Positions 1 through 64,000 of a DNA stretch of 64,000 bases are shown here, piece after piece. Both the position numbers and the translations under genes were made by a program. The DNA is taken from assembly GCF_015711475.1 (NCBI RefSeq), contig NZ_CP065027.1:2418001-2482000 (forward strand). Direction: 5' to 3'. The stretch is from Actinomyces trachealis. Lineage in GTDB: Bacteria > Actinomycetota > Actinomycetes > Actinomycetales > Actinomycetaceae. How positions within the stretch are numbered: the stretch's first letter is position 1; each line of letters starts with the position of its first letter. The notes beneath the pieces were generated by a model, which worked only from the letters and a program-made list of their open reading frames with translations, did no database searches and was not told where the DNA came from.

Positions 1-1
1 A

Positions 2-274
2 AGGCACAGGCTCACCGGCGCCCGCGACCCCGGCTACGGGACCATCCGCCTGGGTAACCTCCCAGTATTCGAGATTGAGCGGCCGCACGGTGCTGCTGGC
101 AGCAGGTTGGAGGCGTTCCACCAGGATCCGGTCAATGTGCTTAAGAAGCATGGGGCGGTTGGCGTGCACAGAGTGCCTCCTGGGTGCTCGAACCGGCAGC
201 TGGGCTTAGTGCCGACCACTGCGCCAGCCCTGCGGCGCCTCCTTACGCCACCCGAGGAGACTAAACCGCATTAG
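2..274 (+). CDS. 3' end of an unidentified gene (5' end outside window)
   Basis: One frame stays open from the window edge to a TAG at 272-274, about 90 codons. The first part (residues such as GYGTIRLGNLPVFEIERP) reads like ordinary protein; the last part is Pro/Thr-rich. The stop lies only 61 bases before the preferred start of the LacI-type regulator, so the two could be cotranscribed. I do not recognise the family, and the short length leaves open that it is a chance open frame. Confidence 0.35.
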   Translation, partial: RHRLTGARDPGYGTIRLGNLPVFEIERPHGAAGSRLEAFHQDPVNVLKKHGAVGVHRVPPGCSNRQLGLVPTTAPALRRLLTPPEETKPH

Positions 275-335
275 AAGGGTGGTCAAGCCGAAACGACGGA
301 CCTACCCAATCGTTTCAGTCATGCATACTTGGCGC

Positions 336-1358
336 ATGGACCGCCCCACCATCCGGGACATCGCCAACGTCGCTGGTGTCTCCCCCTCGGCCGTTTCCTT
401 CGCGCTAAACGACCGCCCTGGAGTGTCAGAGAACACCCGCCAACGCATCCTCGCGGTCGCCAACGAGATGGGCTGGACCCCGAACGCCGCCGCCCGCGCC
501 CTGTCCGTCTCCCGAGCGGGCACGGTGGGACTGGTGCTAGCCAGGCCCAGCCAGTCTGTGGCAGCTGAGCGCTTCTTCTTCGAGCTGATCATCGGTATGC
601 AGGCCGCCCTGGCTAGCGCGGACCTGGCCCTGGTCTTCCAGATCGTTGACGACGTCGAGCAGGAGGTGGCCGCTTACCGCTCCCTTTGGCGCCAACACCG
701 GGTGGACGGCGCCATCGTGGTGGACCCGCGCCACGGGGACCCCCGCCTGCAGGTGCTCGCCGAGCTGCGCATGCCCTATGTGCTCGTGGGCGAGGAGGAC
801 CCCAACGGGATGCCGTCAGTAATCGGTGACGAGGACGGGATGATGGAACTGGTGGTAAACCACTTAGCCGCCAAAGGCGCCAGCCGCCTGGCCTACGTGT
901 CCGCCCGCACTCCCCTGCTGCACACCGAGCGGCGCGGCCGGGCCCTGACCCGGATGGGGCGTGAGTACGACCTGGAGGTCATGCTCTCCAGCGCCATGGA
1001 CTACACCGAGCGTTCGGGCGCCCAGGCCACCACGGAGCTGCTCTCCTCCAAGCGCCGCCCCGACTCCATCATCTACGACAACGAGGTCCTCGCACTGGGC
1101 GGCGCCACCACGGCCCGTGAGCTGGGAGCGCGCCTGGGTGAGGACCTAGCAGTGGTGTCCATGGAGGACTCCCCACTGTGCCGCCTGCTCACCCCCGCAA
1201 TCAGCGCGGTGCACCGTGAACCAGGGACCATGGGGAACCTGGCGGCCCAACTACTCGTGGAGCACCTGGGGGGAGCCCCTGCGCGCAGCGTCCAGGCTCC
1301 TACGCCAGAACTCGTGGCCCGCAGATCCTCCACCCTCAGCCAGGGCGCCAGCGCCTGA
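336..1358 (+). CDS. LacI-family transcriptional regulator
   Basis: Sugar-responsive DNA-binding repressor, 340 aa from the ATG at 336. The N-terminus (TIRDIANVAGVSPSAVSFALN) is a classic LacI helix-turn-helix, followed by the hinge region and a periplasmic-binding-protein-like effector domain to about residue 330. Two in-frame starts exist upstream (GTG 279, ATG 321), but LacI proteins normally begin just before the T-I-x-D-[IV]-A motif, so 336 is preferred; no convincing ribosome-binding site separates the options. It converges on a lipoprotein sugar-binding gene 22 bases away, which is a plausible target. The ligand cannot be told from sequence. Confidence 0.9.
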   Translation: MDRPTIRDIANVAGVSPSAVSFALNDRPGVSENTRQRILAVANEMGWTPNAAARALSVSRAGTVGLVLARPSQSVAAERFFFELIIGMQAALASADLALVFQIVDDVEQEVAAYRSLWRQHRVDGAIVVDPRHGDPRLQVLAELRMPYVLVGEEDPNGMPSVIGDEDGMMELVVNHLAAKGASRLAYVSARTPLLHTERRGRALTRMGREYDLEVMLSSAMDYTERSGAQATTELLSSKRRPDSIIYDNEVLALGGATTARELGARLGEDLAVVSMEDSPLCRLLTPAISAVHREPGTMGNLAAQLLVEHLGGAPARSVQAPTPELVARRSSTLSQGASA

Positions 1359-1380
1359 GAATCACCTGCTAGCCGCGCCC

Positions 1381-2955
1381 CTAGTGCGTGGGCCAGCTTT
1401 CCTCAGCCTCTTTCAGCGCCGCCTCCGCCGTCTTGCCGCCACCGGCCCAGCCCACTAGCGCCTCCCACAGGCTGGCGGTACCGACGCTGGAGGGCATGGA
1501 GTCAGAGGCGTCAAAGCGGATGGCCACCTGCCGGGACTGCAGTTTCTTGGTGGCGCGCCGCCCCACTGCGGAGGAGACATCCTCAGGGCGAACGGCCCGG
1601 TTACCGGCGGTCACGCCGCCCAGGGCCACCCGGCGGCGTACCCAGTCGGCGCTGGTCAAGTACCGCATGACGGCGGTGACGGCTTCAGCGTGCCCGGAAC
1701 CGGTGGGCTCCTGGAGGGCGCCGGAGGGGTCCTGGGTGTCAAAGGGCGTGGCCACGCGCACCAGGTAGTCGCCGCCGACCAGCACCGGGTCATCCGGCGC
1801 GGTCACGGGGAAAGGAAAGGCATCCAGAGACTTGGGGGCAATCTGGGCACCAACCTCCGCCTCCTGCGCTGACCGGACCGTGGTGCCCTCAGGCAGTAGG
1901 GTTTCGTAGGCGCTGGATGCGTGCAGCATCAGGCAGGAGCCCTGTGCCAGCTGCTGCCCGGCGAGTTCCACGGTGGTGTTGAGCGCCCCCTGCCGGTTGC
2001 CTGTCACGTGCCCATCGGCCAGCACTAGGGCGTCCACCTGCTTGAGAGCCTCGACGGCGCTGGGGTCATTCAGGGGCACCTTGTGGCGGGCCCACTGGTC
2101 GTAGGCGGTGGAACCTTTGGTGGCCAGGAGCACCTCCTCCAGCCAGTCGCTGAGGGTCCAGCCGCTGGCCCCGCCGTCACTGATGCCCAAGCACCAGGGC
2201 TGCACGTCCCCGGAAGGATGGTCGGCGATGATCTTGGCGGTAAGGGACTGGAGCTCAGCCCAGGAGGAGGGCACCTGGTAGCCAGCCTGTGCGAAAGTCT
2301 GCGGCGAGTACCAGACGAAGGACTTGACGGAGGCCAGGAGCGGTGCAGCGTAGGCGACGTCGTCTACTGTGCCAACCTCTGCCCAGGTGCGGTCCCAGCC
2401 CAATTCCACATTGCCTTGCACGGAGCGGGACAGGGGGGCGGTGACCCCGAGTTCGGCGAGGTCACGGGCCAGGCCAGGCTGTGGGAGGACGGCCAGGTCG
2501 GTGCGCCAGCTCGGGGAGATGACGGCGGGGTTAATGGCCCGCATCTTGGACTCCAGCTGATCGGTGGCCTCCTGGACGACGTCGATGCCGGTGCACTCCT
2601 CAAAGGCCTTGACAGACTCGTCGAAGCGCTCCGCCTCCTCTTGGGAAAATGCGGTGGCCACTTTGACGGACTGGTGGGAGCTTTTAGCGTTGGGGGCAAA
2701 CCCTTGCTCGCCGATCACCTTGCAGGCGGCGGAGCCAGTGGGCAGGGGGCTGCTGGTAGTGGAGGCGGGACTCAGGGAGGTGCAACTGGCCAGGGTGGCG
2801 GTCAGGCCGACCACCAAGGCGCTACGAAGTCCCAGGCCGAGGTGCCCGCGTACGCCCGTGCGCAGCGGCCCAGGTGTGGCGTCAGGGGTCTCAGTGTTGC
2901 CTGCGGCAGCGTTGGCGGGCCCCGGTTTCCGGGACAGGGAGCTAAGGGGGGTCAA
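1381..2955 (-). CDS. ABC-transporter substrate-binding lipoprotein (family 1, sugar type)
   Basis: Extracellular solute-binding protein, 524 aa, presumably anchored outside the membrane by a lipidated cysteine. An unusually long N-region (about 43 residues) precedes a hydrophobic stretch and the lipobox L-A-S-C (Cys58). The mature part has family 1 features: an early VKVATAFSQ strand, WY/W aromatic patches, and a late GGDYLVRVATPF segment followed by helices ending YLTSADW. The start is a TTG whose bases overlap the stop of the upstream HAD gene (TTGA); an internal GTG nearer the lipobox is an alternative. No permease or ATPase genes are adjacent, so it is an orphan binding protein that must borrow a transporter. 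The convergent LacI gene may control it. Confidence 0.8.
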   Translation of the reverse strand: MTPLSSLSRKPGPANAAAGNTETPDATPGPLRTGVRGHLGLGLRSALVVGLTATLASCTSLSPASTTSSPLPTGSAACKVIGEQGFAPNAKSSHQSVKVATAFSQEEAERFDESVKAFEECTGIDVVQEATDQLESKMRAINPAVISPSWRTDLAVLPQPGLARDLAELGVTAPLSRSVQGNVELGWDRTWAEVGTVDDVAYAAPLLASVKSFVWYSPQTFAQAGYQVPSSWAELQSLTAKIIADHPSGDVQPWCLGISDGGASGWTLSDWLEEVLLATKGSTAYDQWARHKVPLNDPSAVEALKQVDALVLADGHVTGNRQGALNTTVELAGQQLAQGSCLMLHASSAYETLLPEGTTVRSAQEAEVGAQIAPKSLDAFPFPVTAPDDPVLVGGDYLVRVATPFDTQDPSGALQEPTGSGHAEAVTAVMRYLTSADWVRRRVALGGVTAGNRAVRPEDVSSAVGRRATKKLQSRQVAIRFDASDSMPSSVGTASLWEALVGWAGGGKTAEAALKEAEESWPTH

Positions 2956-4001
2956 TTCAGGGTCCTTTCCCGGGTGCGTTCCACGACGGCGTCGAGCAGG
3001 GCAGCGCAGCCGTCACGCCAGACGACCTCCGTGACTATGTCGCCCTGGTCCTTAACCCACTGGGGGGCGGAGCCCATGACGGCCCCCACCCCCGCCCACT
3101 GGAGCATCTCCACGTCATTCGAGCCGTCACCCACGGCCACAGTGTGAGCCGCGTCGGTGCCTAGGTGCGTGGCGAGTTTAGCCAGAGCGGAAGCTTTGGT
3201 GACGCCTTCTGGCGCCACATCAAGCCAAGCGGTCCAGCCGATGGCGTACTCCACCGAGTGCAGGCCGGAGTCCGCCACCAGGGCGCTGAATTCCTCTAGG
3301 GGCATGCCGGGGGCGCGCAGCACCACGCGGGTGACGGGTTGGGAGCGCAACTCCTCTAGGCTCATGACGGTCTGGGATTCGATCAGCTCCCCATCGGGGA
3401 AGGGCTTAGAGACGCGGAAGCCCCGCCCTAGGCCCTCCACGGCGATGATGCCGTCGGGAACGGCGGCGTGGAGCAGGTCGATGACGTGGGCGGGGTCAAA
3501 GCTGACGGCGTCCACCACCTCGTAGCCGCCGGGGGCCTCCGGTTCCATGCGCAGGGTGATGGCGCCGTTGGCGCAGACCATCCAGCCGTCAGTCAGGCCC
3601 ACGTGCCGGGCCACTGGCAGGGCAGCCTCGATCCCGCGTCCGGTGGCGATGACCACCTGCGCTCCGTGATGCCGCATCCGGGCGATGGCCGCCATCATGC
3701 GTTCGGAGACGTGCCCATCTAGGTCCAGGATCGTGCCGTCCACGTCTAGGGCCACGACTAGGTGTTGGCCCGCCACGATTCTGCCTGTCAGGCGTCCCTG
3801 CTCGTCCAGGAGCGGGTCCAGGCGGTCCAGGTCAGCGATGCGTTCGCGTACTAGGGCGTGGTAGTCGTCGTGGCTCAGCGGTTTACGGCGGCCCCGTCTG
3901 CGGTGCTGTGCTTCGGCGGCGCCGGGGGCGCTGACTAGGTCAACTCCGGCGGCAGGCCCGACCAGGGGCTCGTTGTCAGGGTTGGGGGCCTTGGTGGTCA
4001 T
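2952..4001 (-). CDS. HAD-superfamily (Cof/IIB type) phosphatase
   Basis: Probable sugar- or cofactor-phosphate phosphatase of the haloacid dehalogenase superfamily, 349 aa. HAD motif I is DVDGT (Asp86, Asp88); motif II is the IATGR segment after a cap-like region; motif III is the lysine in VTKASAL; motif IV is GDGSNDVEML. This order is that of class IIB (Cof-like) enzymes. About 80 residues precede motif I and include a basic RRRGRRK patch. It sits 21 bases downstream of serS on the same strand and its stop overlaps the start of the binding-protein gene, so serS, this gene and the lipoprotein probably form one operon. Substrate unknown. Confidence 0.88.
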   Translation of the reverse strand: MTTKAPNPDNEPLVGPAAGVDLVSAPGAAEAQHRRRGRRKPLSHDDYHALVRERIADLDRLDPLLDEQGRLTGRIVAGQHLVVALDVDGTILDLDGHVSERMMAAIARMRHHGAQVVIATGRGIEAALPVARHVGLTDGWMVCANGAITLRMEPEAPGGYEVVDAVSFDPAHVIDLLHAAVPDGIIAVEGLGRGFRVSKPFPDGELIESQTVMSLEELRSQPVTRVVLRAPGMPLEEFSALVADSGLHSVEYAIGWTAWLDVAPEGVTKASALAKLATHLGTDAAHTVAVGDGSNDVEMLQWAGVGAVMGSAPQWVKDQGDIVTEVVWRDGCAALLDAVVERTRERTLN

Positions 4002-4022
4002 GGCTGTTGCTGGTGGATCGGT

Positions 4023-5294
4023 TCAGGCGGCAGGCTCGATGGTCTCAAGGCCACCGAGGTAGGGTCGTAGGCCCTCTGGGACGACGACGGCGCCGTCGGC
4101 CCGCTGCTGGTTCTCCAGTATTGCGACGATCCAGCGGGTGGTGGCCAGGGTGCCGTTGAGGGTGGCAACGGGGGTGGTCCGCCCCTCGCGCTTTTCGCGG
4201 ATGGACAGGCGTCGGGCCTGGTAGGTGGTGCAGTTGGAGGTGGAGGTGACCTCCATCCAGCGCTGCTGGGTGGGCAGCCAGGCTTCGCAGTCGAATTTGC
4301 GGGCGGCGGAGGAGCCCAGGTCCCCGGCGGCGGTGTCGATCACGCGGTAGGGCAGGCCCACCAGGGCGAGCATCTCCTCCTCCAGGGCTAGAAGTCGCTG
4401 GTGCTCGGCCTCGGCGTTTTCGGGGCGGCAGTAGGAGAACATCTCCGCTTTGTTGAACTGGTGGACGCGGATGATGCCGCGAGTGTCCTTACCGGCGGCG
4501 CCAGCCTCACGCCGATAGCAGGTGGACCAGCCCAGGTAGCGCCGGGGGCCTGCGGACAGGTCCAGGATCTCGTCAGTGTGGTACCCGGCAAGGGCCACCT
4601 CGCTGGTGCCGGTGAGGTAGAGGTCGTCGGCGGGCAGGTAGTAGATCTCGTCGGCGTGCAGGCCCAGGAAGCCGGTGCCGCCCATGACCTGGGGGGTGAC
4701 CAGGGTGGGGGTGGTCATGGGCACGAAGCCGTGCTGGGCGGCCTTGTCTAAGGCGGCGGTCATCAGGGCGAGTTCCAGGCGCATGCCCCAGCCCTTGAGG
4801 TAGTAGAAGCGGGCGCCGGAGACCTTGGCGCCGCGCTTGGTGTCGATAATGTCCAGGCCTTCACCTAGGGCTAGGTGGTCGGCGGGCTCGAAGCCCTCGG
4901 CGGTGAAGTCGCGGGGGGTGGGACCCTCGTGGCGCAGTACTACGTAGTCCTTCTCGCCACCGGAGGGGGCGCCCACGATCAGGTTCTGGAGCTGGCGGGC
5001 TAGGTCCTCTAGCTTGGTGGCAGCCTGGTTGGCGGCGGCCTCTGCGGCCTTGACCTGCTCTGCCAGCGCCTTGGCGTGGGCGAGCACGGTGGGGCGCTCT
5101 TGGGGGACGGCCTGGCCGACGGACTTGGAGACGGTCTTCTGCTGGGCGCGCAGGGATTCGAAGTCCTGCAGGGCGGTGCGGCGGGCCTCGTCGGCGGCGA
5201 TGATCCGGTCCACCAGGCCGACGTCGGCGCCCCGGGCACGCTGGCTCTCACGGTAGGGCTCGGGGTTCTCGCGCAGTGCTCGCAGGTCGATCAT
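4023..5294 (-). CDS. serS: seryl-tRNA synthetase
   Basis: Charges tRNA-Ser with serine in the cytoplasm. The protein is 423 aa when started at ATG 5294 ([12 protein letters not shown]), the usual SerRS N-terminus; open frame further upstream lacks family resemblance. Residues about 30-110 form the Ala/Gln-rich antiparallel coiled-coil arm that contacts tRNA. The class II core follows, with the motif 2 region ([23 protein letters not shown]) and motif 3 ([17 protein letters not shown]). Length and motifs are complete. First gene of a probable serS-HAD-lipoprotein operon, divergent from oxyR. Confidence 0.97.
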
Positions 5295-5596
5295 GCCTGG
5301 GAGTCTAGTGGGCGGCGTCTGGGGTGCGCTGCCGGGCCGGTTACACACCCGACAGGCCCCCAATTGTGAGCCTGACCACAAATATCTCGGCGCGATTAAC
5401 GTGCCCTGCGATCCCGGGAAAACGCCGTCGCTACCACTTCGGTTTCCAGGAAGACAGTTTATTGATCCGCCTTTATCATTACACATGTCCCATAGCGTCA
5501 CAGGCGGGTAACGCCCCGGCGCGATAGGCGAAAGTTCTGACGCAGCGCCTCACTAAGCGCTTGTTTCCGACCCACAACCGCACCCAGGAAAGCGCC
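5295..5596. promoter_or_regulatory. serS / oxyR divergent intergenic region
   Basis: About 300 bases without a gene, between two divergent starts. It is locally AT-rich around 5455-5490, as expected for promoters on both strands. Just upstream of oxyR there is a short dyad (AGCGC, 8 bases, GCGCT) near 5544-5561. I could not identify a convincing OxyR box or a T-box leader for serS. Confidence 0.4.
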
Positions 5597-6529
5597 ATGC
5601 CGACCCCCTCCCTCCCTTCCTTTTCCCAGTTACGCGCCTTCGTGGCCCTCTGCGACCATCAGCACTTCGGTGAGGCCGCCGCCGCCCTGGGCGTGAGCCA
5701 GCCCAGCCTGTCCCAGGCGATCACCGCTCTGGAGCGGCGCGTCAACGGTGAGCTGGTGGAGCGCACCACCCGCCGCGTGCTAGTAACCCCGTTGGGAGAG
5801 ACGCTGCTTCCATACGCCCGGGAAGCCGTCCTCGCGGCCGACGCCTTCAATGAGGCGGTGGAGAACCGAGGCGCCGCCCTGTCCGGCACCATGCGTCTGG
5901 GTGTCATCCCCACCATCGCCCCCTACCTGACCCCCGTACTGCTGGATGGGCTAGGCACCACGCTGCCTACTCTCAAGCCCGAGCTGCGCGAGCTGGTCAC
6001 CGGCGACGTCATCGAGTTGCTCACCCAGGGCCAGCTCGACGCCGCCATCGTCTCTACTGACGGCGAGCAGGCCCGTACCACCGCCATCCCCATGTTCGAT
6101 GAGCCCCTGGTGCTGATCGTCCCCTCCAAGCACGAGTGGGCCGGACGCGACGACGTCGACCCCAACGAGTTGAACGGCCAGAACCTATTGCTGCTGGACG
6201 AGGCTAACTGCCTGCGCGACCAGGCCCTGCAGCTGTGCCACCGCTACTCTGAGCGCCCCCCGGCAGCGGTAGCCACCACCCTGGCTACCGTGGTGCAAAT
6301 GGTTTCTCACGGCGTTGGCATGACCGTTGTGCCCGAGGGCGCGCTATCCCTCATGGGCGCCGAGGCGGGCTATGCCGTGGTGCGCTTCAAGATGCCCAGC
6401 CCCTCGCGCCGCCTGGGCCTGGTCTACCGCTCCTCCTCCTCACGCACCTCTGACTTCGCGCAGCTGGCTGAGGTCATCACCCACCTGGCGCAGGACGCCG
6501 GACTGCCGGTGCTGCCCATCCAGTCCTGA
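5597..6529 (+). CDS. oxyR: OxyR-type LysR-family hydrogen peroxide sensor
   Basis: LysR regulator of 310 aa that senses peroxide. The N-terminal winged helix (FSQLRAFVALCDHQHFGEAAAALGVSQPSLSQ) is followed by the linker helix and the effector-binding domain. Two cysteines, Cys205 and Cys214, sit in NCLRDQALQLC: the same 9-residue spacing and almost the same context as the redox pair Cys199/Cys208 of E. coli OxyR, so disulfide activation is likely. The start at 5597 has an AGGA 7 bases upstream; an in-frame ATG 36 bases earlier is less likely. No catalase or peroxidase gene lies beside it in this window. Confidence 0.93.
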   Translation: MPTPSLPSFSQLRAFVALCDHQHFGEAAAALGVSQPSLSQAITALERRVNGELVERTTRRVLVTPLGETLLPYAREAVLAADAFNEAVENRGAALSGTMRLGVIPTIAPYLTPVLLDGLGTTLPTLKPELRELVTGDVIELLTQGQLDAAIVSTDGEQARTTAIPMFDEPLVLIVPSKHEWAGRDDVDPNELNGQNLLLLDEANCLRDQALQLCHRYSERPPAAVATTLATVVQMVSHGVGMTVVPEGALSLMGAEAGYAVVRFKMPSPSRRLGLVYRSSSSRTSDFAQLAEVITHLAQDAGLPVLPIQS

Positions 6530-6580
6530 GGACCCCTGCGGTCTAACCCGTAAAGCGCAAGTTGGTTTTCCTCGTCGCAG

Positions 6581-6612
6581 ACTCCTGAGAAGACGCTTGA
6601 GGAGTTCTCTTG
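6581..6612 (+). terminator. putative oxyR terminator
   Basis: ACTCCT at 6581-6586 pairs with AGGAGT at 6600-6605, about 50 bases after the oxyR stop, and is followed by a partly T-rich stretch. The stem is short, so this is moderate evidence only. Confidence 0.4.
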
Positions 6613-6710
6613 GGGTTTGACCTCGCCGTCCGCTATGGTCGAGGGTGGGCGTTGCCGGAGGGGGGTGTTCTTCCCTGGTGGTGCGGGTAGACGCGACCTG
6701 GCTCACATAT

Positions 6711-6881
6711 ATGCAGTACACGTTTACGCGGCGCGTGGGCACCCACCAGGCCACTACCGCTGAGCTGCAGGTCCTGCCCCAGGAGGTTTTTACTGGTCAG
6801 CAGGCGGTAGAGGTCTTTGCCGACTACGTCCTTCACGCTACTTTGCCTCCCAAGCACCTACTACGCCCCCTTGATCTCTAG
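6711..6881 (+). CDS. small hypothetical protein
   Basis: A 56-codon frame from ATG 6711 (MQYTFTRRVG) to a TAG, in the gap between oxyR and the IS remnant. A possible promoter precedes it: TTGGGG near 6610 and TATGGT near 6635. No family resemblance, no membrane segment and no clear ribosome-binding site. It may be a small gene or debris next to the mobile element. Confidence 0.25.
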   Translation: MQYTFTRRVGTHQATTAELQVLPQEVFTGQQAVEVFADYVLHATLPPKHLLRPLDL

Positions 6882-6917
6882 TTAGGCAGGTAATCAGCGA
6901 GGGGTGAAGCGGGGCTT

Positions 6918-6939
6918 GAGTCTGTCTCGTGGGTGTGTC
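6918..6939. repeat. solo IS-end-like sequence
   Basis: GAGTCTGTCTCG followed by TGGGTGTGT closely resembles the left terminal repeat of the adjacent IS, which begins 43 bases to the right. It may be a leftover end of another copy or a duplicated terminus. Confidence 0.45.
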
Positions 6940-6960
6940 AAGAGCTTCTGTAACTCTTGT

Positions 6961-7904
6961 GAGTCTTTCTCGCCGGGTGTGTGGGTTTGGGGGTGTGGAT
7001 TGTTGGGTGGTGGGGGGAGGGGGTGTGTTATAGACGGGTGCGGGCGGGGTCTTGTGTCAGTATGGGGTTTGACGAAAAAACCTGCTCGCAAGCAGGCTCC
7101 GTGTGGGTGTCCTGTCGTGCCACCCTCAGCGTGCCGTGCGCCACCGTGCGCGCCGTGTTGGCCTGGCTGTCGGCCCATCGCCGCGCTGACGACATCCGCT
7201 CGTGGCAACGCGCTGCCACGCCCCGGACGCAGGCCGTGATGCTGCTGCGTTGGCTCATCGCGGCGCCACCGGTGTGGCGGCCCTGGCGCCAGGCGCCCAC
7301 GTCTCCCTGGCCCCGGCCTGCAGGTACCTGCACGAGGCCCTGGCGGTCCTCGCCCGCCGCGCCCCACAGCTGCCCGACGTCCTTGGGGAGCTGCACGACC
7401 AGGGCGAGCCCTTCGTGTGCCTGGACACCACCCTCCACCGGCACCGACCGCCTCGCAGCCCGCACCCAGCGAGGCAACCACTCGTGGTACCCGGGTAAGC
7501 ACAAGACCTTCGCAGGCAACGTCCAGATCCTGACCAACCACACCGGCATCCCGGTGCTGGTCACCCACCGAGCCGGGATCGACCCACCACACCACCACCG
7601 CGCGCCCATGCCGCTGCCCGCCCTGTACAAGACCGCCGCCCAGGTGACGCTGGCCGACAAGAGCTACACCGGCACCGGCATCGGCGTCATCACCCCCGGC
7701 AAGGGCACCAACCCCTGCCCCGACGACCAGACCCGAAACAACCCCCACACCGCCCTACGCTCACCCACCCAGAGAGCAAACACGATACTCAAACACCTCA
7801 AAGCCCCCCAACACGCCACCCTCAACCCACAGACCACCACCCACACCACCACAACCACACCCATCATCACCAACCCCAACAAACACACCCAACGAAAAAG
7901 ACTC
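6961..7904 (+). mobile_element. decayed IS5-like insertion sequence, about 944 bp
   Basis: The ends are imperfect terminal inverted repeats: the left end reads GAGTCTTTCTCGCCGGGTGT from 6961, and the right end read inward from 7904 is GAGTCTTTTTCGTTGGGTGT. About 22 of the first 27 positions agree. The three bases TGT flank both ends and could be a target duplication. The length and the encoded DDE transposase fit a small IS5-type element. The transposase is frameshifted, so the element is not autonomous. Confidence 0.7.
7110..7810 (+). pseudogene. transposase pseudogene (IS5-type DDE family)
   Basis: Three pieces of one transposase lie in different frames. The N-terminal part (TVRAVLAWLSAHRRADDIRSW ... 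QAVMLLRWLI) is followed, in a second frame from about 7255, by CRYLHEALAVLARRAPQLPD and CLDTTLHR. From about 7447 the first frame resumes with NHSWYPGKHKTFAGNVQIL and LADKSYTGTGIGVITPGKG. The order of the YLHE helix, first catalytic Asp (CLDTTL), W-[YF]-x-x-KHK block and LADK-x-Y block is that of IS5-type transposases. At least two frameshifts are needed. The usual second-Asp block is altered (AGIDPPHHH). Confidence 0.75.
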
Positions 7905-8199
7905 TGTGTAGGTGGTGTTGGTACTGCTGGTGTTGTGGTTATTATCCTGTGTGTAGGAAGCACGGGACACATATCGCTTGATAGCGTCTTTGCGTGACAG
8001 GTGCTAGATACATGGTTTTTATTCAGGGTTTAGGGGTAGTTGTGAGGTACAAGACCAGCAACGCTTCGGTGAGGCAGGCTTACCGAGAAAGCGCGATTTG
8101 GCGTCACTGGTTCACGGTATCTAGTGTGCAGCTTGAGCTTGCTCTTGCTTGGGGTGTAGCGCCCCATCGGGTACATGGCAAAGACGGCGGGTGGGTTTG
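7905..8199. other. gene-free stretch between the IS remnant and the toxin cassette
   Basis: No convincing gene on either strand. A small dyad (CGCT-TGAT-AGCG) lies near 7975-7987. Any promoter for the toxin cassette should lie here, but I see no clear -35/-10 pair. Confidence 0.4.
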
Positions 8200-8517
8200 G
8201 TGAGTGCTTGGGATATTGCTCCTTCTTCTGTTAGTAGCGTGCTCAATAGTGTTAAGACGGAGGTTGACGACAATCTGAGTTCTGCGATGAGTGGTGTTAT
8301 TGCGGCCATGAGTAACGTCGTAAATGCTGCCAGCGCGCAGGGTAAGGCCCCGCTTGTTGCTTCTGCGGTGTCTGATTGGTACGATAATCACGAAGCTAAC
8401 TTTGTTGATATCGCAGACTGGATCAGTAATGCTGTTTCCAACACTAAGAGTGCGGTGAATGCGTATCTTAAGCATGATGAGGATACTGCTTTACAGTACC
8501 AACGCAAGGTCAAGTAG
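8200..8517 (+). CDS. DUF6507-like small ESX-associated protein
   Basis: 105 aa from GTG 8200 (VSAWDIAPSSVSSVLNSV). The W-x-I-x-P-x-x-V start, helical body and late N-A-Y-[IL] segment recall DUF6507 proteins found beside type VII secretion effectors in actinobacteria. No signal peptide; two long amphipathic helices are likely, as in WXG100 partners. It precedes the large toxin by 49 bases on the same strand and is probably its cosecreted or chaperone partner. The body uses many T-ending codons and is less GC-rich than neighbours, consistent with acquisition. Confidence 0.65.
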   Translation: MSAWDIAPSSVSSVLNSVKTEVDDNLSSAMSGVIAAMSNVVNAASAQGKAPLVASAVSDWYDNHEANFVDIADWISNAVSNTKSAVNAYLKHDEDTALQYQRKVK

Positions 8518-8566
8518 TCCTGCAAGCTTTTTGGTGTGCTGAACTGTTTGTTCCCTGGAGTTTCTT

Positions 8567-10687
8567 GTGAGTATTGATACCAGCAAGTTTCCTGCTCTTG
8601 ATCTTGATGTGGAGACGATCCGGACCAATGCTTCGGATTTGAAGACCAAGGCAGGGAATATGCGCACCTCTGGGGCCTCGGTGAAGAGGACCTGGGGTGG
8701 TATGACCTCTTGTTATAAGGCCCCGGAGCAGGAGACTTTGTATGGGGCTATGAACAAGGTAGAGACGAGCAGTGACCACCTGGCGGGCAAGCTGGAAACT
8801 ATTGCAGACGCGCTTTCTGTCTTTGCTGACACCGCAGCGGGTATCAAGACTGACTCGCAGAACTTGAAGACTCGCGCGGAAGCGTTCCTGGTTTCTGTGG
8901 CATCAGACCCTGACTGGCAGTACGACCAGGGCAAGGTCGACAAGCATGACGGGTTCCTCAAAGAGGCTAACGCCTTGCAGGTGCGTATGTGGGAGGCTGA
9001 GCGCGCTTGCGCTAATAAGATACGCGCGCTTGACCTACTTGCTCCCTACCACGCGGACAAACAGAGCGCTAAGGACAACCTGGCCTACGGGGCCTCGACC
9101 ATAGCAGACCGGTCCATGGGCATGCCCTGGGGAGACCCGGTAGAGCGCAAGGACCGCTGCTACAAAAAGCCTTTCGTGTCCGTGTGGCGCGCCGTTTGGG
9201 ATGACGCAATCATGGGTACTATCAATGGCGTAACAGGATTGTTTGGCGTGCAGATTGATAATGTGCGCTTTACCCACCCGCAAGACCCGAACAGGATCGG
9301 CCAGTTCCCTGTGACTGCTGACGTAGACCACGGCTGGGACGTGCTATTCCAGTCCTGGCAGCCAATTATTGGGTTGATGGGAGTAAAATGGGATGAGTAC
9401 GGCCACCTCCTGGAAAGAAAACAAGAATACGAGACAGAAGCTTATGCCAACATCGGTAAAGGCCTGGCCCACGCCGACCAGTGGGACACCGACCCGCTAC
9501 GCGCAGGACTGGGAGTAGTTATTGACGTAGGCTCGTTGGTCGTCCCGGTACTGGGTGCCGCCAAGGTAGGAAAGAGCCTGTCTGCCGCTGGGAAAGCAGG
9601 CAAGGGCCTGAGCACAGCAAGAGGCTTTTCTGGTACCGCGAAGACTGCCGGGAATTCAGTGGCCAAGACCTCCAATAAGCTTACCAGCCCCCACCTGTCC
9701 CACACCCATGCCAGGATCACACACACGATCGACCCGGCCGAGCAGACCAGCAAGTGGGCAAAGACCACTAAGGTAGAAGCACCCCACCTGCCCCAGGGCC
9801 ACGCACACACCAACCCCTCCGACCTGTCGCACCCCAACACCCCCCGCAACCAGGCCGCTGAAGCAGCAAGGCCCAGCACAACCCGCCACCCAGAGAGCCC
9901 CAACACCCCGCACAGCCAAGCGCCACAGCCCGACCCCAAGACCCCTACTACCAACACGAACACCAAGACCTCCCCCGAGGCTAGCACCCCAACCCATAAC
10001 ACCACCCCCAAAGCAAACGACCACCAGCCCCACACCAACAGCACCAAGAACGAGACCACCACCGACAACACAACCCCCAAAACCGACAAAACCCCAGACC
10101 AACCCAACCACAACCCCACCCACACCCAACCCGACAACAAACACACCAACCAACACGACCACCCACACCAGCACACCCCAGACACCAACCACCCTGACAC
10201 CCAAACCGAACACACAAACACCCAGGAAACACACGCAGACAGTGACCCGGAGGCTGCCTACAACCCGCCCGTCACAAAGAACGGCCCAGAGAACAACTGG
10301 GGCACCTACGTGGACGAGAATGGGGTCGCTCACATCAGCCCAGACGATCCCCGCCCATACCTCAACCCCGACAACCGTCCTAGCTTCCGCAAGGGTGTCA
10401 TAGAAGCAGTCTGGAAAAGAGCACTAGAGCTAGCACGCAAGGATGGCTATGACTACGTAAGAGACCCTTTCAGTGATAAGAGAATAGACTGGAACCCCGG
10501 TGAGCCCAGGAACGGGGTCTGGGACATGGGTCATGTACCTACCCAACAGTACCGCGAGGTTTGGAGGAAGTACGTAAACGGCGAGATGACCCCCAAAGAG
10601 TTCCGCGACTGGTATAATGCTCCAGAGCACTACCGACCAGAACTCCCGTCTTCTAACCGCAGCCACAAGGCTGAGTCTATTCCCTGA
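8567..10687 (+). CDS. polymorphic toxin with WXG-like N-terminus and C-terminal GH-E nuclease domain
   Basis: 706 aa, GTG start with GGAG 7 bases upstream. Residues 1-115 are helical with a W-G-G motif at 43-45, as in ESX/LXG-type effectors. Residues 116-370 form a pre-toxin region with a hydrophobic Gly/Val stretch (about 313-333). Residues 371-571 are a Thr/Pro/Asn/His-rich linker. The C-terminal 135 residues carry NGVWDMGHVP (Gly655-His656), GEMTPKEFRDWY (Glu673) and PSSNRSHKAE (His700, Glu703), the conserved points of the GH-E branch of the HNH/EndoVII nuclease superfamily. It should be exported by a type VII system, encoded elsewhere, and attack nucleic acid in rival cells. Two immunity-like genes follow. 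Confidence 0.8.
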   Translation: MSIDTSKFPALDLDVETIRTNASDLKTKAGNMRTSGASVKRTWGGMTSCYKAPEQETLYGAMNKVETSSDHLAGKLETIADALSVFADTAAGIKTDSQNLKTRAEAFLVSVASDPDWQYDQGKVDKHDGFLKEANALQVRMWEAERACANKIRALDLLAPYHADKQSAKDNLAYGASTIADRSMGMPWGDPVERKDRCYKKPFVSVWRAVWDDAIMGTINGVTGLFGVQIDNVRFTHPQDPNRIGQFPVTADVDHGWDVLFQSWQPIIGLMGVKWDEYGHLLERKQEYETEAYANIGKGLAHADQWDTDPLRAGLGVVIDVGSLVVPVLGAAKVGKSLSAAGKAGKGLSTARGFSGTAKTAGNSVAKTSNKLTSPHLSHTHARITHTIDPAEQTSKWAKTTKVEAPHLPQGHAHTNPSDLSHPNTPRNQAAEAARPSTTRHPESPNTPHSQAPQPDPKTPTTNTNTKTSPEASTPTHNTTPKANDHQPHTNSTKNETTTDNTTPKTDKTPDQPNHNPTHTQPDNKHTNQHDHPHQHTPDTNHPDTQTEHTNTQETHADSDPEAAYNPPVTKNGPENNWGTYVDENGVAHISPDDPRPYLNPDNRPSFRKGVIEAVWKRALELARKDGYDYVRDPFSDKRIDWNPGEPRNGVWDMGHVPTQQYREVWRKYVNGEMTPKEFRDWYNAPEHYRPELPSSNRSHKAESIP

Positions 10688-10716
10688 CCCGTTCACAAGG
10701 ATGATTAGGAGCCTAT

Positions 10717-11247
10717 ATGAACGTTTTCTTGACCGCTCAAATGAAGCACAACCCGGAGGAGTTCTTCGCTAAGTTCCAGCCCGGGGATGAACAAAAGCTG
10801 TCCTACGGCGAATCCTTGCTTTTGTGTGCGTTGGGCAACGCCGACGCCCACACCCGCTACACGATCGCCGAGTTCCTCATCAGCCGAGACTGCCTGGTAG
10901 GACCACCCGGGCCCGCAGGCCACACCGGCCTGCACGCGCTATTCGGCCAGCATAACCGCGACCTCGACAAGGACCTGCAGATCGCCCGCTGGCTGATCGA
11001 CCACGGCACAAACGTCAACGCCCTGGACAATCGCCACACCCACGCGATCTGCGAGCTGCTCAACGGCCCTGGGACAGACGAAGAGCTAAAAGACCTCTAC
11101 GACCTGTTCTTCTCCCAGCCCTACCTGGACCTGACCACCCCCAACGTCCGCGGCTACAGCCCCCTGGATCTAGCCCGATCACGCGAGCACCGTACCGCCC
11201 TGACAGCACGAATGGAGAAGTACCTAGATGAGCACCCCAGCAAGTAA
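10717..11247 (+). CDS. ankyrin-repeat immunity protein
   Basis: 176 aa, ATG 10717 with AGGAG 6 bases upstream, 29 bases after the toxin stop. Ankyrin-like units are visible: GHTGLHALFGQ, a following D-x-x-IARWLIDHGTNVNALD unit, and a last NVRGYSPLDLARS unit. Cytosolic, no signal peptide. Ankyrin proteins directly downstream of polymorphic nuclease toxins usually act as immunity proteins that bind the toxin domain; that role is inferred from position. It overlaps the next gene by 20 bases. Confidence 0.7.
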   Translation: MNVFLTAQMKHNPEEFFAKFQPGDEQKLSYGESLLLCALGNADAHTRYTIAEFLISRDCLVGPPGPAGHTGLHALFGQHNRDLDKDLQIARWLIDHGTNVNALDNRHTHAICELLNGPGTDEELKDLYDLFFSQPYLDLTTPNVRGYSPLDLARSREHRTALTARMEKYLDEHPSK

Positions 11248-11587
11248 CCACACCGACGTCCCAGAGTTCATCAAGGCAGCAGGAGCCTGCCTGATCTCCC
11301 GCAACATCCTGGAGCGCAAAGGCCTGGTCAAGTGGGCAACGCGAGAGAAGAGCGCCAACCGTGTGGACAACGGCTGGCGGATCCTCGGGCACACTGACAC
11401 CAACGAGTTCCTGGCCGACCCAAACAACATGGTGGTGGTGGACTACAACACCGCCTGCGCCATCGAGCCCGCCCTGATCGGCATCTATCCTCTGCCCGTC
11501 GGCAGCGACCTACAGCTCGTAGTTGACGAAAGCCGCAAACGCACCTGGTACGACAACACCACCGGCCAACCGCTCACCGACCTGTAA
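11228..11587 (+). CDS. DUF2185 (Imm33-like) immunity protein
   Basis: 119 aa, starting inside the end of the ankyrin gene. The sequence ACLISRN, then KWATREKSANRVDNGWRI, then FLADPNNMVVVDYNTACAIEPA, then PVGSDL follows the DUF2185 pattern (a domain known as an immunity protein in toxin cassettes). Translationally coupled to the ankyrin gene. It may protect against the same toxin or a related one; a second immunity gene behind one toxin suggests accumulated defences. Confidence 0.75.
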   Translation: MSTPASNHTDVPEFIKAAGACLISRNILERKGLVKWATREKSANRVDNGWRILGHTDTNEFLADPNNMVVVDYNTACAIEPALIGIYPLPVGSDLQLVVDESRKRTWYDNTTGQPLTDL

Positions 11588-11647
11588 ACCGCACCCGGGC
11601 TTCCCACCAGACCACCTCCGGCAAGCGGGAAACTTAGGCTGAGCCGT

Positions 11648-12607
11648 ATGAGCACCCCCCTGGCCTACGTGATCGCCAACCCCTCCAAGCCTGCCGCAAC
11701 CGCCAGGCTGCGACACCAGTTGGAGGCGGTACTGCAGCAGGCTGGCTACGACGTCGCTCACTCGCTGACCACCCGCCAAGCGCCCGGTGGCCCCCAAGCG
11801 CGCCAGGCCCTGCGCTCAGGAGCCGAGCTGGTGGTGGCCGTCGGCGGGGACGGAACGTTACGGCGCGTGGCAGGTGAAGTGGCTGGCAGTGGGGTGCCGC
11901 TGGGCATCCTGCCGCTGGGTACGGCGAACCTGGCGGCACGCTCACTGGGGATTCCCGTGGGCGGACGCGACGCCCTGAGCGAGGCGATTAAGCTGCTTGG
12001 TGGAGAGGGCCGCCCGCAGCCGGTGGACCTGGCCTGGGCACGCACCGACGCCCCGGAGGGCACCTGGCACCCCTGCCTGGCAATTGCCGGAATGGGCTTC
12101 GACGCCGCCCTAGTGGCCTCAACCCGAGACCGCCTCAAGGGTCAGGCAGGCTGGCTGGCCTACGGCGTCAGCGCCTTAGAGAACCTGCACGGCCCCCGAC
12201 TGACCTTTGAGCTGAGCGTGGGCGACGGGCCTGGCATCGGCACCACCCTGCCACCCGAGCAGCTGCGCGCACGCACCGTACTGGTGGCCAACGGCGGCCG
12301 GTTACCCGCCGGTATCGACCTGCTCCCCCAGGCACACATGGACGACGGCGAACTGGACGTGGCAGCGATTGACGTACGCAGCTCCCTGGCGGGGTGGTCC
12401 AACTTGGCTGCGCAGGTCCTGCTGCCCCAGATGGGTCTGCGCGACCGGCCTAGCCTCTCCAGCATCCGCAAGCGGCGCGGCTCCAAGGTGGTGCTGCGCT
12501 GTGAGCGGCCGGTGTCCGTGCAGGTGGATGGCGACCTACTGCCTCCCACCGAACTGCTACAGATGCGCGTGGACCCGGCGGCACTGCAGATGGTCCTGCC
12601 TGACTGA
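11648..12607 (+). CDS. diacylglycerol/sphingosine-kinase family lipid kinase (YegS/DagK type)
   Basis: 319 aa. Phosphorylates a lipid such as diacylglycerol with ATP at the inner face of the membrane. The nucleotide-binding GGDGT motif is at residues 66-70, followed by the conserved PLGTANLAARSLGIP segment and, in the second domain, GMGFDAALV and a C-terminal VQVDGD motif. These are the DAGK catalytic-domain landmarks in the correct order. It lies 60 bases after the immunity genes but is a housekeeping-type gene and probably marks the end of the island. The exact lipid substrate is not visible. Confidence 0.88.
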   Translation: MSTPLAYVIANPSKPAATARLRHQLEAVLQQAGYDVAHSLTTRQAPGGPQARQALRSGAELVVAVGGDGTLRRVAGEVAGSGVPLGILPLGTANLAARSLGIPVGGRDALSEAIKLLGGEGRPQPVDLAWARTDAPEGTWHPCLAIAGMGFDAALVASTRDRLKGQAGWLAYGVSALENLHGPRLTFELSVGDGPGIGTTLPPEQLRARTVLVANGGRLPAGIDLLPQAHMDDGELDVAAIDVRSSLAGWSNLAAQVLLPQMGLRDRPSLSSIRKRRGSKVVLRCERPVSVQVDGDLLPPTELLQMRVDPAALQMVLPD

Positions 12608-12723
12608 GTGACAGAGCCTGGCGCCTGGTTTTGTCATTTGGTTTGGTCACTAGTGCAGAACACGGGCGCGTGCCCGGCCCAACACCTTGTGGCCAGCCAA
12701 GCAGAAGCACCTGAAGATTTTTA

Positions 12724-12760
12724 ATGACATGCTGTCATATACTTACTGACGCTACGTCAG
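12724..12760. promoter_or_regulatory. two tandem operators overlapping the exporter promoter
   Basis: Operator 1 is ATGACA-TGC-TGTCAT (12724-12738); operator 2 is CTGACG-CTA-CGTCAG (12746-12760). Both are perfect inverted repeats with 6-bp arms, a 3-bp centre and a shared TGAC half-site, centred 22 bp apart (two helical turns). A -10-like TATACT at 12738-12743 sits between them; the -35 is poor. The arrangement fits repression of the exporter gene by a dimeric TetR- or MarR-type regulator that is not in this window. Confidence 0.75.
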
Positions 12761-12789
12761 CTACTGCTGTGGTCCAGTAAGGAGACACC

Positions 12790-14568
12790 ATGACAGCCCG
12801 GCCCAACACCCCCCAGTCAGACCCCAACCGTTGGCGGGCCCTGGGTGTACTCGCCGCCTCCGTCTCCCTGATCGTCATTGACGGCACCATCGTCAACGTG
12901 GCCTTACCCTCTATGATGACCGGCCTACCCCTGACCTTCACACAGGCCCAGTGGATCACCACCGTCTACAACCTGATCTTCGCGGCCCTACTCATCACCG
13001 CTGGCCACCTAGGCGACCGCGTGGGACGCCGCACCACCCTGGGTACGGGCCTGGCCGTCTTCGCCGTCGGCTCCCTGTTAGCGGGCCTGGCCCCAAGCGC
13101 AGGCACCTTGATCGCTGCCCGCGCAGCCCAAGGCGTGGGCGGAGCCCTGGTGCTGCCCTCCACCCTGTCAACCGTCAACGCCACTTTCCGGGACCGTGAG
13201 CGCGCCGCCGCCTTTGGCATCTGGGGCGCGACTATCGCCGGGGCCGCCGCCATCGGCCCGCTGGCAGGCGGATGGCTAACCACAACCTTCTCTTGGCGCT
13301 GGATCTTTGGCATCAACCTCCCGCTGATCACCCTGATCGCCCTGGGAACCTGGCTATGGGTACCCCAAACACGCGACGACCCCAACCGCACCACCCACGG
13401 CGGCTTCGACCTTCTGGGACTGTTACTGTCCGCCCTGGGCATGGGCGGGGTGCTCTTCGGGCTGATCGAAGGCCGCAACCTAGGCTGGTGGCAGCCGCTC
13501 GCCGGGCACTGGTCCGCAAACTGGCCGCTCTCCCCCGCTGCACTGGGCATCGGCCTAGGCGTCCTGCTCCTAGCAGGCTTTGTCCGCGTGGAGCAGCAGC
13601 GGATGAGCGTTGACCGGGAAGTGCTGTTGGACCTGGGCCTGCTGCGCCTACGCTCCTTCACCTGGGGGAACCTGGCAGCAATAGTGGTGGCCATGGGTGA
13701 GTTCGGGCTGCTGTTCGTGCTGCCGCTCTACCTGCAAAATGTACGCTCCCTCAGCCCCATTGGTGCAGGCTGGGTACTGGCGGCGATGGCAGCGGGAGCA
13801 TTCCTCTCCGGCGCGGTGGCGGCCCCGCTAGCGCACGCCACAACCGCAGTCACCGTGGCCACCACCGGCCTAATCCTGGAAACCGTGGGAGTGACTGCCT
13901 TGGCGCTACTACTCCGTGCGGACACGCCGATCTGGCAGGTAGTGCTGCCACTGATGGTCTACGGAACGGGCCTGGGCCTAGCCTCAGCGCAGCTGACCAG
14001 CACGATCTTGATCGACGTGCCTCCCGCCCAATCCGGGCAAGGCTCAGCGGCCCAATCCACAATACGTCAGCTCGGCTCGGCGCTGGGCATAGCGGTGATC
14101 GCCACCGTCTTGGCAGCCTCGGTGAACGCTACGGCTTCTGGCACCTTGACGGAGCCGCTAGCCAGGCAAGGCGTGCCGACGCAAGTGGCCAGCAATTTGG
14201 AGGAGGCGCTGGCACCGTCAGCCGGGTCAGTTATTACGGCGCTGAAACAAGGTAGTGGTGAAGCCTCCTCGCTGCCGACCCCAGCCCGTGAGGTGGCCGC
14301 GCAGGTGCTGGCCAAGGACTTTGCTGCCGGAGCGCGCGTACCAATGCTCGTGGGCGCAGGCTTCCTGGGCTTAGGTGTGCTGGCTACCACCCGGCTGCCC
14401 CGTAGCAACGTGCGTCGGCAAACCAAGCCACGGTCCGCTGCACCCTATGCGCCCACTCAGAGCGTGCGCCCCTCCAGCACCTCAGCCAGCCAGGCGCGGG
14501 CCACAGTGAAGTCCTTGTTACTGGTGCCCGCAGGCACCACCACGGGGCGGTCGTCCAAGCGCGGGTAG
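12790..14568 (+). CDS. MFS drug exporter, DHA2 (14-TMS) family
   Basis: 592 aa integral membrane antiporter, probably extruding drugs or toxic compounds. The first helix carries VIDGTIVNVALPSM, the DHA2 motif D1; motif A is GHLGDRVGRRTTLGTG; antiporter motif C is GAAAIGPLAGGWL. About 14 hydrophobic segments can be counted. AGGAG lies just before ATG 12790. Two palindromic operators overlap its promoter, so it is probably ligand-induced. The last 37 codons (ending RSSKRG) overlap the convergent pheA gene by 112 bases and are Ser/Thr-rich, unlike a transporter; they are probably read-through after loss of an earlier stop. Confidence 0.9.
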   Translation: MTARPNTPQSDPNRWRALGVLAASVSLIVIDGTIVNVALPSMMTGLPLTFTQAQWITTVYNLIFAALLITAGHLGDRVGRRTTLGTGLAVFAVGSLLAGLAPSAGTLIAARAAQGVGGALVLPSTLSTVNATFRDRERAAAFGIWGATIAGAAAIGPLAGGWLTTTFSWRWIFGINLPLITLIALGTWLWVPQTRDDPNRTTHGGFDLLGLLLSALGMGGVLFGLIEGRNLGWWQPLAGHWSANWPLSPAALGIGLGVLLLAGFVRVEQQRMSVDREVLLDLGLLRLRSFTWGNLAAIVVAMGEFGLLFVLPLYLQNVRSLSPIGAGWVLAAMAAGAFLSGAVAAPLAHATTAVTVATTGLILETVGVTALALLLRADTPIWQVVLPLMVYGTGLGLASAQLTSTILIDVPPAQSGQGSAAQSTIRQLGSALGIAVIATVLAASVNATASGTLTEPLARQGVPTQVASNLEEALAPSAGSVITALKQGSGEASSLPTPAREVAAQVLAKDFAAGARVPMLVGAGFLGLGVLATTRLPRSNVRRQTKPRSAAPYAPTQSVRPSSTSASQARATVKSLLLVPAGTTTGRSSKRG

Positions 14569-15416
14569 GAGCCCAGGAAACGCACCAACGGGCAGGTGCG
14601 GTGCAGCCCAATGAAGGCAGCAGCCACACGCTCATCGCGGATGTGCCCCTCCACGTCAATAGAGAAGCGGTAGCGGCCCAGGGAATCCCCAGTGGGGCGC
14701 GACTCAATACGGGTCAGGTTCACTCCGCGGGCCGCAAACTGGGACAGCATGTCCAGCAGGGCACCCGCCCGGTCATAGGGGGCCTGGACCAGCAGAGTGG
14801 TCTTGTCTGCGCCAGTGGGCTGGGAGACGCTGCCCGGGCGAGTGACCTTCACAAAGCGAGTCAGGGCGTCAGGGTTGTCGGCCACCCCGGCGGCGAGCAC
14901 CTCCAAGCCATAGCTGTTGGCGGCCAGTGGGTTACACAGGACCGCCTGGTAGGGCAGGGGATCGGTGCCAGCCGCCAAAGCCTTAGCGGGGGCGGAGGTG
15001 GAAGTGCCTGGCACGTAGATGGCTTTAGGCAGGTTGTGGTGCACCCAGCCGCGACACTGCGCCCAGGCGTGCGGGTGGGTGGAGATGGCGGCAACCTCAG
15101 CCAGCTGGGTGCCAGGTCGGCCAGCCAGGACAAAGGTGATAGGGACGGCCACCTCGGCGGCAATGACCAGGGGCGCGCCGGTCACCAAATTGTCCAAGGT
15201 GGCGTTAACCCCGCCCTCAATGGAGTTCTCTATGGGGACGACGGCAGCTTCGGCACTGCGGTCGCGAACGCGATCCAGGGCAGTGGGCACATCCTGGCAG
15301 GGCTCCAGGTCCACGGCCAGCAGGCCGTCGGCACCGGTGGGGGCCACCTGCCGCAAGGCCATCTCACAGAAGGTGCCGGTGGGGCCAAGGAAGGACCATT
15401 TGGCGGTGTCGCTCAT
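14457..15416 (-). CDS. pheA: prephenate dehydratase
   Basis: 319 aa. Converts prephenate to phenylpyruvate in phenylalanine synthesis. The N-terminal catalytic domain has FLGPTGTFCEMALRQ, VVPIENSIEGGVNATLDNL and the signature DALTRFVKV. The C-terminal ACT domain (GALLDMLSQFAARGVNLTRIESRP) contains the ESRP element that binds feedback phenylalanine. Monofunctional, without a chorismate mutase domain. Its 3' end is overlapped by the convergent exporter gene. Upstream lies repeat copy 1. Confidence 0.95.
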   Translation of the reverse strand: MSDTAKWSFLGPTGTFCEMALRQVAPTGADGLLAVDLEPCQDVPTALDRVRDRSAEAAVVPIENSIEGGVNATLDNLVTGAPLVIAAEVAVPITFVLAGRPGTQLAEVAAISTHPHAWAQCRGWVHHNLPKAIYVPGTSTSAPAKALAAGTDPLPYQAVLCNPLAANSYGLEVLAAGVADNPDALTRFVKVTRPGSVSQPTGADKTTLLVQAPYDRAGALLDMLSQFAARGVNLTRIESRPTGDSLGRYRFSIDVEGHIRDERVAAAFIGLHRTCPLVRFLGSYPRLDDRPVVVPAGTSNKDFTVARAWLAEVLEGRTL

Positions 15417-15514
15417 GGGCTTGAGCGTAATCGGCGGCGGCTCGCACCGGGCGGCGTGCCATGTATCGGACGCGCTGACCGAGCACTCACGCCCTGGTCC
15501 TCGCCCCTAGAAAG

Positions 15515-15626
15515 TGTCACGTTTTGCCGCACTTTCAACCGCCCAAGCCAATAACATGCCCCAGAATCCGCGTCATTCCAACGGCTGAGTTCCGGCATGA
15601 GCTTGAAAGTGCTGCATTTCCCGGCA
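15515..15626 (+). repeat. intergenic inverted-repeat element, copy 1
   Basis: Left arm TGTCACGTTTTGCCGCACTT... (15515-15538) and right arm ...AAAGTGCTGCATTTCCCGGC (15603-15626) are inverted repeats, 17 of 24 positions matching. The 64-base interior contains CCGCGTCATTCCAACG, which matches the interior of copy 2 (CCGCGTAATCGCAACG). It lies in the divergent gap between pheA and the next gene. Confidence 0.75.
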
Positions 15627-15691
15627 GCGTGCAGCTCCCCGTGTTGTCCTGCCTATCCGCCCGGGCCGCCAGCGATCCGTAGGCTGGACAG

Positions 15692-18325
15692 GTGAATAGA
15701 CGCCGCCGCTCACAAAACCGTCTTGTGCGTTGGACCGTCATGGGGCTGGCGCTGCTGATTGTGCTCGGCATAGTCCTGACGGCCGTCGCCCCCGCCCTGG
15801 CCACACCTCGAGGCGAGGCCATCGCAGCAACGCTTGGACGCGCAGGCACGCCAACTGGGCTGGTGGCCCCCTCCAGCACCGGTTTAACCAAGACCGCCAA
15901 CGCAAGCCCCGCAATCCAGAACACATCTGCGGCACCGACCGCAGTGGCCACCCCAAACTCCACGGTCCTGCTGGGCACCCACGACCTCACTTGGGCCGAC
16001 GTCCTACAGGCTGCCCAGGACCAGTCCCAACCCCAGAAGGTGCGCGACGCCGCCAACACCCTCCTGGCTAAGGCTGGCGTGAACGAGCCCACCAATGTGG
16101 TCACCCGCACCGTCGGGAACGGCTCCTGCCCGGCGGACGGTTGGCTTGGAATCGGCGCGGGCACCCGCCTGAGTGCCAACGCCAAAGACAGCCAAGACCA
16201 CTGCGGCTGGCCCGCGTCCTGGCAGCAAGCCAGCACTAAAGCCCCCGCCCCTACAGCGCGGGCGGCCCTGGGCATCCTGCGCGAGACCCTGGACCAGCAT
16301 GAGGCGAGTTCCGGCGCCGTGGGCCGGGGCGCCGCGCTGGCCCTCACTGACGCCAAGGGCACTCCCCCGGCCGAGTTCGCGGTCAAAGATCTGACTGACG
16401 GCGCCAAATACCCACAGTTGCTGCTAGTAGACACCGCCGATCCCGCCGTCATGGCCCAACTGCTGCCCGAGACCTTCGAACCCGGCAGCGTCGCAACGGC
16501 CCCATCGACTGGCGTCAGCAGCGTCAGCACTGACGCGCAGCGTCTCATGGCCCTAGTCGCCGCGCTGCAGCACGTCCAGCAAACCGGGGCGCGCGCCGTA
16601 GTCGTCTCGGTGGCCGACGCCGACTCCCCTGGCCCCCAGCTGGGCCTGCTCCCGGCGGGCACCCAGGTGGTTGGAGGCTTTGGCTCACCCACTACTGGCA
16701 CCCTGCGGGGCCCCGGTAGTGCGGCAGAGTTCCTCCGTTTCCCCGCCACCCACCAGCTGGGTCTTATGGAGCTGTCCGAGTTGACTCAGAGCCTGGTGGA
16801 GGCCTGCCTGCACCTGACCACGCTGTCTATGCCGGAACCTGCCCCCTACCCGCCGCTGCTGTTAGCCAGCCCCAGCCAGGTCACGCCATCCTCTGACACT
16901 GCCCAGGGCCAACTGGCGGCGCAGGTCCTGGCTGATCAGGCTCTGCACGCCCGGGCCGCACACCAGGCCACGATCCCCACCTCCCTGCTGCTGATCGGCA
17001 CCTCTCTGCTGGCGACGACGTACGGGGCATGTTTGCTGCGCGCGGGTGCCAACGGCGCACAGCGCCCGTGCAGTCCGCGCCCTGGCGCCGGGCTGGCTGC
17101 GGCTGTGCCCGCGCTGCTGAGCCCAGTGGGAGCCCTGACTACGAACCTGCTGCCCTGGTGGCGGGTAGGGGCGCACGGCGAGCTGCCAGGAGCGGCAACC
17201 ATAGCCACTGCCCTGGCCGGAACCATCGCGATCACGGCAGTGCTCTCTGCCCTGCTGTTGGGCGCTTGGCGTCTGCTGCGCGGCCACTCCTGGTCCTACG
17301 CCGCCGTCGTGGCGGCAGCTGCCGCCCTGTCCCTGACCGCCACGATTGGCGACGGCGCCCTGGGTGCCCGCCTGGCGTTGAACAGCCCGCTCGGCATGAG
17401 CACGGTGGTCGCAGGCCGTTACTACGGCGTCAACAACATCTCCTTCGCGATGGGTGCGGGAGCTTTCCTGGTGCTGGTGCTGGCCCTGTGGTCTTTGCTG
17501 CGGCCACGCCTCGCCAGCAGCCGAAGCTCTTCCACAGCCAGCACCGCCGCAGGTCACCGAAGCGCTGCAATTGCCACTACCGTACTGGTGGTCGTGCTGG
17601 GCCTACCGCTGCTGGTGGCCGACGGAGCCGCCTTCCTAGGTGCCGACGTCGGTGGGGTCCTGACCCTGCTGCCGGTGCTGGCCACCTTGGCGCTGACCCT
17701 GGCGGGATTCCGTCTGCGCTGGCTACACCTAGCGGCCATGGCGCTGGCTGCGGCCGTGGTCGCGCTGGGCTTTGCCGCCTTGGACTGGCTCATGAACGGT
17801 CACCAGCCTCGCAGCCACCTGGGGCGCTTCCTGGTGGACCTTCGACACGGGCAGGCCGGGGGCACGCTGGGACGCAAGGCTTGGGCGCTGGTGGCACCTT
17901 TCACTACTGGTTGGCTGCCGGTCGCAGCCCTGCTTGTAAGCCTGGCAGCTTTGACGACGGCAGCCTGGTGGCTGCGGCGCACGGTGCGGCACGCCCAGGC
18001 AGGCCAGGGCCCCTACGCCTGGCTGGCAGCACAGCTCGTAGCGGACTCAGTCGAGGTGAATCAGGTTGTGCCGCAGCAGACCAATGGCATCCAGTCGCTG
18101 GCTAGGACAACGCCTGCGGCCTGGCCTTTCGGCTGGCTGCGTCCCGCCCTGATTACCTCACTGGTGCTGGTGGCGGCGGAGGTGACCCTCAATGACTCGG
18201 GCCTGGCCATGCTGTGGTTCTCGGCGGTGACTCTGTTGCCGGGGCTGCTGGCACTCGTGTGCACCACCGTCATGCGCCCAGTGTTCGCCGCCGACGGCCC
18301 AGCACCGGTTGCCGAAGCCCGCTAG
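15692..18325 (+). CDS. large polytopic membrane protein of unknown function
   Basis: 877 aa. An N-terminal signal-anchor-like helix (about residues 13-34) is followed by an extracytoplasmic region of roughly 380 residues rich in Ala/Thr/Pro, then about 10-12 membrane helices to the C-terminus. Blocks likely to be functional are GRYYGVNNISFAMGAG, DGAAFLGADVGGVLTLLP and HQPRSHLGRFLVDL; I recall similar GRxYG-x-x-N/GAxxGG blocks in uncharacterised bacterial membrane proteins, but cannot name a family. It converges with a GT2 glycosyltransferase 21 bases away, so a role in envelope glycan or lipid-linked sugar handling is possible. GTG start at 15692. Confidence 0.6.
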   Translation: MNRRRRSQNRLVRWTVMGLALLIVLGIVLTAVAPALATPRGEAIAATLGRAGTPTGLVAPSSTGLTKTANASPAIQNTSAAPTAVATPNSTVLLGTHDLTWADVLQAAQDQSQPQKVRDAANTLLAKAGVNEPTNVVTRTVGNGSCPADGWLGIGAGTRLSANAKDSQDHCGWPASWQQASTKAPAPTARAALGILRETLDQHEASSGAVGRGAALALTDAKGTPPAEFAVKDLTDGAKYPQLLLVDTADPAVMAQLLPETFEPGSVATAPSTGVSSVSTDAQRLMALVAALQHVQQTGARAVVVSVADADSPGPQLGLLPAGTQVVGGFGSPTTGTLRGPGSAAEFLRFPATHQLGLMELSELTQSLVEACLHLTTLSMPEPAPYPPLLLASPSQVTPSSDTAQGQLAAQVLADQALHARAAHQATIPTSLLLIGTSLLATTYGACLLRAGANGAQRPCSPRPGAGLAAAVPALLSPVGALTTNLLPWWRVGAHGELPGAATIATALAGTIAITAVLSALLLGAWRLLRGHSWSYAAVVAAAAALSLTATIGDGALGARLALNSPLGMSTVVAGRYYGVNNISFAMGAGAFLVLVLALWSLLRPRLASSRSSSTASTAAGHRSAAIATTVLVVVLGLPLLVADGAAFLGADVGGVLTLLPVLATLALTLAGFRLRWLHLAAMALAAAVVALGFAALDWLMNGHQPRSHLGRFLVDLRHGQAGGTLGRKAWALVAPFTTGWLPVAALLVSLAALTTAAWWLRRTVRHAQAGQGPYAWLAAQLVADSVEVNQVVPQQTNGIQSLARTTPAAWPFGWLRPALITSLVLVAAEVTLNDSGLAMLWFSAVTLLPGLLALVCTTVMRPVFAADGPAPVAEAR

Positions 18326-18346
18326 CAGCCGCCTACGCCGTCGGCG

Positions 18347-19213
18347 TCAGGCCTCCTGTGACTCTACGGCCCGCGTACCTTTGGTGGGAGTGCGCAGGGC
18401 CTCAGCGGCCGCCTCCGCGACCGTGGGGTCCCAGGCGTTGTAAGGGGTGAAATGCTGCCTGCTGGCAGCTGAAGCCAGGGCGATCTTTCGGGGTACGCGG
18501 TGGCGCGCCAGCTTGCGGGCGAGCACGGCGCGCAGCACATCCTTGTACTGGTTGGCGCGATGGAGGCGACCAACAGTGTCATTGCCGGTGACGCGGTGCT
18601 GGATGTCGCAGGGCACCTCAATGACGGTGCGCTTGGCGACCAGTAGATCAATGGTCATGCCCACCTCCACGCCCCAGCCCTCTGCGAAGGGCTGGGCGGC
18701 CGTGTAGGCGTCGCGGCTCATGCAGCGCTGGCCCGACAGCGGGGCCAGGGGTAGCCAGCCAGTGGCTGCGGCGATGCCGAGGCGGGCGGCGCGCAATACG
18801 CGGCCACGTCCTCCAGCGCCAGCCTGTTTGGGCAGCACCGCGATGGACAGGTCGGCGACGCCGTCGAGCACGGGGGGCACCAGGTCGGCGCAGGCGGCAG
18901 CGGAGTCGCCCAGATCGGCGTCAATGAACAGCAGGAGGCGCTTGGGGGCGTCCTCTGGGTCGCGCATGGCCACTACTCCGGCGCCGGTCTCCATGGCGGA
19001 GGCTTTGCCGCGGGTCACTGAGTGGCGGACGACGACGGCGCCAGCGCAGCGGGCGTGGTCTCCGGTGGCATCAGTGGAGCCGTCATCAACGACGACAACT
19101 AGGTCTACGCGGGGTATGGCTCGGCAGGCACGGACGGTGGCAGCGATACGTTCGGCCTCATCCTTGGCAGGGATGATTACGGCGACGGCCTGGCTGCTCT
19201 TCTCCGCGCTCAC
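18347..19213 (-). CDS. GT2-family glycosyltransferase
   Basis: 288 aa from GTG 19213 (VSAEKSSQAVAVIIPAKDEAERI); a TTG 18 bases further out is the alternative. GT-A fold with VVVDDGSTDATGD and the DxD motif FIDADLGD, then a SGQRCMSRDAY block and EGWGVEVGMTIDLL. The pattern resembles glucosyl-3-phosphoglycerate synthase-like or dolichol-phosphate-mannose-like enzymes; no C-terminal membrane helices. It uses a nucleotide sugar, acceptor unknown. Convergent with the large membrane protein. Confidence 0.85.
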   Translation of the reverse strand: MSAEKSSQAVAVIIPAKDEAERIAATVRACRAIPRVDLVVVVDDGSTDATGDHARCAGAVVVRHSVTRGKASAMETGAGVVAMRDPEDAPKRLLLFIDADLGDSAAACADLVPPVLDGVADLSIAVLPKQAGAGGRGRVLRAARLGIAAATGWLPLAPLSGQRCMSRDAYTAAQPFAEGWGVEVGMTIDLLVAKRTVIEVPCDIQHRVTGNDTVGRLHRANQYKDVLRAVLARKLARHRVPRKIALASAASRQHFTPYNAWDPTVAEAAAEALRTPTKGTRAVESQEA

Positions 19214-20019
19214 AAGCCAAAGACTAGCCAATATGTTGGACGGTTCGGTGGTGGTTCAGGACAGCGGCGTGTGCCATTTGTTTTCCGGTGACAGCGGGAG
19301 AAGGGACATGCGTCCCGATCATACACATATATGTGACCAGGATCGCTTTTATGGTCTTGAAGGAGTCTTTCATCGCACAGCAAAAACCTTGCATTCTCCC
19401 AGGCTTGGAACGGTGGCAACAGAGACCCTCGAACACGTGCACCGGGCGCCGTTGTTACACGCTCAGCCCAAACCTTGCCTAGGTTTTCGGCGGTCAGTTC
19501 GGCTGCGTAACCCTACGCATCCATGCGAACCTTGATGCTGTGCTCGTCAAGGACGCCGAGCACCCCCAACAGCCTCTGGCCTACGGTGACAAGGATGTCC
19601 TCGTGGGCTAGAGGGAGGGAGTTTCTGAATCTGTCTAGCCCGTTACCCACTCTCGCCGCGGGTAACCAGCCTCTTGGTCTCCTGCTGGCACAGGATTCTG
19701 CACATGCGGCCAGCACCGGCGGGCCGCCCCAACAGCAGGGGCAAGGTTGAGACCGGGACCGCCCTGTGGGACAGGCCGTTGGCGAGGAGCGCACTTCCAA
19801 GCGGGTTCACAGGTTGGTTCGGGGTGTTCTCCCAGCTGGCAGTAGTTACATAGTTACTGCCGCCGGACGGAACGGGTTGCGAGGGTTGGGGAGCCCAATG
19901 ACCAGCCCGTCACCGAGACCAGCACAGGTACTAGGGAGCCTGGGATGGGCGTTCCGGCGAAGGAGGCAGCGCTCCACCTGGGTTTGGGAACCCCAGGGTG
20001 TGAGCCCCTCAACGACACT

Positions 20020-20056
20020 GGCCGGTGGGCCAGGCACAAAGCCTGGCCCACCGGCC
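20020..20056. terminator. perfect 16-bp stem hairpin
   Basis: GGCCGGTGGGCCAGGC (20020-20035), loop ACAAA, then the exact reverse complement (20041-20056). No T-run follows on either strand. It could be a bidirectional GC-rich terminator or a structured RNA element downstream of the aldolase gene. Confidence 0.6.
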
Positions 20057-20115
20057 AAGTCATTTGCTGGGGGTGCACAGACCGCCAGCCCCGCCACCCC
20101 ACCTGCAGACGCACA

Positions 20116-20152
20116 GCGGTCGCCGTCGTAACCCAGAAACGACGGCGACCGC
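20116..20152. terminator. perfect 14-bp stem hairpin, probable aldolase terminator
   Basis: GCGGTCGCCGTCGT (20116-20129), 9-base loop, exact reverse complement (20139-20152). It begins 65 bases past the aldolase stop on the minus strand, a good position for termination, although a U-tract is lacking. Confidence 0.65.
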
Positions 20153-20217
20153 CACACGGCGCTGCATCACTGCCCGGCGCGCCTACCGGGAGTCAACCAG
20201 TCAGGCCACGAAAGCCC

Positions 20218-21114
20218 TCAGGCGACCGAGGCCTCGTACACGCCCTTGGCGGTAGCTGCCAAGGCCGCGTCGAACTCCTCCTGGGTCTGCCCGTCGGACA
20301 GCCCCTCCAGCAGGGCGCGGGAGAAGGAGGCGATCAGCCCGGGGTTGCGGACCAGGCGAGCGTTGGCGTCCTCGCGCTCGTAACCGCCGGACAGCGCCAC
20401 CACGCGCACCACGCGGGGGTGCTTCATGAGTTCGGAGTACAGGCCGTCCACAGTTGGGATGGTCACCTTGAGCATGACGTCGGCGTCCTCGGGCAGCGCG
20501 TCGAGTTCCTTCTTCAAGGCGGCGACCAGCAGTTCCTCAGCCTCGGCCTTGTCGGCGGCGTGAATGTCCACCTCGGGTTCAATGATCGGGACCAGGCCCT
20601 TGGCGATGATCTGGCGGGCTACCTCGAACTGCTGGGAGACGACGGCCTCAACACCCTTGGGGTCGGCCCCCAGGATGACGGAGCGCATCTTGGTGCCGAA
20701 GATTCCCTTGGCGACGGCGCGGTCCAGCAGGACGTCAAGCTCAGGCATGGGCTTCATGACTTTGGCGTGGTCGGCTTCCTCTGCCAAGCCCTGGTCCACC
20801 TTGAGGAAGGGCACCACGTGCTTGACCTCCCACAGGTACTCGGCGGTGGGACGGCCCTCAATCTCGCCGTCCATGGTGCGTTCAAAGAGGATCGCGCCAA
20901 TGATCTGCTCGGAGTTGAAGGCACGGGAGGTGATGACGCGGGCTCGCATGGCGTGGACCAACTCGAACATCTCGGCGTCATTGCTGTAGCGTTCTGGTCC
21001 GACGCCGTAGCCAGCCAGGGCCTTGGGCGTGGAGCCACCGGACTGGTCAAGCGCGGCGATAAAACCGGCGCCGTTGCGCATCTGCTCGAGCTGCTCAGCG
21101 TGGGCGGTGGTCAT
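20218..21114 (-). CDS. fda: class I fructose-bisphosphate aldolase
   Basis: 298 aa. Splits fructose 1,6-bisphosphate into DHAP and glyceraldehyde 3-phosphate by Schiff-base chemistry, without a metal. The N-terminus [19 protein letters not shown] and the block [10 protein letters not shown] are typical of the staphylococcal-type class I enzyme; the Schiff-base lysine is expected at Lys216 in DVMLKVTIP, and GGYERE near residue 255 binds phosphate. GAGGAG lies just before ATG 21114. A Fur-family-like palindrome lies about 60 bases upstream. Confidence 0.93.
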
Positions 21115-21427
21115 GGGGTCTCCTCGGGGTCGGTTGGTCGCGCCGTCCTGGCGTCCGCCTCACACCCTAGTCGATAACGGTTCTCATTTCTATATCGACG
21201 GCGGCGTACCCCGAGCGATTGGACACCTGCAGCGGCGAGGTCCAATACATGCTGGGCCAACCTGCGTACCTTGGACCAACCGTGCAAGCCTTCAACGGTT
21301 GCCCATCCGTATCTAGATCGTCCGCAAAACACCCAGCGCTCCACTGACGCCCTCACTTACACCAGCGACGGTACCAACACCTACAGTGAGCGCCCGAGGC
21401 TCACGCCCTGCCAGGCTTGCGAACCCC
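21115..21427 (-). promoter_or_regulatory. aldolase upstream region with Fur/Zur-like palindrome
   Basis: Within this 313-base gap, CGATAAC-G-GTTCTCA (21172-21186) agrees at 10 of 14 arm positions with the Fur-family 7-1-7 pattern TGATAAT-n-ATTATCA. It is nested in a wider dyad, GTCGATA (21170-21176) with TATCGAC (21193-21199). It lies 60-75 bases before the aldolase start, where it could overlap the promoter. The rest of the gap shows nothing recognisable. Confidence 0.45.
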
Positions 21428-22300
21428 TTACAGGTTCACCTGCCGCGAGATGATGCCCGCCTTAGCGCGGCGGGCCTCCGCGTCAAGTGGGCCGGTCTGC
21501 GCAAGCGCCGCGTCCAGGCGCTGGGCCATGGCCTGCATCGGCGCCGTCAACTCCTCAGCCTCCGTGCCCGGGTTCAGCTCCCAAACCGGGATGGCCAGTC
21601 CGCAGGCACGGAAGGCACCAATGAAGCGCGCCCCCTCCTCCAGGTCGGACTCGCGGGCGGCGTGCACGCGGGCAAAAGCGTTGAAGAAGGTGTCCTCGTC
21701 CTCGCCACGCACCCAGCGCACGAACTCCTTGCCGTTGATGCGACACCAGTAGGCGTGTTCCACACCGGGCACAGGCAGGGTGGGCGCGAGTTCCTCCTTG
21801 GCCTCCACTAGGGCGTGCTGCGTCTCATCCTCACCCAGCTGGTCGGGGGTGACCCAGTAGTCGAAGGTCTCGCACACTCGCACCTGCGGGGGCACCCTCA
21901 GGTCCAGCACGTCCTGCAGACGCGGACCAGCCTCGGGTAGACCATTGAGGGACAGGCTCTTGCCGGGCTCCAGCTCCAGGGCCTCCAGTAGGGCGGCGGC
22001 CACGTCACGGGAGGCGTCCCCGGAATGGATGGTGGTCTGGAGGGCCACCAGCACCTCGCCGTCGGTGCGGCACAGGGCCTGGGCCAGGTTCGGCAGGAGG
22101 CTGACTACCTGCACCTCTTTGCCGCCGTACTCCTCGGTCAGGCGGACCGTTGCAGCGGCTGCGGGGATGATTTGCATCATCGCCACCAAGTCCTCCTCAC
22201 CGGGGAGGTCCTTGAAGGGACGGGCGACGTACTCGATCTTCTGCTTCTTGGGGGTGGCGGTTGCGGCGTCGCGACGCTGCTGGCGCTTCTTCTTGGACAT
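21428..22300 (-). CDS. DUF5926 family protein
   Basis: 290 aa from ATG 22300 (MSKKKRQQRRDAA), preferred over a GTG seven codons upstream because family members begin with this Lys/Arg-rich segment. The body is soluble, with KIEYVARPFKDLPGEEDLVAMM, FDYWVTPDQ and a C-terminal GIISRQVNL. These match the actinobacterial DUF5926 family, whose function is unknown. No signal peptide or membrane segment. It precedes the aldolase gene on the same strand but with a 313-base gap. Confidence 0.8.
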   Translation of the reverse strand: MSKKKRQQRRDAATATPKKQKIEYVARPFKDLPGEEDLVAMMQIIPAAAATVRLTEEYGGKEVQVVSLLPNLAQALCRTDGEVLVALQTTIHSGDASRDVAAALLEALELEPGKSLSLNGLPEAGPRLQDVLDLRVPPQVRVCETFDYWVTPDQLGEDETQHALVEAKEELAPTLPVPGVEHAYWCRINGKEFVRWVRGEDEDTFFNAFARVHAARESDLEEGARFIGAFRACGLAIPVWELNPGTEAEELTAPMQAMAQRLDAALAQTGPLDAEARRAKAGIISRQVNL

Positions 22301-22342
22301 GGTGGCCAGCCTACCGGGCACCCACCAACTGGCCTGGTTAAC

Positions 22343-22365
22343 GACGACGCCGAAGCGCCGTCGTC
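22343..22365 (-). terminator. putative terminator
   Basis: GACGACG and CGTCGTC form a 7-bp stem around a 9-base centre, about 85 bases after the stop of the DUF5129-like gene pair. Confidence 0.4.
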
Positions 22366-22448
22366 AGCAGCCTCTCCTGCCGCCTGAGGGCCCCGCTGCG
22401 GCACCCCGGAGAACCGCGCTAAGCCGGGCAGGCCCGCGCCCGGCAAGG

Positions 22449-23090
22449 TCACCTGCTGGAGCCACCCAACAGGTCGAGCCCTACCCCCAGCAGGGCCTCA
22501 AGCGGATGGTCGCCCCTCTGGTAGTAGTCCTCCTGCGTCTCCTGCACGTAGAAGGCCTGCCCGAGTGCGGTCAGGGGCGCGCACACGCCCTGGAAGGCTG
22601 CTACCTCAGCAGGTGGATGGTTGGGGTTGACCCGCACCGTCCGTTCCGGGCGGTACCTACCAGTGGCCCTTCGGAAGGACCACCTACCCGTATACCGAGT
22701 GGTGTTGCGGCCCGTCCAGTAGGCGTTGCGGTAGGACTCATGCATCTGGGCCGTACGCGCACTGATGTCCTCCCGGTAGAACTGGGTCACTGCCTGACCG
22801 AGCCAGTCCGCCTGCACGCGCAGCTGATGGGCCGTCTGGTCCAGGGCCTGTAGGGCCCCAACAGGGGTGACCTGCCGCGCCCCCAGCTGTTGGCCTAGCG
22901 CCTGCAGCCCCTGAACGCATTGCAGCAGCCATTGACGGGTAGGCGCGGTGGGCACACCGATCCGGTCCCGTTCTGCGGTCATACACCAGCGGTCCAAAGT
23001 ACCCAGGTCCTCCATGACCGGCCCCACCTCATTTGCCCAAGCCTGGGCCCACTGCGGCCCCAGGCTCATCAGCTCTTGCGCGTACTGCAT
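22449..23090 (-). CDS. DUF5129-related protein (C-terminal half only)
   Basis: 213 aa from ATG 23090, which has AAGGA six bases upstream; a GTG five codons earlier is less likely. It is a paralogue of the C-terminal half of the next gene upstream: AWANEVGPVMEDLGTL and RQVTPVGALQALD here correspond to AWANEQGPVREDLASL and RQVTPSDALTELD there. It lacks the TPM domain and the membrane helices, so it appears to be a cytosolic or cosecreted half-copy. Same strand, 38-base gap: one operon produced by partial duplication. Confidence 0.65.
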   Translation of the reverse strand: MQYAQELMSLGPQWAQAWANEVGPVMEDLGTLDRWCMTAERDRIGVPTAPTRQWLLQCVQGLQALGQQLGARQVTPVGALQALDQTAHQLRVQADWLGQAVTQFYREDISARTAQMHESYRNAYWTGRNTTRYTGRWSFRRATGRYRPERTVRVNPNHPPAEVAAFQGVCAPLTALGQAFYVQETQEDYYQRGDHPLEALLGVGLDLLGGSSR

Positions 23091-23128
23091 CCGATATCCT
23101 TCCACCGGTTGATCGGGGTCCCCACGGA

Positions 23129-24691
23129 TCAGAAGTGCGAGCTGGAGCCCGCGCCAGAGAAGCCGCCCCCAGAGAAGCCTCCCGAGAAGCTCGACCCGCT
23201 AGAGCTGGAGGGCGGCGCCCAGGAGGCCGCCGAGCCGTAGCCCGTGACCAGGGACGCCACCGGCGCTGAGAACTGGGAGGCGGCCCCGGCCCCGGTCCAC
23301 CGCACCCCGGAGGCGGAAGCCCCCGGCGAGCCCGGGTTGATGCGGATCGTGGCAGAAGGGTTGTAGGAGGAGCGGTGCCCGCCGTAGGACCAGGAGCCCC
23401 GGTAGCCGGGGGAGGAACTCAGGCCGCCCGATCCCTGCGACTTGCGGTACTGCTTCAGCCGCTCCTCCCGGTACCTGGTGCTGGCCTGCAGGGCCCGGTT
23501 GGCCAGTGAATCCGCTCGCGAGCGCACCAAGGTCGCGATCGTGTCCAGCTCGGTCAGAGCGTCCGACGGCGTGACCTGCCTAGTGGCCAGCAGGTTCGCC
23601 AGCTGGGCCAGGCGGTTCTGCGACTCGTGAGCCCACTGCCGCTCGCTAGTGGCCTGTACCTGGCCGTTGCTCTCCACCTGCGCGCACAGCTCTAGTAGCG
23701 AGGCCAGGTCCTCTCGCACGGGGCCCTGCTCGTTGGCCCAGGCCACCTCCCAGCCTTCGGAGAGCGTCAGCAGGGCGGCGGCGTTGGAGATCGCGTCGTC
23801 CAGGGAGTCTAGGGCGGTGGCGCTGCTCAGCAGCTGCTTGGCTGTTGAGCGGCGCTGGTTGCCGAACCAGAGGGCGCCGTGGGGCTCCCCGTACTCCTGG
23901 AACGCGCGGGTCAGCCTGGCGTACTGGTCCTCGAACCAGCCGAAGCGGGCGAGCACCTGGGCGCCGTGGGCCTCGTTGGTGGGGATCAGTCCCGCCTTGA
24001 TCTGGGTGCCCTCGTAATCGCTGGTCACCTGCGTGTAGTGGCGTTTGGCCCGCCGGAAGGTGGACCGGGCCGCGCTGGCGGACCACAGCATCCACCCCAG
24101 CCAGCCCAGGCCGCCGGACACGCCCAGCCCGGAGAGCAGCCAGACCGTGGTCTCCCCAGCCACGGGCCTACCGATCACGACGGAGGACTTGCGGGCCATC
24201 TGTTCCACGCCGGTGGCCCACAGGCCCTGCCGGAAGGAGCCTTTGCCAGCCTCCTGTATGGCCTGCTGCGTGGCCGTGCCGACCTTCACGTCCTCCCCGA
24301 AGTAGCAGCCCACCCAGCGGCCACCCGGGGAGACCCCCAGGATGACCATGCCGTCAGCCCAGTAGTTGCCGTCGACCCAGCTGGGCGCGTGGGCACGGGC
24401 GTGGGCCAGCACGGCGTTGTTGAAGCTGTCGTTGTAACCCACGTCCAGGGTGAGCACCACCAGGCGTACGTTCTTGCGGAAGCGCAGCTCTTCCAGGGCC
24501 TGCGCCGTCGCTGCTGGCTGCAGCACCCCGGCCTCGTCATGGACCTCCACCGCGGGCGCGTGGGTGCGCCCGAAGGGCCAGAAGAGCAGCAGCGGCACCA
24601 CCGCCACCAGCACCATGGCTACCAGGGTCTTGGCCGCCAGGGAGAACACTGCCCGCGCCCCGCCTGCCTTCAAGAGGATCGACTCAGCCAT
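23129..24691 (-). CDS. DUF5129 / TPM-domain membrane protein
   Basis: 520 aa. Hydrophobic helix at about 15-40, then a TPM-like extracytoplasmic domain (EVHDEAGVL ... YWADGMVILGVSPGGRWVGCYFGED), a second membrane segment near 195-220, and a long helical cytoplasmic region with AWANEQGPVREDL and RQVTPSDALTELD. The C-terminus is Ser/Gly-rich with repeated FSGG units, like the low-complexity tails of TPM proteins. Family function is unknown; TPM proteins have been linked to membrane protein repair or maturation. First gene of a two-gene operon. Confidence 0.75.
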   Translation of the reverse strand: MAESILLKAGGARAVFSLAAKTLVAMVLVAVVPLLLFWPFGRTHAPAVEVHDEAGVLQPAATAQALEELRFRKNVRLVVLTLDVGYNDSFNNAVLAHARAHAPSWVDGNYWADGMVILGVSPGGRWVGCYFGEDVKVGTATQQAIQEAGKGSFRQGLWATGVEQMARKSSVVIGRPVAGETTVWLLSGLGVSGGLGWLGWMLWSASAARSTFRRAKRHYTQVTSDYEGTQIKAGLIPTNEAHGAQVLARFGWFEDQYARLTRAFQEYGEPHGALWFGNQRRSTAKQLLSSATALDSLDDAISNAAALLTLSEGWEVAWANEQGPVREDLASLLELCAQVESNGQVQATSERQWAHESQNRLAQLANLLATRQVTPSDALTELDTIATLVRSRADSLANRALQASTRYREERLKQYRKSQGSGGLSSSPGYRGSWSYGGHRSSYNPSATIRINPGSPGASASGVRWTGAGAASQFSAPVASLVTGYGSAASWAPPSSSSGSSFSGGFSGGGFSGAGSSSHF

Positions 24692-24743
24692 GCCTCCAGC
24701 CTAGGGAGCCATCCGCCTTAATGTGGCTAAGTCGTGGGTTGTC

Positions 24744-24778
24744 AGGCGGTTACTGTAAAGGGGTGAAGGCGGTTACTG
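24744..24778 (-). repeat. 12-bp direct repeat upstream of the DUF5129 gene
   Basis: Read on the minus strand, CAGTAACCGCCT occurs twice exactly (24767-24778 and 24744-24755), with a 23-bp period, 53-87 bases upstream of the DUF5129 start. Two turns of helix on one face suggest tandem activator binding. Confidence 0.5.
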
Positions 24779-24830
24779 AGACGGCTACCGGGGCGGTTCC
24801 CTGGCGCTGCCGCTCCCCCGGGCACCCCCT

Positions 24831-25226
24831 TCAGGGCCGCTGCGCCACCGCCTCGATCTCCACGCGGGCCCCCAGGGGCAGGGCAGCGACGGCGTAGGCG
24901 GCGCGGGCGGGGAGCACCGGGCCGGTGAAGTAGCGGGCGTAGACCTCGTTGACGGCCTGGAAGTCGTTGATGTCGGCCAGCAGCACGGTGGTCTTGACGA
25001 CGGCGCCCAGGCCCAGGCCCGCCGCCGCCAGCACGGCCTGCAGGTTGCGCAGGACCTGCTCCGCCTGCTCCTGGATGCCCCCCTCCACCAGCTGACCGGT
25101 GCGCGGGTCCAGGGGGATCTGGCCGGACAGGTAGACGGCGGCGCCTGCGCCGTCACCGGTGGAGATCGCCTGCGAGTAGGGGCCGACGGCGGCGGGGGCG
25201 TCAGTGGTAGCGACGGCAGTAGGCAT
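24831..25226 (-). CDS. ridA: RidA family enamine/imine deaminase
   Basis: 131 aa from ATG 25226, with GGAGG just upstream. Hydrolyses reactive 2-aminoacrylate-type enamines. GPYSQAI near the N-terminus, [10 protein letters not shown], and the signature [24 protein letters not shown] carry the catalytic Arg and Glu. Length is normal. Divergent from pgm. Confidence 0.93.
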
Positions 25227-25418
25227 GGGGGCTCCTCCCAGGAAACGTGCCCGGCGGGCAATCAAGTAGGCGATCACGTCAGCAGGAACACCCTAACCGG
25301 ACCCACAGGCCCGCCCCTGTCCACCAGACGCACCCCGACTGTCTCAGCAAGCACCCCCGCCCCGTCCAACTGACGGAACTCTCGGTTTATCCTCAGTGAC
25401 CGGTGACACACTACTCCT

Positions 25419-27092
<1,674 letters not shown>

Positions 27093-27162
27093 AGGCAGCA
27101 GGCGACTAGCCGACCAGCCAGTCCTGAGCCCGCCCGGCTCAGCCAGGCAGGACCACCTGTTG

Positions 27163-27196
27163 AGGGCGCCATCTCCTGCGGGAGGTGGCGCCCTTG
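27163..27196 (+). terminator. pgm terminator
   Basis: A 14-bp stem, AGGGCGCCATCTCC with GGAGGTGGCGCCCT (one G-T pair), around a TGCG tetraloop, 71 bases after the pgm stop. Confidence 0.8.
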
Positions 27197-27225
27197 CCAT
27201 GTCTGCTGAAGCCGCAGCGTCAATG

Positions 27226-27347
27226 TGTCGGGTTTTGCAGCACTTTGAACCCGCCCGCTCTTGCAGCCCGCGGCACACCCGCGTAATCGCAACGATCTGC
27301 AACGCACACCAAGACCACCAGCAGCCAAAGTGCTGCATTTCCCGACA
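27226..27347 (+). repeat. intergenic inverted-repeat element, copy 2
   Basis: Left arm TGTCGGGTTTTGCAGCACTT (27226-27249) and right arm AAAGTGCTGCATTTCCCGAC (27324-27347) are inverted, about 19 of 24 positions agreeing; the mismatches cluster at a central TTT/AAA and the innermost two bases. The interior shares CCGCGT-AT-CAACG with copy 1. It lies between the pgm terminator and the next gene. Confidence 0.8.
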
Positions 27348-27413
27348 GTTACGTCGGCAGGAGAGAGATGACACCCTTACCGCCGCCACGACCCGCAGCC
27401 ATAGGCTGATCCC

Positions 27414-28436
27414 GTGACACAGCAGCGCCCCTCAAATCCCTCAGACCTGCCAGCGGAACACGTCAGCGCTGCCGTCCCGGCAAACCGCCCGGCCAGCGCG
27501 CCCTCACACCAGTCCCTGCCCGGCCCGGAGGACGACATTCTCCTGTCCACCGGTCGCAAACCAACCACCCCGCCCCCCACTCAGGAGCAGATCCGCCGTC
27601 AACCCGGCCGCCGCCCGTGGGTCCCCAACCAGCACGGCGCCTGGGCGATGCTGCTGGTTCCAGCTTTGGTGGGCCTGCGTGTTGGCGGGGTGCCGGTGCT
27701 CGCCTTCGTGCTGCTACCGGCCTGGTGGGCCGCCTACTTCACGTACTGGGCCTGGTCACAGTGGCTGCGCACGCGTTCGGCCCGCCGCCGTCACCTCCTA
27801 GTGCTACCTCTTGGCATCTACACGGCGGCGACGGCGTCGCTCGGCCTGTTCACCCTGCTGCTGGCACCCTACCTGGCGCAGTGGCTGCTGGCTTTCGCGC
27901 CCCTGCTCGGGATCGCGCTGTGGGAGCTTTGGCGAGGTCGAGAGCGCTCGCTCCTGTCCGGCCTTGCAACCACGACCGCCGCCTCACTCATGACCGCCGT
28001 CAGCTACTCGGCGGCCGTGCGTGGTGGCGGTGGTTTCCTGGGCCTGGGTGACAGCACGGGCCTGCGAGGGGCCAGTCCCAACGGTGAGCTGACAGGCTGG
28101 CCGTGGGTGTGGCTACTGACGGCCTCGGTGGCCCTGTATTTCGGTGGGACTGTGCCCTACGTGAAAACGATGATCCGGGAGCGTTTCAACCGGGGCCTGT
28201 TGGTGGCCAGTGTGGCGGCGCACACCCTCGTGGCCGCGGTGGCGCTGGAGCTGGCCGCCACGGGCTTCCTGAACTGGGGGCACGCCCTGCTGTGGGTGGG
28301 TCTGGCGGTGCGCGCTTGGCTGCTGCCGCATCTGCAGTGGCGTCGACTGCGGGCCAAGCAGCGGCCACTGGCCTCGCGAACTATTGGGATCATTGAGATC
28401 GTGGTCTGTGTGCTGTTCCTACTGACGGTGGTCTGA
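27414..28436 (+). CDS. ywiC: YwiC-like membrane protein
   Basis: 340 aa, GTG start. About 70 Pro/Ser-rich residues precede the conserved opening PNQHGAWAMLLVPALVGL; roughly eight membrane helices follow, with the conserved loop VPYVKTMIRERFNRG. These are the hallmarks of the YwiC family, whose function is not established. The long N-terminal extension is not seen in the Bacillus protein as I remember it. Follows repeat copy 2, and converges with hisC. Confidence 0.85.
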   Translation: MTQQRPSNPSDLPAEHVSAAVPANRPASAPSHQSLPGPEDDILLSTGRKPTTPPPTQEQIRRQPGRRPWVPNQHGAWAMLLVPALVGLRVGGVPVLAFVLLPAWWAAYFTYWAWSQWLRTRSARRRHLLVLPLGIYTAATASLGLFTLLLAPYLAQWLLAFAPLLGIALWELWRGRERSLLSGLATTTAASLMTAVSYSAAVRGGGGFLGLGDSTGLRGASPNGELTGWPWVWLLTASVALYFGGTVPYVKTMIRERFNRGLLVASVAAHTLVAAVALELAATGFLNWGHALLWVGLAVRAWLLPHLQWRRLRAKQRPLASRTIGIIEIVVCVLFLLTVV

Positions 28437-28521
28437 GGCGCGAACCGCACCCTTGACGCGCGACTTCACAGGTTTCATTGCAGGGGCCAGCCGCTGTCGG
28501 GCCACTCTTCGTGCAGCAGTC

Positions 28522-29682
28522 TCAGTGGCGATCGCGTCCGACCTCACGCAGGAGGGTGAGCACGCGATCATTCTCCTCAGCGGTGCCGATGCTGATACGC
28601 ACACCCTCACCCACGAAGGGCCGCACCAGGATCCCGGCGGCACGGAACTGCTCCGCAAGCGCCGCCGTCTGGTCCCCCACGGGCAGCCAGAAGAAGTTGC
28701 CTTGCGCGTCGGGCACCTCCCAGCCTGCCTCCCGTACCGCCGCGATCACCCGGTCGCGCTCGGTCATGACGGCGTGAACCCGACGCGCTGTCTCCACAAG
28801 AGCCTCGGGATCTAGGGCCGCCCTGGCCGCCACCTGCGCGGGCAGACTCACCCCAAAGGGGGTGGCCACAGAGCGGATCGCCGCCGCCAGGACCGGCTCG
28901 CACACCAGGTAGCCCACGCGCATGCCAGCCAGGGCGTGCGCCTTGGAGAAGGTGCGGGAGATGACCAGGTTGGGGTGGGCGGCCAGGTGCGTCAGCCCGT
29001 CCTCCACCTGCGGGTCGGTGACGAAGTCCAGGTACGCCTCGTCCAGCATCACGACGACGCCGCCGGGCACACCTTCCAGCAGGGTGCGCAGTTCGGCGCC
29101 GGTTAGGGCCGGGCCAGTGGGGTTGTTGGGCGAGCAGGCCATGACGATACGGGTGCGCGGCGTAATGGCGGCGAGCATGGCGGGCAGGTCGTGGCGGGCT
29201 TGTGCGGTGAGCGGGACCTTTACGGCGCGCGCACCGGCCACGGCCACGCAGATCGGGTAGGCCTCAAAGGAGCGCCACGGGAGGACCACCTCATCACCCT
29301 CGTCGCAGACGGTGTCCAGCAGGTGCTGGATGAGGGCCACCGAGCCGTTGCCCACCACCACCTGTTCGGGGGCGACGCCGTGGCGCACGGCGATCTGCTC
29401 AGCCAGGGTCGTGGCGGTCATCTCCGGGTAGCGGCTGGCTCCGGCGGCAGCCTGGGTGAGGGCCGTGAGCACGCGATCCTGCACGGGGAAAGGCATCTCG
29501 TTGGAAGAGAGCTTAGCGATGCCGTCTCCGCTGGGGCGGGCGCCGGGCACATATGTGGGCAAGGTGGTGATGGCCTGGCGCAGGTGTACGCCGGTGTCGG
29601 GCGCAGTATTGCTGGAGCTGCCGGGGCTGCTGGGGCTCGTGTTGGGGGTGCTGGGGGTGAGCTTGGCTGAGGTGGGGCGCAT
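28522..29682 (-). CDS. hisC: histidinol-phosphate (or aromatic amino acid) aminotransferase
   Basis: 386 aa, PLP-dependent fold-type I aminotransferase. SSNEMPFP near residue 60, CSPNNPTG (183-190), DEAYLDF and SRTFSKAHALAGMRVGY with the PLP lysine Lys247 are all present, as is the C-terminal VRISIGTAEEN arginine motif. HisC and aromatic aminotransferases of this family are hard to separate. A GTG at codon 32 would remove a Ser/Thr/Pro-rich leader and may be the true start. It follows the holin-like gene by 37 bases on the same strand. Confidence 0.88.
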   Translation of the reverse strand: MRPTSAKLTPSTPNTSPSSPGSSSNTAPDTGVHLRQAITTLPTYVPGARPSGDGIAKLSSNEMPFPVQDRVLTALTQAAAGASRYPEMTATTLAEQIAVRHGVAPEQVVVGNGSVALIQHLLDTVCDEGDEVVLPWRSFEAYPICVAVAGARAVKVPLTAQARHDLPAMLAAITPRTRIVMACSPNNPTGPALTGAELRTLLEGVPGGVVVMLDEAYLDFVTDPQVEDGLTHLAAHPNLVISRTFSKAHALAGMRVGYLVCEPVLAAAIRSVATPFGVSLPAQVAARAALDPEALVETARRVHAVMTERDRVIAAVREAGWEVPDAQGNFFWLPVGDQTAALAEQFRAAGILVRPFVGEGVRISIGTAEENDRVLTLLREVGRDRH

Positions 29683-29719
29683 GGCCTCATCCTGACACCC
29701 ACGCGGGGACTGGCTGGGT

Positions 29720-30130
29720 TCAATCCTGGTCTTTGCGTCCGATCACACCGACCACCAGCGCGGACACCAGGGAGATGATGATGGCGCCGACGATGGCGGC
29801 AGTCATGGTCTCCACGTGCAGCCCGATCGGCACTCCGGCGTCGGCGCCAATACCGACCAGATGGTCGGTGAGCCAGCTGGTGAGCTTGAGCATCATACCG
29901 TTGACCACCAGGGAAAACAGCCCGAAAGTCAGCAGATACAGGGGGAAAGTCAGCTTCCGGATAAGCGGCTTGACGATGGAGTTGACTAGCGCGAATACCA
30001 AGCCCACTACGAAGAGGTTGACCAGTTTCGCACCCAGGCTGGGGGAGCCGGGCACGTCCACCCCGGTGAGCACGATAGTTGCGAGCCACAGACCGGCCGC
30101 GTTTCCAATGCTTCGTACAATGAGTTCCAT
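29720..30130 (-). CDS. phage-holin-4-superfamily small membrane protein
   Basis: 136 aa from ATG 30130 (MELIVRSIGNAAGLWLA), a GTG six codons upstream being possible. Four hydrophobic helices with FALVNSIVKPLIRKLTFPLYLLTFGLFSLVVNGMML, the signature of the PF04020 (mycobacterial four-helix holin-like) family. These are ordinary chromosomal membrane proteins; no lysis genes are nearby. Likely cotranscribed with hisC. Confidence 0.88.
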   Translation of the reverse strand: MELIVRSIGNAAGLWLATIVLTGVDVPGSPSLGAKLVNLFVVGLVFALVNSIVKPLIRKLTFPLYLLTFGLFSLVVNGMMLKLTSWLTDHLVGIGADAGVPIGLHVETMTAAIVGAIIISLVSALVVGVIGRKDQD

Positions 30131-30244
30131 ACCTAGATGGTCCCACACGTCCTGTGCGCGGCCGGGCGCCGCGCAGCCCCAGCCTCAAGGGCAAGTGGGA
30201 GGAGACTTTGGTGCCGCTGTCAGCCCGTCAGGCTGGCTGGCCCA

Positions 30245-32440
30245 TCAGCCTGTGCCGGAGGACTGGCCTGACGCTTGGCCTGATCCCTTGCCGGACTGGG
30301 GTGAAGGACTGAGCTGGGGCGATGGGCTCGGCGGTGGGTTCTGGCCGACGGTTCGGCGGACGTCGTAGATCACCTCTGTGGTGGTGGCGGTGACTACCGC
30401 CCCACCGGGCAACGTGACCTGCTCCCCCACCCCCATGAGCCGCTTGTGATGCTTGCTCCACTCGTCCACGGCTGGCTCACCCGCTTGCTCCAGGTTCTCA
30501 GCGACCTTGGCATAGACCAGGGCTTGGTGCGGGTACTCGGTCTCTTGCTCATGTGTGTCTAGTTGGACGATGGTGCGGTTGGGGCCTGGGAGAGTGGGGG
30601 CGCCGTCGAGCGCTGGCACGGCGTCGCCACCGTTTTCCAGGTGCAGTGCGTGCACGCTCTCAGGCAGCTTCGCGTGAGCGGTGGGTGATCCGGCGGTCAG
30701 CACCTCCGTGATCGTGAAGTCCTTGGCGACCTCTGGATCGGCAGCAATGTTGACGGCGGTGATGCCCCCTTGGGAGTGCCCGTAGAGCATTACCTCATCT
30801 TCTGGCCTGATCCCAGCCATGCGCATGGCGGTGACGACGCCGGACTCCATGTCGGTGGGCATTCCGGCGGCGCCTTGCAGGTTGGTCAGGAGGTCCTGCG
30901 CGGCTGGGCTGCCTGACCCCCAGTCGACAGTGCCGGGAATGATGACCCGGTAGCTCCTGGTGCCGTCAAGGTGCTCAATGCGGGTGATGGAGACGGCGGC
31001 GGTCTCTGCGTCAATGCGTTCTTTGTTCTGGAGCGTGTTTGAGCGGGTGATGGTGTCAGAGATGGTGCCGGTTGGCGCTTCCTTCGGTGGCTGGTACCCG
31101 TCCCCGGCAGAGTGCTGGTCGGCGTTGATCTGTGTGCCTAGGCCGAAGGGGTCGTCAGTAGACTTGGGCACGTGCACGGTACGGTCATGCGACTTGGCCT
31201 TGCTTGAAGGGCCGCTGGCGCGCTGACTGACGTCCACACCCTGGTTCGGACCATAGCGCTTCTCCCCTGACTCGGCTGAGAGCAGTGCCAGGTAGAGGGT
31301 GCAGCGTTGCACCGGGGTGAGTGTGGCTGGGTCCACCCACTGGCTGCCCACCTGCACCTTGTTCGGCAGCCGCTCCTTGACCCAGGGGTCCAGGCGTTCG
31401 GCAGCGTGCTGCATCTCCGCCTGCACGGTGGCTGACTCCCGTCCAGTCTTGGCCTGGGACGCGAAATCCGCCAGGAGCACCAGCCGCAACAGGTCAGTCT
31501 TGACCCAGGCCTCAGTGCCGTCGTCTGCGAGAAGCGTATCCAGGCCCTGGATCGCATCAAGGGCTAACTCGGTCTTCTCCCCAGCGACCGGAGCGACTGC
31601 CTGCAAAACAGTTGTCCCATTTGGCATTGAACCAACTGCCACAACCGGCCCTGCTAGAACCCCGTATTTAAGGCCGCGCATAGACAAGGGTGGACTTCCC
31701 AACGGCGTCGCTGGTCCAACTGGCCGCGATCTGGGGTTGGGTGTGGCTTTGCAGTTGGCGGCGTCGTACATGCTGGCGCACACCAGGACATCGCTGGCCA
31801 GACCATGAAGGTAATCAGCGACGGAACTGATGCAGGCAGTGTGTGGGGTGCCGTCACGAGCCAGTTTCAGGTCCTCCTCTGCGGCGTCCCTCAGCCGTCT
31901 CACCTCATCCGGGTCTGGGCCCGTGTATACCGGTGTGCTGGCTGGGGTCTGCTGTGAGGCAGGGTAGGCGGCTTTGGCGTTAGTGGGTTGGGGTGGGGGG
32001 TGCGGGATGGTGGTGTTCTGTACCTGGTGAAGCGCACGCCCGGCGTGCATCATCGCAATGTTCAGGCGCATTGAGGCATTGGTCAGGGCGTTCGCGAGTT
32101 GACGCAGGTCATCGGTGTTGACGGCAGTGCTACCACCGCTCACCACTAAGCCCGGCCCACGGCCAGGCCACTGCCAAGTCCACTGGTGTCCTCCCATGTC
32201 TGCTGGCGGCGCCATCCCGGCGGTGCTAGCACCTAGCCCCATTGCCCAGTACTGCCCTGAGGAGGGCCCAGCCCCACTGACTGAGGGCACTGGTGTAGTG
32301 CTTGGGCGTGACTGGTAGCCCGTGTGACCGGTTCCCATCGCCCAGTAGGTTGGCTTGGGCTTAGGGGCGGGTGTGCAAGCATTAGCAGCGACTGGCGGGG
32401 CAGTCGCTTGTGGGTTAGTGGCTGGTGGGGTGGTGCTCAT
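30245..32440 (-). CDS. large ESX-type protein with C-terminal alpha/beta hydrolase domain
   Basis: 731 aa. The Pro/Thr-rich N-terminus holds YWAMG twice (residues 32-36 and 64-68). Residues 105-230 are helical; about 255-400 are helical and acidic. The C-terminal third is an alpha/beta hydrolase: oxyanion strand VIIPGTVDWG, nucleophile elbow GHSQGG (Ser556), candidate acid Asp606 and His638 (YPHQALVY), matching lipase/esterase order. A Pro/Ser/Gly/Gln tail ends the protein. No classical signal peptide. It starts 10 bases after a small WXG-like gene, suggesting a type VII export pair. Confidence 0.7.
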   Translation of the reverse strand: MSTTPPATNPQATAPPVAANACTPAPKPKPTYWAMGTGHTGYQSRPSTTPVPSVSGAGPSSGQYWAMGLGASTAGMAPPADMGGHQWTWQWPGRGPGLVVSGGSTAVNTDDLRQLANALTNASMRLNIAMMHAGRALHQVQNTTIPHPPPQPTNAKAAYPASQQTPASTPVYTGPDPDEVRRLRDAAEEDLKLARDGTPHTACISSVADYLHGLASDVLVCASMYDAANCKATPNPRSRPVGPATPLGSPPLSMRGLKYGVLAGPVVAVGSMPNGTTVLQAVAPVAGEKTELALDAIQGLDTLLADDGTEAWVKTDLLRLVLLADFASQAKTGRESATVQAEMQHAAERLDPWVKERLPNKVQVGSQWVDPATLTPVQRCTLYLALLSAESGEKRYGPNQGVDVSQRASGPSSKAKSHDRTVHVPKSTDDPFGLGTQINADQHSAGDGYQPPKEAPTGTISDTITRSNTLQNKERIDAETAAVSITRIEHLDGTRSYRVIIPGTVDWGSGSPAAQDLLTNLQGAAGMPTDMESGVVTAMRMAGIRPEDEVMLYGHSQGGITAVNIAADPEVAKDFTITEVLTAGSPTAHAKLPESVHALHLENGGDAVPALDGAPTLPGPNRTIVQLDTHEQETEYPHQALVYAKVAENLEQAGEPAVDEWSKHHKRLMGVGEQVTLPGGAVVTATTTEVIYDVRRTVGQNPPPSPSPQLSPSPQSGKGSGQASGQSSGTG

Positions 32441-32450
32441 GGCGCTTTCC

Positions 32451-32660
32451 TCACTGGAGAATCAGGTCCAGCGCCAGGCAGGAGGCCGAGGCCTCACCAC
32501 CAGAGTCCATCACGGTGTCCAGTAGGGTGGCTGCGTTGCTCAGTGCTGTGGTGCAGGCGTTGGCGGCCGCACCAGTCCAGGTTTCTGGGATGCTGGTGGG
32601 TAGGAGGAGCTTGGCGACGTTGATGTCCTCGACCATCAGCCGGGCTTCTTGCTGTGTCAT
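32451..32660 (-). CDS. WXG100-like small helical protein
   Basis: 69 aa. Two predicted helices flank a turn with W28-T29-G30 (PETWTGAAANACTTAL), the arrangement of WXG100 proteins, although the protein is shorter than the usual 100 residues. It is transcribed just ahead of the alpha/beta hydrolase gene (10-base gap), so it is the likely secretion partner. Confidence 0.6.
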   Translation of the reverse strand: MTQQEARLMVEDINVAKLLLPTSIPETWTGAAANACTTALSNAATLLDTVMDSGGEASASCLALDLILQ

Positions 32661-32927
32661 GTATCGAGGTTAGGTTTCTGGCCTGGCACAGCAGCTGGCT
32701 GTCCAGAAGGTCCGAGCAAGCCGACGGCGTTGCCGGTGTCTGTGGAGCGCGGGCCCTGAACAGCTCACTGAATAGTTCACTGGGCGGCGCAGGTAAAGGC
32801 AGTTGCTGGGGCAGCGTGCGGGGCGGTCGCTGCGGCGTGTATGCGCAGATGCTCGGATACGCGGACACGCAGATGGCAGCCAGTGGCCCCTGCGTCTGTA
32901 GAGCCGGACGGGACCACCAGGAACCGG

Positions 32928-33605
32928 CTACTGGCTGCAACCTAGGCGGGTGGCCAGCAGCGCGGCCACGTCTACTGCCACGGCCACCACGCCAGCTGTC
33001 CACCAGGACAGTGGACCGAGCAGCCAGATTGCCAGCAGGTAGATGAGCAGCAGCGCGATCGCCGTCACTTTCCCTACGCGTCGGGCGGGCAGGTCAAGCA
33101 GCAGCAGGAACAGGCTGCCGACGGCGCCGCCCAGTATCGCCATCCCGGCCAGCAGCAGTGGCTGTGGCGTCCCCGCAACTGCCATACCGCCTAGGAGGAC
33201 TAGGCCCAGGGCGGTGAGGACGATATCCAACAGGATCAAGTGCACGCCGGTGCGGCCGCCTTTGGGCAGTGTCTCGGCGTCTTGGGTGCGCTGAGCATTG
33301 GTGAGCACGGCGACGGCGCAGCCCATCAGGAGCAGGGCGCCGAGAGCCTGCACGGTTGTGGGGCTCAGGTGGCGGGGCGCCAGCCAACCTAGGGCCAGTG
33401 CCGCCACTGCGCCTGGGACCAGTACTGGGAGTTGATGCAGCAGGATAGTACGGGCGTGGTTGGCCACGGGGACCAGGTCGTAGACCCAAGCCGGGACGTT
33501 GGGATCGCGGTGGGCTGAGGCGACCTTGGGCGTAGTGGCAGCCCGGCGGATCTGCCCGCCCTCGCGCGGCTGGGTCGTTGGCTTGGACTCAGGGGCCTCA
33601 CTCAT
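32928..33605 (-). CDS. hypothetical multi-pass membrane protein
   Basis: 225 aa from ATG 33605. A polar N-terminus of about 55 residues is followed by six hydrophobic helices (for example LPVLVPGAVAALALGWLAP and WWTAGVVAVAVDVAALLATRL). No recognised family. It lies 267 bases ahead of the WXG-like/hydrolase pair on the same strand; that gap has no gene. The polytopic build would suit an accessory membrane partner, but nothing shows this. Confidence 0.6.
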   Translation of the reverse strand: MSEAPESKPTTQPREGGQIRRAATTPKVASAHRDPNVPAWVYDLVPVANHARTILLHQLPVLVPGAVAALALGWLAPRHLSPTTVQALGALLLMGCAVAVLTNAQRTQDAETLPKGGRTGVHLILLDIVLTALGLVLLGGMAVAGTPQPLLLAGMAILGGAVGSLFLLLLDLPARRVGKVTAIALLLIYLLAIWLLGPLSWWTAGVVAVAVDVAALLATRLGCSQ

Positions 33606-33663
33606 AGGCACATTGTGCCCGGTCTGTCACTGGTGGAGGCACCTCACGGTTCCAGTCGGCGCT

Positions 33664-34332
33664 TCAGGCCTGCGCGCGGCGCAGCACCAGCACGGCGTCA
33701 GCCTTGGGGGCGGTGGTTCCATCTGGACTGGTGGCCTCAGCCCAGTGGTCAGCGCACTGCTCCACCTGCCAGCCGGGCAGCGTTGCTTCACCTGCACCGG
33801 CACCGACGACGTCGCCCCCAATCGCCGCAACCAACTCCGCGAGGAGTTCCTCGGCACGGTAGGTGCGTAGGTCAGCGGGGTGCCAGGGCGGCATGACGGC
33901 GTGGACGGCGGCCATCAGACAGCCACCCGGGGCCACGCGGGCCGCCATCTGCGTGAGGAGTTCGATGAGGTCCAGGCCGCCTTCGTTACGGCCACCGTGC
34001 ACGAAGAAGCTGGTGACCAGGTCCCAGCAGCCTTCTGGCAGCCCCTGGCTCAGGACGTCTCGCACCTCCCCGGTCACAGCCGTGGCCAGGCCCCGCTGGC
34101 GGGCGGCTTCCAGCATCCGGGCGACAGCGGTGGGGGCCAGGTCGATACCGGTGGCCTGCCAGCCGTGGGCGGCGAGCCACAGGACGTCGTCGCCTTCACC
34201 GCAACCAACGTCCAGGCTGGTGCCGGGCTGCCAATCAGCGGCGGCGGTTAGCCACTGGTTGGGCTGGCCGGACCAGAGGCGGTCCACGGAGGTGTATCGG
34301 GCTTCCCAGTCGTTGGGGTGGCTGTGACTCAT
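33664..34332 (-). CDS. class I SAM-dependent methyltransferase
   Basis: 222 aa from ATG 34332 (MSHSHPNDWEARYTSVDRLWSGQPN). SAM-binding motif I is LDVGCGEGDDVLWLA; motif II acidic residue in GIDLAPTAV; a later DLVTSFFVHGG strand. The DWEARY-x-x-x-x-LWSG-x-PN start resembles the TehB/thiopurine-like small methyltransferases of actinobacteria. Substrate unknown. Divergent from purB. Confidence 0.85.
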   Translation of the reverse strand: MSHSHPNDWEARYTSVDRLWSGQPNQWLTAAADWQPGTSLDVGCGEGDDVLWLAAHGWQATGIDLAPTAVARMLEAARQRGLATAVTGEVRDVLSQGLPEGCWDLVTSFFVHGGRNEGGLDLIELLTQMAARVAPGGCLMAAVHAVMPPWHPADLRTYRAEELLAELVAAIGGDVVGAGAGEATLPGWQVEQCADHWAEATSPDGTTAPKADAVLVLRRAQA

Positions 34333-34412
34333 GAGCGCATCATGCCCGGGGTGGCGAAGTATAGTCACCTCCGCCACCTGCACGAAACGCGTCCCCTGGC
34401 AGAATCAGGGAC

Positions 34413-35870
34413 ATGGTCGACCTCTCCACGCTCACGCCTGCCATCGCCCTCGGCCCGCTGGACGGCCGCTACCGCGCCGTCGTCGCCCCCCTGACCAACC
34501 ACCTCTCGGAGGCAGCCCTGAACCGCGCCCGCCTGCGGGTGGAGGTCGAGTGGCTGATCCACCTCACTGACGGCAGCGTGCTGCCCGGCGCCCCCCGCCT
34601 CTCTGACGCGGAGAAAACCTACCTGCGCTCCCTGGTGGACACCTTCGGCCCCTCGGAAATCGCCGAGCTGGCGCAGATCGAGGCGGAGACCCGCCACGAC
34701 GTCAAGGCCGTGGAGTACCTGCTCAAGCGCCGCCTGAACGCCGCCCAAGCCGCTGGCGTCACCAACCTGGAGGGCGCCCCCACCGTCCTGCCCACCGTCC
34801 ACGAGATCGTCCACATCTTCTGCACCAGTGAGGACATCAACAACCTGGCCTACGCGCTGACCGTGCGCGACGCCGTCGAACAGGTGTGGCTGCCCGCCGC
34901 CCGCGGACTCGTGGAGGACCTGACCGCCATGGCCCAGGCCAACGCGGATGCCCCCATGCTGGCGCGCACCCACGGGCAGGCCGCCACTCCCGTCACTCTG
35001 GGTAAGGAACTCGCAGTCTTGGCCTGGCGCCTGCTCCGCCAGCTACGCCGCATCTCAGCCACCGAGTATCTGGGCAAGATCAACGGCGCCACCGGCACCT
35101 ACGGGGCGCACGTCGTCTCCGTGCCGACGGCAGACTGGGAGCAGGTGGCGCGCACCTTCGTGGAGGGCCTGGGCCTGACCTGGAACCCGCTGACCACCCA
35201 AATCGAGTCCCATGACTGGCAGGCCGAGCTGTACTCCGACGTCGCCCGCTTCAACCGCATCACCCACAACCTGGCCACCGACGTGTGGACCTACATTTCT
35301 CTGGGCTACTTCCACCAGCGTCTGAGCGCGCAGGGCTCCACCGGCTCCTCCACCATGCCGCACAAGGTCAACCCGATCCGTTTTGAGAACGGGGAAGCGA
35401 ACCTGGAACTCTCCTGCGCGCTACTGGAGACGCTGGCCGCCACTTTGGTCACCTCCCGCATGCAGCGCGATCTGACGGACTCCACCACCCAGCGCAATAT
35501 CGGGGTGGCTTTTGGGCACTCTTTGCTGGCGATCGACAACATCCGCCGGGGCCTGGCGGGGCTCGACGTCGACCGCGCCCGCCTTCTGGAGGACCTAGAC
35601 GCCACTTGGGAGGTACTGGGCGAGCCCGTGCAGCAGGCGATGCGCGCGGCCTCCGTGGCCGGGGCCACCGGTATGGCTGACCCCTATGAGCGGCTCAAGG
35701 AACTCACGCGCGGCAAGAAGGTCACGCCCGCAGGCATGCGCGAGTTCATCCAGGGCCTGGGTATGCCCGCCGAAGTTGAGGCCCGCCTGCTGGCCCTGAC
35801 CCCGGCAACCTACACGGGCCTGGCGGAGTCGCTGGTCGCGCACCTCACAGAAGACCTCACACAAGCCTGA
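34413..35870 (+). CDS. purB: adenylosuccinate lyase
   Basis: 485 aa. Cleaves SAICAR and adenylosuccinate in purine synthesis. The fumarase/aspartase signature GSSTMPHKVNPIRFEN is present, together with the active-site blocks TSEDINN and ARTHGQAATPVTLGKE. The N-terminus IALGPLDGRYRAVVAPL and the length place it in the E. coli PurB-like subgroup. ATG 34413. Confidence 0.96.
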   Translation: MVDLSTLTPAIALGPLDGRYRAVVAPLTNHLSEAALNRARLRVEVEWLIHLTDGSVLPGAPRLSDAEKTYLRSLVDTFGPSEIAELAQIEAETRHDVKAVEYLLKRRLNAAQAAGVTNLEGAPTVLPTVHEIVHIFCTSEDINNLAYALTVRDAVEQVWLPAARGLVEDLTAMAQANADAPMLARTHGQAATPVTLGKELAVLAWRLLRQLRRISATEYLGKINGATGTYGAHVVSVPTADWEQVARTFVEGLGLTWNPLTTQIESHDWQAELYSDVARFNRITHNLATDVWTYISLGYFHQRLSAQGSTGSSTMPHKVNPIRFENGEANLELSCALLETLAATLVTSRMQRDLTDSTTQRNIGVAFGHSLLAIDNIRRGLAGLDVDRARLLEDLDATWEVLGEPVQQAMRAASVAGATGMADPYERLKELTRGKKVTPAGMREFIQGLGMPAEVEARLLALTPATYTGLAESLVAHLTEDLTQA

Positions 35871-35911
35871 CCCTCAGGCCGGGGCGTAGCGAACTGGTAG
35901 GTGCGGGCCAG

Positions 35912-36754
35912 TCAGCGGAAGACGTTGCCCATGAAAATGATTAGCAGAATGACGATCCAGAATGCATAGGGCTTGAGCTTCTCCCAGCTGAGTGAATTCA
36001 GCTCTGCTGTGACCTCCCGTATCTGCTCCTCCAGTTCGCGGCCATAGCTCGCGCCGCCCGTACCGCCGAAACCTCCACGCGCCTCACCCCGGCCCCTGAA
36101 GGGGTCAAAGGGTTGCCCACCTGGCCTCTGGTGGGCCTGACCCGGCTGGGGCGCCCAGGCTTGTGGGGGCAAACGTCGGCTGGCTCCTGGCGCTTGCGGG
36201 GTACTGGCGGGGCCTGGCGTCACGCCAGGCTGGTACATGCCCGGTTGGATGGTGCCATACCGCCCCGGCTTAGGTGGGTTTCCGGCATGTCCCAGGTACC
36301 GGGCCGCTGACTGCGCTGTGGTGGGGGCAGCTGTGGGCTGGGTGGTGCGCTGCGCGGCTGTACGGCTAGAGGTGCGTTGTGACGACGCCGGGGCGGTGGT
36401 GGGTGTGGAAGTGCGGCCAGACTGGCGGTAGGCCGCGTCGCGGCGTCGCGCCCCTTCTTTGATGCGCTCAGCCCGCGCCAGGTTGGCGCGCTCTTCAGCA
36501 CTGGCTGAGGGGTCGACGGCGGTGCCAGCGTCCTCATCCTGCCAGCCAGGTACGGCGTCGAGCACGGAGACGTCATAGATGAGGGAACCCATGAGTGGGT
36601 CTCCCAGCACCGTGCCGAAGGGGGCATCGTCCTGGTACTCCACGGACGGCGACCAGCCCAGGGGTGCCCAAGAACCTTCCCAAGAGTCTGCCCTGACCGC
36701 CGGTGCAGTGGTGGGTTTCGGGGCGGCAGGGGTGGTGGGAGCTTCGCTTGCCAT
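35912..36754 (-). CDS. tail-anchored, proline-rich hypothetical protein
   Basis: 280 aa from ATG 36754. The N-terminal 90 residues contain LMGSLIYDVSVLDAVPGWQDED; the middle is low-complexity (Thr/Pro/Gln/Gly); a predicted helix REVTAELNSLSWEKLKPY leads into one C-terminal membrane segment (AFWIVILLIIFMGNVF) with only an Arg after it. This is the layout of a tail-anchored protein facing the cytoplasm. No family recognised. It converges with purB. Confidence 0.55.
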   Translation of the reverse strand: MASEAPTTPAAPKPTTAPAVRADSWEGSWAPLGWSPSVEYQDDAPFGTVLGDPLMGSLIYDVSVLDAVPGWQDEDAGTAVDPSASAEERANLARAERIKEGARRRDAAYRQSGRTSTPTTAPASSQRTSSRTAAQRTTQPTAAPTTAQSAARYLGHAGNPPKPGRYGTIQPGMYQPGVTPGPASTPQAPGASRRLPPQAWAPQPGQAHQRPGGQPFDPFRGRGEARGGFGGTGGASYGRELEEQIREVTAELNSLSWEKLKPYAFWIVILLIIFMGNVFR

Positions 36755-36894
36755 TGCACCAGCATCGCATGCCGCACAAGCCCGCAGACTGGATACCGCT
36801 GCCCTAAATGGCGTCATGCAGTCGGTGCCTGACCAGTGGAGCGGCCACGCCCTGGCCTACGTGCTGCGCTGAAAGTGTCACCGGAGCGGCGGCT

Positions 36895-37926
36895 TTAACG
36901 CGCCGCAGGGACGCCGTCGGCTGATCTGTCCGCTGGCGGCGGCGCCGTGGAAGCACGGACTACCAGATCCACAGGCACCTCAATGCCTTGCGGCCCCGGC
37001 ACCTTCTGCACCCCCAAGGCTAGGCGCGTCGCCATCTCTCCCACACGCGCGAAGTCCAGCCGGACCGTCGTCAAAGCGGGGGACGTGGCCACCGCGTGCG
37101 GGTGGTCGTCCATACCCACCACTGAGACATCCCCGGGTACCTCCAACCCAACCGCACGCAGACCTGTCACCAGCCCGATCGCCAGGTCATCGTTGCCGCA
37201 GAGCACTGCGCTGACCCCAGAGCGCGCGGCAGCCTGGGCCGCACGCATCCCGGTTTCTGGACCCCAACCGGTGCCCAGGGGCGGCGGTGTTTCCCGCCCG
37301 GCACCGGTCATGATCGCCCGCCAACCGGCCAGGCGCGGGTCGGGGTGCCCGGCGGAGGGCACACCCAGGTAGGCAATCCGCTCGTGCCCCAGGCTCAGCA
37401 GGTATTCCACGGCCAGCACCGCGCCCGCCCGGTCGTCGATCCAGGCGCGAGGCAGGTGCCCGGCGTCAGCGCTGGGGTATCCGCCAGCCACCGCCACCGG
37501 CAGGTCTTCGGGCATCCGGGAGAGTACCTGCGCGCTGGGCGAGTCAAACTCCAGCACCACGACACCGTCGATGCGTGACTGCTGGGGGCCAAGCACCGAG
37601 TCACGCCAGCGGGAGGCGGCACCGGTGAGCACCTGCACGGACAGGTCCGTGTCCAGGTCCTGGCAGGCCGACAACACCCCGGAAAGGGTCAGCCAGTAGC
37701 CGGTACGGGTGATGTCGGTGGCCAGAACCAGCAGGCGGGGCCTCTCACCGCCGCCACGGTGGTAGCCGAGCTGCTCGACGGCCCTGGCCACCTCAGCAGC
37801 AGCCGCTGGGGTGCCACCTTGGCGGGGTGGGGACAGGACGCGGGAGGCGGTCGCTTTGGAGACCCTGGCCCGGGCGGCGACGGCGTCGAGGGACGGGGGA
37901 TACCAAGGCCGCCTGACCTCAGCCAT
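36895..37926 (-). CDS. LacI-family transcriptional regulator of the GH16/GH36 locus
   Basis: 343 aa from ATG 37926, which has GGAGG six bases upstream; an ATG two codons earlier overlaps that site. The HTH SLDAVAARARVSKATASRVLS is followed by a sugar-binding effector domain (IDGVVVLEFDSP, GHERIAYLGVPS, GDVSVVGMDDHP). It lies 47 bases after the GH16 gene on the same strand. A near-perfect palindrome in the GH16/GH36 promoter region is its obvious candidate operator. Confidence 0.9.
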   Translation of the reverse strand: MAEVRRPWYPPSLDAVAARARVSKATASRVLSPPRQGGTPAAAAEVARAVEQLGYHRGGGERPRLLVLATDITRTGYWLTLSGVLSACQDLDTDLSVQVLTGAASRWRDSVLGPQQSRIDGVVVLEFDSPSAQVLSRMPEDLPVAVAGGYPSADAGHLPRAWIDDRAGAVLAVEYLLSLGHERIAYLGVPSAGHPDPRLAGWRAIMTGAGRETPPPLGTGWGPETGMRAAQAAARSGVSAVLCGNDDLAIGLVTGLRAVGLEVPGDVSVVGMDDHPHAVATSPALTTVRLDFARVGEMATRLALGVQKVPGPQGIEVPVDLVVRASTAPPPADRSADGVPAAR

Positions 37927-37973
37927 CTTCATCCTCCACGCCGCCACCCTACCCAGGCAGAGCCTTTGAGCGG

Positions 37974-39593
37974 CTACTGCTGGCGGGCCTTTTCCAGGTC
38001 TGCGGCGGTGCCCACCACGGTGGCGGTGGATGTGAGCTTCTTCTGCAGCAGCACGCGCCCGCCACGCACTAACGCCAAGGTGTCCTTCCCGGTGCTGAAC
38101 CAGTCGCCTACCCGGACTTGGTCGCTGCTGCGGCCCAGGCTGATGGAGGCGTAGACGGGGGCGTTCCGTGTGTTGGCGTTGTAGAAGACCACCCGGCTAC
38201 CCACCCGCACGGCATAGGTGACGGTGCCGTCACCGTCCCAGTCGCCCTTCAGGATGGTGGCACCCTCCTTGCCCTGGTTGGCGGCAACGTAAGCAGGAAC
38301 CTCATCGTCCGGCCCTGGCTCTGGCTCCGGATCTGGCTCCGGCGCGGTGACGGGCATCAGAGTCCAGCCGGTGCTGTGCTGCCCGTTGACGACGACGCCG
38401 TCGTCAGTTGCTACCAGGGGCAGGCCGGAGAGACGGTTCATGATTTTGACTGCCTCCCCGTCCTTTAGCAAGTGCCAGCGGGAGAGACTGCCCTCGTCGT
38501 CGGGGCCGGTGCCAGCGTCCTTGCGTAGCACCACCTTGAGGTTCTGGTCGTGGTAGCCCAGGTAGTCCTCTTGGCTAAGGATGGTGCCGTCGGCTCCGGT
38601 CAGGACGTAGGTGAGGTCGTCCTGGCGGCTGAGCTTCCAGTTGGTGCCTTCGGTCTCCTGGGCGTCTACGAGCTTGAGGGCGCCGTCACGGACGGCTAGG
38701 CGGCGACCGTTGGGGGCGGTGACCCAGACGTTGCCGCCAAGCTCGGCGCTGGCGGGGCCGTAGGTGTAGGTGTGCACATACTCGATGTCGAAGGAGGCGG
38801 GGAGGGCGGCGGGGTTGTATCTGCCGCGGCTGTGGCCCTCTAGGCTCAGGACGACGTGCCGGGACATGCGTGCCAGGGCGCCGAATCGGCCGGGAAGCTT
38901 ACTGGTGTCAATGTCGGCGTACTGGATGCGGTCGTAGTAAAGGCGGACGTGCCCGTCGCGTCGCTCCACGCCGTAGAGGTGGTAGTCCTTGGTGAGGTCG
39001 TGGTCTAGGGGGTAGTGGCCGCCGTTGCCGGAGACCTTGTCATCCCAGTGCTTGCTGCCATCCCAGGGCCACAGGTGGTGGGCCCAGTCGACTGCGCGGT
39101 CGGAGACGTTCTCGTGGACGTCGATCTCTGGGTTGGGCTCGGATTTGAGGCGGTCCTCCCCCTTGAGGGTGGAGGACTGCAGCCAGATGGCGGAGAGGAT
39201 GGAGGCGGCGGAGTCCAGGCAGCGGGCTTTGACCTCCACGTAGCTGCACAGTCCGGGGGTGTCGAAGCGGGACTCGACCGCCCCGAAGGTCAGGGGGATA
39301 CCGGGTGAGACGCTTTGGCTCTTGGCGGCCAGGTGGAGGGTGCCGTCAGAGACGGTGACGTTGTCGTCCCAGAAGTAGCCGCGATGCCAGGACTCGGGGT
39401 ACCACAGGCCTTTGCGCCAGCGGGTGGAGTCAAAGCTGGCGAAGTCGTCGCTGAGGGAAGGTACGAGGGTCCAGCCATCGAGGTCCATCTGGGTGCCAGC
39501 AGCGAAGGCGTCTGGGGTTAGGGCCTCGCTCAGGTAGGGAAGTCCGGTGATCATGGCTGCGGACATGAGCAGGTGGCGTCTGCTGAGTGTCAT
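37974..39593 (-). CDS. secreted GH16-family glycoside hydrolase with C-terminal accessory domains
   Basis: 539 aa. A twin-arginine-like signal (SRRHLLMSAAMITG) is followed by the GH16 jelly roll; the catalytic motif E-I-D-x-x-E is at 156-161 (Glu156 nucleophile, Glu161 acid/base), of the beta-bulge, agarase/porphyranase-like kind. Residues about 285-415 look like a beta-trefoil or similar all-beta module. After an acidic Pro linker (EPDPEPEPGPD) comes a GDWDGDG-type repeat domain. It should act outside the cell on a polysaccharide; GH36 and the importer on the other strand suggest a galactose-containing one. Confidence 0.85.
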   Translation of the reverse strand: MTLSRRHLLMSAAMITGLPYLSEALTPDAFAAGTQMDLDGWTLVPSLSDDFASFDSTRWRKGLWYPESWHRGYFWDDNVTVSDGTLHLAAKSQSVSPGIPLTFGAVESRFDTPGLCSYVEVKARCLDSAASILSAIWLQSSTLKGEDRLKSEPNPEIDVHENVSDRAVDWAHHLWPWDGSKHWDDKVSGNGGHYPLDHDLTKDYHLYGVERRDGHVRLYYDRIQYADIDTSKLPGRFGALARMSRHVVLSLEGHSRGRYNPAALPASFDIEYVHTYTYGPASAELGGNVWVTAPNGRRLAVRDGALKLVDAQETEGTNWKLSRQDDLTYVLTGADGTILSQEDYLGYHDQNLKVVLRKDAGTGPDDEGSLSRWHLLKDGEAVKIMNRLSGLPLVATDDGVVVNGQHSTGWTLMPVTAPEPDPEPEPGPDDEVPAYVAANQGKEGATILKGDWDGDGTVTYAVRVGSRVVFYNANTRNAPVYASISLGRSSDQVRVGDWFSTGKDTLALVRGGRVLLQKKLTSTATVVGTAADLEKARQQ

Positions 39594-39675
39594 GGTTCAT
39601 GCTCCTTTGCATGCCAACGGGGATGCCACCACATTAGGACCTGGCTATGGCAGGCAAAAGACCTTGGGACAGTCG

Positions 39676-39716
39676 TCTGAAACACCTGTTTCAGAGGTGG
39701 TGGACGGCACCACCTC
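39676..39716. promoter_or_regulatory. LacI-type operator and adjacent hairpin between GH16 and GH36
   Basis: TCTGAAACA-CC-TGTTTCAGA (39676-39695) is a palindrome with perfect 9-bp arms, resembling LacI/CcpA-family operators of the TGAAAC...GTTTCA type. Immediately next is GAGGTGGTG-GACGG-CACCACCTC (39694-39716), a perfect 9-bp stem with a 5-base loop. The pair lies 83 bases from the GH16 start and 88 from the GH36 start, where one site could control both directions. Confidence 0.75.
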
Positions 39717-39782
39717 AGCGTCCTTACGGTGTTGGGCATCACATCCGACGACCAAAGTCGCCCGTCACCCCCGGAGGAACCC

Positions 39783-41903
39783 ATGGACGCGCCCCAGCCC
39801 CAGCCCGGTCTGGGCCCACTGCGCCTCCAACTCCTAACGGACCAGCCCGCCAGACTCAGCTTAGGCGGCACCGCCGCAAGCAGCCGCGTACCCCTGGTTG
39901 AGTGCCTGACCCTGGAGTCCGGGCGCGCCTTCGTGGACCACCGCCTGACCCACGGCGCCGCCGGAGAGGCCCTGCGCCCCGTCGCCACCCAAGCCACAGA
40001 CGCATCTGAGGCCAACTGGCCCACCTGGGAGATCACTCAGCACGACGCCGCCACCGGCTTGGTCGCCACCACCCGAATCGCCCACCCCACCCCCGCCGCC
40101 TGGCGCCTGCACACCACCGTGCGCAACGACGGCGACACCCCCATCCACCTCACCGCCCTCTCCAGCCTGTCGCTAGCAGTCTTGCCGGGCTCCGACGTCG
40201 GCTCTCTGGACCTGCTGACCGCCCGCTCCACCTGGATGGCAGAGCAACGCTGGCGCCACCAACGCCTAGGTGAGGAACTCGTGGACATCGGCACCGCCGT
40301 CCACAGCCAGTCCGCCCGCGACTGCCTACGCCTAAGCGCTGAGAGCGCCTGGTCCTCCGGCAGCTGGGAGCCGGTTGGCTTCATCACCGACCCCGCCACC
40401 GGCCACTCCATCGGCTGGCAGGTGGAGCACAACGGCGCCTGGACGGTGGAACTCTCCCGCCGCGCAAACCAGCTGGGCTTGACAATCTTTGGGCCCACGG
40501 ACCTACAGCACGCCTGGCAGCATACGTTGGCTCCCGGCCAGGAGTTCACCACCCCCGCTGCCGCACTCGTCTACTCCCAGGACGGCTGGCAGGGCGCAGC
40601 TGCCGCGCTGACCTACTACCGTCGCGCTCTGCGCACTCACACGGCCACCAGCACACAGCCCGCGCCGATCGTGTTCAACGACTACATGAACACCCTCATG
40701 GCTAACCCCACCCAGGAGCGCCTAGCCACCCTCATCCCCGCCGCCGCCCAGGCCGGGGCGGAGGTCTACTGCATCGACGACGGCTGGCACTCCGACGCCG
40801 AGGCGTGGTGGGACGCTGTAGGCCAGTGGGAACCCTCCAGCCGCCGCTTCCCTGACAGTCTGGAAGCCACGCTCCAGCTCATCCGCAGCCACGGCATGGG
40901 CGCCGGGCTGTGGATCGAACCCCTAGCCGTAGGCGTCAAAAGCCCAGTGGCACAGTCCTTGCCCGCGAGCGCCTTCATGCAGCGGGCCGGGGTGCGGCTG
41001 GTGGAGCAGGACCGCTACCGCCTAGATCTGCGCGACCCGGCCGCTCGCGCCCACCTAGACGCCGTCGTGGACCGGATGGTGGGTTACGGCATCAGCTACC
41101 TGAAGGTGGACGACAACTACTCCATCGGCCCGGGCCCAGACGCTGGCGCAGACTCTCCCGGTGACGCCCTGCTGGAACACTCGCGGGCCTGGGCGCAGTG
41201 GCTGGCTGAGTTGCCGCGCCGCCACTGCGGGCTCGTAGTGGAGAACTGTGCCTCCGGGGGCATGACCACGGACTACGCGCTGCTGGCGCACGCCAAGCTG
41301 CAGTCAACCTCAGACCTGCAAGACCCCCTGCGCTATCCGCCCATCGCCGCCAACACGCCCTTGGCGGTGCTGCCGGAGCAGGCGGGCAACTGGGCCTACC
41401 CTCAACCGGAGATGAGCGACGAAGAGATCGTCTTCACCCTGACCACCTCCCTGACTGGCTCCTTCTACCTGTCGGGGCACCTGGACCGTATGAGCCCGGC
41501 CCAACTGGCCCTAGTCCGCTCCGCCACGGACTTGGCCCGCGACTTACGCAAGGAGATGGTCTCCCAGCAGCCCTGGTGGCCCGACGGCGTCGCCTCCTGG
41601 GAACAGGAGTGGGTGGTAGCCGCCAGGCGCACCAGCACCACCAACCGTGACGGACTGCTGCTCGTGTGGCACCGGCCCGGGCAGGCTCCCCCCACCCCCC
41701 TAGACCTGCCGACGCTGGCTGGCACCACGCTCACGCAGGTCTTCCCACCCTCCCGCCTCCTCCCTGAGGCGGGTCTGCGCGTAGAGCCGGGCCCTGACGG
41801 CCCCCGGCTCACGCCTGAGAACAACACCCCAACTGCCCGGGCCTACCTGGTCCGGGACACCAGGACTGCGGCAACGGAGCCGCACGAAAAGGAGAAGTCA
41901 TGA
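39783..41903 (+). CDS. GH36-family alpha-galactosidase
   Basis: 706 aa from ATG 39783, with GGAGG five bases upstream. No signal peptide, so it acts in the cytoplasm on imported galactosides. The N-terminal beta-sandwich is followed by the TIM barrel with YCIDDGWH, GLWIEPLAV, the nucleophile in SYLKVDDNY (Asp443), VENCASGGM, and the acid/base region STSDLQD. These are GH36 landmarks; the nucleophile context K-V-D-D-N differs from the common K-W-D-x-N. Its stop overlaps the next start (ATGA), placing it first in a four-gene import operon. Confidence 0.9.
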   Translation: MDAPQPQPGLGPLRLQLLTDQPARLSLGGTAASSRVPLVECLTLESGRAFVDHRLTHGAAGEALRPVATQATDASEANWPTWEITQHDAATGLVATTRIAHPTPAAWRLHTTVRNDGDTPIHLTALSSLSLAVLPGSDVGSLDLLTARSTWMAEQRWRHQRLGEELVDIGTAVHSQSARDCLRLSAESAWSSGSWEPVGFITDPATGHSIGWQVEHNGAWTVELSRRANQLGLTIFGPTDLQHAWQHTLAPGQEFTTPAAALVYSQDGWQGAAAALTYYRRALRTHTATSTQPAPIVFNDYMNTLMANPTQERLATLIPAAAQAGAEVYCIDDGWHSDAEAWWDAVGQWEPSSRRFPDSLEATLQLIRSHGMGAGLWIEPLAVGVKSPVAQSLPASAFMQRAGVRLVEQDRYRLDLRDPAARAHLDAVVDRMVGYGISYLKVDDNYSIGPGPDAGADSPGDALLEHSRAWAQWLAELPRRHCGLVVENCASGGMTTDYALLAHAKLQSTSDLQDPLRYPPIAANTPLAVLPEQAGNWAYPQPEMSDEEIVFTLTTSLTGSFYLSGHLDRMSPAQLALVRSATDLARDLRKEMVSQQPWWPDGVASWEQEWVVAARRTSTTNRDGLLLVWHRPGQAPPTPLDLPTLAGTTLTQVFPPSRLLPEAGLRVEPGPDGPRLTPENNTPTARAYLVRDTRTAATEPHEKEKS

Positions 41904-43258
41904 ACCGCTACGCCCCGCTGACCGGCCTGTCCCGCACCCCGATCAGCCGCCGCAGCTCCCTGGCCTTGGCCCTGGGCACCTCAGCCGCCTTCGCCCTGGC
42001 CGCCTGCTCAGACCCCGGAAGCAAAGGCTCCAAGGAGCAGACCGCCCCAGCAGATTGGCCCAAGGCCACGCACAAGCTGGACGGCGTCAAGCTGACGATC
42101 TGGGCCGCCCAGTCCTCCAACAAGATCCCCGCTAACGTGGCCAAGGGCTTTGAGGCCGCCACCGGCGCGAAGGTTGAGATCGTCACCATCCCTGACCCCT
42201 ACGAGCAGGGCGTGCAGACCAAGGTCGCCACCGGCGACATGCCCGACCTGGCCATGTGGCAACCCACCATGTCCCAGCTCACCTCCATCGGTGCCAAGGA
42301 GCGCCTGCAGGTGCTCGACGGCGCCCCCTGGGAGGCCAAGACCGTCAAGTCCGTCCTCGACGCCGGCGGCACGTTGGACGGGCACCGCTACGCAGCCTTC
42401 GTGTCCGCCCCCTCGGTCATGGGCGTCTGGTACAACAAGGAGGTCTTCGCGGCCAACAGTGTGACCGTGCCCAAGACCTTCACCGAGCTGCTGACCGTGG
42501 CCCGCGACCTCAAGTCCAAGGGCGTCACCCCCCTGCACGAGATGGGGGGTGAGTGGTGGGCCTCCCAGTGGACGGTCCAGGCCTACCTGGCCGATGCCGC
42601 CAAGGCCGGCCTGTGGGACAAGGTCAACCAGAACCAGGACCAGTTCACCGGCAAGGACATTCAGGGCGCTATCGACCAGTACCAGGCCATGATCGAGGAG
42701 GGCCTGTACAACGCGGACATCAAGACCGCCACCTTTGACGAGCAGGCCAAGGCCGTGCTGGAGGGCAAGGCGGCCATGGCGATCCAAGTGAACAGCCTGC
42801 TGGCCAACATGGCAGCCCAGACCAACCCCGCCACCCTGGACCAGAAGATCGGCTTCTTCCCGATCTCCGCGACCTCCGCCACCGCCACCTCCATCCCGGA
42901 GCAGACCAACGCCGTCGTTGCTTTCAAGACCGGTGACGCTAAGCGTGAGGCGGCCTCCCGCCAGTTCCTGGTGTACTGGCTGTCGGACGGCTACGCGGAC
43001 TTCGTCAAGGACCAGCACCTGGTGTCCATCATCAACGGCGTAGCCACCCCAGACTCGGTGCCGACGGCGATCCAGGAGGCCTACAAGGCACTCGACGGCG
43101 CCGTCGGTTCCATGCAGTCCCTGGCCGTAGCCAACCCGGACCTGGCCAAGAACCTGGGCGACATGATCGCGGGTACCAAGACTGCGGCCCAGGTGGGCGA
43201 GGAGACGCAGACACAGTTCGCCCAGCTGGCTAAAGCGATCGGCGCCAAGGGGTTCTAA
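41900..43258 (+). CDS. ABC sugar importer, substrate-binding lipoprotein
   Basis: 452 aa. N-terminus with SRRSS and a hydrophobic stretch ending in lipobox L-A-A-C (Cys36). The mature part, VKLTIWAAQSSNKIPANVAKGFE through MGVWYNKEVF, belongs to solute-binding family 1 (CUT1 type). It should deliver an oligosaccharide, probably an alpha-galactoside, to the two permeases that follow. Start overlaps the GH36 stop. Confidence 0.93.
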   Translation: MNRYAPLTGLSRTPISRRSSLALALGTSAAFALAACSDPGSKGSKEQTAPADWPKATHKLDGVKLTIWAAQSSNKIPANVAKGFEAATGAKVEIVTIPDPYEQGVQTKVATGDMPDLAMWQPTMSQLTSIGAKERLQVLDGAPWEAKTVKSVLDAGGTLDGHRYAAFVSAPSVMGVWYNKEVFAANSVTVPKTFTELLTVARDLKSKGVTPLHEMGGEWWASQWTVQAYLADAAKAGLWDKVNQNQDQFTGKDIQGAIDQYQAMIEEGLYNADIKTATFDEQAKAVLEGKAAMAIQVNSLLANMAAQTNPATLDQKIGFFPISATSATATSIPEQTNAVVAFKTGDAKREAASRQFLVYWLSDGYADFVKDQHLVSIINGVATPDSVPTAIQEAYKALDGAVGSMQSLAVANPDLAKNLGDMIAGTKTAAQVGEETQTQFAQLAKAIGAKGF

Positions 43259-43262
43259 GCCG

Positions 43263-44183
43263 ATGAGCCTGAAGGAAAGAACGGCGGGGGTCGGCGGTAC
43301 AGGCCAGTCGGGCCGGTCGGGTGCGGCGCACCCGTGGAGCTTCGTGATACCGGCCTTCGCCGTGCTCACGGTGTTCTTCCTGACGCCCACGGTTTACAAC
43401 TTCGTCTACGCCTTCACGGACTGGTCCAGCTTCAAGAGCGCGATCAACCCGGTGGGACTGGACAACTTCCGTGACCTGGCGGCCTCGGGCGCCTTGAAGC
43501 ACGCACTGGTGGTGACTTTGGTCTACGCAGCTGGGGTGGCGGTGTTCCAGAACCTATTCGGTCTGGGGCTGGCGCTGCTGCTGGAGCGGGACACCTGGAT
43601 CAACAAGGTGCTGCGGGTGGTCTTCTTCATCCCGGTGATCATCTCCGCGCTGGCTGCGGGCTATGTCTTCCAGGCGCTGCTGAAGCCGGAGGGTGGGGTG
43701 AACCAGCTGCTGTCCTGGCTGGCGGGCAGCCCCGTGCACACGGCCTGGCTGGGTTCCACCACCTGGACCTTACTGGTGGTGATCCTGATCCACTCCTGGA
43801 AGTGGATGGGCATGTCCATGCTGGTGTACCTGGCTGGGTTGAAGACCATTGACTCCCAGGTGCTGGAGGCGGCGCGGATCGACGGCGCTAGCCCGTGGCA
43901 AACCCTGCTGCGTATCCGTATCCCGCTGATCGCCCCGGCAGTCACCTTCAATGTGGCCACAGCCCTGCTCGGCTCAATGAACTCCTTTGACATTGTGCAA
44001 GCCACCACTGCGGGCGGCCCTGGCAGCTCCACCGAGCTGCTGAACCTGTTCATATTCCGTACCTTCGGGCAGGGACTGTACGCCCAGGCCACCACCATGA
44101 GTCTGGTGCTGTTCCTGGCGGTGGTGTTGCTGGCCTTCCCGGTGATCGGGATGCTGCGTCGTCGTGAGAGGAACATGACATGA
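43263..44183 (+). CDS. ABC sugar importer permease 1 (MalF/UgpA type)
   Basis: 306 aa, six predicted membrane helices. The EAA loop, which contacts the ATPase, is [25 protein letters not shown] 25-residue polar N-terminus precedes the first helix. Four bases after the binding protein; its stop overlaps the start of permease 2 (ATGA). No ATPase gene in the operon, so a shared MsiK-like ATPase encoded elsewhere is expected. Confidence 0.93.
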   Translation: MSLKERTAGVGGTGQSGRSGAAHPWSFVIPAFAVLTVFFLTPTVYNFVYAFTDWSSFKSAINPVGLDNFRDLAASGALKHALVVTLVYAAGVAVFQNLFGLGLALLLERDTWINKVLRVVFFIPVIISALAAGYVFQALLKPEGGVNQLLSWLAGSPVHTAWLGSTTWTLLVVILIHSWKWMGMSMLVYLAGLKTIDSQVLEAARIDGASPWQTLLRIRIPLIAPAVTFNVATALLGSMNSFDIVQATTAGGPGSSTELLNLFIFRTFGQGLYAQATTMSLVLFLAVVLLAFPVIGMLRRRERNMT

Positions 44184-45010
44184 GCACCACGAAGATCCTG
44201 CGAAGTGTGGTGCAACCGGTGGTGGCTGTGACCCTGGCACTGCTGCTGGTGGGGGTACCTCTGTGGACAGTGCTGGTGACGGCAGGCAAGTCGCAGGCGG
44301 AGGCGCTGTCCCCAGACCTGTCCTTGCCGTCCCAGTGGCAGCTGGGGCAGAACCTGCGGGAGGTGGCGGCAACCAGCGACATCGGCTGGGCTTTCCTGGG
44401 CAGCCTGCTGCTGCTGGTGCCTTCCGTGCTGGCGGTGCTGGTGCTGGGCTCTATGGCCTCCTGGGTGCTGGCACGGCGTTCCGGCCGGGCGGCGGCGGCA
44501 GTCTACGCCTTGGGGATCTCCGGGATTATCCTGCCGCCCGCGGTGGTCACCCTGGTGCTGCTGCTGCGCCAGCTGGGCCTGGCGGGCACGACGGTGGGCA
44601 TGATCTGCACCTACACGGGCATGTACATGTCCACAGTGATCTTCTTTGTGACCGGTTTCGTGCGCACGGTGCCGGAGTCGCTGGAGGAGGCCGCACGGAT
44701 CGACGGCGCCGGACCAGTGCGGGTGTTCCTGACGATCATCCTGCCGCTACTGCGCCCGGTGCTGGCCACAGCCACCATCCTGATCAGCCTGTACGTGTGG
44801 AACGACGTGTTCTACGCCTTGTTCATTGTGGGGGGCCGCCTGGACACGCTACCGCTGAACCTGTTCGACGTGGCCAGTGCAGGGGTGCATCTGAACAACT
44901 GGCACCTGATCTTCAGCTATGTGCTGCTGATGAGCGCCCCGCTGATCATTTTGTTCGCGGTGTTCCAGCGCTCGATCATCTCCGGTATCACTTCCGGTGC
45001 CGTGAAGTAG
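44180..45010 (+). CDS. ABC sugar importer permease 2 (MalG/UgpE type)
   Basis: 276 aa, six predicted membrane helices, with the EAA loop [25 protein letters not shown] and the C-terminal [14 protein letters not shown] tail that is typical of CUT1 second permeases. Translationally coupled to permease 1. Last gene of the GH36 import operon. Confidence 0.93.
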
Positions 45011-45039
45011 CGGGTGGCACACTCCCGCGCATTTCCTGG

Positions 45040-45083
45040 TACCCCCGGGGGGTTCTTGACTCTCCTACCCCCGGGGGTACCCT
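45040..45083 (+). promoter_or_regulatory. copper-inducible promoter with two CsoR-type operators
   Basis: TACCCCCGGGGGTA at 45066-45079 is a perfect CsoR-type palindrome lying between a -35 TTGACT (45056-45061) and a -10-like TACCCT (45078-45083, 16-bp spacer). A second, one-base-imperfect copy, TACCCCCGGGGGGT, is at 45040-45053 just upstream of the -35. Placement fits repression relieved by Cu(I). No csoR gene is in the window. Confidence 0.85.
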
Positions 45084-45197
45084 CCTTGCTGCCAGGAGTT
45101 GGCGCGCTGTAGCCGGTTGGCGGCCCTACCGCCCGGAAGCAGACACCACCTGACTGAGCCGAACACCGCCAGCAGCCACGAGCCCAAGGAGCAGCAG

Positions 45198-45461
45198 ATG
45201 AGTGAGTTCACCACCGACGGCGTCGACCGCACCACCACCCTGAAGGTCTCAGGCATGACCTGCCACCACTGCGTGGCCCATGTGACCGAGGAGCTGGAGG
45301 CACTGGCCGGGGTCAAGAACGTGTCTGTTCTGCTGAACAAGGGTGGCCAGTCAGTGGTCACGGTGGTCTCTGACTGCGTGCTGGACGACGCCGTGCTGCG
45401 TGAGGCTGTGGACGAGGCAGGCGACTACACCGTGGACACTATCGAGCGCGACCTGCCCTGA
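45198..45461 (+). CDS. copZ: CopZ-like copper chaperone
   Basis: 87 aa from ATG 45198, with AAGGAG seven bases upstream. Single heavy-metal-associated domain with GMTCHHC (Cys22, Cys25). Carries Cu(I) in the cytoplasm to the P-type ATPase encoded 116 bases downstream. Controlled by the CsoR-type promoter. Confidence 0.93.
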   Translation: MSEFTTDGVDRTTTLKVSGMTCHHCVAHVTEELEALAGVKNVSVLLNKGGQSVVTVVSDCVLDDAVLREAVDEAGDYTVDTIERDLP

Positions 45462-45577
45462 CCGGGCACGGGTAGACAGCGAGGTCGGTGCCCGGGCTGG
45501 TACCGGCTCTGGAGCTTCCAGGCTGGGTGGGGCTGCGCCTGCCGGGGGGCACAGGCTTGAGCAGCCGCAGGAGGATC

Positions 45578-48088
45578 ATGAGCTACCCGACTACCCCAGC
45601 AGGCACCCCGGACGCAGCGGACACCACCTCGGCCACGCGGGTGGTCTCCCTGGCGGTCAGCGGTATGACCTGCGCCTCCTGCGTGGCCCGAGTGGAGAAG
45701 AAGCTCTCCCGGCTCGACGGCGTGCAGGCCTGCGTCAACCTGGCCACCGAGTCCGCCCAGGTGACCGCCCCCGCCACGGTCAGCGACGAGGAGCTGCTGC
45801 GCACCGTGGCCCACGCCGGTTACAGCGCTACGATCACCGCCACCACGGCCGCCTTGCCCGAGACGGCGGATGAGCCTACGGCGCGCGGCACAAAGGGCGC
45901 GGGGGGTAGCCAAGCGCAGGCCCGCCCCACCGCCGTCCCCCAGCCAGCTCCCAAACCGCTAGGCGCCGCGCACCTGGAGCGTGCCGCCGACCTGCGCCGT
46001 CGTCTGCTTATCTGCCTGGTGCTGTCAGTGCCGGTGATGGCCTTGTCCATGGTGCCCGCCTTGCAGCTGCCTGGCTGGCAGTGGGTGGTGTTCTTGCTGA
46101 CCCTGCCGGTGGCCACCTGGGGGGCCTGGCCCTTCCACCGGGCGGCGGCCCAGGCGCTGCGGCACAGGGCCTCCACCATGGACACGCTGGTGTCCCTGGG
46201 GGTGCTGGCCGCCTTCGGGTGGAGTGTGTGGGCGCTGGTGTGGGGCGGTGCCGGGCAGGTCGGCCTGCGCATGAGCATGGAGCTGCTGCCGCGAGCCCAG
46301 TCCCACCACCCGCACCTGTATTTTGAGTCGGCCGCCTGGGTGACGACCTTCCTGCTGGCGGGCCGCCTGGCGGAGGCGCAGGCCAAGTTCCGTTCCGGGG
46401 ACGCCCTGCGCGCCCTGCTGGAGCTGGGGGCCAAGGAGGTCACGCGGGTGCGGCTGGTCTCGCCGTCGGGGTCCACGGCTGCCGTGGAGGTCCTGGACGA
46501 GCAGGGTGCGCCGCTGCCGGAGGCCACCCGCCTGCAGGAGCGGGTGGCGGTGGAGGCCCTGGTGGCGGGGGACCTGTTCGCGGTGAGCCCGGGTGAGAAG
46601 GTAGCTACCGACGGCGTGGTCGTGGAGGGCCGCTCGGCGGTGGACGCCTCCCTGCTGACCGGCGAGTCGGTGCCTGTGGAGGTGGGGCCGGGTGCTGCCG
46701 TGACGGGGGCGACGGTGAACACCTCAGGGGCCCTGCTGGTGCGGGCCACGGCGGTGGGCGAGGGCACCACGCTGGCCCGGATCGGGGCGCTGGTGACGGC
46801 GGCGCAGGCAGGCAAGGCCCCGGTGCAGCGCCTGGCGGACCGGGTCTCGGGGGTGTTCGTGCCTGCGGTGATCTCCCTGGCGGCGCTGACACTAGTCGGT
46901 TGGCTGGTGACGGGGCACGCGCCGCAGCAGGCTTTCACGGCGGCGGTGGCAGTGCTGGTGATTGCCTGCCCCTGCGCGCTGGGGCTGGCCACGCCGACGG
47001 CGGTACTGGTGGGTACGGGCCGGGCGGCCCAGCTGGGCGTGGTGGTCAAGGGGCCGGAAGTGCTGGAGTCCACGCGCACCCTGGACACGATCGTGCTGGA
47101 CAAGACGGGTACGGTCACGCAGGGCCGTATGAGCCTGGGCCTAGAGGGGGACCTGACCGTGCTGACCGGCTGGGGCGGGGGTGTTCCTTCAACTGCGGGC
47201 GGGGCTGACACAACCCTGGCACTCACTTTGGCTGGCGCGGTGGAGGCCCCTAGTGAGCACCCGGTGGCGGCTGCAGTGGCTGCGGCGGCCCGGGAGGCGG
47301 TCGGTGACCTGCCGCCGGTGGGGGGCTTTACGAACCATGCGGGGCGTGGGGTGAGCGGCACGGTTGCCTTGGAGGGGAGGAGCTACGCCGTCGCCGTGGG
47401 CCGGGCGGAGTGGCTGGCTGAAGAGGGCACGCCCCTGGATGACGCTGCCGCGCGGGCCCTGGAGCGGGCGGAGGAGACGGGGGCGACCGCCATCGTACTG
47501 GCTGTGGATGGTGAAGCGGCGGCAGTGCTGGCGGTGCGGGACACGGTGCGGCCCAGCTCGGCGCAGGCGGTGGCGCGGCTGCGGGACCTGGGGCTGCGGC
47601 CGGTGCTGCTCACTGGCGATAACCCGCGGGCGGCCGCGCACGTGGCCCGGGCGGTGGGGATCGCGGCCACGGACGTGCACGCGGGGGTGCTGCCGGGCGG
47701 CAAGCAGGAGGTGGTGGCCGCCCTGCAGGCCCAGGGGCACAACGTGGGCATGGTGGGTGACGGCGTGAACGACGCCGCCGCCCTGGCGCAGGCGGGCACA
47801 CAGGGGCTGGGCCTGGCTATGGGCACGGGCGCGGACGTGGCGATTGAGGCGGCGGATATAACGCTTATGCGTGCGGACCTGGACGCGGTGGTGTGCGCGG
47901 TACAGGTGAGCCGGGCGACGCTGCGGGTGATCCGCCAAAACCTGTTCTGGGCTTTTGCCTACAACATCTCCGCGATCCCGCTGGCGGTGGCGGGGCTGCT
48001 CAACCCGATGATCGCTGGGGCGGCGATGGCCTGCTCAAGCGTGATCGTGGTCCTGAACTCCCTGCGCCTGCGGCGGGCGGGTGGCTGA
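45578..48088 (+). CDS. copA: copper-exporting P1B-type ATPase
   Basis: 836 aa from ATG 45578 (AGGAGG just upstream). One N-terminal metal-binding domain (GMTCASC, Cys32/Cys35), an Ala/Pro linker, then the P1B core: TGES phosphatase loop, the transmembrane CPC (Cys464-Pro-Cys466), phosphorylated Asp508 in DKTGT, the SEHPVA motif and GDGVNDAAAL (Asp728). A His-rich turn (QSHHPH) lies between two early helices. Exports Cu(I), fed by CopZ. Confidence 0.95.
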   Translation: MSYPTTPAGTPDAADTTSATRVVSLAVSGMTCASCVARVEKKLSRLDGVQACVNLATESAQVTAPATVSDEELLRTVAHAGYSATITATTAALPETADEPTARGTKGAGGSQAQARPTAVPQPAPKPLGAAHLERAADLRRRLLICLVLSVPVMALSMVPALQLPGWQWVVFLLTLPVATWGAWPFHRAAAQALRHRASTMDTLVSLGVLAAFGWSVWALVWGGAGQVGLRMSMELLPRAQSHHPHLYFESAAWVTTFLLAGRLAEAQAKFRSGDALRALLELGAKEVTRVRLVSPSGSTAAVEVLDEQGAPLPEATRLQERVAVEALVAGDLFAVSPGEKVATDGVVVEGRSAVDASLLTGESVPVEVGPGAAVTGATVNTSGALLVRATAVGEGTTLARIGALVTAAQAGKAPVQRLADRVSGVFVPAVISLAALTLVGWLVTGHAPQQAFTAAVAVLVIACPCALGLATPTAVLVGTGRAAQLGVVVKGPEVLESTRTLDTIVLDKTGTVTQGRMSLGLEGDLTVLTGWGGGVPSTAGGADTTLALTLAGAVEAPSEHPVAAAVAAAAREAVGDLPPVGGFTNHAGRGVSGTVALEGRSYAVAVGRAEWLAEEGTPLDDAAARALERAEETGATAIVLAVDGEAAAVLAVRDTVRPSSAQAVARLRDLGLRPVLLTGDNPRAAAHVARAVGIAATDVHAGVLPGGKQEVVAALQAQGHNVGMVGDGVNDAAALAQAGTQGLGLAMGTGADVAIEAADITLMRADLDAVVCAVQVSRATLRVIRQNLFWAFAYNISAIPLAVAGLLNPMIAGAAMACSSVIVVLNSLRLRRAGG

Positions 48089-48256
48089 GAGGGCTGGGTT
48101 GGTGTGGGTCGCAGAGCTGGGTGGCGGGCCCGCACGATCCGGGCCGCTGGGCCTGCGGGGGCTAGCCTGTAAGGGTTCCTGACCCTCTGAATGGGTGAGG
48201 TGCCCTGCCTGATGCGTGCTGCTCGCTAAGCACTTTGAGGAGGACAGCCGATAGTT

Positions 48257-48648
48257 GTGTTCACTGGTAAGCGCTACGCGGGGGCCTTGGCGCTGGTGGC
48301 CTGCTGGCCTCCTGCCAGCACCAGGACAAGAACCAGGAGTACAGCTACAGGCCCGAGCTTGAGATGGAAGCCTCCATGCTCAGCATCCAGGACATACCCG
48401 GCGCCACCACCGTCACCTGGGACACAGGATTACGCGGCGCCGTGGTCACCAGTTGCCCTCTCATGGAATCCAAGTCAGACCTGACTGTCCAGGATCCCTG
48501 GCACACCCCTACCACCTCGGCCCGCTTCACCCTGGGATAGCTCATCGTCACCCAGACCGCCGACTTCGACATCGTAGAACGCGACCACAGCAAGGACGCC
48601 CGCACCCCCGGAGACCACCCCGCCAACCCCACCCCCTGGACCTACTAG
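48257..48648 (+). pseudogene. broken lipoprotein gene
   Basis: GTG 48257 starts FTGKRYAGALALVA; a one-base loss near 48297 throws the frame, and the next frame continues GLLASCQHQDKNQEYSYRPE, which includes a lipobox L-A-S-C. That frame runs to an in-frame TAG at 48538-48540 (after ARFTLG) and then continues LIVTQTADFDIVERDHSKDA to TAG 48646. The following bases in a third frame (DKALTKANATLD) may be more of the same gene. At least two lesions, so a dead small lipoprotein of about 130-150 aa, family unknown. Confidence 0.6.
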
Positions 48649-48835
48649 ACAAGGCCCTGACCAAAGCCAACGCCACCCTGGACCCAACCGCCCGAAACCC
48701 ACCCATAGACTCAAGCCATGAGCGACATGGAGACTCTTGGCAGCCCCCCAGGCGCCACGCCCTGCCTCCAACAACACCTCCACCGCCCGCCCAGCATCTA
48801 TCCCCCCGGCCAGCCCCGCACCGTCACCAAGTCCT

Positions 48836-48860
48836 AAACCCCAAACCCCAAACCCCAAAC
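48836..48860 (+). repeat. heptanucleotide tandem repeat next to a start codon
   Basis: AAACCCC is repeated three times, plus AAAC, ending on the base before ATG 48861. It occupies the place where a ribosome-binding site should be. Slippage would change leader length by 7 bases without altering the coding frame. Confidence 0.7.
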
Positions 48861-51599
48861 ATGCCCGAGACCCCAACCACCAGCACCGCCTCAGCCACCT
48901 CTCCCGTGGGCATCCCCGCGATCGGCGTCGCCCCCCTGCAGCCCCCACACACCAGCCTCCGCCCGGAGATGGCCACCGCCCTACTGGTGGACGCCGCCCC
49001 CCACCGTCAACGGCGTACCGAGGATCTGGTCTCCATGATGATCGCGGCGCTGGGTATCACCTCCCTGCTAGTCCTGGCGATTTACGCGCACGAGACCACC
49101 ACCGGCGTCACCCAGGACGTGCAGAATGCCTTCGCCGTGGTCCTACGCCGCATCCTGGTCTTCCCCCTGCAGGCCATTGAGGGCTTGGTGGCCTTCCTGG
49201 TGCCCGTCGTCGTGTTCGGGGACCGGCTGCTGCGGCGCCGCTGGCACCGTGCTGTCTCCGCTGCCCTGGCGGCCGTCGGCGCCTTCATTGCCGCCATACT
49301 GGCCGTCGGCGCTATCGCTATGTGGGCGCCCGAATCCCTGCGCGCGGGCCTGACTGTCACCGCCTCCGGCAGGCCCCAGCTATCCATCTCCACCACCCTG
49401 GCTGCCCTGTCCGGCATCCTCACCGCCGCCGGTGAGCGCCGTTCCTCCACCGTGGTGCGCGGTGGCTGGCTGGCCTTCTGGTTGGCCACCGGCATGGCCC
49501 TGGTGCGCAGCGCCCTGAATCTGCCCGGGGCCTTCATCTCCCTGCTCATCGGCCGTTTGATCGGCCTGGCCCTGCGCTATGGCATCGGCATGGAAGACCA
49601 ACGCGCCAACGGCCTGGGCCTAGTGCGGGCCTTGCGCCGCGCAGGGGTCGACGCCGAACGCATCGTCCGCATGGACCACGCCCCCCACGCCCGCGCCTGG
49701 TCGGTCACCACCGAGTCCACCACCGGCTACACCGAGCGCGTGCGTGAGAACCCCCTGGCCACCCCCCTGGCCGACGTCGAACTCGCCGTTGGCGGCGCCA
49801 CCGCCAACCCCGCTACCCCCGGCACCCCATCCCCCAGCCACACCCCCAAGCCCCAACCCAAACCCGAACCCGAGCAGGACGTGTCCATCACCCCCTTGGA
49901 CATCGACCTGGAACCCATTCTCACGGACGCCTCCTCCAAGGCGCTCACGGAGGGCCGCCCCTCCGTGCACCGCATCTATGCTGTGTGGGACCGCGCCGGA
50001 ATCCGGCGCGACGTCACCATCCTGGATGCCGACCGGCAGGTCGCTGGCTTCCTCTCCACCGCCTGGGACCGGCTGCGCGTACGCGGCCTGGCGCCCGAAC
50101 GCGACCTGTCCGTGCGCACCGCCGCCGAGCACGCCGCCCTGATGACCCTGGAGGCGCGCCGCGCCCAGGTGCGCACCCCTAACCTGCTGGGTATGGCGGA
50201 AGTGGACGAGTCCGTTCTGCTGGTCACCGACCACATCGTGGGGGCCCGCACCTTCACGGACCTGGGGGCAGTCAGCGACCGGGTCCTGGACGACCTGTGG
50301 ACCCAGCTGCGCCGCGCCCACGAGGCGGGCCTGGCGCACCGCTCCATCGAGTCCGCCTCCGTGGTGGTGGACGTGGCCGGGCACGTGTGGCTCCTGGACT
50401 GGGACTCCGGGGAGGTCCTCTCCTCCGAGCTGTCCCGCCGCCTAGACCTGGCCCAGACCCTGGCCCTGGTGGCCTCCGTGGTGGGGGTGGAGCGGGCCAT
50501 CGCCTCGGCCTCACGCACCCTGAGCACCGCCCAGCTGGCCTCGATCGCCCCCATGCTGCAGCGGGTGGTGCTGCCCCGCTCCACCCGGGAGGCGCTGGGC
50601 AAGCACGCTACCTTGCAGGACCTGCGTGACGCCCTGGTGGGCTTGACCCCCACCGCCCATGCCGAGCCCGCCAAGATCACCCGCTTCTCCGCCCGCACCG
50701 TGGTGATGGCCGTGGTGGGCCTAGTGGCGGTGTGGACGCTGTTAGCCCGCCTGAACTTCGCGGAGATCAGTGACGCCGTGGCCGGGGCCAACTACTGGTG
50801 GGTGGCGGCGGCCCTGGTCTTCTCCCTGGCCACCTACGTGGGGGCCGGGCAGACCCTGGTGGCCTTCAGCCCGGTGCGTCTGCCGCTGCTGCGTTCCACC
50901 GAGGTCCACCTGGCCTCCTCCGTGGTGGCGCTGGTGGCCCCCGCCGGGGTCGGCGGGGCTGCCCTCAACCTGCGCTTCCTGAACCGTAAGGGGGTACCCA
51001 CTGCCGTCGGGGTGGCCACCGTAGCCCTGGTGCAGGTGGTGCAGTTCCTGGTGACTGTGGTGCTGCTGCTGGTCCTGGCGGCGACGACGGGCCAGTCCAC
51101 CGGCCTGACCCTGCCCTCTGGCTGGCTGCTGGCCGGGGCGGGCGTGATCGTGCTGGTCGTCTCCGTGGTCCTGCTGGTGTCGCGCCTGCGCAACTGGGTG
51201 TGGGTCAAAATCGAGCCGACCTACAAGCAGGTGTGGCCGCGCCTGGTGTGGGTGATGTCCAACCCGCAGCGGCTGGCGCTGGGTATCGGTGGGGCGGTCC
51301 TGCTGAGCCTGAGCTATATCCTGGCCTTCGGGGCCAGCCTGTGGGCTTTTGGCTACACCCTGCCCTTCTCGGTGCTGGCTATCACCTACCTGGCCTCCAA
51401 CACGGTGGGTTCCGTGGTGCCCTCCCCCGGTGGTATCGGCCCGGTGGAGCTGGCGCTGACGGCGGGCCTGGTCACGGCGGGCATCCCCAGCGGGGTGGCG
51501 CTGTCCACGGCGATCGTCTACCGCCTAGTGACCTTCTGGGTGCCGATTCCCGTGGGCTGGTTGAGCCTGCAGCGCCTCCAGAGGGTTGGGGGCCTGTAG
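48861..51599 (+). CDS. pseudokinase-LPG-synthase-type (UPF0104) fusion membrane protein
   Basis: 912 aa from ATG 48861. About six N-terminal membrane helices (residues 55-235), a Pro/Lys linker (TPSPSHTPKPQPKPEPEQ), then a soluble kinase-like domain (about 350-600) with LLVTDHIVGARTF, HEAGLAHRSIESASVVVD and VWLLDWDSGEV: the catalytic loop and metal site are in place but the catalytic Asp is replaced (HRS). The C-terminal 300 residues are the LPG_synthase_TM domain with NTVGSVVPSPGGIGPVELAL. The fusion is known in actinobacteria; substrate unclear. No ribosome-binding site precedes the ATG. Confidence 0.8.
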   Translation: MPETPTTSTASATSPVGIPAIGVAPLQPPHTSLRPEMATALLVDAAPHRQRRTEDLVSMMIAALGITSLLVLAIYAHETTTGVTQDVQNAFAVVLRRILVFPLQAIEGLVAFLVPVVVFGDRLLRRRWHRAVSAALAAVGAFIAAILAVGAIAMWAPESLRAGLTVTASGRPQLSISTTLAALSGILTAAGERRSSTVVRGGWLAFWLATGMALVRSALNLPGAFISLLIGRLIGLALRYGIGMEDQRANGLGLVRALRRAGVDAERIVRMDHAPHARAWSVTTESTTGYTERVRENPLATPLADVELAVGGATANPATPGTPSPSHTPKPQPKPEPEQDVSITPLDIDLEPILTDASSKALTEGRPSVHRIYAVWDRAGIRRDVTILDADRQVAGFLSTAWDRLRVRGLAPERDLSVRTAAEHAALMTLEARRAQVRTPNLLGMAEVDESVLLVTDHIVGARTFTDLGAVSDRVLDDLWTQLRRAHEAGLAHRSIESASVVVDVAGHVWLLDWDSGEVLSSELSRRLDLAQTLALVASVVGVERAIASASRTLSTAQLASIAPMLQRVVLPRSTREALGKHATLQDLRDALVGLTPTAHAEPAKITRFSARTVVMAVVGLVAVWTLLARLNFAEISDAVAGANYWWVAAALVFSLATYVGAGQTLVAFSPVRLPLLRSTEVHLASSVVALVAPAGVGGAALNLRFLNRKGVPTAVGVATVALVQVVQFLVTVVLLLVLAATTGQSTGLTLPSGWLLAGAGVIVLVVSVVLLVSRLRNWVWVKIEPTYKQVWPRLVWVMSNPQRLALGIGGAVLLSLSYILAFGASLWAFGYTLPFSVLAITYLASNTVGSVVPSPGGIGPVELALTAGLVTAGIPSGVALSTAIVYRLVTFWVPIPVGWLSLQRLQRVGGL

Positions 51600-51739
51600 C
51601 TCCCGGGAGACTCGGCCAGCCGGGTCCAGCAGATGGGGTAGCTGACTAAATCCTCCAATCGGGGGAGCCAGTCGACTGATACGTCGGCGGCCGCCCGTCA
51701 GGAGAATCAGAACCTGATTCCCCAACCCTAGGAGCCGCA

Positions 51740-52135
51740 ATGAGCCTGACCACCGCCGCACACATATGCCTGGGCCTCGTCGCCGCCGGGGCCCTCGCGG
51801 CCCTCAGCCTGCTGATCTCCCGCCGCTACCACCGCAACACGGGCCTGGGGGAGGACCTGCCCAATGACCAGCTCGTGCGGTTCTTCTCCTCCCTGAGCCG
51901 TTCAACCCTAGTGGTGACACTGTGCTCCATGGCCGCCATCGTCCTGCTGGCGGTCACCGCTCCCCTCCTTGAGACCACGCAGATCACCATCTGCATGATC
52001 GCCATCGCGGCTGTCGAGCTGCTCCTGGGCTGGCTTAGCGGGCAGGCCGCCTGCTACGCCGCGATTGCCCGCCAGCGCCGCCTTGAGATCAGCGCCACCC
52101 GTTGGGAACGTCTTATGGCTACCGGTCGCCTGTGA
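51740..52135 (+). CDS. small three-helix membrane protein
   Basis: 131 aa, ATG 51740 with AGGAG upstream. Three hydrophobic segments (near 8-27, 57-77 and 82-102) separated by a polar loop (YHRNTGLGEDLPNDQ), then a basic C-terminus. No family recognised. First gene of the ABC/two-component cluster; 76 bases before the ATPase gene. Confidence 0.6.
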   Translation: MSLTTAAHICLGLVAAGALAALSLLISRRYHRNTGLGEDLPNDQLVRFFSSLSRSTLVVTLCSMAAIVLLAVTAPLLETTQITICMIAIAAVELLLGWLSGQAACYAAIARQRRLEISATRWERLMATGRL

Positions 52136-52211
52136 GTCGCCACCTGTCTAGAAGATGCTGCGCCGAGACGAACCGCCCGTAATCTGCTACCCACCCGAGA
52201 AAGACCACACC

Positions 52212-52940
52212 ATGACGACGCCCCTGCTCAAGGTCGACGCGGTCACCAAAACCTACAAGTTGACCACCGCCATCAAGGACATCCACCTGACGGTCACCCC
52301 CGGCCAGTCCCTCGGTCTTCTGGGCCCTAACGGTGCTGGCAAGACTACGACCCTGTGCACGATCCAGGGCGCCGTCCGCCCCAGCGCCGGAACCGTGTCC
52401 CTCTTTGGCCACCACCCGCTCTCCCTGCCTGACGCTGCCCGCCACGTCGGCTTCGCCTTTGACGGGACCGGCCTACCCACCTCCCACAGCGTGCATAACC
52501 ACCTGATCAACCACCGCCTTGCCAACGGACTGTCCCACCGCGAGATTGAGGAGATCACGGAAGAGTTCGAGCTCGGTCCCCTGTTGCAACGCCGCATCAA
52601 GGACCTGTCAACCGGTGAGCACAAGCGTGTCAGCCTTGCTACCGCCATGGCTGGCCGCCCCCAGCTGCTCATCCTCGACGAGCCCACCAACGGACTGGAC
52701 GTTGGGGGCGCCCATTGGCTGCGTAAAAAGCTCCTCGCCTACATCCGCGGTGGCGGCGCGCTCCTCATCTCCAGCCACATTCTCTCCGAGGTCGCGCGCA
52801 TCGTCGACAGTGTCCTCGTGATCAAGCGGAGCATCCTGTTTGACGGGCCCCTCGCCGACCTACAGCAGCACGGCGGCCCCACCCTTGAGGACGCCTACCT
52901 AAATCTCGTCAGCCCGAACCGAAAGAGCGCCGCAGCATGA
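52212..52940 (+). CDS. ABC transporter ATP-binding protein
   Basis: 242 aa from ATG 52212. Walker A GPNGAGKT (38-45), signature LSTGEHKRVSLA, Walker B LLILDEPTNGLD and the switch histidine in ISSHIL. Of the type that powers ABC-2 exporters. Overlaps the permease start (ATGA). Confidence 0.93.
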   Translation: MTTPLLKVDAVTKTYKLTTAIKDIHLTVTPGQSLGLLGPNGAGKTTTLCTIQGAVRPSAGTVSLFGHHPLSLPDAARHVGFAFDGTGLPTSHSVHNHLINHRLANGLSHREIEEITEEFELGPLLQRRIKDLSTGEHKRVSLATAMAGRPQLLILDEPTNGLDVGGAHWLRKKLLAYIRGGGALLISSHILSEVARIVDSVLVIKRSILFDGPLADLQQHGGPTLEDAYLNLVSPNRKSAAA

Positions 52941-53794
52941 CCACCTCGACCTTCGCAACCACCGCAGCAAAGCACGCCCCGCAGGCCTCCGCTCGCGCAC
53001 GCACCCACGCTGAGGCCCCGCGGAGTAGCGGGCTGCGCACCCTGAGCGTCATCGCCTCCCTGACCCGGCGCGGCATGACGGACCGCACCTGGCTGTGGTT
53101 CGCCCTCACCGGCGTCGCCCTGGGAGCCTTCACCACCGTCATTGACTCAAGTACCTTCCTTGAGACGATCGACACCCGCAACCAGGCTGCCGTTGACGCC
53201 GTTGCCCTGCGTCTCCTGCGCCTCGGTTTCGCCCTGCTGCTGGTGTCTGCCCTGTGGGGCGCCACCCAGGTCACCTCCGAGTTTCGCGACGGCACCGTCG
53301 CCGGACGCGTCAACGAGCACCGCGGGATCGGCCGCCTGGTGTGCGGCCACGCCCTCGCTTCACTACCCATGGGGCTCGTATTCGGCCTCATCGGCGTGCT
53401 CAGCGCCGGAGTGCCCACCTGGTTCATCCTGCGGAGCAAGGGCCTAACCCCCACGCTGGACGGGGAGGTTCTGACCACCGCCCTCGGCATCGTGGCCGTC
53501 ACCGCCCTGGCCGCACCCTGGGGTACCTGCTTCGGTTGGGTGATCCGTAGGGCGCTCCCTGCGAGCCTCGTCCTCATTGTGTGGGCCATGTTCATCGAGC
53601 CAGCGCTCGTGCCCGCTCTGCCCAAGGATGCTGGCCAGTACCTGCCTGGTGGTCTCCAGCTCACCCTCATCCACGACGCCACCGCCGTAGGTTCCACGCC
53701 CATCACGCTCGCTGCGGCTCTCCTGGTTGCATGGGTGGCTGTGGCTGGCGTCATTGCAACCATCGCGACTCGAAAGGGTGACCTACGTGTCTGA
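52937..53794 (+). CDS. ABC-2-type transporter permease
   Basis: 285 aa. About 40 polar residues, then six hydrophobic helices; the stretch ALWGATQVTSEFRDGTVAGRV between helices 2 and 3 is typical of ABC-2 permeases of the NatB/YhgE-like kind. Forms an exporter with the preceding ATPase. Overlaps the next small gene by 8 bases. Confidence 0.88.
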   Translation: MTTSTFATTAAKHAPQASARARTHAEAPRSSGLRTLSVIASLTRRGMTDRTWLWFALTGVALGAFTTVIDSSTFLETIDTRNQAAVDAVALRLLRLGFALLLVSALWGATQVTSEFRDGTVAGRVNEHRGIGRLVCGHALASLPMGLVFGLIGVLSAGVPTWFILRSKGLTPTLDGEVLTTALGIVAVTALAAPWGTCFGWVIRRALPASLVLIVWAMFIEPALVPALPKDAGQYLPGGLQLTLIHDATAVGSTPITLAAALLVAWVAVAGVIATIATRKGDLRV

Positions 53795-53966
53795 CGCCGC
53801 CCTTGCCTCGTTGCGCCACTACCAGATCGTCCTGGGGGCCGACGAGGAGGAGACGGAGACCACCAACTTGCTAGCTCTTTACGCTGGCAACGGTGCGCAG
53901 CACTACCAGGCCATCAGCGCCTGGGACGACTCAGAGATTGACACCATCCTTGAGTTCCTCTCTTAG
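53787..53966 (+). CDS. 59-aa acidic small protein coupled to the ABC exporter
   Basis: GTG 53787 lies inside the end of the permease gene, with GAAAGGG upstream. The product is acidic and soluble (GADEEETETTNLLALYAG ... WDDSEIDTILEFL), no Cys, no signal. Too few landmarks for a family. Position between an exporter and a two-component system makes a peptide precursor or a regulator of the exporter possible. Confidence 0.5.
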   Translation: MSDAALASLRHYQIVLGADEEETETTNLLALYAGNGAQHYQAISAWDDSEIDTILEFLS

Positions 53967-54096
53967 CGTTGAACTGAGTGAGCTGGGCATGCGCACTGTT
54001 TTCCAGAGGTCTCGCCCCTTGGAGGTACTACCTGGCCACGCCAATGTCATCCTTGGCGCCGTGCGCCCTGACCACTCCACCTACCAAGGAGCGCCC

Positions 54097-54210
54097 ATGG
54101 CGCACGTCACCAGGCTGCCCCACCTCTGTCCTCTAGAACATGATTCATCCGCTACCGTGGCACTGAGCACCAAGCTGAGGGGAGAGCCGTGGAGGCTGAC
54201 AGCCGCCTGA
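54097..54210 (+). CDS. possible 37-aa leader peptide overlapping the kinase start
   Basis: ATG 54097 has an excellent AAGGAG five bases upstream and runs 37 codons (MAHVTRLPHLCPLEHD...) to a TGA at 54208, past the histidine-kinase GTG at 54189. It may serve mainly to couple translation to the kinase gene. No family. Confidence 0.35.
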   Translation: MAHVTRLPHLCPLEHDSSATVALSTKLRGEPWRLTAA

Positions 54211-55376
54211 TGTCCCACCCATTGGCCGCGCTGTGGCACGCGGAGCCCCTGACTGCCCTGGGGCTGGCTATGGGCGTGGTTGGGATGGTGGTCGGGGTCG
54301 CGCTCGCACCCTCCGAGGGACCCTGGTGGCTGGGGTGGGTGATCTCCGGTGGTGGACTCGTCCTGCTCACCGCGATGCCTTGGCGTCCTCTGCCCGCTGC
54401 TGCCGCTTACCTCTTTGGGTGGGTCATCGTGCTTGCTCTTGTCCCCTCCCACGCCGGTGTCCTGCTAGTCACGAGCCTGGGTTTCCTGCTGCTTGTGAGT
54501 CGGCTCCTGCCGGTCGGTACGACGGCCATCCTCGCTGGTGTCTTCTACTCCACGCACCTGATAGAGGTGATTACGCTGCAAGCGGGGGAGAAGGTCTTTT
54601 TCACCAACCTGCTCTATGGGATCCTTGTGATTCCCGTGGGTGTGCTCTGGCGCAGGCGGGTGCAAGAGCGTCGGGTGGAGGGGGTGCGGGCCGCCGCACG
54701 CCTGGAAGCCATGCGCACCGACATCGCCCGCCAGATGCACGACCTAGTCGCCTACTCCATGTCCCACACCGCCCTACGCGCCCAACACGCCGCCCACAAC
54801 CCCAACCACACCCCCCAAGCCCGCACCGAGTTCGCCGCCATCGCCTCCAACGCCACCGACGCCCTCCACGAGCTACGCCTCCTCCTACGCACCCTGCGCC
54901 ACACCACCCCCACCACCCAAGACATCGCCACCACCACCGGACTAGGCGGCGTAGTAACCAACCTACCCGCCGCCATCCAAGCCATCGCCGACGACATCAC
55001 CGCCGCCGGATTCACCCTCACCTACCGCTGCCTAGGCAACACCACCCCCACCCGCCTACAAGCCACCACCATGTCCCGCGTAGCCCGCGAAATGGGCGCC
55101 AACATCATCCGCCACGCCGCCCCAAACGCCCCCGTCACCCTCACCCTCACCCTCAACCCCAACATCATCCGCCTAGTCACCACCAACAAGACCACCACCC
55201 ACAAAACCACCCACCTACCCACCAGCGGAACCGGCACCACCGGCATGCGCGAACACCTCGCACCCCTCAACGGCACCCTAACCACCCTCAACGAAAACAA
55301 CTCCTGGATCACCACCGCCACCATCCCCACCAACAACCAACCCACACCCCCCACCACCCCAAAAGAGGCACGATGA
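54189..55376 (+). CDS. NarL-type sensor histidine kinase
   Basis: 395 aa, GTG start with GGGGAGA upstream. Five to six membrane helices (about 20-155) without a large extracytoplasmic domain, then a HisKA_3 domain with His184 in ARQMHDLVAYSMS, and an ATPase domain (EMGANIIRHA N-box; GTGTTGMREHL G-box). Small intramembrane sensors of this type often watch an ABC exporter or a peptide. From about 54700 the coding strand becomes strongly A/C-rich, with CAA, CTA and GTA codons that are rare elsewhere here. Overlaps the response regulator (ATGA). Confidence 0.9.
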   Translation: MEADSRLMSHPLAALWHAEPLTALGLAMGVVGMVVGVALAPSEGPWWLGWVISGGGLVLLTAMPWRPLPAAAAYLFGWVIVLALVPSHAGVLLVTSLGFLLLVSRLLPVGTTAILAGVFYSTHLIEVITLQAGEKVFFTNLLYGILVIPVGVLWRRRVQERRVEGVRAAARLEAMRTDIARQMHDLVAYSMSHTALRAQHAAHNPNHTPQARTEFAAIASNATDALHELRLLLRTLRHTTPTTQDIATTTGLGGVVTNLPAAIQAIADDITAAGFTLTYRCLGNTTPTRLQATTMSRVAREMGANIIRHAAPNAPVTLTLTLNPNIIRLVTTNKTTTHKTTHLPTSGTGTTGMREHLAPLNGTLTTLNENNSWITTATIPTNNQPTPPTTPKEAR

Positions 55377-56053
55377 TTCACGTCGGTATCGCTGATGACG
55401 ACGCCCTCGTCCGCCTCGCGTTGTCGGACCTGCTGGCCACCACGGAGGATATTCGTGTGGCCTGGACCGCGCACGACGGCGTCGAGGCTCTCGAGCAGAT
55501 CCGGGACGAGCACACGACGCCGGTGCAGGTGGTCCTGCTGGACATCCAGATGCCCCGCATGGACGGGATCGCCCTGGCCGAGACCCTCCACGAGCAGCAC
55601 CGTGACCTTGCGATCCTGGTACTGACAACCTTCGTGGCTGACGCCGTACTAGAGCGGGCCCTGGCCGCCGGGGTCCGCGGTTTCATAGCCAAAGAGGACC
55701 CGATCGAGGAGCTAGCCGCCACCATCCGGCACGTCGCGGCGGGAAACATGGTGCTCTCGGCGACGTCCTCCGCGATCATCGGGGGAAGGCCGAATATCCC
55801 GACGTTCAACGTCTCCCCGACGGCCCAGCCCAGCCCCGCGCCAGGTGCCCTACCTCCGGGCGTGAGCCTCTCACCGCGCGAGCTGGAGGTCCTGGCACTC
55901 ATGGTTGAGGCCCTGTCAAACAAGCAGATCGCCCACCGCCTCCACCTGTCTGAGGCAACGGTCAAGACGCACGTGTCCACGCTAATAGCCAAGCTCGGCG
56001 TCCAGGACCGTGTGGGGGCGGTCGTCCACGCGCTGCGCAGCGGCCTGGTCTGA
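55373..56053 (+). CDS. NarL/FixJ-family response regulator
   Basis: 226 aa. Receiver domain with phosphoacceptor Asp57 (VVLLDIQMPRMDG), Asp8-10 acidic pocket and Lys in FIAKEDP; then a linker and a LuxR-type HTH (LSPRELEVLALMVEALSNKQIAHRLHLSEATVKTHVSTLIAKL). Partner of the preceding kinase. Likely targets are the adjacent ABC genes and possibly the short transcription unit just downstream. Confidence 0.95.
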   Translation: MIHVGIADDDALVRLALSDLLATTEDIRVAWTAHDGVEALEQIRDEHTTPVQVVLLDIQMPRMDGIALAETLHEQHRDLAILVLTTFVADAVLERALAAGVRGFIAKEDPIEELAATIRHVAAGNMVLSATSSAIIGGRPNIPTFNVSPTAQPSPAPGALPPGVSLSPRELEVLALMVEALSNKQIAHRLHLSEATVKTHVSTLIAKLGVQDRVGAVVHALRSGLV

Positions 56054-56083
56054 CCGGTCTGGCCAACCGATCTACCTTATCTG

Positions 56084-56112
56084 TTGATGCCGCACGCCGG
56101 GAAAGGTATTAT
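56084..56112 (+). promoter_or_regulatory. strong promoter of the short aromatic-rich transcription unit
   Basis: TTGATG (56084-56089), exactly 17 bases, TATTAT (56107-56112): the best sigma-70-like promoter in the window. Transcription should begin near 56119, 34 bases before ATG 56153. Confidence 0.75.
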
Positions 56113-56152
56113 TAGTTCCTGTCAGCGACGCTACACATTGAAAGGTCAACAC

Positions 56153-56218
56153 ATGCCCCGATTCTCATTCCTCCCTCTCTCCGGTAAGTTTCGTGCCTGG
56201 TGGGCCTTCTGGCTCTGA
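56153..56218 (+). CDS. 21-aa Trp/Phe-rich leader-type peptide
   Basis: ATG 56153 with GAAAGG eight bases upstream. The peptide has Phe at 4, 6, 13 and 19 and Trp at 16, 17 and 20, ending RAWWAFWL. Aromatic codon runs, a strong promoter, and downstream RNA structures recall amino-acid leader peptides (trpL/pheL); a WW-containing C-terminus also recalls short streptococcal pheromones. There is no downstream gene on this strand for 1.6 kb, so it is an orphan. Confidence 0.6.
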   Translation: MPRFSFLPLSGKFRAWWAFWL

Positions 56219-56267
56219 GGTAGACAAGAACTCTCACCGCAGCACTGAACCAGACCTGACCAACTGG

Positions 56268-56308
56268 GCCCCGCTGGTGCCCCACCATCTGGTGGAAGCA
56301 CGCGGGGC
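56268..56308. terminator. long hairpin ending the short unit and facing cycA
   Basis: GCCCCGC (56268-56274) pairs with GCGGGGC (56302-56308); inside it GTGC pairs with GCAC, and CCACCA (56282-56287) with TGGTGG (56290-56295). Upstream, ACCAGA (56249-56254) can instead pair with TCTGGT (56288-56293), an alternative fold that would break the inner stem. It may also end cycA transcription from the other side. Confidence 0.7.
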
Positions 56309-56361
56309 TCAGTGCGCGCTAGTTTCAAGGCCGCTCCAGCAGCCGGGAGCACCCGTGCGGT

Positions 56362-57825
56362 CTAGCGGGAGGAAGCGCCAGCCCGCCGCCCCAGGTGACG
56401 GGTATGCACCCACCAGGCCACCCCCAGCACCAGCAGCCACAGCGGTGAAGTCAGGACCGCCAGGCGCGTGTCCTCGGCCAGCGTCAGCGTCCAGGTCACG
56501 AAACCAAAGAACACCAGGCTCAGCCAGGCAGAGGCCCGCCCCCCGGGCACTTTGAAGGCACTGTGCGCGTGCCGCTCAGGCCGCAGCCGCCGGTAGCGCA
56601 GGTAGGAGGCCACGATCACGCACCACACCAGGATGAACAGCACGCTGGCTACCGTGGTTACGGCGGTGAAGGCCGCGATGATCGACTCAGAGACGTACAT
56701 CAACGGGATAGCGGTCAGCAGGCCCGCACAGGTCACCAGCAGCGCCCAACCAGGCACTGCCCGGGCGGTGAGCCGCCTGAAGGCCTTGGGGCCCTGCCCG
56801 GCCCAGGCCAGCCCGTAGAGCATCCTGGAGGTGGAGTAGATGCCAGAGTTGGCGGAGGAAGCCGCCGCCGTCAGCACCACAAAGTTGACCATCCCGGCCG
56901 CCACCCCCAGGCCGGCCAGGGAGAACATGGCCACGAATGGGCTGTTCTCGGGGGAGACCTCCCGCCAGGGGGTGACCATCATAATGGCCGCGAGCGCCCC
57001 CAGGTAGAAGATCACGATCCGCATGGGGATCGCGTTGATGGCCTTGGGCAGGGTGACCTCCGGGTCCTTGGCCTCGGCTGCCGCGGTGCCGATCAGCTCG
57101 GTCCCCACGAAGGCGAACACGGCGATCTGGAAGGCCCCGGCGAAGCCGTGGAAGCCGTTGGGGAATAGCCCACCGTCGCGCCACAGGTTGGAGACGGCGG
57201 CGTGGGAGCCGTTGGGGGCGGTAAAGCCGGTGAGCACCATGGTCACGCCCATCACCATCAGCGCGATGATCGCCACGATCTTGATGATCGAGAACCAGAA
57301 CTCGATCTCCCCGAAGGCTTTGACGGTGGTGAGGTTCAGTCCGAGCAGCAGGAGCACCGTGACCACAGGCGGGATCCACAGGGGGATGTCGGGCAGCCAG
57401 AACTGCACGTACCCGGTTATGACCACCACCTCGGCGATCGCGGTGACCAGCCAGCAGAAGTAGTAGGTCCATCCGGTCATGAATCCGGCCCAGGGTCCTA
57501 TCAGGTCGGTGGCCACGTCAGCGAAAGACTTGTAGCGCAGGTCGGACAGCAGCACCTCACCGAGGGCGCGCATCACGAAGAACAGGAACAGGCCGATGAT
57601 CGCGTAGACGAGCAGCACCCCAGGCCCGGCCAGGTAGATGGTCTTGCCGGAGCCCATGAACAGGCCGGTGCCGATGGCCCCGCCGATGGCGATCAGCTGG
57701 ACGTGCCGGTTGGTCAGACGGCGTTGCAGGCCTTCGTCCTCTATCCCGGTCACGAGCTGGTCGACGGCGTCGGGGGCGGCCGGGTTCACGGGGTGGTCAG
57801 GGATCTCGTGGCTAGGCCGGTTCAT
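56362..57825 (-). CDS. cycA: D-serine/D-alanine/glycine transporter
   Basis: 487 aa from ATG 57825, with GAGGAG six bases upstream. APC-superfamily permease, 12 helices. The opening TNRHVQLIAIGGAIGTGLFMGSG is general to the family, but YKSFADVATDLIGPWAGFMTGWTYYFCW, ATVK/TTVKAFGEIEFWFSIIKIVAI and VGTELIGTAAAEAKDPEVTLPKAIN follow E. coli CycA very closely. Imports glycine and small D-amino acids. Divergent from the DUF2079 gene. Confidence 0.9.
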   Translation of the reverse strand: MNRPSHEIPDHPVNPAAPDAVDQLVTGIEDEGLQRRLTNRHVQLIAIGGAIGTGLFMGSGKTIYLAGPGVLLVYAIIGLFLFFVMRALGEVLLSDLRYKSFADVATDLIGPWAGFMTGWTYYFCWLVTAIAEVVVITGYVQFWLPDIPLWIPPVVTVLLLLGLNLTTVKAFGEIEFWFSIIKIVAIIALMVMGVTMVLTGFTAPNGSHAAVSNLWRDGGLFPNGFHGFAGAFQIAVFAFVGTELIGTAAAEAKDPEVTLPKAINAIPMRIVIFYLGALAAIMMVTPWREVSPENSPFVAMFSLAGLGVAAGMVNFVVLTAAASSANSGIYSTSRMLYGLAWAGQGPKAFRRLTARAVPGWALLVTCAGLLTAIPLMYVSESIIAAFTAVTTVASVLFILVWCVIVASYLRYRRLRPERHAHSAFKVPGGRASAWLSLVFFGFVTWTLTLAEDTRLAVLTSPLWLLVLGVAWWVHTRHLGRRAGASSR

Positions 57826-57908
57826 CTGCCGCTCCTCACGTTGTTCGCGCCATAGACTACGACGCCCCCACGGGGCATGTGCGACCACTGGACGGTACGC
57901 TCACGGGG

Positions 57909-59438
57909 ATGTCTACTCCGCCTGCACCAGCTCCGCCTCTGACGGGCCGGTTGTGTCCCGCATCCCTTCGCCTCAAGCTAACCGGTTCCAGGGCCGTGCT
58001 CCCGGCCCTGGTGGTGCTGGTGGGCTTTGTAGCTATGGCCACCTACGCCGTCGCCCAGTGGCGGGCGCTGGCGGCGCCGAGCTGGGACCTGGCGATCTTC
58101 ACGCAGCTGGCCAAGGCCTACGCGAGCTTCCAAGCGCCAATAGTGCCCATCAAGGGTGAGGGCTACAACCTGCTGGGGGACCACTTCCACCCACTGCTGG
58201 TGCTGCTGGCCATCCCGTACTGGATCCACCCCTCGGGCCTGAGCCTGTTGATTACGCAGGCCTTCTTGTTGGCTGTCTCTGCCTGGCCGATCACCCGTTT
58301 GGCGGTGCACTTGACTGGCCGCTGGGCGGGCACGGCCCTGGGCCTGGCTTACGTGCTGTCCTGGGGATTCCAGGGTGCGGTTGAGGCCCAGTTCCATGAG
58401 ATTGCTTTTGCGGTACCGCTGCTGGCCTTCTCCTCGGTGGCTTTTGTGCAGCGCCGGTGGGTGGCGTGTGCGGTATGGGCGGCGCCCTTGGTGCTGATCA
58501 AGGAGGACATGGGCCTGGTGCTGCTTATGGTGGGCCTGGCGATCGCTTTGCGTGGCCGTTACCCGGGCGGCAACCATGCGTCTGACCCCAAGACGGTCCG
58601 TCTGGGCTTAATCACGGCGATTTGTGGCATGTTGGTCTTCCTGGTGACAGTGCTGGTGCTGCTTCCGGCAATGAATCCTGACGGTGTGTGGGCCTATGGT
58701 TTGAACACGGATGACCCGGGCCGTGCCGAACGGTTAGGGATCCTGGGTAGCTTCCTGCAGCCTGTGAATAAGAAGTTGGCGACGGTGGCGGTGCTGGTTG
58801 TGGCAGCTGGGGTCATTGGCCTGGCCTCACCGTGGATGCTGCTGGTGTTGCCCACTATCGCCTGGCGTTTCCTGGGGAGTGTGGAGTTCTACTGGGACTG
58901 GCAGCACTGGCACTACAACGCGGTGCTGGTGCCGGTGGCTTTTGGTGCACTGCTGGATGTGCTGGTGCGGCTACGTGAGCGTTCTCGGCCGGAGGCGGTG
59001 GTGCCTACATGGTCGCGGCGGGCTTTATCTTTGGCGCGTCCGTGGATGCGGGTGGTGGTAGTGACGGCGATGGCACTGCCGTTAGTTGGTGCGGTCTGGA
59101 CAGCCAAGGATCTGCCTTTGTGGGGTGCGGCCCACGGCCGTTTGGAGGCCTCACCGGAACGGGTCTCGGCCGCGCAGCAGATCATTGCGGCGGTCCCGGA
59201 GGGGGCTACTGTCTCCAGCGATCTGACGCTCTTGGCCCGCCTGGTACCAAAAGCTACGGTCTATTGGGTGGGGACAACCCCGGGGGATACGGACTACGTG
59301 CTGGTGGACACGCGCGGCGCTGGCTGGTCGGCTCGGCCCAATGCGGAGACCTTCGGGGAGGGGGCCTCCAAGACGGGTGCCAGGTACAGGACGGTCCTCA
59401 GTGTTGAGGGTTTTGAGCTGGCCCAGCGTGAGAGTTGA
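57909..59438 (+). CDS. DUF2079 membrane protein
   Basis: 509 aa from ATG 57909. About nine to ten membrane helices with SWDLAIFTQLAKAY, GDHFHPLLVLLAIPYW and the VEFYWDWQHWHYNAVLVPVAF block, the DUF2079 pattern (GT-C-like architecture). A C-terminal soluble part has ISSDLTLLARL-like sequence. Probably an envelope glycosyltransferase-like protein, activity unproven. Its last 11 bases overlap the fluC remnant. Confidence 0.88.
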   Translation: MSTPPAPAPPLTGRLCPASLRLKLTGSRAVLPALVVLVGFVAMATYAVAQWRALAAPSWDLAIFTQLAKAYASFQAPIVPIKGEGYNLLGDHFHPLLVLLAIPYWIHPSGLSLLITQAFLLAVSAWPITRLAVHLTGRWAGTALGLAYVLSWGFQGAVEAQFHEIAFAVPLLAFSSVAFVQRRWVACAVWAAPLVLIKEDMGLVLLMVGLAIALRGRYPGGNHASDPKTVRLGLITAICGMLVFLVTVLVLLPAMNPDGVWAYGLNTDDPGRAERLGILGSFLQPVNKKLATVAVLVVAAGVIGLASPWMLLVLPTIAWRFLGSVEFYWDWQHWHYNAVLVPVAFGALLDVLVRLRERSRPEAVVPTWSRRALSLARPWMRVVVVTAMALPLVGAVWTAKDLPLWGAAHGRLEASPERVSAAQQIIAAVPEGATVSSDLTLLARLVPKATVYWVGTTPGDTDYVLVDTRGAGWSARPNAETFGEGASKTGARYRTVLSVEGFELAQRES

Positions 59439-59674
59439 GGCGCGGTCCCTGGCCCTAGTGGCTGCGGGCGGGGCGGCTGGGGTGGGACTGCGGGTGCTGC
59501 TGGGTACTGGCCTCCTGGGCGGCTACTCGACCTTCTCCACCGCCTGCGTGGAGGGGGGCACGCTTGGCGCTGGAACGCAGCTGGGGGCCGCAGCTGCTCC
59601 ACGCCCTGTTGTTGACGCTGGGCACGCTCACGGCGGCCTGGGTCGGACTGCGCCTGGGGGCGGCCTGCTGCTGA
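59428..59674 (+). pseudogene. fluC: fluC (crcB) fluoride channel remnant
   Basis: GTG 59428 begins LALVAAGGAAGVGLR, the FluC N-terminus, which jumps directly to VLLGTGLLGGYSTFSTACVE, the central channel signature; about 50 residues normally between them are missing. After that a frame change near 59556 is needed to read LALERSWGPQLLHALLLTLG ... WVGLRLGAACC, the normal FluC end. So an internal deletion plus a frameshift. Confidence 0.75.
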
Positions 59675-59804
59675 GACACACCGCGCCCGACCGAGCCGCT
59701 AAAGGCCACAGTCATAACGTACGGAGCCTCCTCCCCATTGCGTTACCCGTACGGCAGGCGGAGACTCTGGGCTGACCCCACTTCAGAAAGCGAACCCGCC
59801 GGAA

Positions 59805-60317
59805 ATGACCTTGTTTTCATGGTGCTGTGCCATCGGCTGTGGCCTGCTGCTGCTGTCGCTGATCCTGGACGGCATGTTCGACGGTGTGCTAGACGGCGTG
59901 TTTGACGGCCTAGACAACAGTTTCTTTGACGGCGCGCTGCCCGTAACCTCCATGTCTGTTGGTGTCTTTGGCGCCATGGGCATGCTGGTGCAAGCGCTTC
60001 TGGGCCGCGAGGTGGGCACGGCGGTGGCCTTTGGGGTGCCGCTGGTGGCGGGGCTGCTGGCTGGTTGGGTCACCCGCTCGGTGTGGCGGCGCTTCAAGCG
60101 GGCTATGCCGCGCAACGCCGTCGCCCCGGAGGTGGAAGAGCTGGTGGGCTCACATGTGCGTATCCAGTGGTGGCGTGAAGGCCGTGGTGAGGTCTCCGCG
60201 ATCGTGCGCGGCCACCAGTTGACCTTGTTGGCCACCTCCGGCGAGCCCTTGCGGGCCGGGGCTGACGTCATCGTGCTGGACGCCAAGGACGGCATCTTGC
60301 AAGTCACTGCGCTATAA
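59805..60317 (+). CDS. NfeD-like membrane protein
   Basis: 170 aa. Two or three hydrophobic segments and a C-terminal OB-fold-like domain (ELVGSHVRIQWWREGRGEVSAIVRG ... LRAGADVIVLD), as in short NfeD proteins that partner flotillins. Between the first two helices is a repetitive acidic stretch, FDGVLDGVFDGLDN. Followed 57 bases later by the flotillin gene. Confidence 0.8.
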   Translation: MTLFSWCCAIGCGLLLLSLILDGMFDGVLDGVFDGLDNSFFDGALPVTSMSVGVFGAMGMLVQALLGREVGTAVAFGVPLVAGLLAGWVTRSVWRRFKRAMPRNAVAPEVEELVGSHVRIQWWREGRGEVSAIVRGHQLTLLATSGEPLRAGADVIVLDAKDGILQVTAL

Positions 60318-60374
60318 CCTCCCGGGCGGCGCTCCAACTCATCCTTCGAATCCCCTAGCTAACTAAGGAGAATC

Positions 60375-61784
60375 ATGCCATTTGGTGCAATGGTGGCCAT
60401 TGGCGCGGTGCTTGTGCTTGCGGTGCTGGTCATGCTGTACATGCTCTCGCGCGTCGTCGTGGTGCCCTCCAATCTAACCGGTCTGATCTCGGGTTCCGCG
60501 CGCAACGGCGAGGTCAAGATCATCCGGCCTGGTGGGCGCGATTTCGTACTGCCCATAATCCAGTCCATCCAGTACCTGCCGTTCACGCAGAACACCATCG
60601 GCTTCCAGGTCACCGCTGAGGACCAGAACAAGATCCACGTGAATGTCTCCGCTGTGGCCGCCGTGAAGGTTGGTGATACCGACGAGCAGGTGCGGGCCGC
60701 CGCCAAGCGTTTCCTGGGCAAACCCAACACGGACCAGGCCATCGCCGACTCTGCCCGTGATGCCCTGATCGGCTCCCTGCGCTCGATCATCGGCCACATG
60801 ACGGTCACCGAACTCATCTCTGACCGTGACGCCCTACAGCAGAACGTCTTTGACGACGCCAAGTCGATCCTGGCCAACATGGGCATGGAGATCGACATGC
60901 TGCAGATCTCAGAGATCACCGACGACGGCGGCTACATCGAGTCCCTGGGCGTGCCAGAGCAGCAGCGCGTGGAGAAGGACGCCCGCATCGCCCGCGCCAA
61001 CGCTGAACGTGAGGCCAAGGACGCGGAGGTCACCTCCCGCCAACAGATTGCCGAGCGCGAACGCGACCTGGCGCTGCGTCAGGCCCAGTTGCAGGCGGAG
61101 ACGGATAAGGCCCAGGCTGAGGCTGATTCTTCCGGCCCGCTGGCCCGTGCCGCCAAGGAACGTGAGATCGCGATCATCGCGCAGGAGGCCGCTGAGGTCA
61201 AGGCTTCCTTGACTGAACGCGAACTGGACTCCACCGTCCGCAAGCCCGCCGACGCCGCCCGCTACCAACGCGAGCAGGAGGCTGAGGCCGCCAAGGCAGA
61301 GGCCATCCGCCGCGCGGAGGCTGAGGCTGAGCGCACCCGCCTGGACGCTGAGGCCCAGGCCCAAGCCACCGTGGCCCGCGCGGAGGCTGAGGCCCGCGCC
61401 ACCGCCGCCCGCGCCAAAGCGGAAGCTGAGGCCATCGCCGCCAAGGGTCGCGCGGAGGCTGAGGCCGTGCGTGCAGCCGGTGAAGCTGAGGCCAAGGCCA
61501 TGAGCGACAAGGCTGATGCCCTGGCCAAGTATGGTCAGGCCGCCACCCAGCAGATGATTTTGGACAAGGCTCCGGAGATCGCCCGCGCCCTAGCTGAGCC
61601 GCTCGCTTCGGTCAAGGACCTGTCCATCATCTCCACCGACGGTGCCTCCGCCCTGCCGCGTGCTGTAGCTAGCAACGTGGAGCAGCTTGACGCCGTCATG
61701 CGGTCCCTGACCGGGGCGAGCCTGTCCGGCATGTTGTCTAGGCTCACGGCGGCCGCTGCTCCGGAGGATGAAGGCCCCCGCTGA
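60375..61784 (+). CDS. floT: flotillin-like SPFH-domain protein
   Basis: 469 aa, TAAGGAG upstream. N-terminal membrane anchor (8-28), SPFH domain (about 30-200, with GGRDFVLPIIQSIQYLP and TELISDRDALQQ), then a long Ala/Glu coiled coil (about 205-385) with EAEAxA repeats and a conserved C-terminus LAKYGQAATQQMILDKAPEIA. Scaffold of functional membrane microdomains; pairs with the upstream NfeD. Confidence 0.92.
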   Translation: MPFGAMVAIGAVLVLAVLVMLYMLSRVVVVPSNLTGLISGSARNGEVKIIRPGGRDFVLPIIQSIQYLPFTQNTIGFQVTAEDQNKIHVNVSAVAAVKVGDTDEQVRAAAKRFLGKPNTDQAIADSARDALIGSLRSIIGHMTVTELISDRDALQQNVFDDAKSILANMGMEIDMLQISEITDDGGYIESLGVPEQQRVEKDARIARANAEREAKDAEVTSRQQIAERERDLALRQAQLQAETDKAQAEADSSGPLARAAKEREIAIIAQEAAEVKASLTERELDSTVRKPADAARYQREQEAEAAKAEAIRRAEAEAERTRLDAEAQAQATVARAEAEARATAARAKAEAEAIAAKGRAEAEAVRAAGEAEAKAMSDKADALAKYGQAATQQMILDKAPEIARALAEPLASVKDLSIISTDGASALPRAVASNVEQLDAVMRSLTGASLSGMLSRLTAAAAPEDEGPR

Positions 61785-61852
61785 GGTGGTGTAACAGGCA
61801 CCGGCCTGAGCCAGGTGCTTGCGTAGGAGCGGAGGTCTGAGAGGATGCGGTC

Positions 61853-62782
61853 ATGCCGACCGATTCCCCGAAGACCTCCGCTCCCACTGTGAACAAAGAT
61901 CATGACACTGAGCGCACCCCCCATAGCACCGTCGCTAACCAGGCAGGCATGTCTGCTACCGCGACTACCCAACGTCCACGCAACCCCGCCGTCATCCTGC
62001 TGCTGGTGCTGATTGCGGTGCTGCTGGCCGTGATTGCCGCTCTCTTGTTCTCCCGGCCGGGGATGGGTGGCAATGCCTCACCGATGCCTGGGGTCAATGA
62101 CACGGCGGCGTCGGCGGCCCCCCAAGCAGGCCAGCAGAACGGCGAGCAGGCAGGGCAGGGCGGCCAGCAGGCGCAGGCCACTGAGACAGCGGCCCCTGAC
62201 GCCACCGACCAGCAGATCCTGAATGTCATGCACCAGGAGGTCAAGCGGGATCCCGCTGACGGTCAGGCTAAGGGCAAGGTGGATGCGCCGGTGGTGCTGG
62301 TCTTGTACTCGGACTTCGCCTGCCCCTATTGCACAATCTTTGCCCAGAAGATCCAGCCGGAGCTCAAGGACCTGGTGGACAACGGCACACTGCGGATCGA
62401 GTGGCGCGACCTGGCGCAGATCACCGCGACCTCCCCGCTGGCCGCCCAAGCTGGTTTGGCGGCGGCAGCCCAAGGCAAGTTCTGGGAGTTCCACGACGCC
62501 GTCTACGCGGCAGCCAACCCGAAAGACCACCCGAGCTACTCGGAGGAGTCCCTGGTGGGCTTTGCGACGCAGGCGGGAGTGCCGGACCTGGAGGCTTTCA
62601 AAACCAAGATGAACGAGCCTGAAACCAAGGCGGCGGTGGAACAGGCTAAACAACACGCCTACTCGATCAGTATCCAGGGCACGCCCTTCATGATCATCAA
62701 CAACACCTATATCAGCGGTTACAAGGACGCCGCCTATGTGCGGGCCACGGTCCTGGACCAGGCCACCAAGGCAGGCCATTGA
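61853..62782 (+). CDS. membrane-anchored DsbA-like thiol-disulfide oxidoreductase
   Basis: 309 aa. A 45-residue polar N-terminus, one membrane helix (46-66), a Gln/Ala-rich linker, then a thioredoxin-fold DsbA domain with active site CPYC (Cys157, Cys160) in LYSDFACPYC and the cis-Pro loop IQGTPFMIIN. Acts outside the membrane on exported proteins. Fifteen bases before the CcdA-like gene, its probable redox partner. Confidence 0.92.
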   Translation: MPTDSPKTSAPTVNKDHDTERTPHSTVANQAGMSATATTQRPRNPAVILLLVLIAVLLAVIAALLFSRPGMGGNASPMPGVNDTAASAAPQAGQQNGEQAGQGGQQAQATETAAPDATDQQILNVMHQEVKRDPADGQAKGKVDAPVVLVLYSDFACPYCTIFAQKIQPELKDLVDNGTLRIEWRDLAQITATSPLAAQAGLAAAAQGKFWEFHDAVYAAANPKDHPSYSEESLVGFATQAGVPDLEAFKTKMNEPETKAAVEQAKQHAYSISIQGTPFMIINNTYISGYKDAAYVRATVLDQATKAGH

Positions 62783-62797
62783 AGCACGTAGGGCACT

Positions 62798-63679
62798 GTG
62801 ATTGGTTCTGAGATCTCGCTGCTGGCGGCCTTCCTTGGTGGGGTGCTGACGCTTCTGGCACCCTGCTCGGTGATGTTGCTGCCGGCGTTCTTCGCCTACG
62901 CCTTCACGTCCTCACGCGCGCTGCTGGCACGCACGGCTGTGTTCTGGCTGGGGCTGGTGAGCACGCTGGTACCTCTAGGGGCGGCGGCCTCCACTGCCGG
63001 TGCGGTGCTGCGTGCGCATATGGGTAGCCTGGTGCTGGTTGGTGGCGTGCTGCTGGTGGTGCTGGGGCTGATGCAGGCCCTAGCGGTGCCGCTGCATGTG
63101 CCGGGGGTGGGGTCTGGGCATGTGCTCGGGCCTAGAGGGCGTGTTTCTGTTGTTGGCGGCGCTGCCGGTGCTGGGGCGGGCAATGAGAACCGCCGGGACG
63201 CGGCCAACCCACTGTCTGTGTACCTGCTGGGCGCCTTGTACGGGTTGGCTGGGGTGAGTTGCGCCGGACCGATCCTGGGCGCGGTGCTGGTGCTGGCTGG
63301 CTTTGGCGGTGAGCCGGTGCGGGCCGCCGGGATTATGGTGGTGTACGCCACCGGTATGGTTTTGCCGTTGGCGCTGCTGGCGCTTTTGTGGGAGTCGGCC
63401 GGATTGTCGCAGCGGGCGTGGCTGCGGCCGCGGCCGGTACGGGTGCTGGGGCGGCACACCACCTGGACGGAGTTGCTGGGCGGCCTGGTCTGTGTGGCCC
63501 TAGGGCTGTTGATGGTGACGGTCGGGCCGCAGGGCCTGGGTGGGGGGCTGCTGTCGGTGCAGCGGCTAGCCCAGCTGGAGGACCTGGTACTGGCACGCGC
63601 AGGCCTGGTTCCTTGGTGGCTGGTAGCGGCTATCGGCGGTCTGCTGGTGGCGGCAGCGGTGCTGGCGCGGCGTCGTTGA
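62798..63679 (+). CDS. ccdA: CcdA/DsbD-type thiol-redox membrane protein
   Basis: 293 aa, GTG start. Six or more membrane helices with the two reactive cysteines in LLAPCSVMLLP (Cys23) and GVSCAGPILG (Cys155), which pass electrons from cytoplasmic thioredoxin outward. A Gly/Arg-rich loop (about 101-135) and a long region after helix 5 are longer than in the minimal CcdA. Works with the DsbA-like protein upstream. Confidence 0.88.
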   Translation: MIGSEISLLAAFLGGVLTLLAPCSVMLLPAFFAYAFTSSRALLARTAVFWLGLVSTLVPLGAAASTAGAVLRAHMGSLVLVGGVLLVVLGLMQALAVPLHVPGVGSGHVLGPRGRVSVVGGAAGAGAGNENRRDAANPLSVYLLGALYGLAGVSCAGPILGAVLVLAGFGGEPVRAAGIMVVYATGMVLPLALLALLWESAGLSQRAWLRPRPVRVLGRHTTWTELLGGLVCVALGLLMVTVGPQGLGGGLLSVQRLAQLEDLVLARAGLVPWWLVAAIGGLLVAAAVLARRR

Positions 63680-63795
63680 CGCTTGCCGTTCCGAGGAAAC
63701 TGGTCACTGGCGGAGGAGCAGAGCGGTTTCCTGCTATGGGGCGCGGGCAGCAGGGTGGGTGGTCCGCGTGGCGTGCAGCATCGGCGGCTGAGCTT

Positions 63796-63870
63796 GTTCG
63801 ACACCTGAACCTGGCCTCGACACCCCAGTTGCGGCAACCAGGGTGTCGAACGCGGGCTCGGGTGTCGAGG
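63796..63870. repeat. four-site TCGACACC array
   Basis: Sites: A GTTCGACACC (63796-63805), B CCTCGACACC (63815-63824), A' GGTGTCGAAC (63842-63851), B' GGTGTCGAGG (63861-63870). A' and B' are exact reverse complements of A and B, and both pairs have a 19-base period. B, A' and the central GTTGC/GCAAC can form a hairpin. It starts 116 bases past ccdA. Confidence 0.7.
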
Positions 63871-63920
63871 TGGCCAGTAGTGCCTGTGGGGTACTAAGCC
63901 GGGGAGGGCCCGGGGAAGCA

Positions 63921-64000
63921 TGTCAGGAAATGCAGCACTTAGAGTAACGCTGGCGCAGTCAGCTCAGAGAAACGTTGCAATTCCGCGAATCTGCCCCGTG
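63921..64000 (-). repeat. intergenic inverted-repeat element, copy 3 (cut by window end)
   Basis: TGTCAGGAAATGCAGCACTT (63921-63940) matches the reverse complement of the right arms of copies 1 and 2, and the following CGTTGCAATTCCGCG matches the reverse complement of their interior. The other arm should lie just beyond base 64000. Confidence 0.75.

Follow-up and report, generated by a model that had tools for sequence, protein, structure and literature searches.

A family of short Trp-rich peptide genes tied to one sensor kinase and response regulator in Actinomyces: candidate self-made ligands of the adjacent kinase

The ComX-ComP-ComA (ComQXPA) system of Bacillus joins a HisKA_3 membrane kinase, a LuxR/NarL-type regulator and a hypervariable linked peptide. 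ComX is made as a precursor of about 55–70 aa and carries a Trp near its C-terminus, and its specificity groups are reflected in both the peptide and the sensor. In agr- and comX-type systems in general, sensor replacement is found beside changing peptides. The streptococcal SHP/Rgg and ComS/ComR systems use WW-type pheromones, very short Trp-rich peptides that are received by a cytoplasmic Rgg or ComR protein and of which some are linked to RiPP genes.

The locus of Actinomyces trachealis described here resembles ComQXPA in its HisKA_3 membrane kinase, its LuxR/NarL-type regulator, its hypervariable linked peptide and the Trp near the C-terminus of that peptide. It differs from ComQXPA in the genus, in the length of the ORFs (14–29 aa instead of about 55–70), in the box and in the surroundings, as no ComQ-like isoprenyl transferase domain was found among the neighbouring proteins scanned. 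With SHP/Rgg and ComS/ComR it shares very short, Trp-rich peptides, some of them linked to RiPP genes, but the adjoining gene pair encodes a HisKA_3 kinase and a Response_reg/GerE regulator. A short ORF rich in Trp codons followed by a hairpin is also the mark of trp attenuators and of rnTrpL/peTrpL of S. meliloti, from which the locus is set apart by the lack of a downstream trp gene, the lack of a conserved alternative pairing and a location apart from a candidate WWW leader. As for MgrB and SafA, a small peptide would act on a kinase whose own regulator presumably controls the peptide gene; here, the sequence is hypervariable and Trp-rich. Finally, a daptide-type methyltransferase is tied to the module, a feature shared with the daptide RiPPs (mpa; PMC10036551, PMC12338566), but the Actinomyces peptide lacks the C-terminal Thr substrate residue, and just 3 of 49 genomes have a daptide aminotransferase above cut-off. 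The main texts of these two papers contain neither "Actinomyces" nor "histidine kinase", and their daptide passages link no two-component regulator or signal to daptides. A literature search of titles and abstract openings, mostly outside the subscription literature, returned no peptide pheromone or quorum-sensing system of this kind in Actinomyces.

The window, i.e., the whole stretch of 64,000 nucleotides that was analysed, contains the following features around the peptide gene:

51657–51682, + strand: palindrome AATCGGGGGAGCCAGTCGACTGATAC, 5' of the transporter operon (20.9 bits, top site of the window)
51740–52135, + strand: small membrane-protein-like ORF of 131 aa (by eye), the first after the box, with an A. 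weissii orthologue
52212–52940, + strand: ABC transporter ATPase (best NCBIfam match: lantibiotic protection ABC ATPase, below cut-off)
52937–53794, + strand: ABC permease-like membrane protein, judged by position and look, with an orthologous ORF in A. weissii
53865–54075, + strand: two remnants of a daptide-type methyltransferase, N- and C-terminal, the middle missing (tblastn 2.7e-6 and 3.9e-4)
54189–55376, + strand: sensor histidine kinase with HisKA_3 (Pfam, 4.7e-10) and a hydrophobic N-terminal sensor, supported by alignment
55373–56053, + strand: NarL/LuxR-type response regulator (Response_reg 1.4e-22, GerE 2.9e-19)
56065–56090, + strand: presumed box of the peptide gene, weak here and placed by its position in A. 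weissii; its right end overlaps the -35 region
56084–56112, + strand: promoter-like TTGATG-17-TATTAT (sigma-70-type motif scan)
56140–56145, + strand: ribosome-binding site GAAAGG, 7 nt 5' of the ATG
56153–56218, + strand: peptide gene MPRFSFLPLSGKFRAWWAFWL (A. weissii comparison and a family in 30 of 36 loci)
56263–56313, + strand: long GC-rich hairpin 3' of the peptide, a possible transcript end without a U-run (-38.0 kcal/mol)

The regulator gene overlaps the kinase gene, and the peptide ORF starts 99 nt past the regulator stop. Its 21 codons include three Trp and four Phe, as the preliminary description of this DNA had stated. The promoter and the good ribosome-binding site named there were likewise found: TTGATG stands at 56084, is followed by a 17-nt spacer and by TATTAT ending at 56112, and is the sole sigma-70-type match in 55900–56500 (mean of 0.1 in shuffles), while GAAAGG occupies 56140–56145. 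A similar ribosome-binding site precedes the peptides of many relatives. Promoters 5' of these peptides are suggested by visual inspection alone, and a strict count of TAnnnT for the -10 hexamer gave 1 of 30 loci, the window's own. The hairpin that had been described was recovered at 56263–56313 but not the terminator, as the scan returned no intrinsic terminator at the element and a U-run is absent. Hairpins of -14 kcal/mol or lower lie within 110 nt 3' of the peptide at 24 of 30 loci, a count made without a shuffle control. On the whole, the element has the look of a single-gene unit that encodes a peptide of 21 residues. Rfam at gathering thresholds gave no match at the site of the peptide gene; elsewhere in the window, at 19856–19965 (+), the Actinomyces-1 RNA RF02928 was strongly matched with 105.9 bits.

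No gene follows the peptide on its strand, where the amino-acid permease gene converges, as had been noted before; the arrangement in A. weissii is the same. The 6-mers proposed to form mutually exclusive pairings do exist (56249, 56282, 56288, 56198, and 56290), but at least as many complementary 6-mer pairs were obtained in 42 of 300 mononucleotide shuffles, and ACCAGA, CCACCA, and TCTGGT are missing from the A. weissii leader. The leader from 56118 to 56330 folds modestly better than shuffles (z -1.80; 12 of 200 equally good). Attenuator folding was rejected, since the pairings are neither conserved nor above chance, and with no downstream gene the claimed amino-acid attenuator architecture is not supported. 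The peptide gene, as a family, is beyond chance; the attenuator folds are not.

At the DNA level, the element was found in two of the 49 genus genomes, namely its own, where it occurs as one copy, and that of A. weissii, the nearest relative found. Conservation of the reading frame had been put forward as a check, and the A. weissii peptide MARYSSLFPLFGDFHAWWAFWL retains the start, the stop and the C-terminal AWWAFWL of MPRFSFLPLSGKFRAWWAFWL with one extra codon. A DNA pattern for AWW-x-FW occurred family-wide at 23 places in 19 of 213 genomes, 21 of these places being outside the own genome and A. weissii.

The peptide family is wider by position, behind regulator orthologues, than by DNA match. 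The survey covered 36 regulator copies, 35 from 31 genus genomes and one from an A. oris plasmid. An ORF of 12–35 aa with at least two Trp, preceded by a ribosome-binding site and starting no more than 300 nt downstream of the regulator, was found behind 24 of them. Among the controls, such an ORF occurred on one of the 36 reverse strands, in 25 of 1080 sequences shuffled by dinucleotide and behind none of 23 paralogous regulators. On these three controls, a chance ORF was rejected for the family as a whole. Six weaker cases, which have no control, bring the total to 30 of 36 loci: one-Trp ORFs at L005, L081, and the second copy of L069, and three ORFs that the filter missed and that were added by eye (L067, L075, and L090), two of which resemble the peptides of close relatives. 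No recognisable peptide was present at L084, L087, L088, and L089. In the tandem regulator pairs of L080 and L082, the first regulator of each has a peptide and the second has none. Locus L070 encodes two peptides in tandem. As to whether the peptide stays beside the two-component genes, it holds the same place behind the regulator across species.

The 30 peptides are hypervariable, with 14–29 aa and 1–4 Trp. All 30 have a Trp among their last eight residues and 21 have one among the last three; the Trp content is given by construction, as the peptides were selected for Trp, which does not apply to the C-terminal placement, although this has no control. Net charge (K+R-D-E) ranges from -1 to +4 and is +1 in 13 of 30. 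In 11 non-independent pairs, 30 synonymous and 65 non-synonymous codon substitutions were counted, and these counts show most peptide residues to be under seemingly little constraint. Indels in multiples of three are expected between ORFs of the same start and stop and were not counted as evidence. A cleavable signal sequence was not seen in the peptide. Taken by position and controls, this appears to be a real family of Trp-rich micro-peptides tied to one kinase-regulator pair in the genus.

A Gibbs search of the intervals that separate the regulator stop from the peptide start revealed the palindrome gATCGGccgAgCCGatcGGccGATgC, 62–83 nt 5' of the peptide start. As the search forces one box per sequence, its presence in 30 of 30 is given by construction and leave-one-out scores are the actual test; 26 of the 30 boxes scored 13 bits or more, a number inflated by close relatives. 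At the peptide-less loci L084, L087, L088, and L089, no box above 13 bits was found within 400 nt after the regulator. With a model from which the window and A. weissii sites had been omitted, 51657–51682 was the best of 127,950 scored sites in the window. This box lies 57 nt 5' of the first gene of the series that extends to the kinase and the regulator. No other site in the 2.53-Mb genome fits a simplified pattern with one mismatch or none, the pattern being hand-made from the 30 boxes, those of the window and A. weissii included; two mismatches are too loose genome-wide (18 matches in the own genome vs. 21 in the reversed control). In A. weissii, boxes with at most one mismatch comprise an overlapping pair 5' of the orthologous small membrane gene and the daptide genes and a single one before the peptide, and the box marks the start of both the daptide RiPP region and the peptide gene there. 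In several relatives, a box was likewise found 5' of an ABC gene, of the methyltransferase or of the small membrane ORF; its distance from the last is 37–57 nt in six loci including that of the window. We infer that the regulator binds these palindromes.

The box of the peptide gene itself scores 6.5 bits in the window (rank 11 of 127,950) vs. 24.9 bits in A. weissii. The abandoned leader suggested earlier does not fit the family, but because of this weak palindrome some decay of the peptide unit in its own genome is possible. Other box-like sites of the window are at 43215 (-, 13.3 bits) and 13907 (-, 10.9 bits). An extra perfect box in genome G010 was set aside, as it is located at the end of an apparent glutamate dehydrogenase gene.

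The regulator orthologues form a clade with 53–94% identity to that of the window, the next matches reaching at most 46%. The clade is present in 31 of the 49 genus genomes and in none of 164 other genomes of the bacterial family (E <= 1e-45). Across 24 kinases, mean identity is 0.34 in the sensor half and 0.62 in the kinase half. Identity before the H-box was compared with that of control kinases of the same genus, whose paralogous regulators lack a peptide of this kind; one rule was applied to both sets, the pairs are non-independent, and seven kinases of odd frame length were excluded, which left 24 peptide-bearing ones. It was 0.32 vs. 0.61 at a kinase identity of 0.6–0.7 (control n=11), 0.59 vs. 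0.93 at 0.8–0.9 (control n=1) and 0.78 vs. 0.96 above 0.9 (control n=3). The outcome with 29 kinases, five of them peptide-less, was the same.

With kinase similarity partialled out, peptides and sensors still vary together in similarity (partial Mantel r = 0.43, p = 0.0002), a correlation carried by the closer pairs (r = 0.08 below a kinase identity of 0.8). For L069, L074, and L075, kinase identities of 0.89–0.92 are accompanied by sensor identities of 0.44–0.56 and peptide similarities of 0.16–0.31. L067 and L073 vs. L078 are a counterexample, with sensors at 0.54–0.59 and peptides at 0.75–0.77. The second kinase copy of A. weissii has the same kinase start as the first and a different sensor. 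The tandem kinases of A. weissii lie at L008 3403–6534, and the reading frame of the second does not continue into the remainder of its kinase domain. Such sensor replacement beside changing peptides resembles agr- and comX-type systems and would suit a signal for the neighbouring kinase.

Upstream of the kinase, the window retains the small membrane gene and the ABC transporter. The former is 84% identical to its A. weissii orthologue and has distant relatives (about 24–29% identity) at the same place in several species. The ATPase start at 52212 was set by comparison with A. weissii, and no Pfam or NCBIfam match was obtained for the permease-like protein (52937–53794). The two methyltransferase remnants mark an eroded RiPP region between the transporter and the kinase; the biosynthetic genes are gone, whereas small membrane gene, transporter, kinase, regulator and peptide were retained.

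A. weissii has a RiPP region of daptide type between its two boxes. It encodes a daptide precursor-like ORF ending in Thr (VALT; 22.6 bits vs. a cut-off of 25), a LanKC-like protein (below cut-off), an ABC transporter, an HExxH protease-like protein (291.7 vs. 300), a methyltransferase and an aminotransferase of daptide type (both above cut-off), a protein like the daptide dehydrogenase (188 vs. 300) and a YcaO-like protein; the order ends with the kinases, the regulator and the peptide. A second small precursor-like ORF, ending in LGLCALVAII, precedes the ABC transporter at about 8680–8845 of the A. weissii locus L092 and shows weak similarity to daptide models. The record of the A. oris plasmid lists mpaM and mpaD next to this kinase and regulator, and two or three further genomes have daptide gene sets like those of A. 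weissii and A. oris. The Actinomyces peptide itself was rejected as a daptide precursor; a C-terminal Thr occurs in none of the 30 peptides.

Among the 29 peptide-bearing loci, 23 have a methyltransferase of the daptide family and 5 an aminotransferase, counted in limited stretches of which some are ended by contig ends (two stretches were combined for A. weissii). An ABC ATPase lies in the surveyed stretch of 9 of the 29, ABC genes being common. The daptide-type methyltransferase model NF041820 gave 24 matches in 21 of the 49 genus genomes (E <= 1e-15). All 24 lie within 6 kb of the regulator, and all 21 genomes are among the 31 with the regulator (hypergeometric 1.1e-6, kinship ignored). The methyltransferase exceeds the curated cut-off in 7 of the 49 genomes and the daptide aminotransferase in 3, with genome G002 just below; most methyltransferase-bearing genomes are without a daptide aminotransferase. 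Lower or partial methyltransferase scores (84 bits at L074, 27 bits at L005) may point to lost or changed activity.

Considering these results together, 56153–56218 on balance probably encodes a peptide that the cell makes as a ligand for its own neighbouring sensor kinase; a secreted, autoinducing pheromone is the likeliest form. The earlier idea of a WW-type signalling peptide controlled by the neighbouring two-component system gains from the conserved position, the shared palindrome and the hypervariable peptides with their fast-evolving sensors. Expression, secretion, sensing, and modification of the peptide are inferred from sequence comparison. The phosphorylated regulator would bind the palindrome that reaches into the -35 region and would activate the peptide gene and linked genes alike. 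For A. weissii, A. oris and two or three others, these targets would be a daptide RiPP region; most genomes with a daptide-type methyltransferase have it without the daptide aminotransferase. In the own genome, the targets would be only the small membrane protein and the ABC transporter, as the biosynthetic genes are eroded and the rest resembles an immunity-and-sensing remnant. The peptide would then be exported and bind to the sensor in the membrane, which would complete a positive loop.

Because the methyltransferase is linked to the regulator module, the peptide itself might be modified. We tentatively consider, as a possibility with rather less than an even chance, that the Trp-rich peptides of 14–29 residues are micro-RiPP pheromones, N-methylated by the stand-alone daptide-type methyltransferase before signalling to the HisKA_3/NarL kinase-regulator pair beside them. 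This is suggested by the proximity of 24 of 24 NF041820 matches to the regulator although the aminotransferase exceeds its cut-off in only three genomes. Daptide clusters would then have been recruited into, or derived from, a pre-existing peptide-signalling module.

If the kinase-ligand reading is true, a widespread, species-specific peptide signalling system would be present in Actinomyces, a genus of oral and animal-associated bacteria. It would supply daptide clusters with a regulator and an inducer, and silent RiPP clusters might be switched on by synthetic inducers. It would also account for the many genomes in which the methyltransferase has no daptide aminotransferase as a partner. Peptide genes of this size are usually omitted by annotation.

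Alternatively, the aromatic peptide, induced by the regulator, could stay in the cell or the membrane and act on its kinase there in the manner of MgrB or SafA, without secretion. Regulator control and a fast-evolving sensor are predicted equally by such feedback, and the peptides are short and aromatic with no export signal seen. The high sequence turnover between species, however, is more typical of exchanged signals, and 9 of 29 peptide loci have an ABC ATPase in their stretch, albeit that ABC genes are common. We regard such feedback as unlikely. Somewhat less probable again is an effector, i.e., a Trp-rich antimicrobial, bacteriocin or RiPP core that is induced by the two-component system and is not a signal. 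While the Trp/Arg-rich members resemble indolicidin or tritrpticin, two peptides stand in tandem at L070, and RiPP genes and a lantibiotic-protection-like ABC ATPase are nearby, the net charge runs from -1 to +4 (+1 in 13 of 30), a separate daptide-precursor-like ORF with a terminal Thr is present in the A. weissii cluster, and the diversification of the sensor domain would be left unexplained.

A chance ORF in a decaying intergenic region would agree with the eroded surroundings and the weak box of the own genome. It is very improbable in view of the family-wide position and Trp enrichment and of A. weissii, which shares the start, the stop and the terminal AWWAFWL.

Least probable is a cis attenuator or a trans-acting leader RNA or peptide of trp type: a Trp/Phe-rich ORF with a good ribosome-binding site and a hairpin behind it is what such a leader would look like, but a downstream gene is absent, the alternative pairings are neither conserved nor above chance, and the methyltransferase behind the peptide has its own box in some relatives. 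The trans-acting variant put forward earlier is unlikely because the peptide family tracks the kinase and regulator and because a TrpE/PabB-type gene elsewhere (G000:C1:679107) has its own candidate WWW leader VTTLSSRSWWWLP with a hairpin, which was read by eye and has no ribosome-binding site by the filter used.

Before this TrpE/PabB-type gene, a candidate trp attenuator was noted at L006:522–720 (G000:C1, about 678.1–678.3 kb), with a GTG/TTG start, a peptide ending in RSWWWLP and a hairpin.
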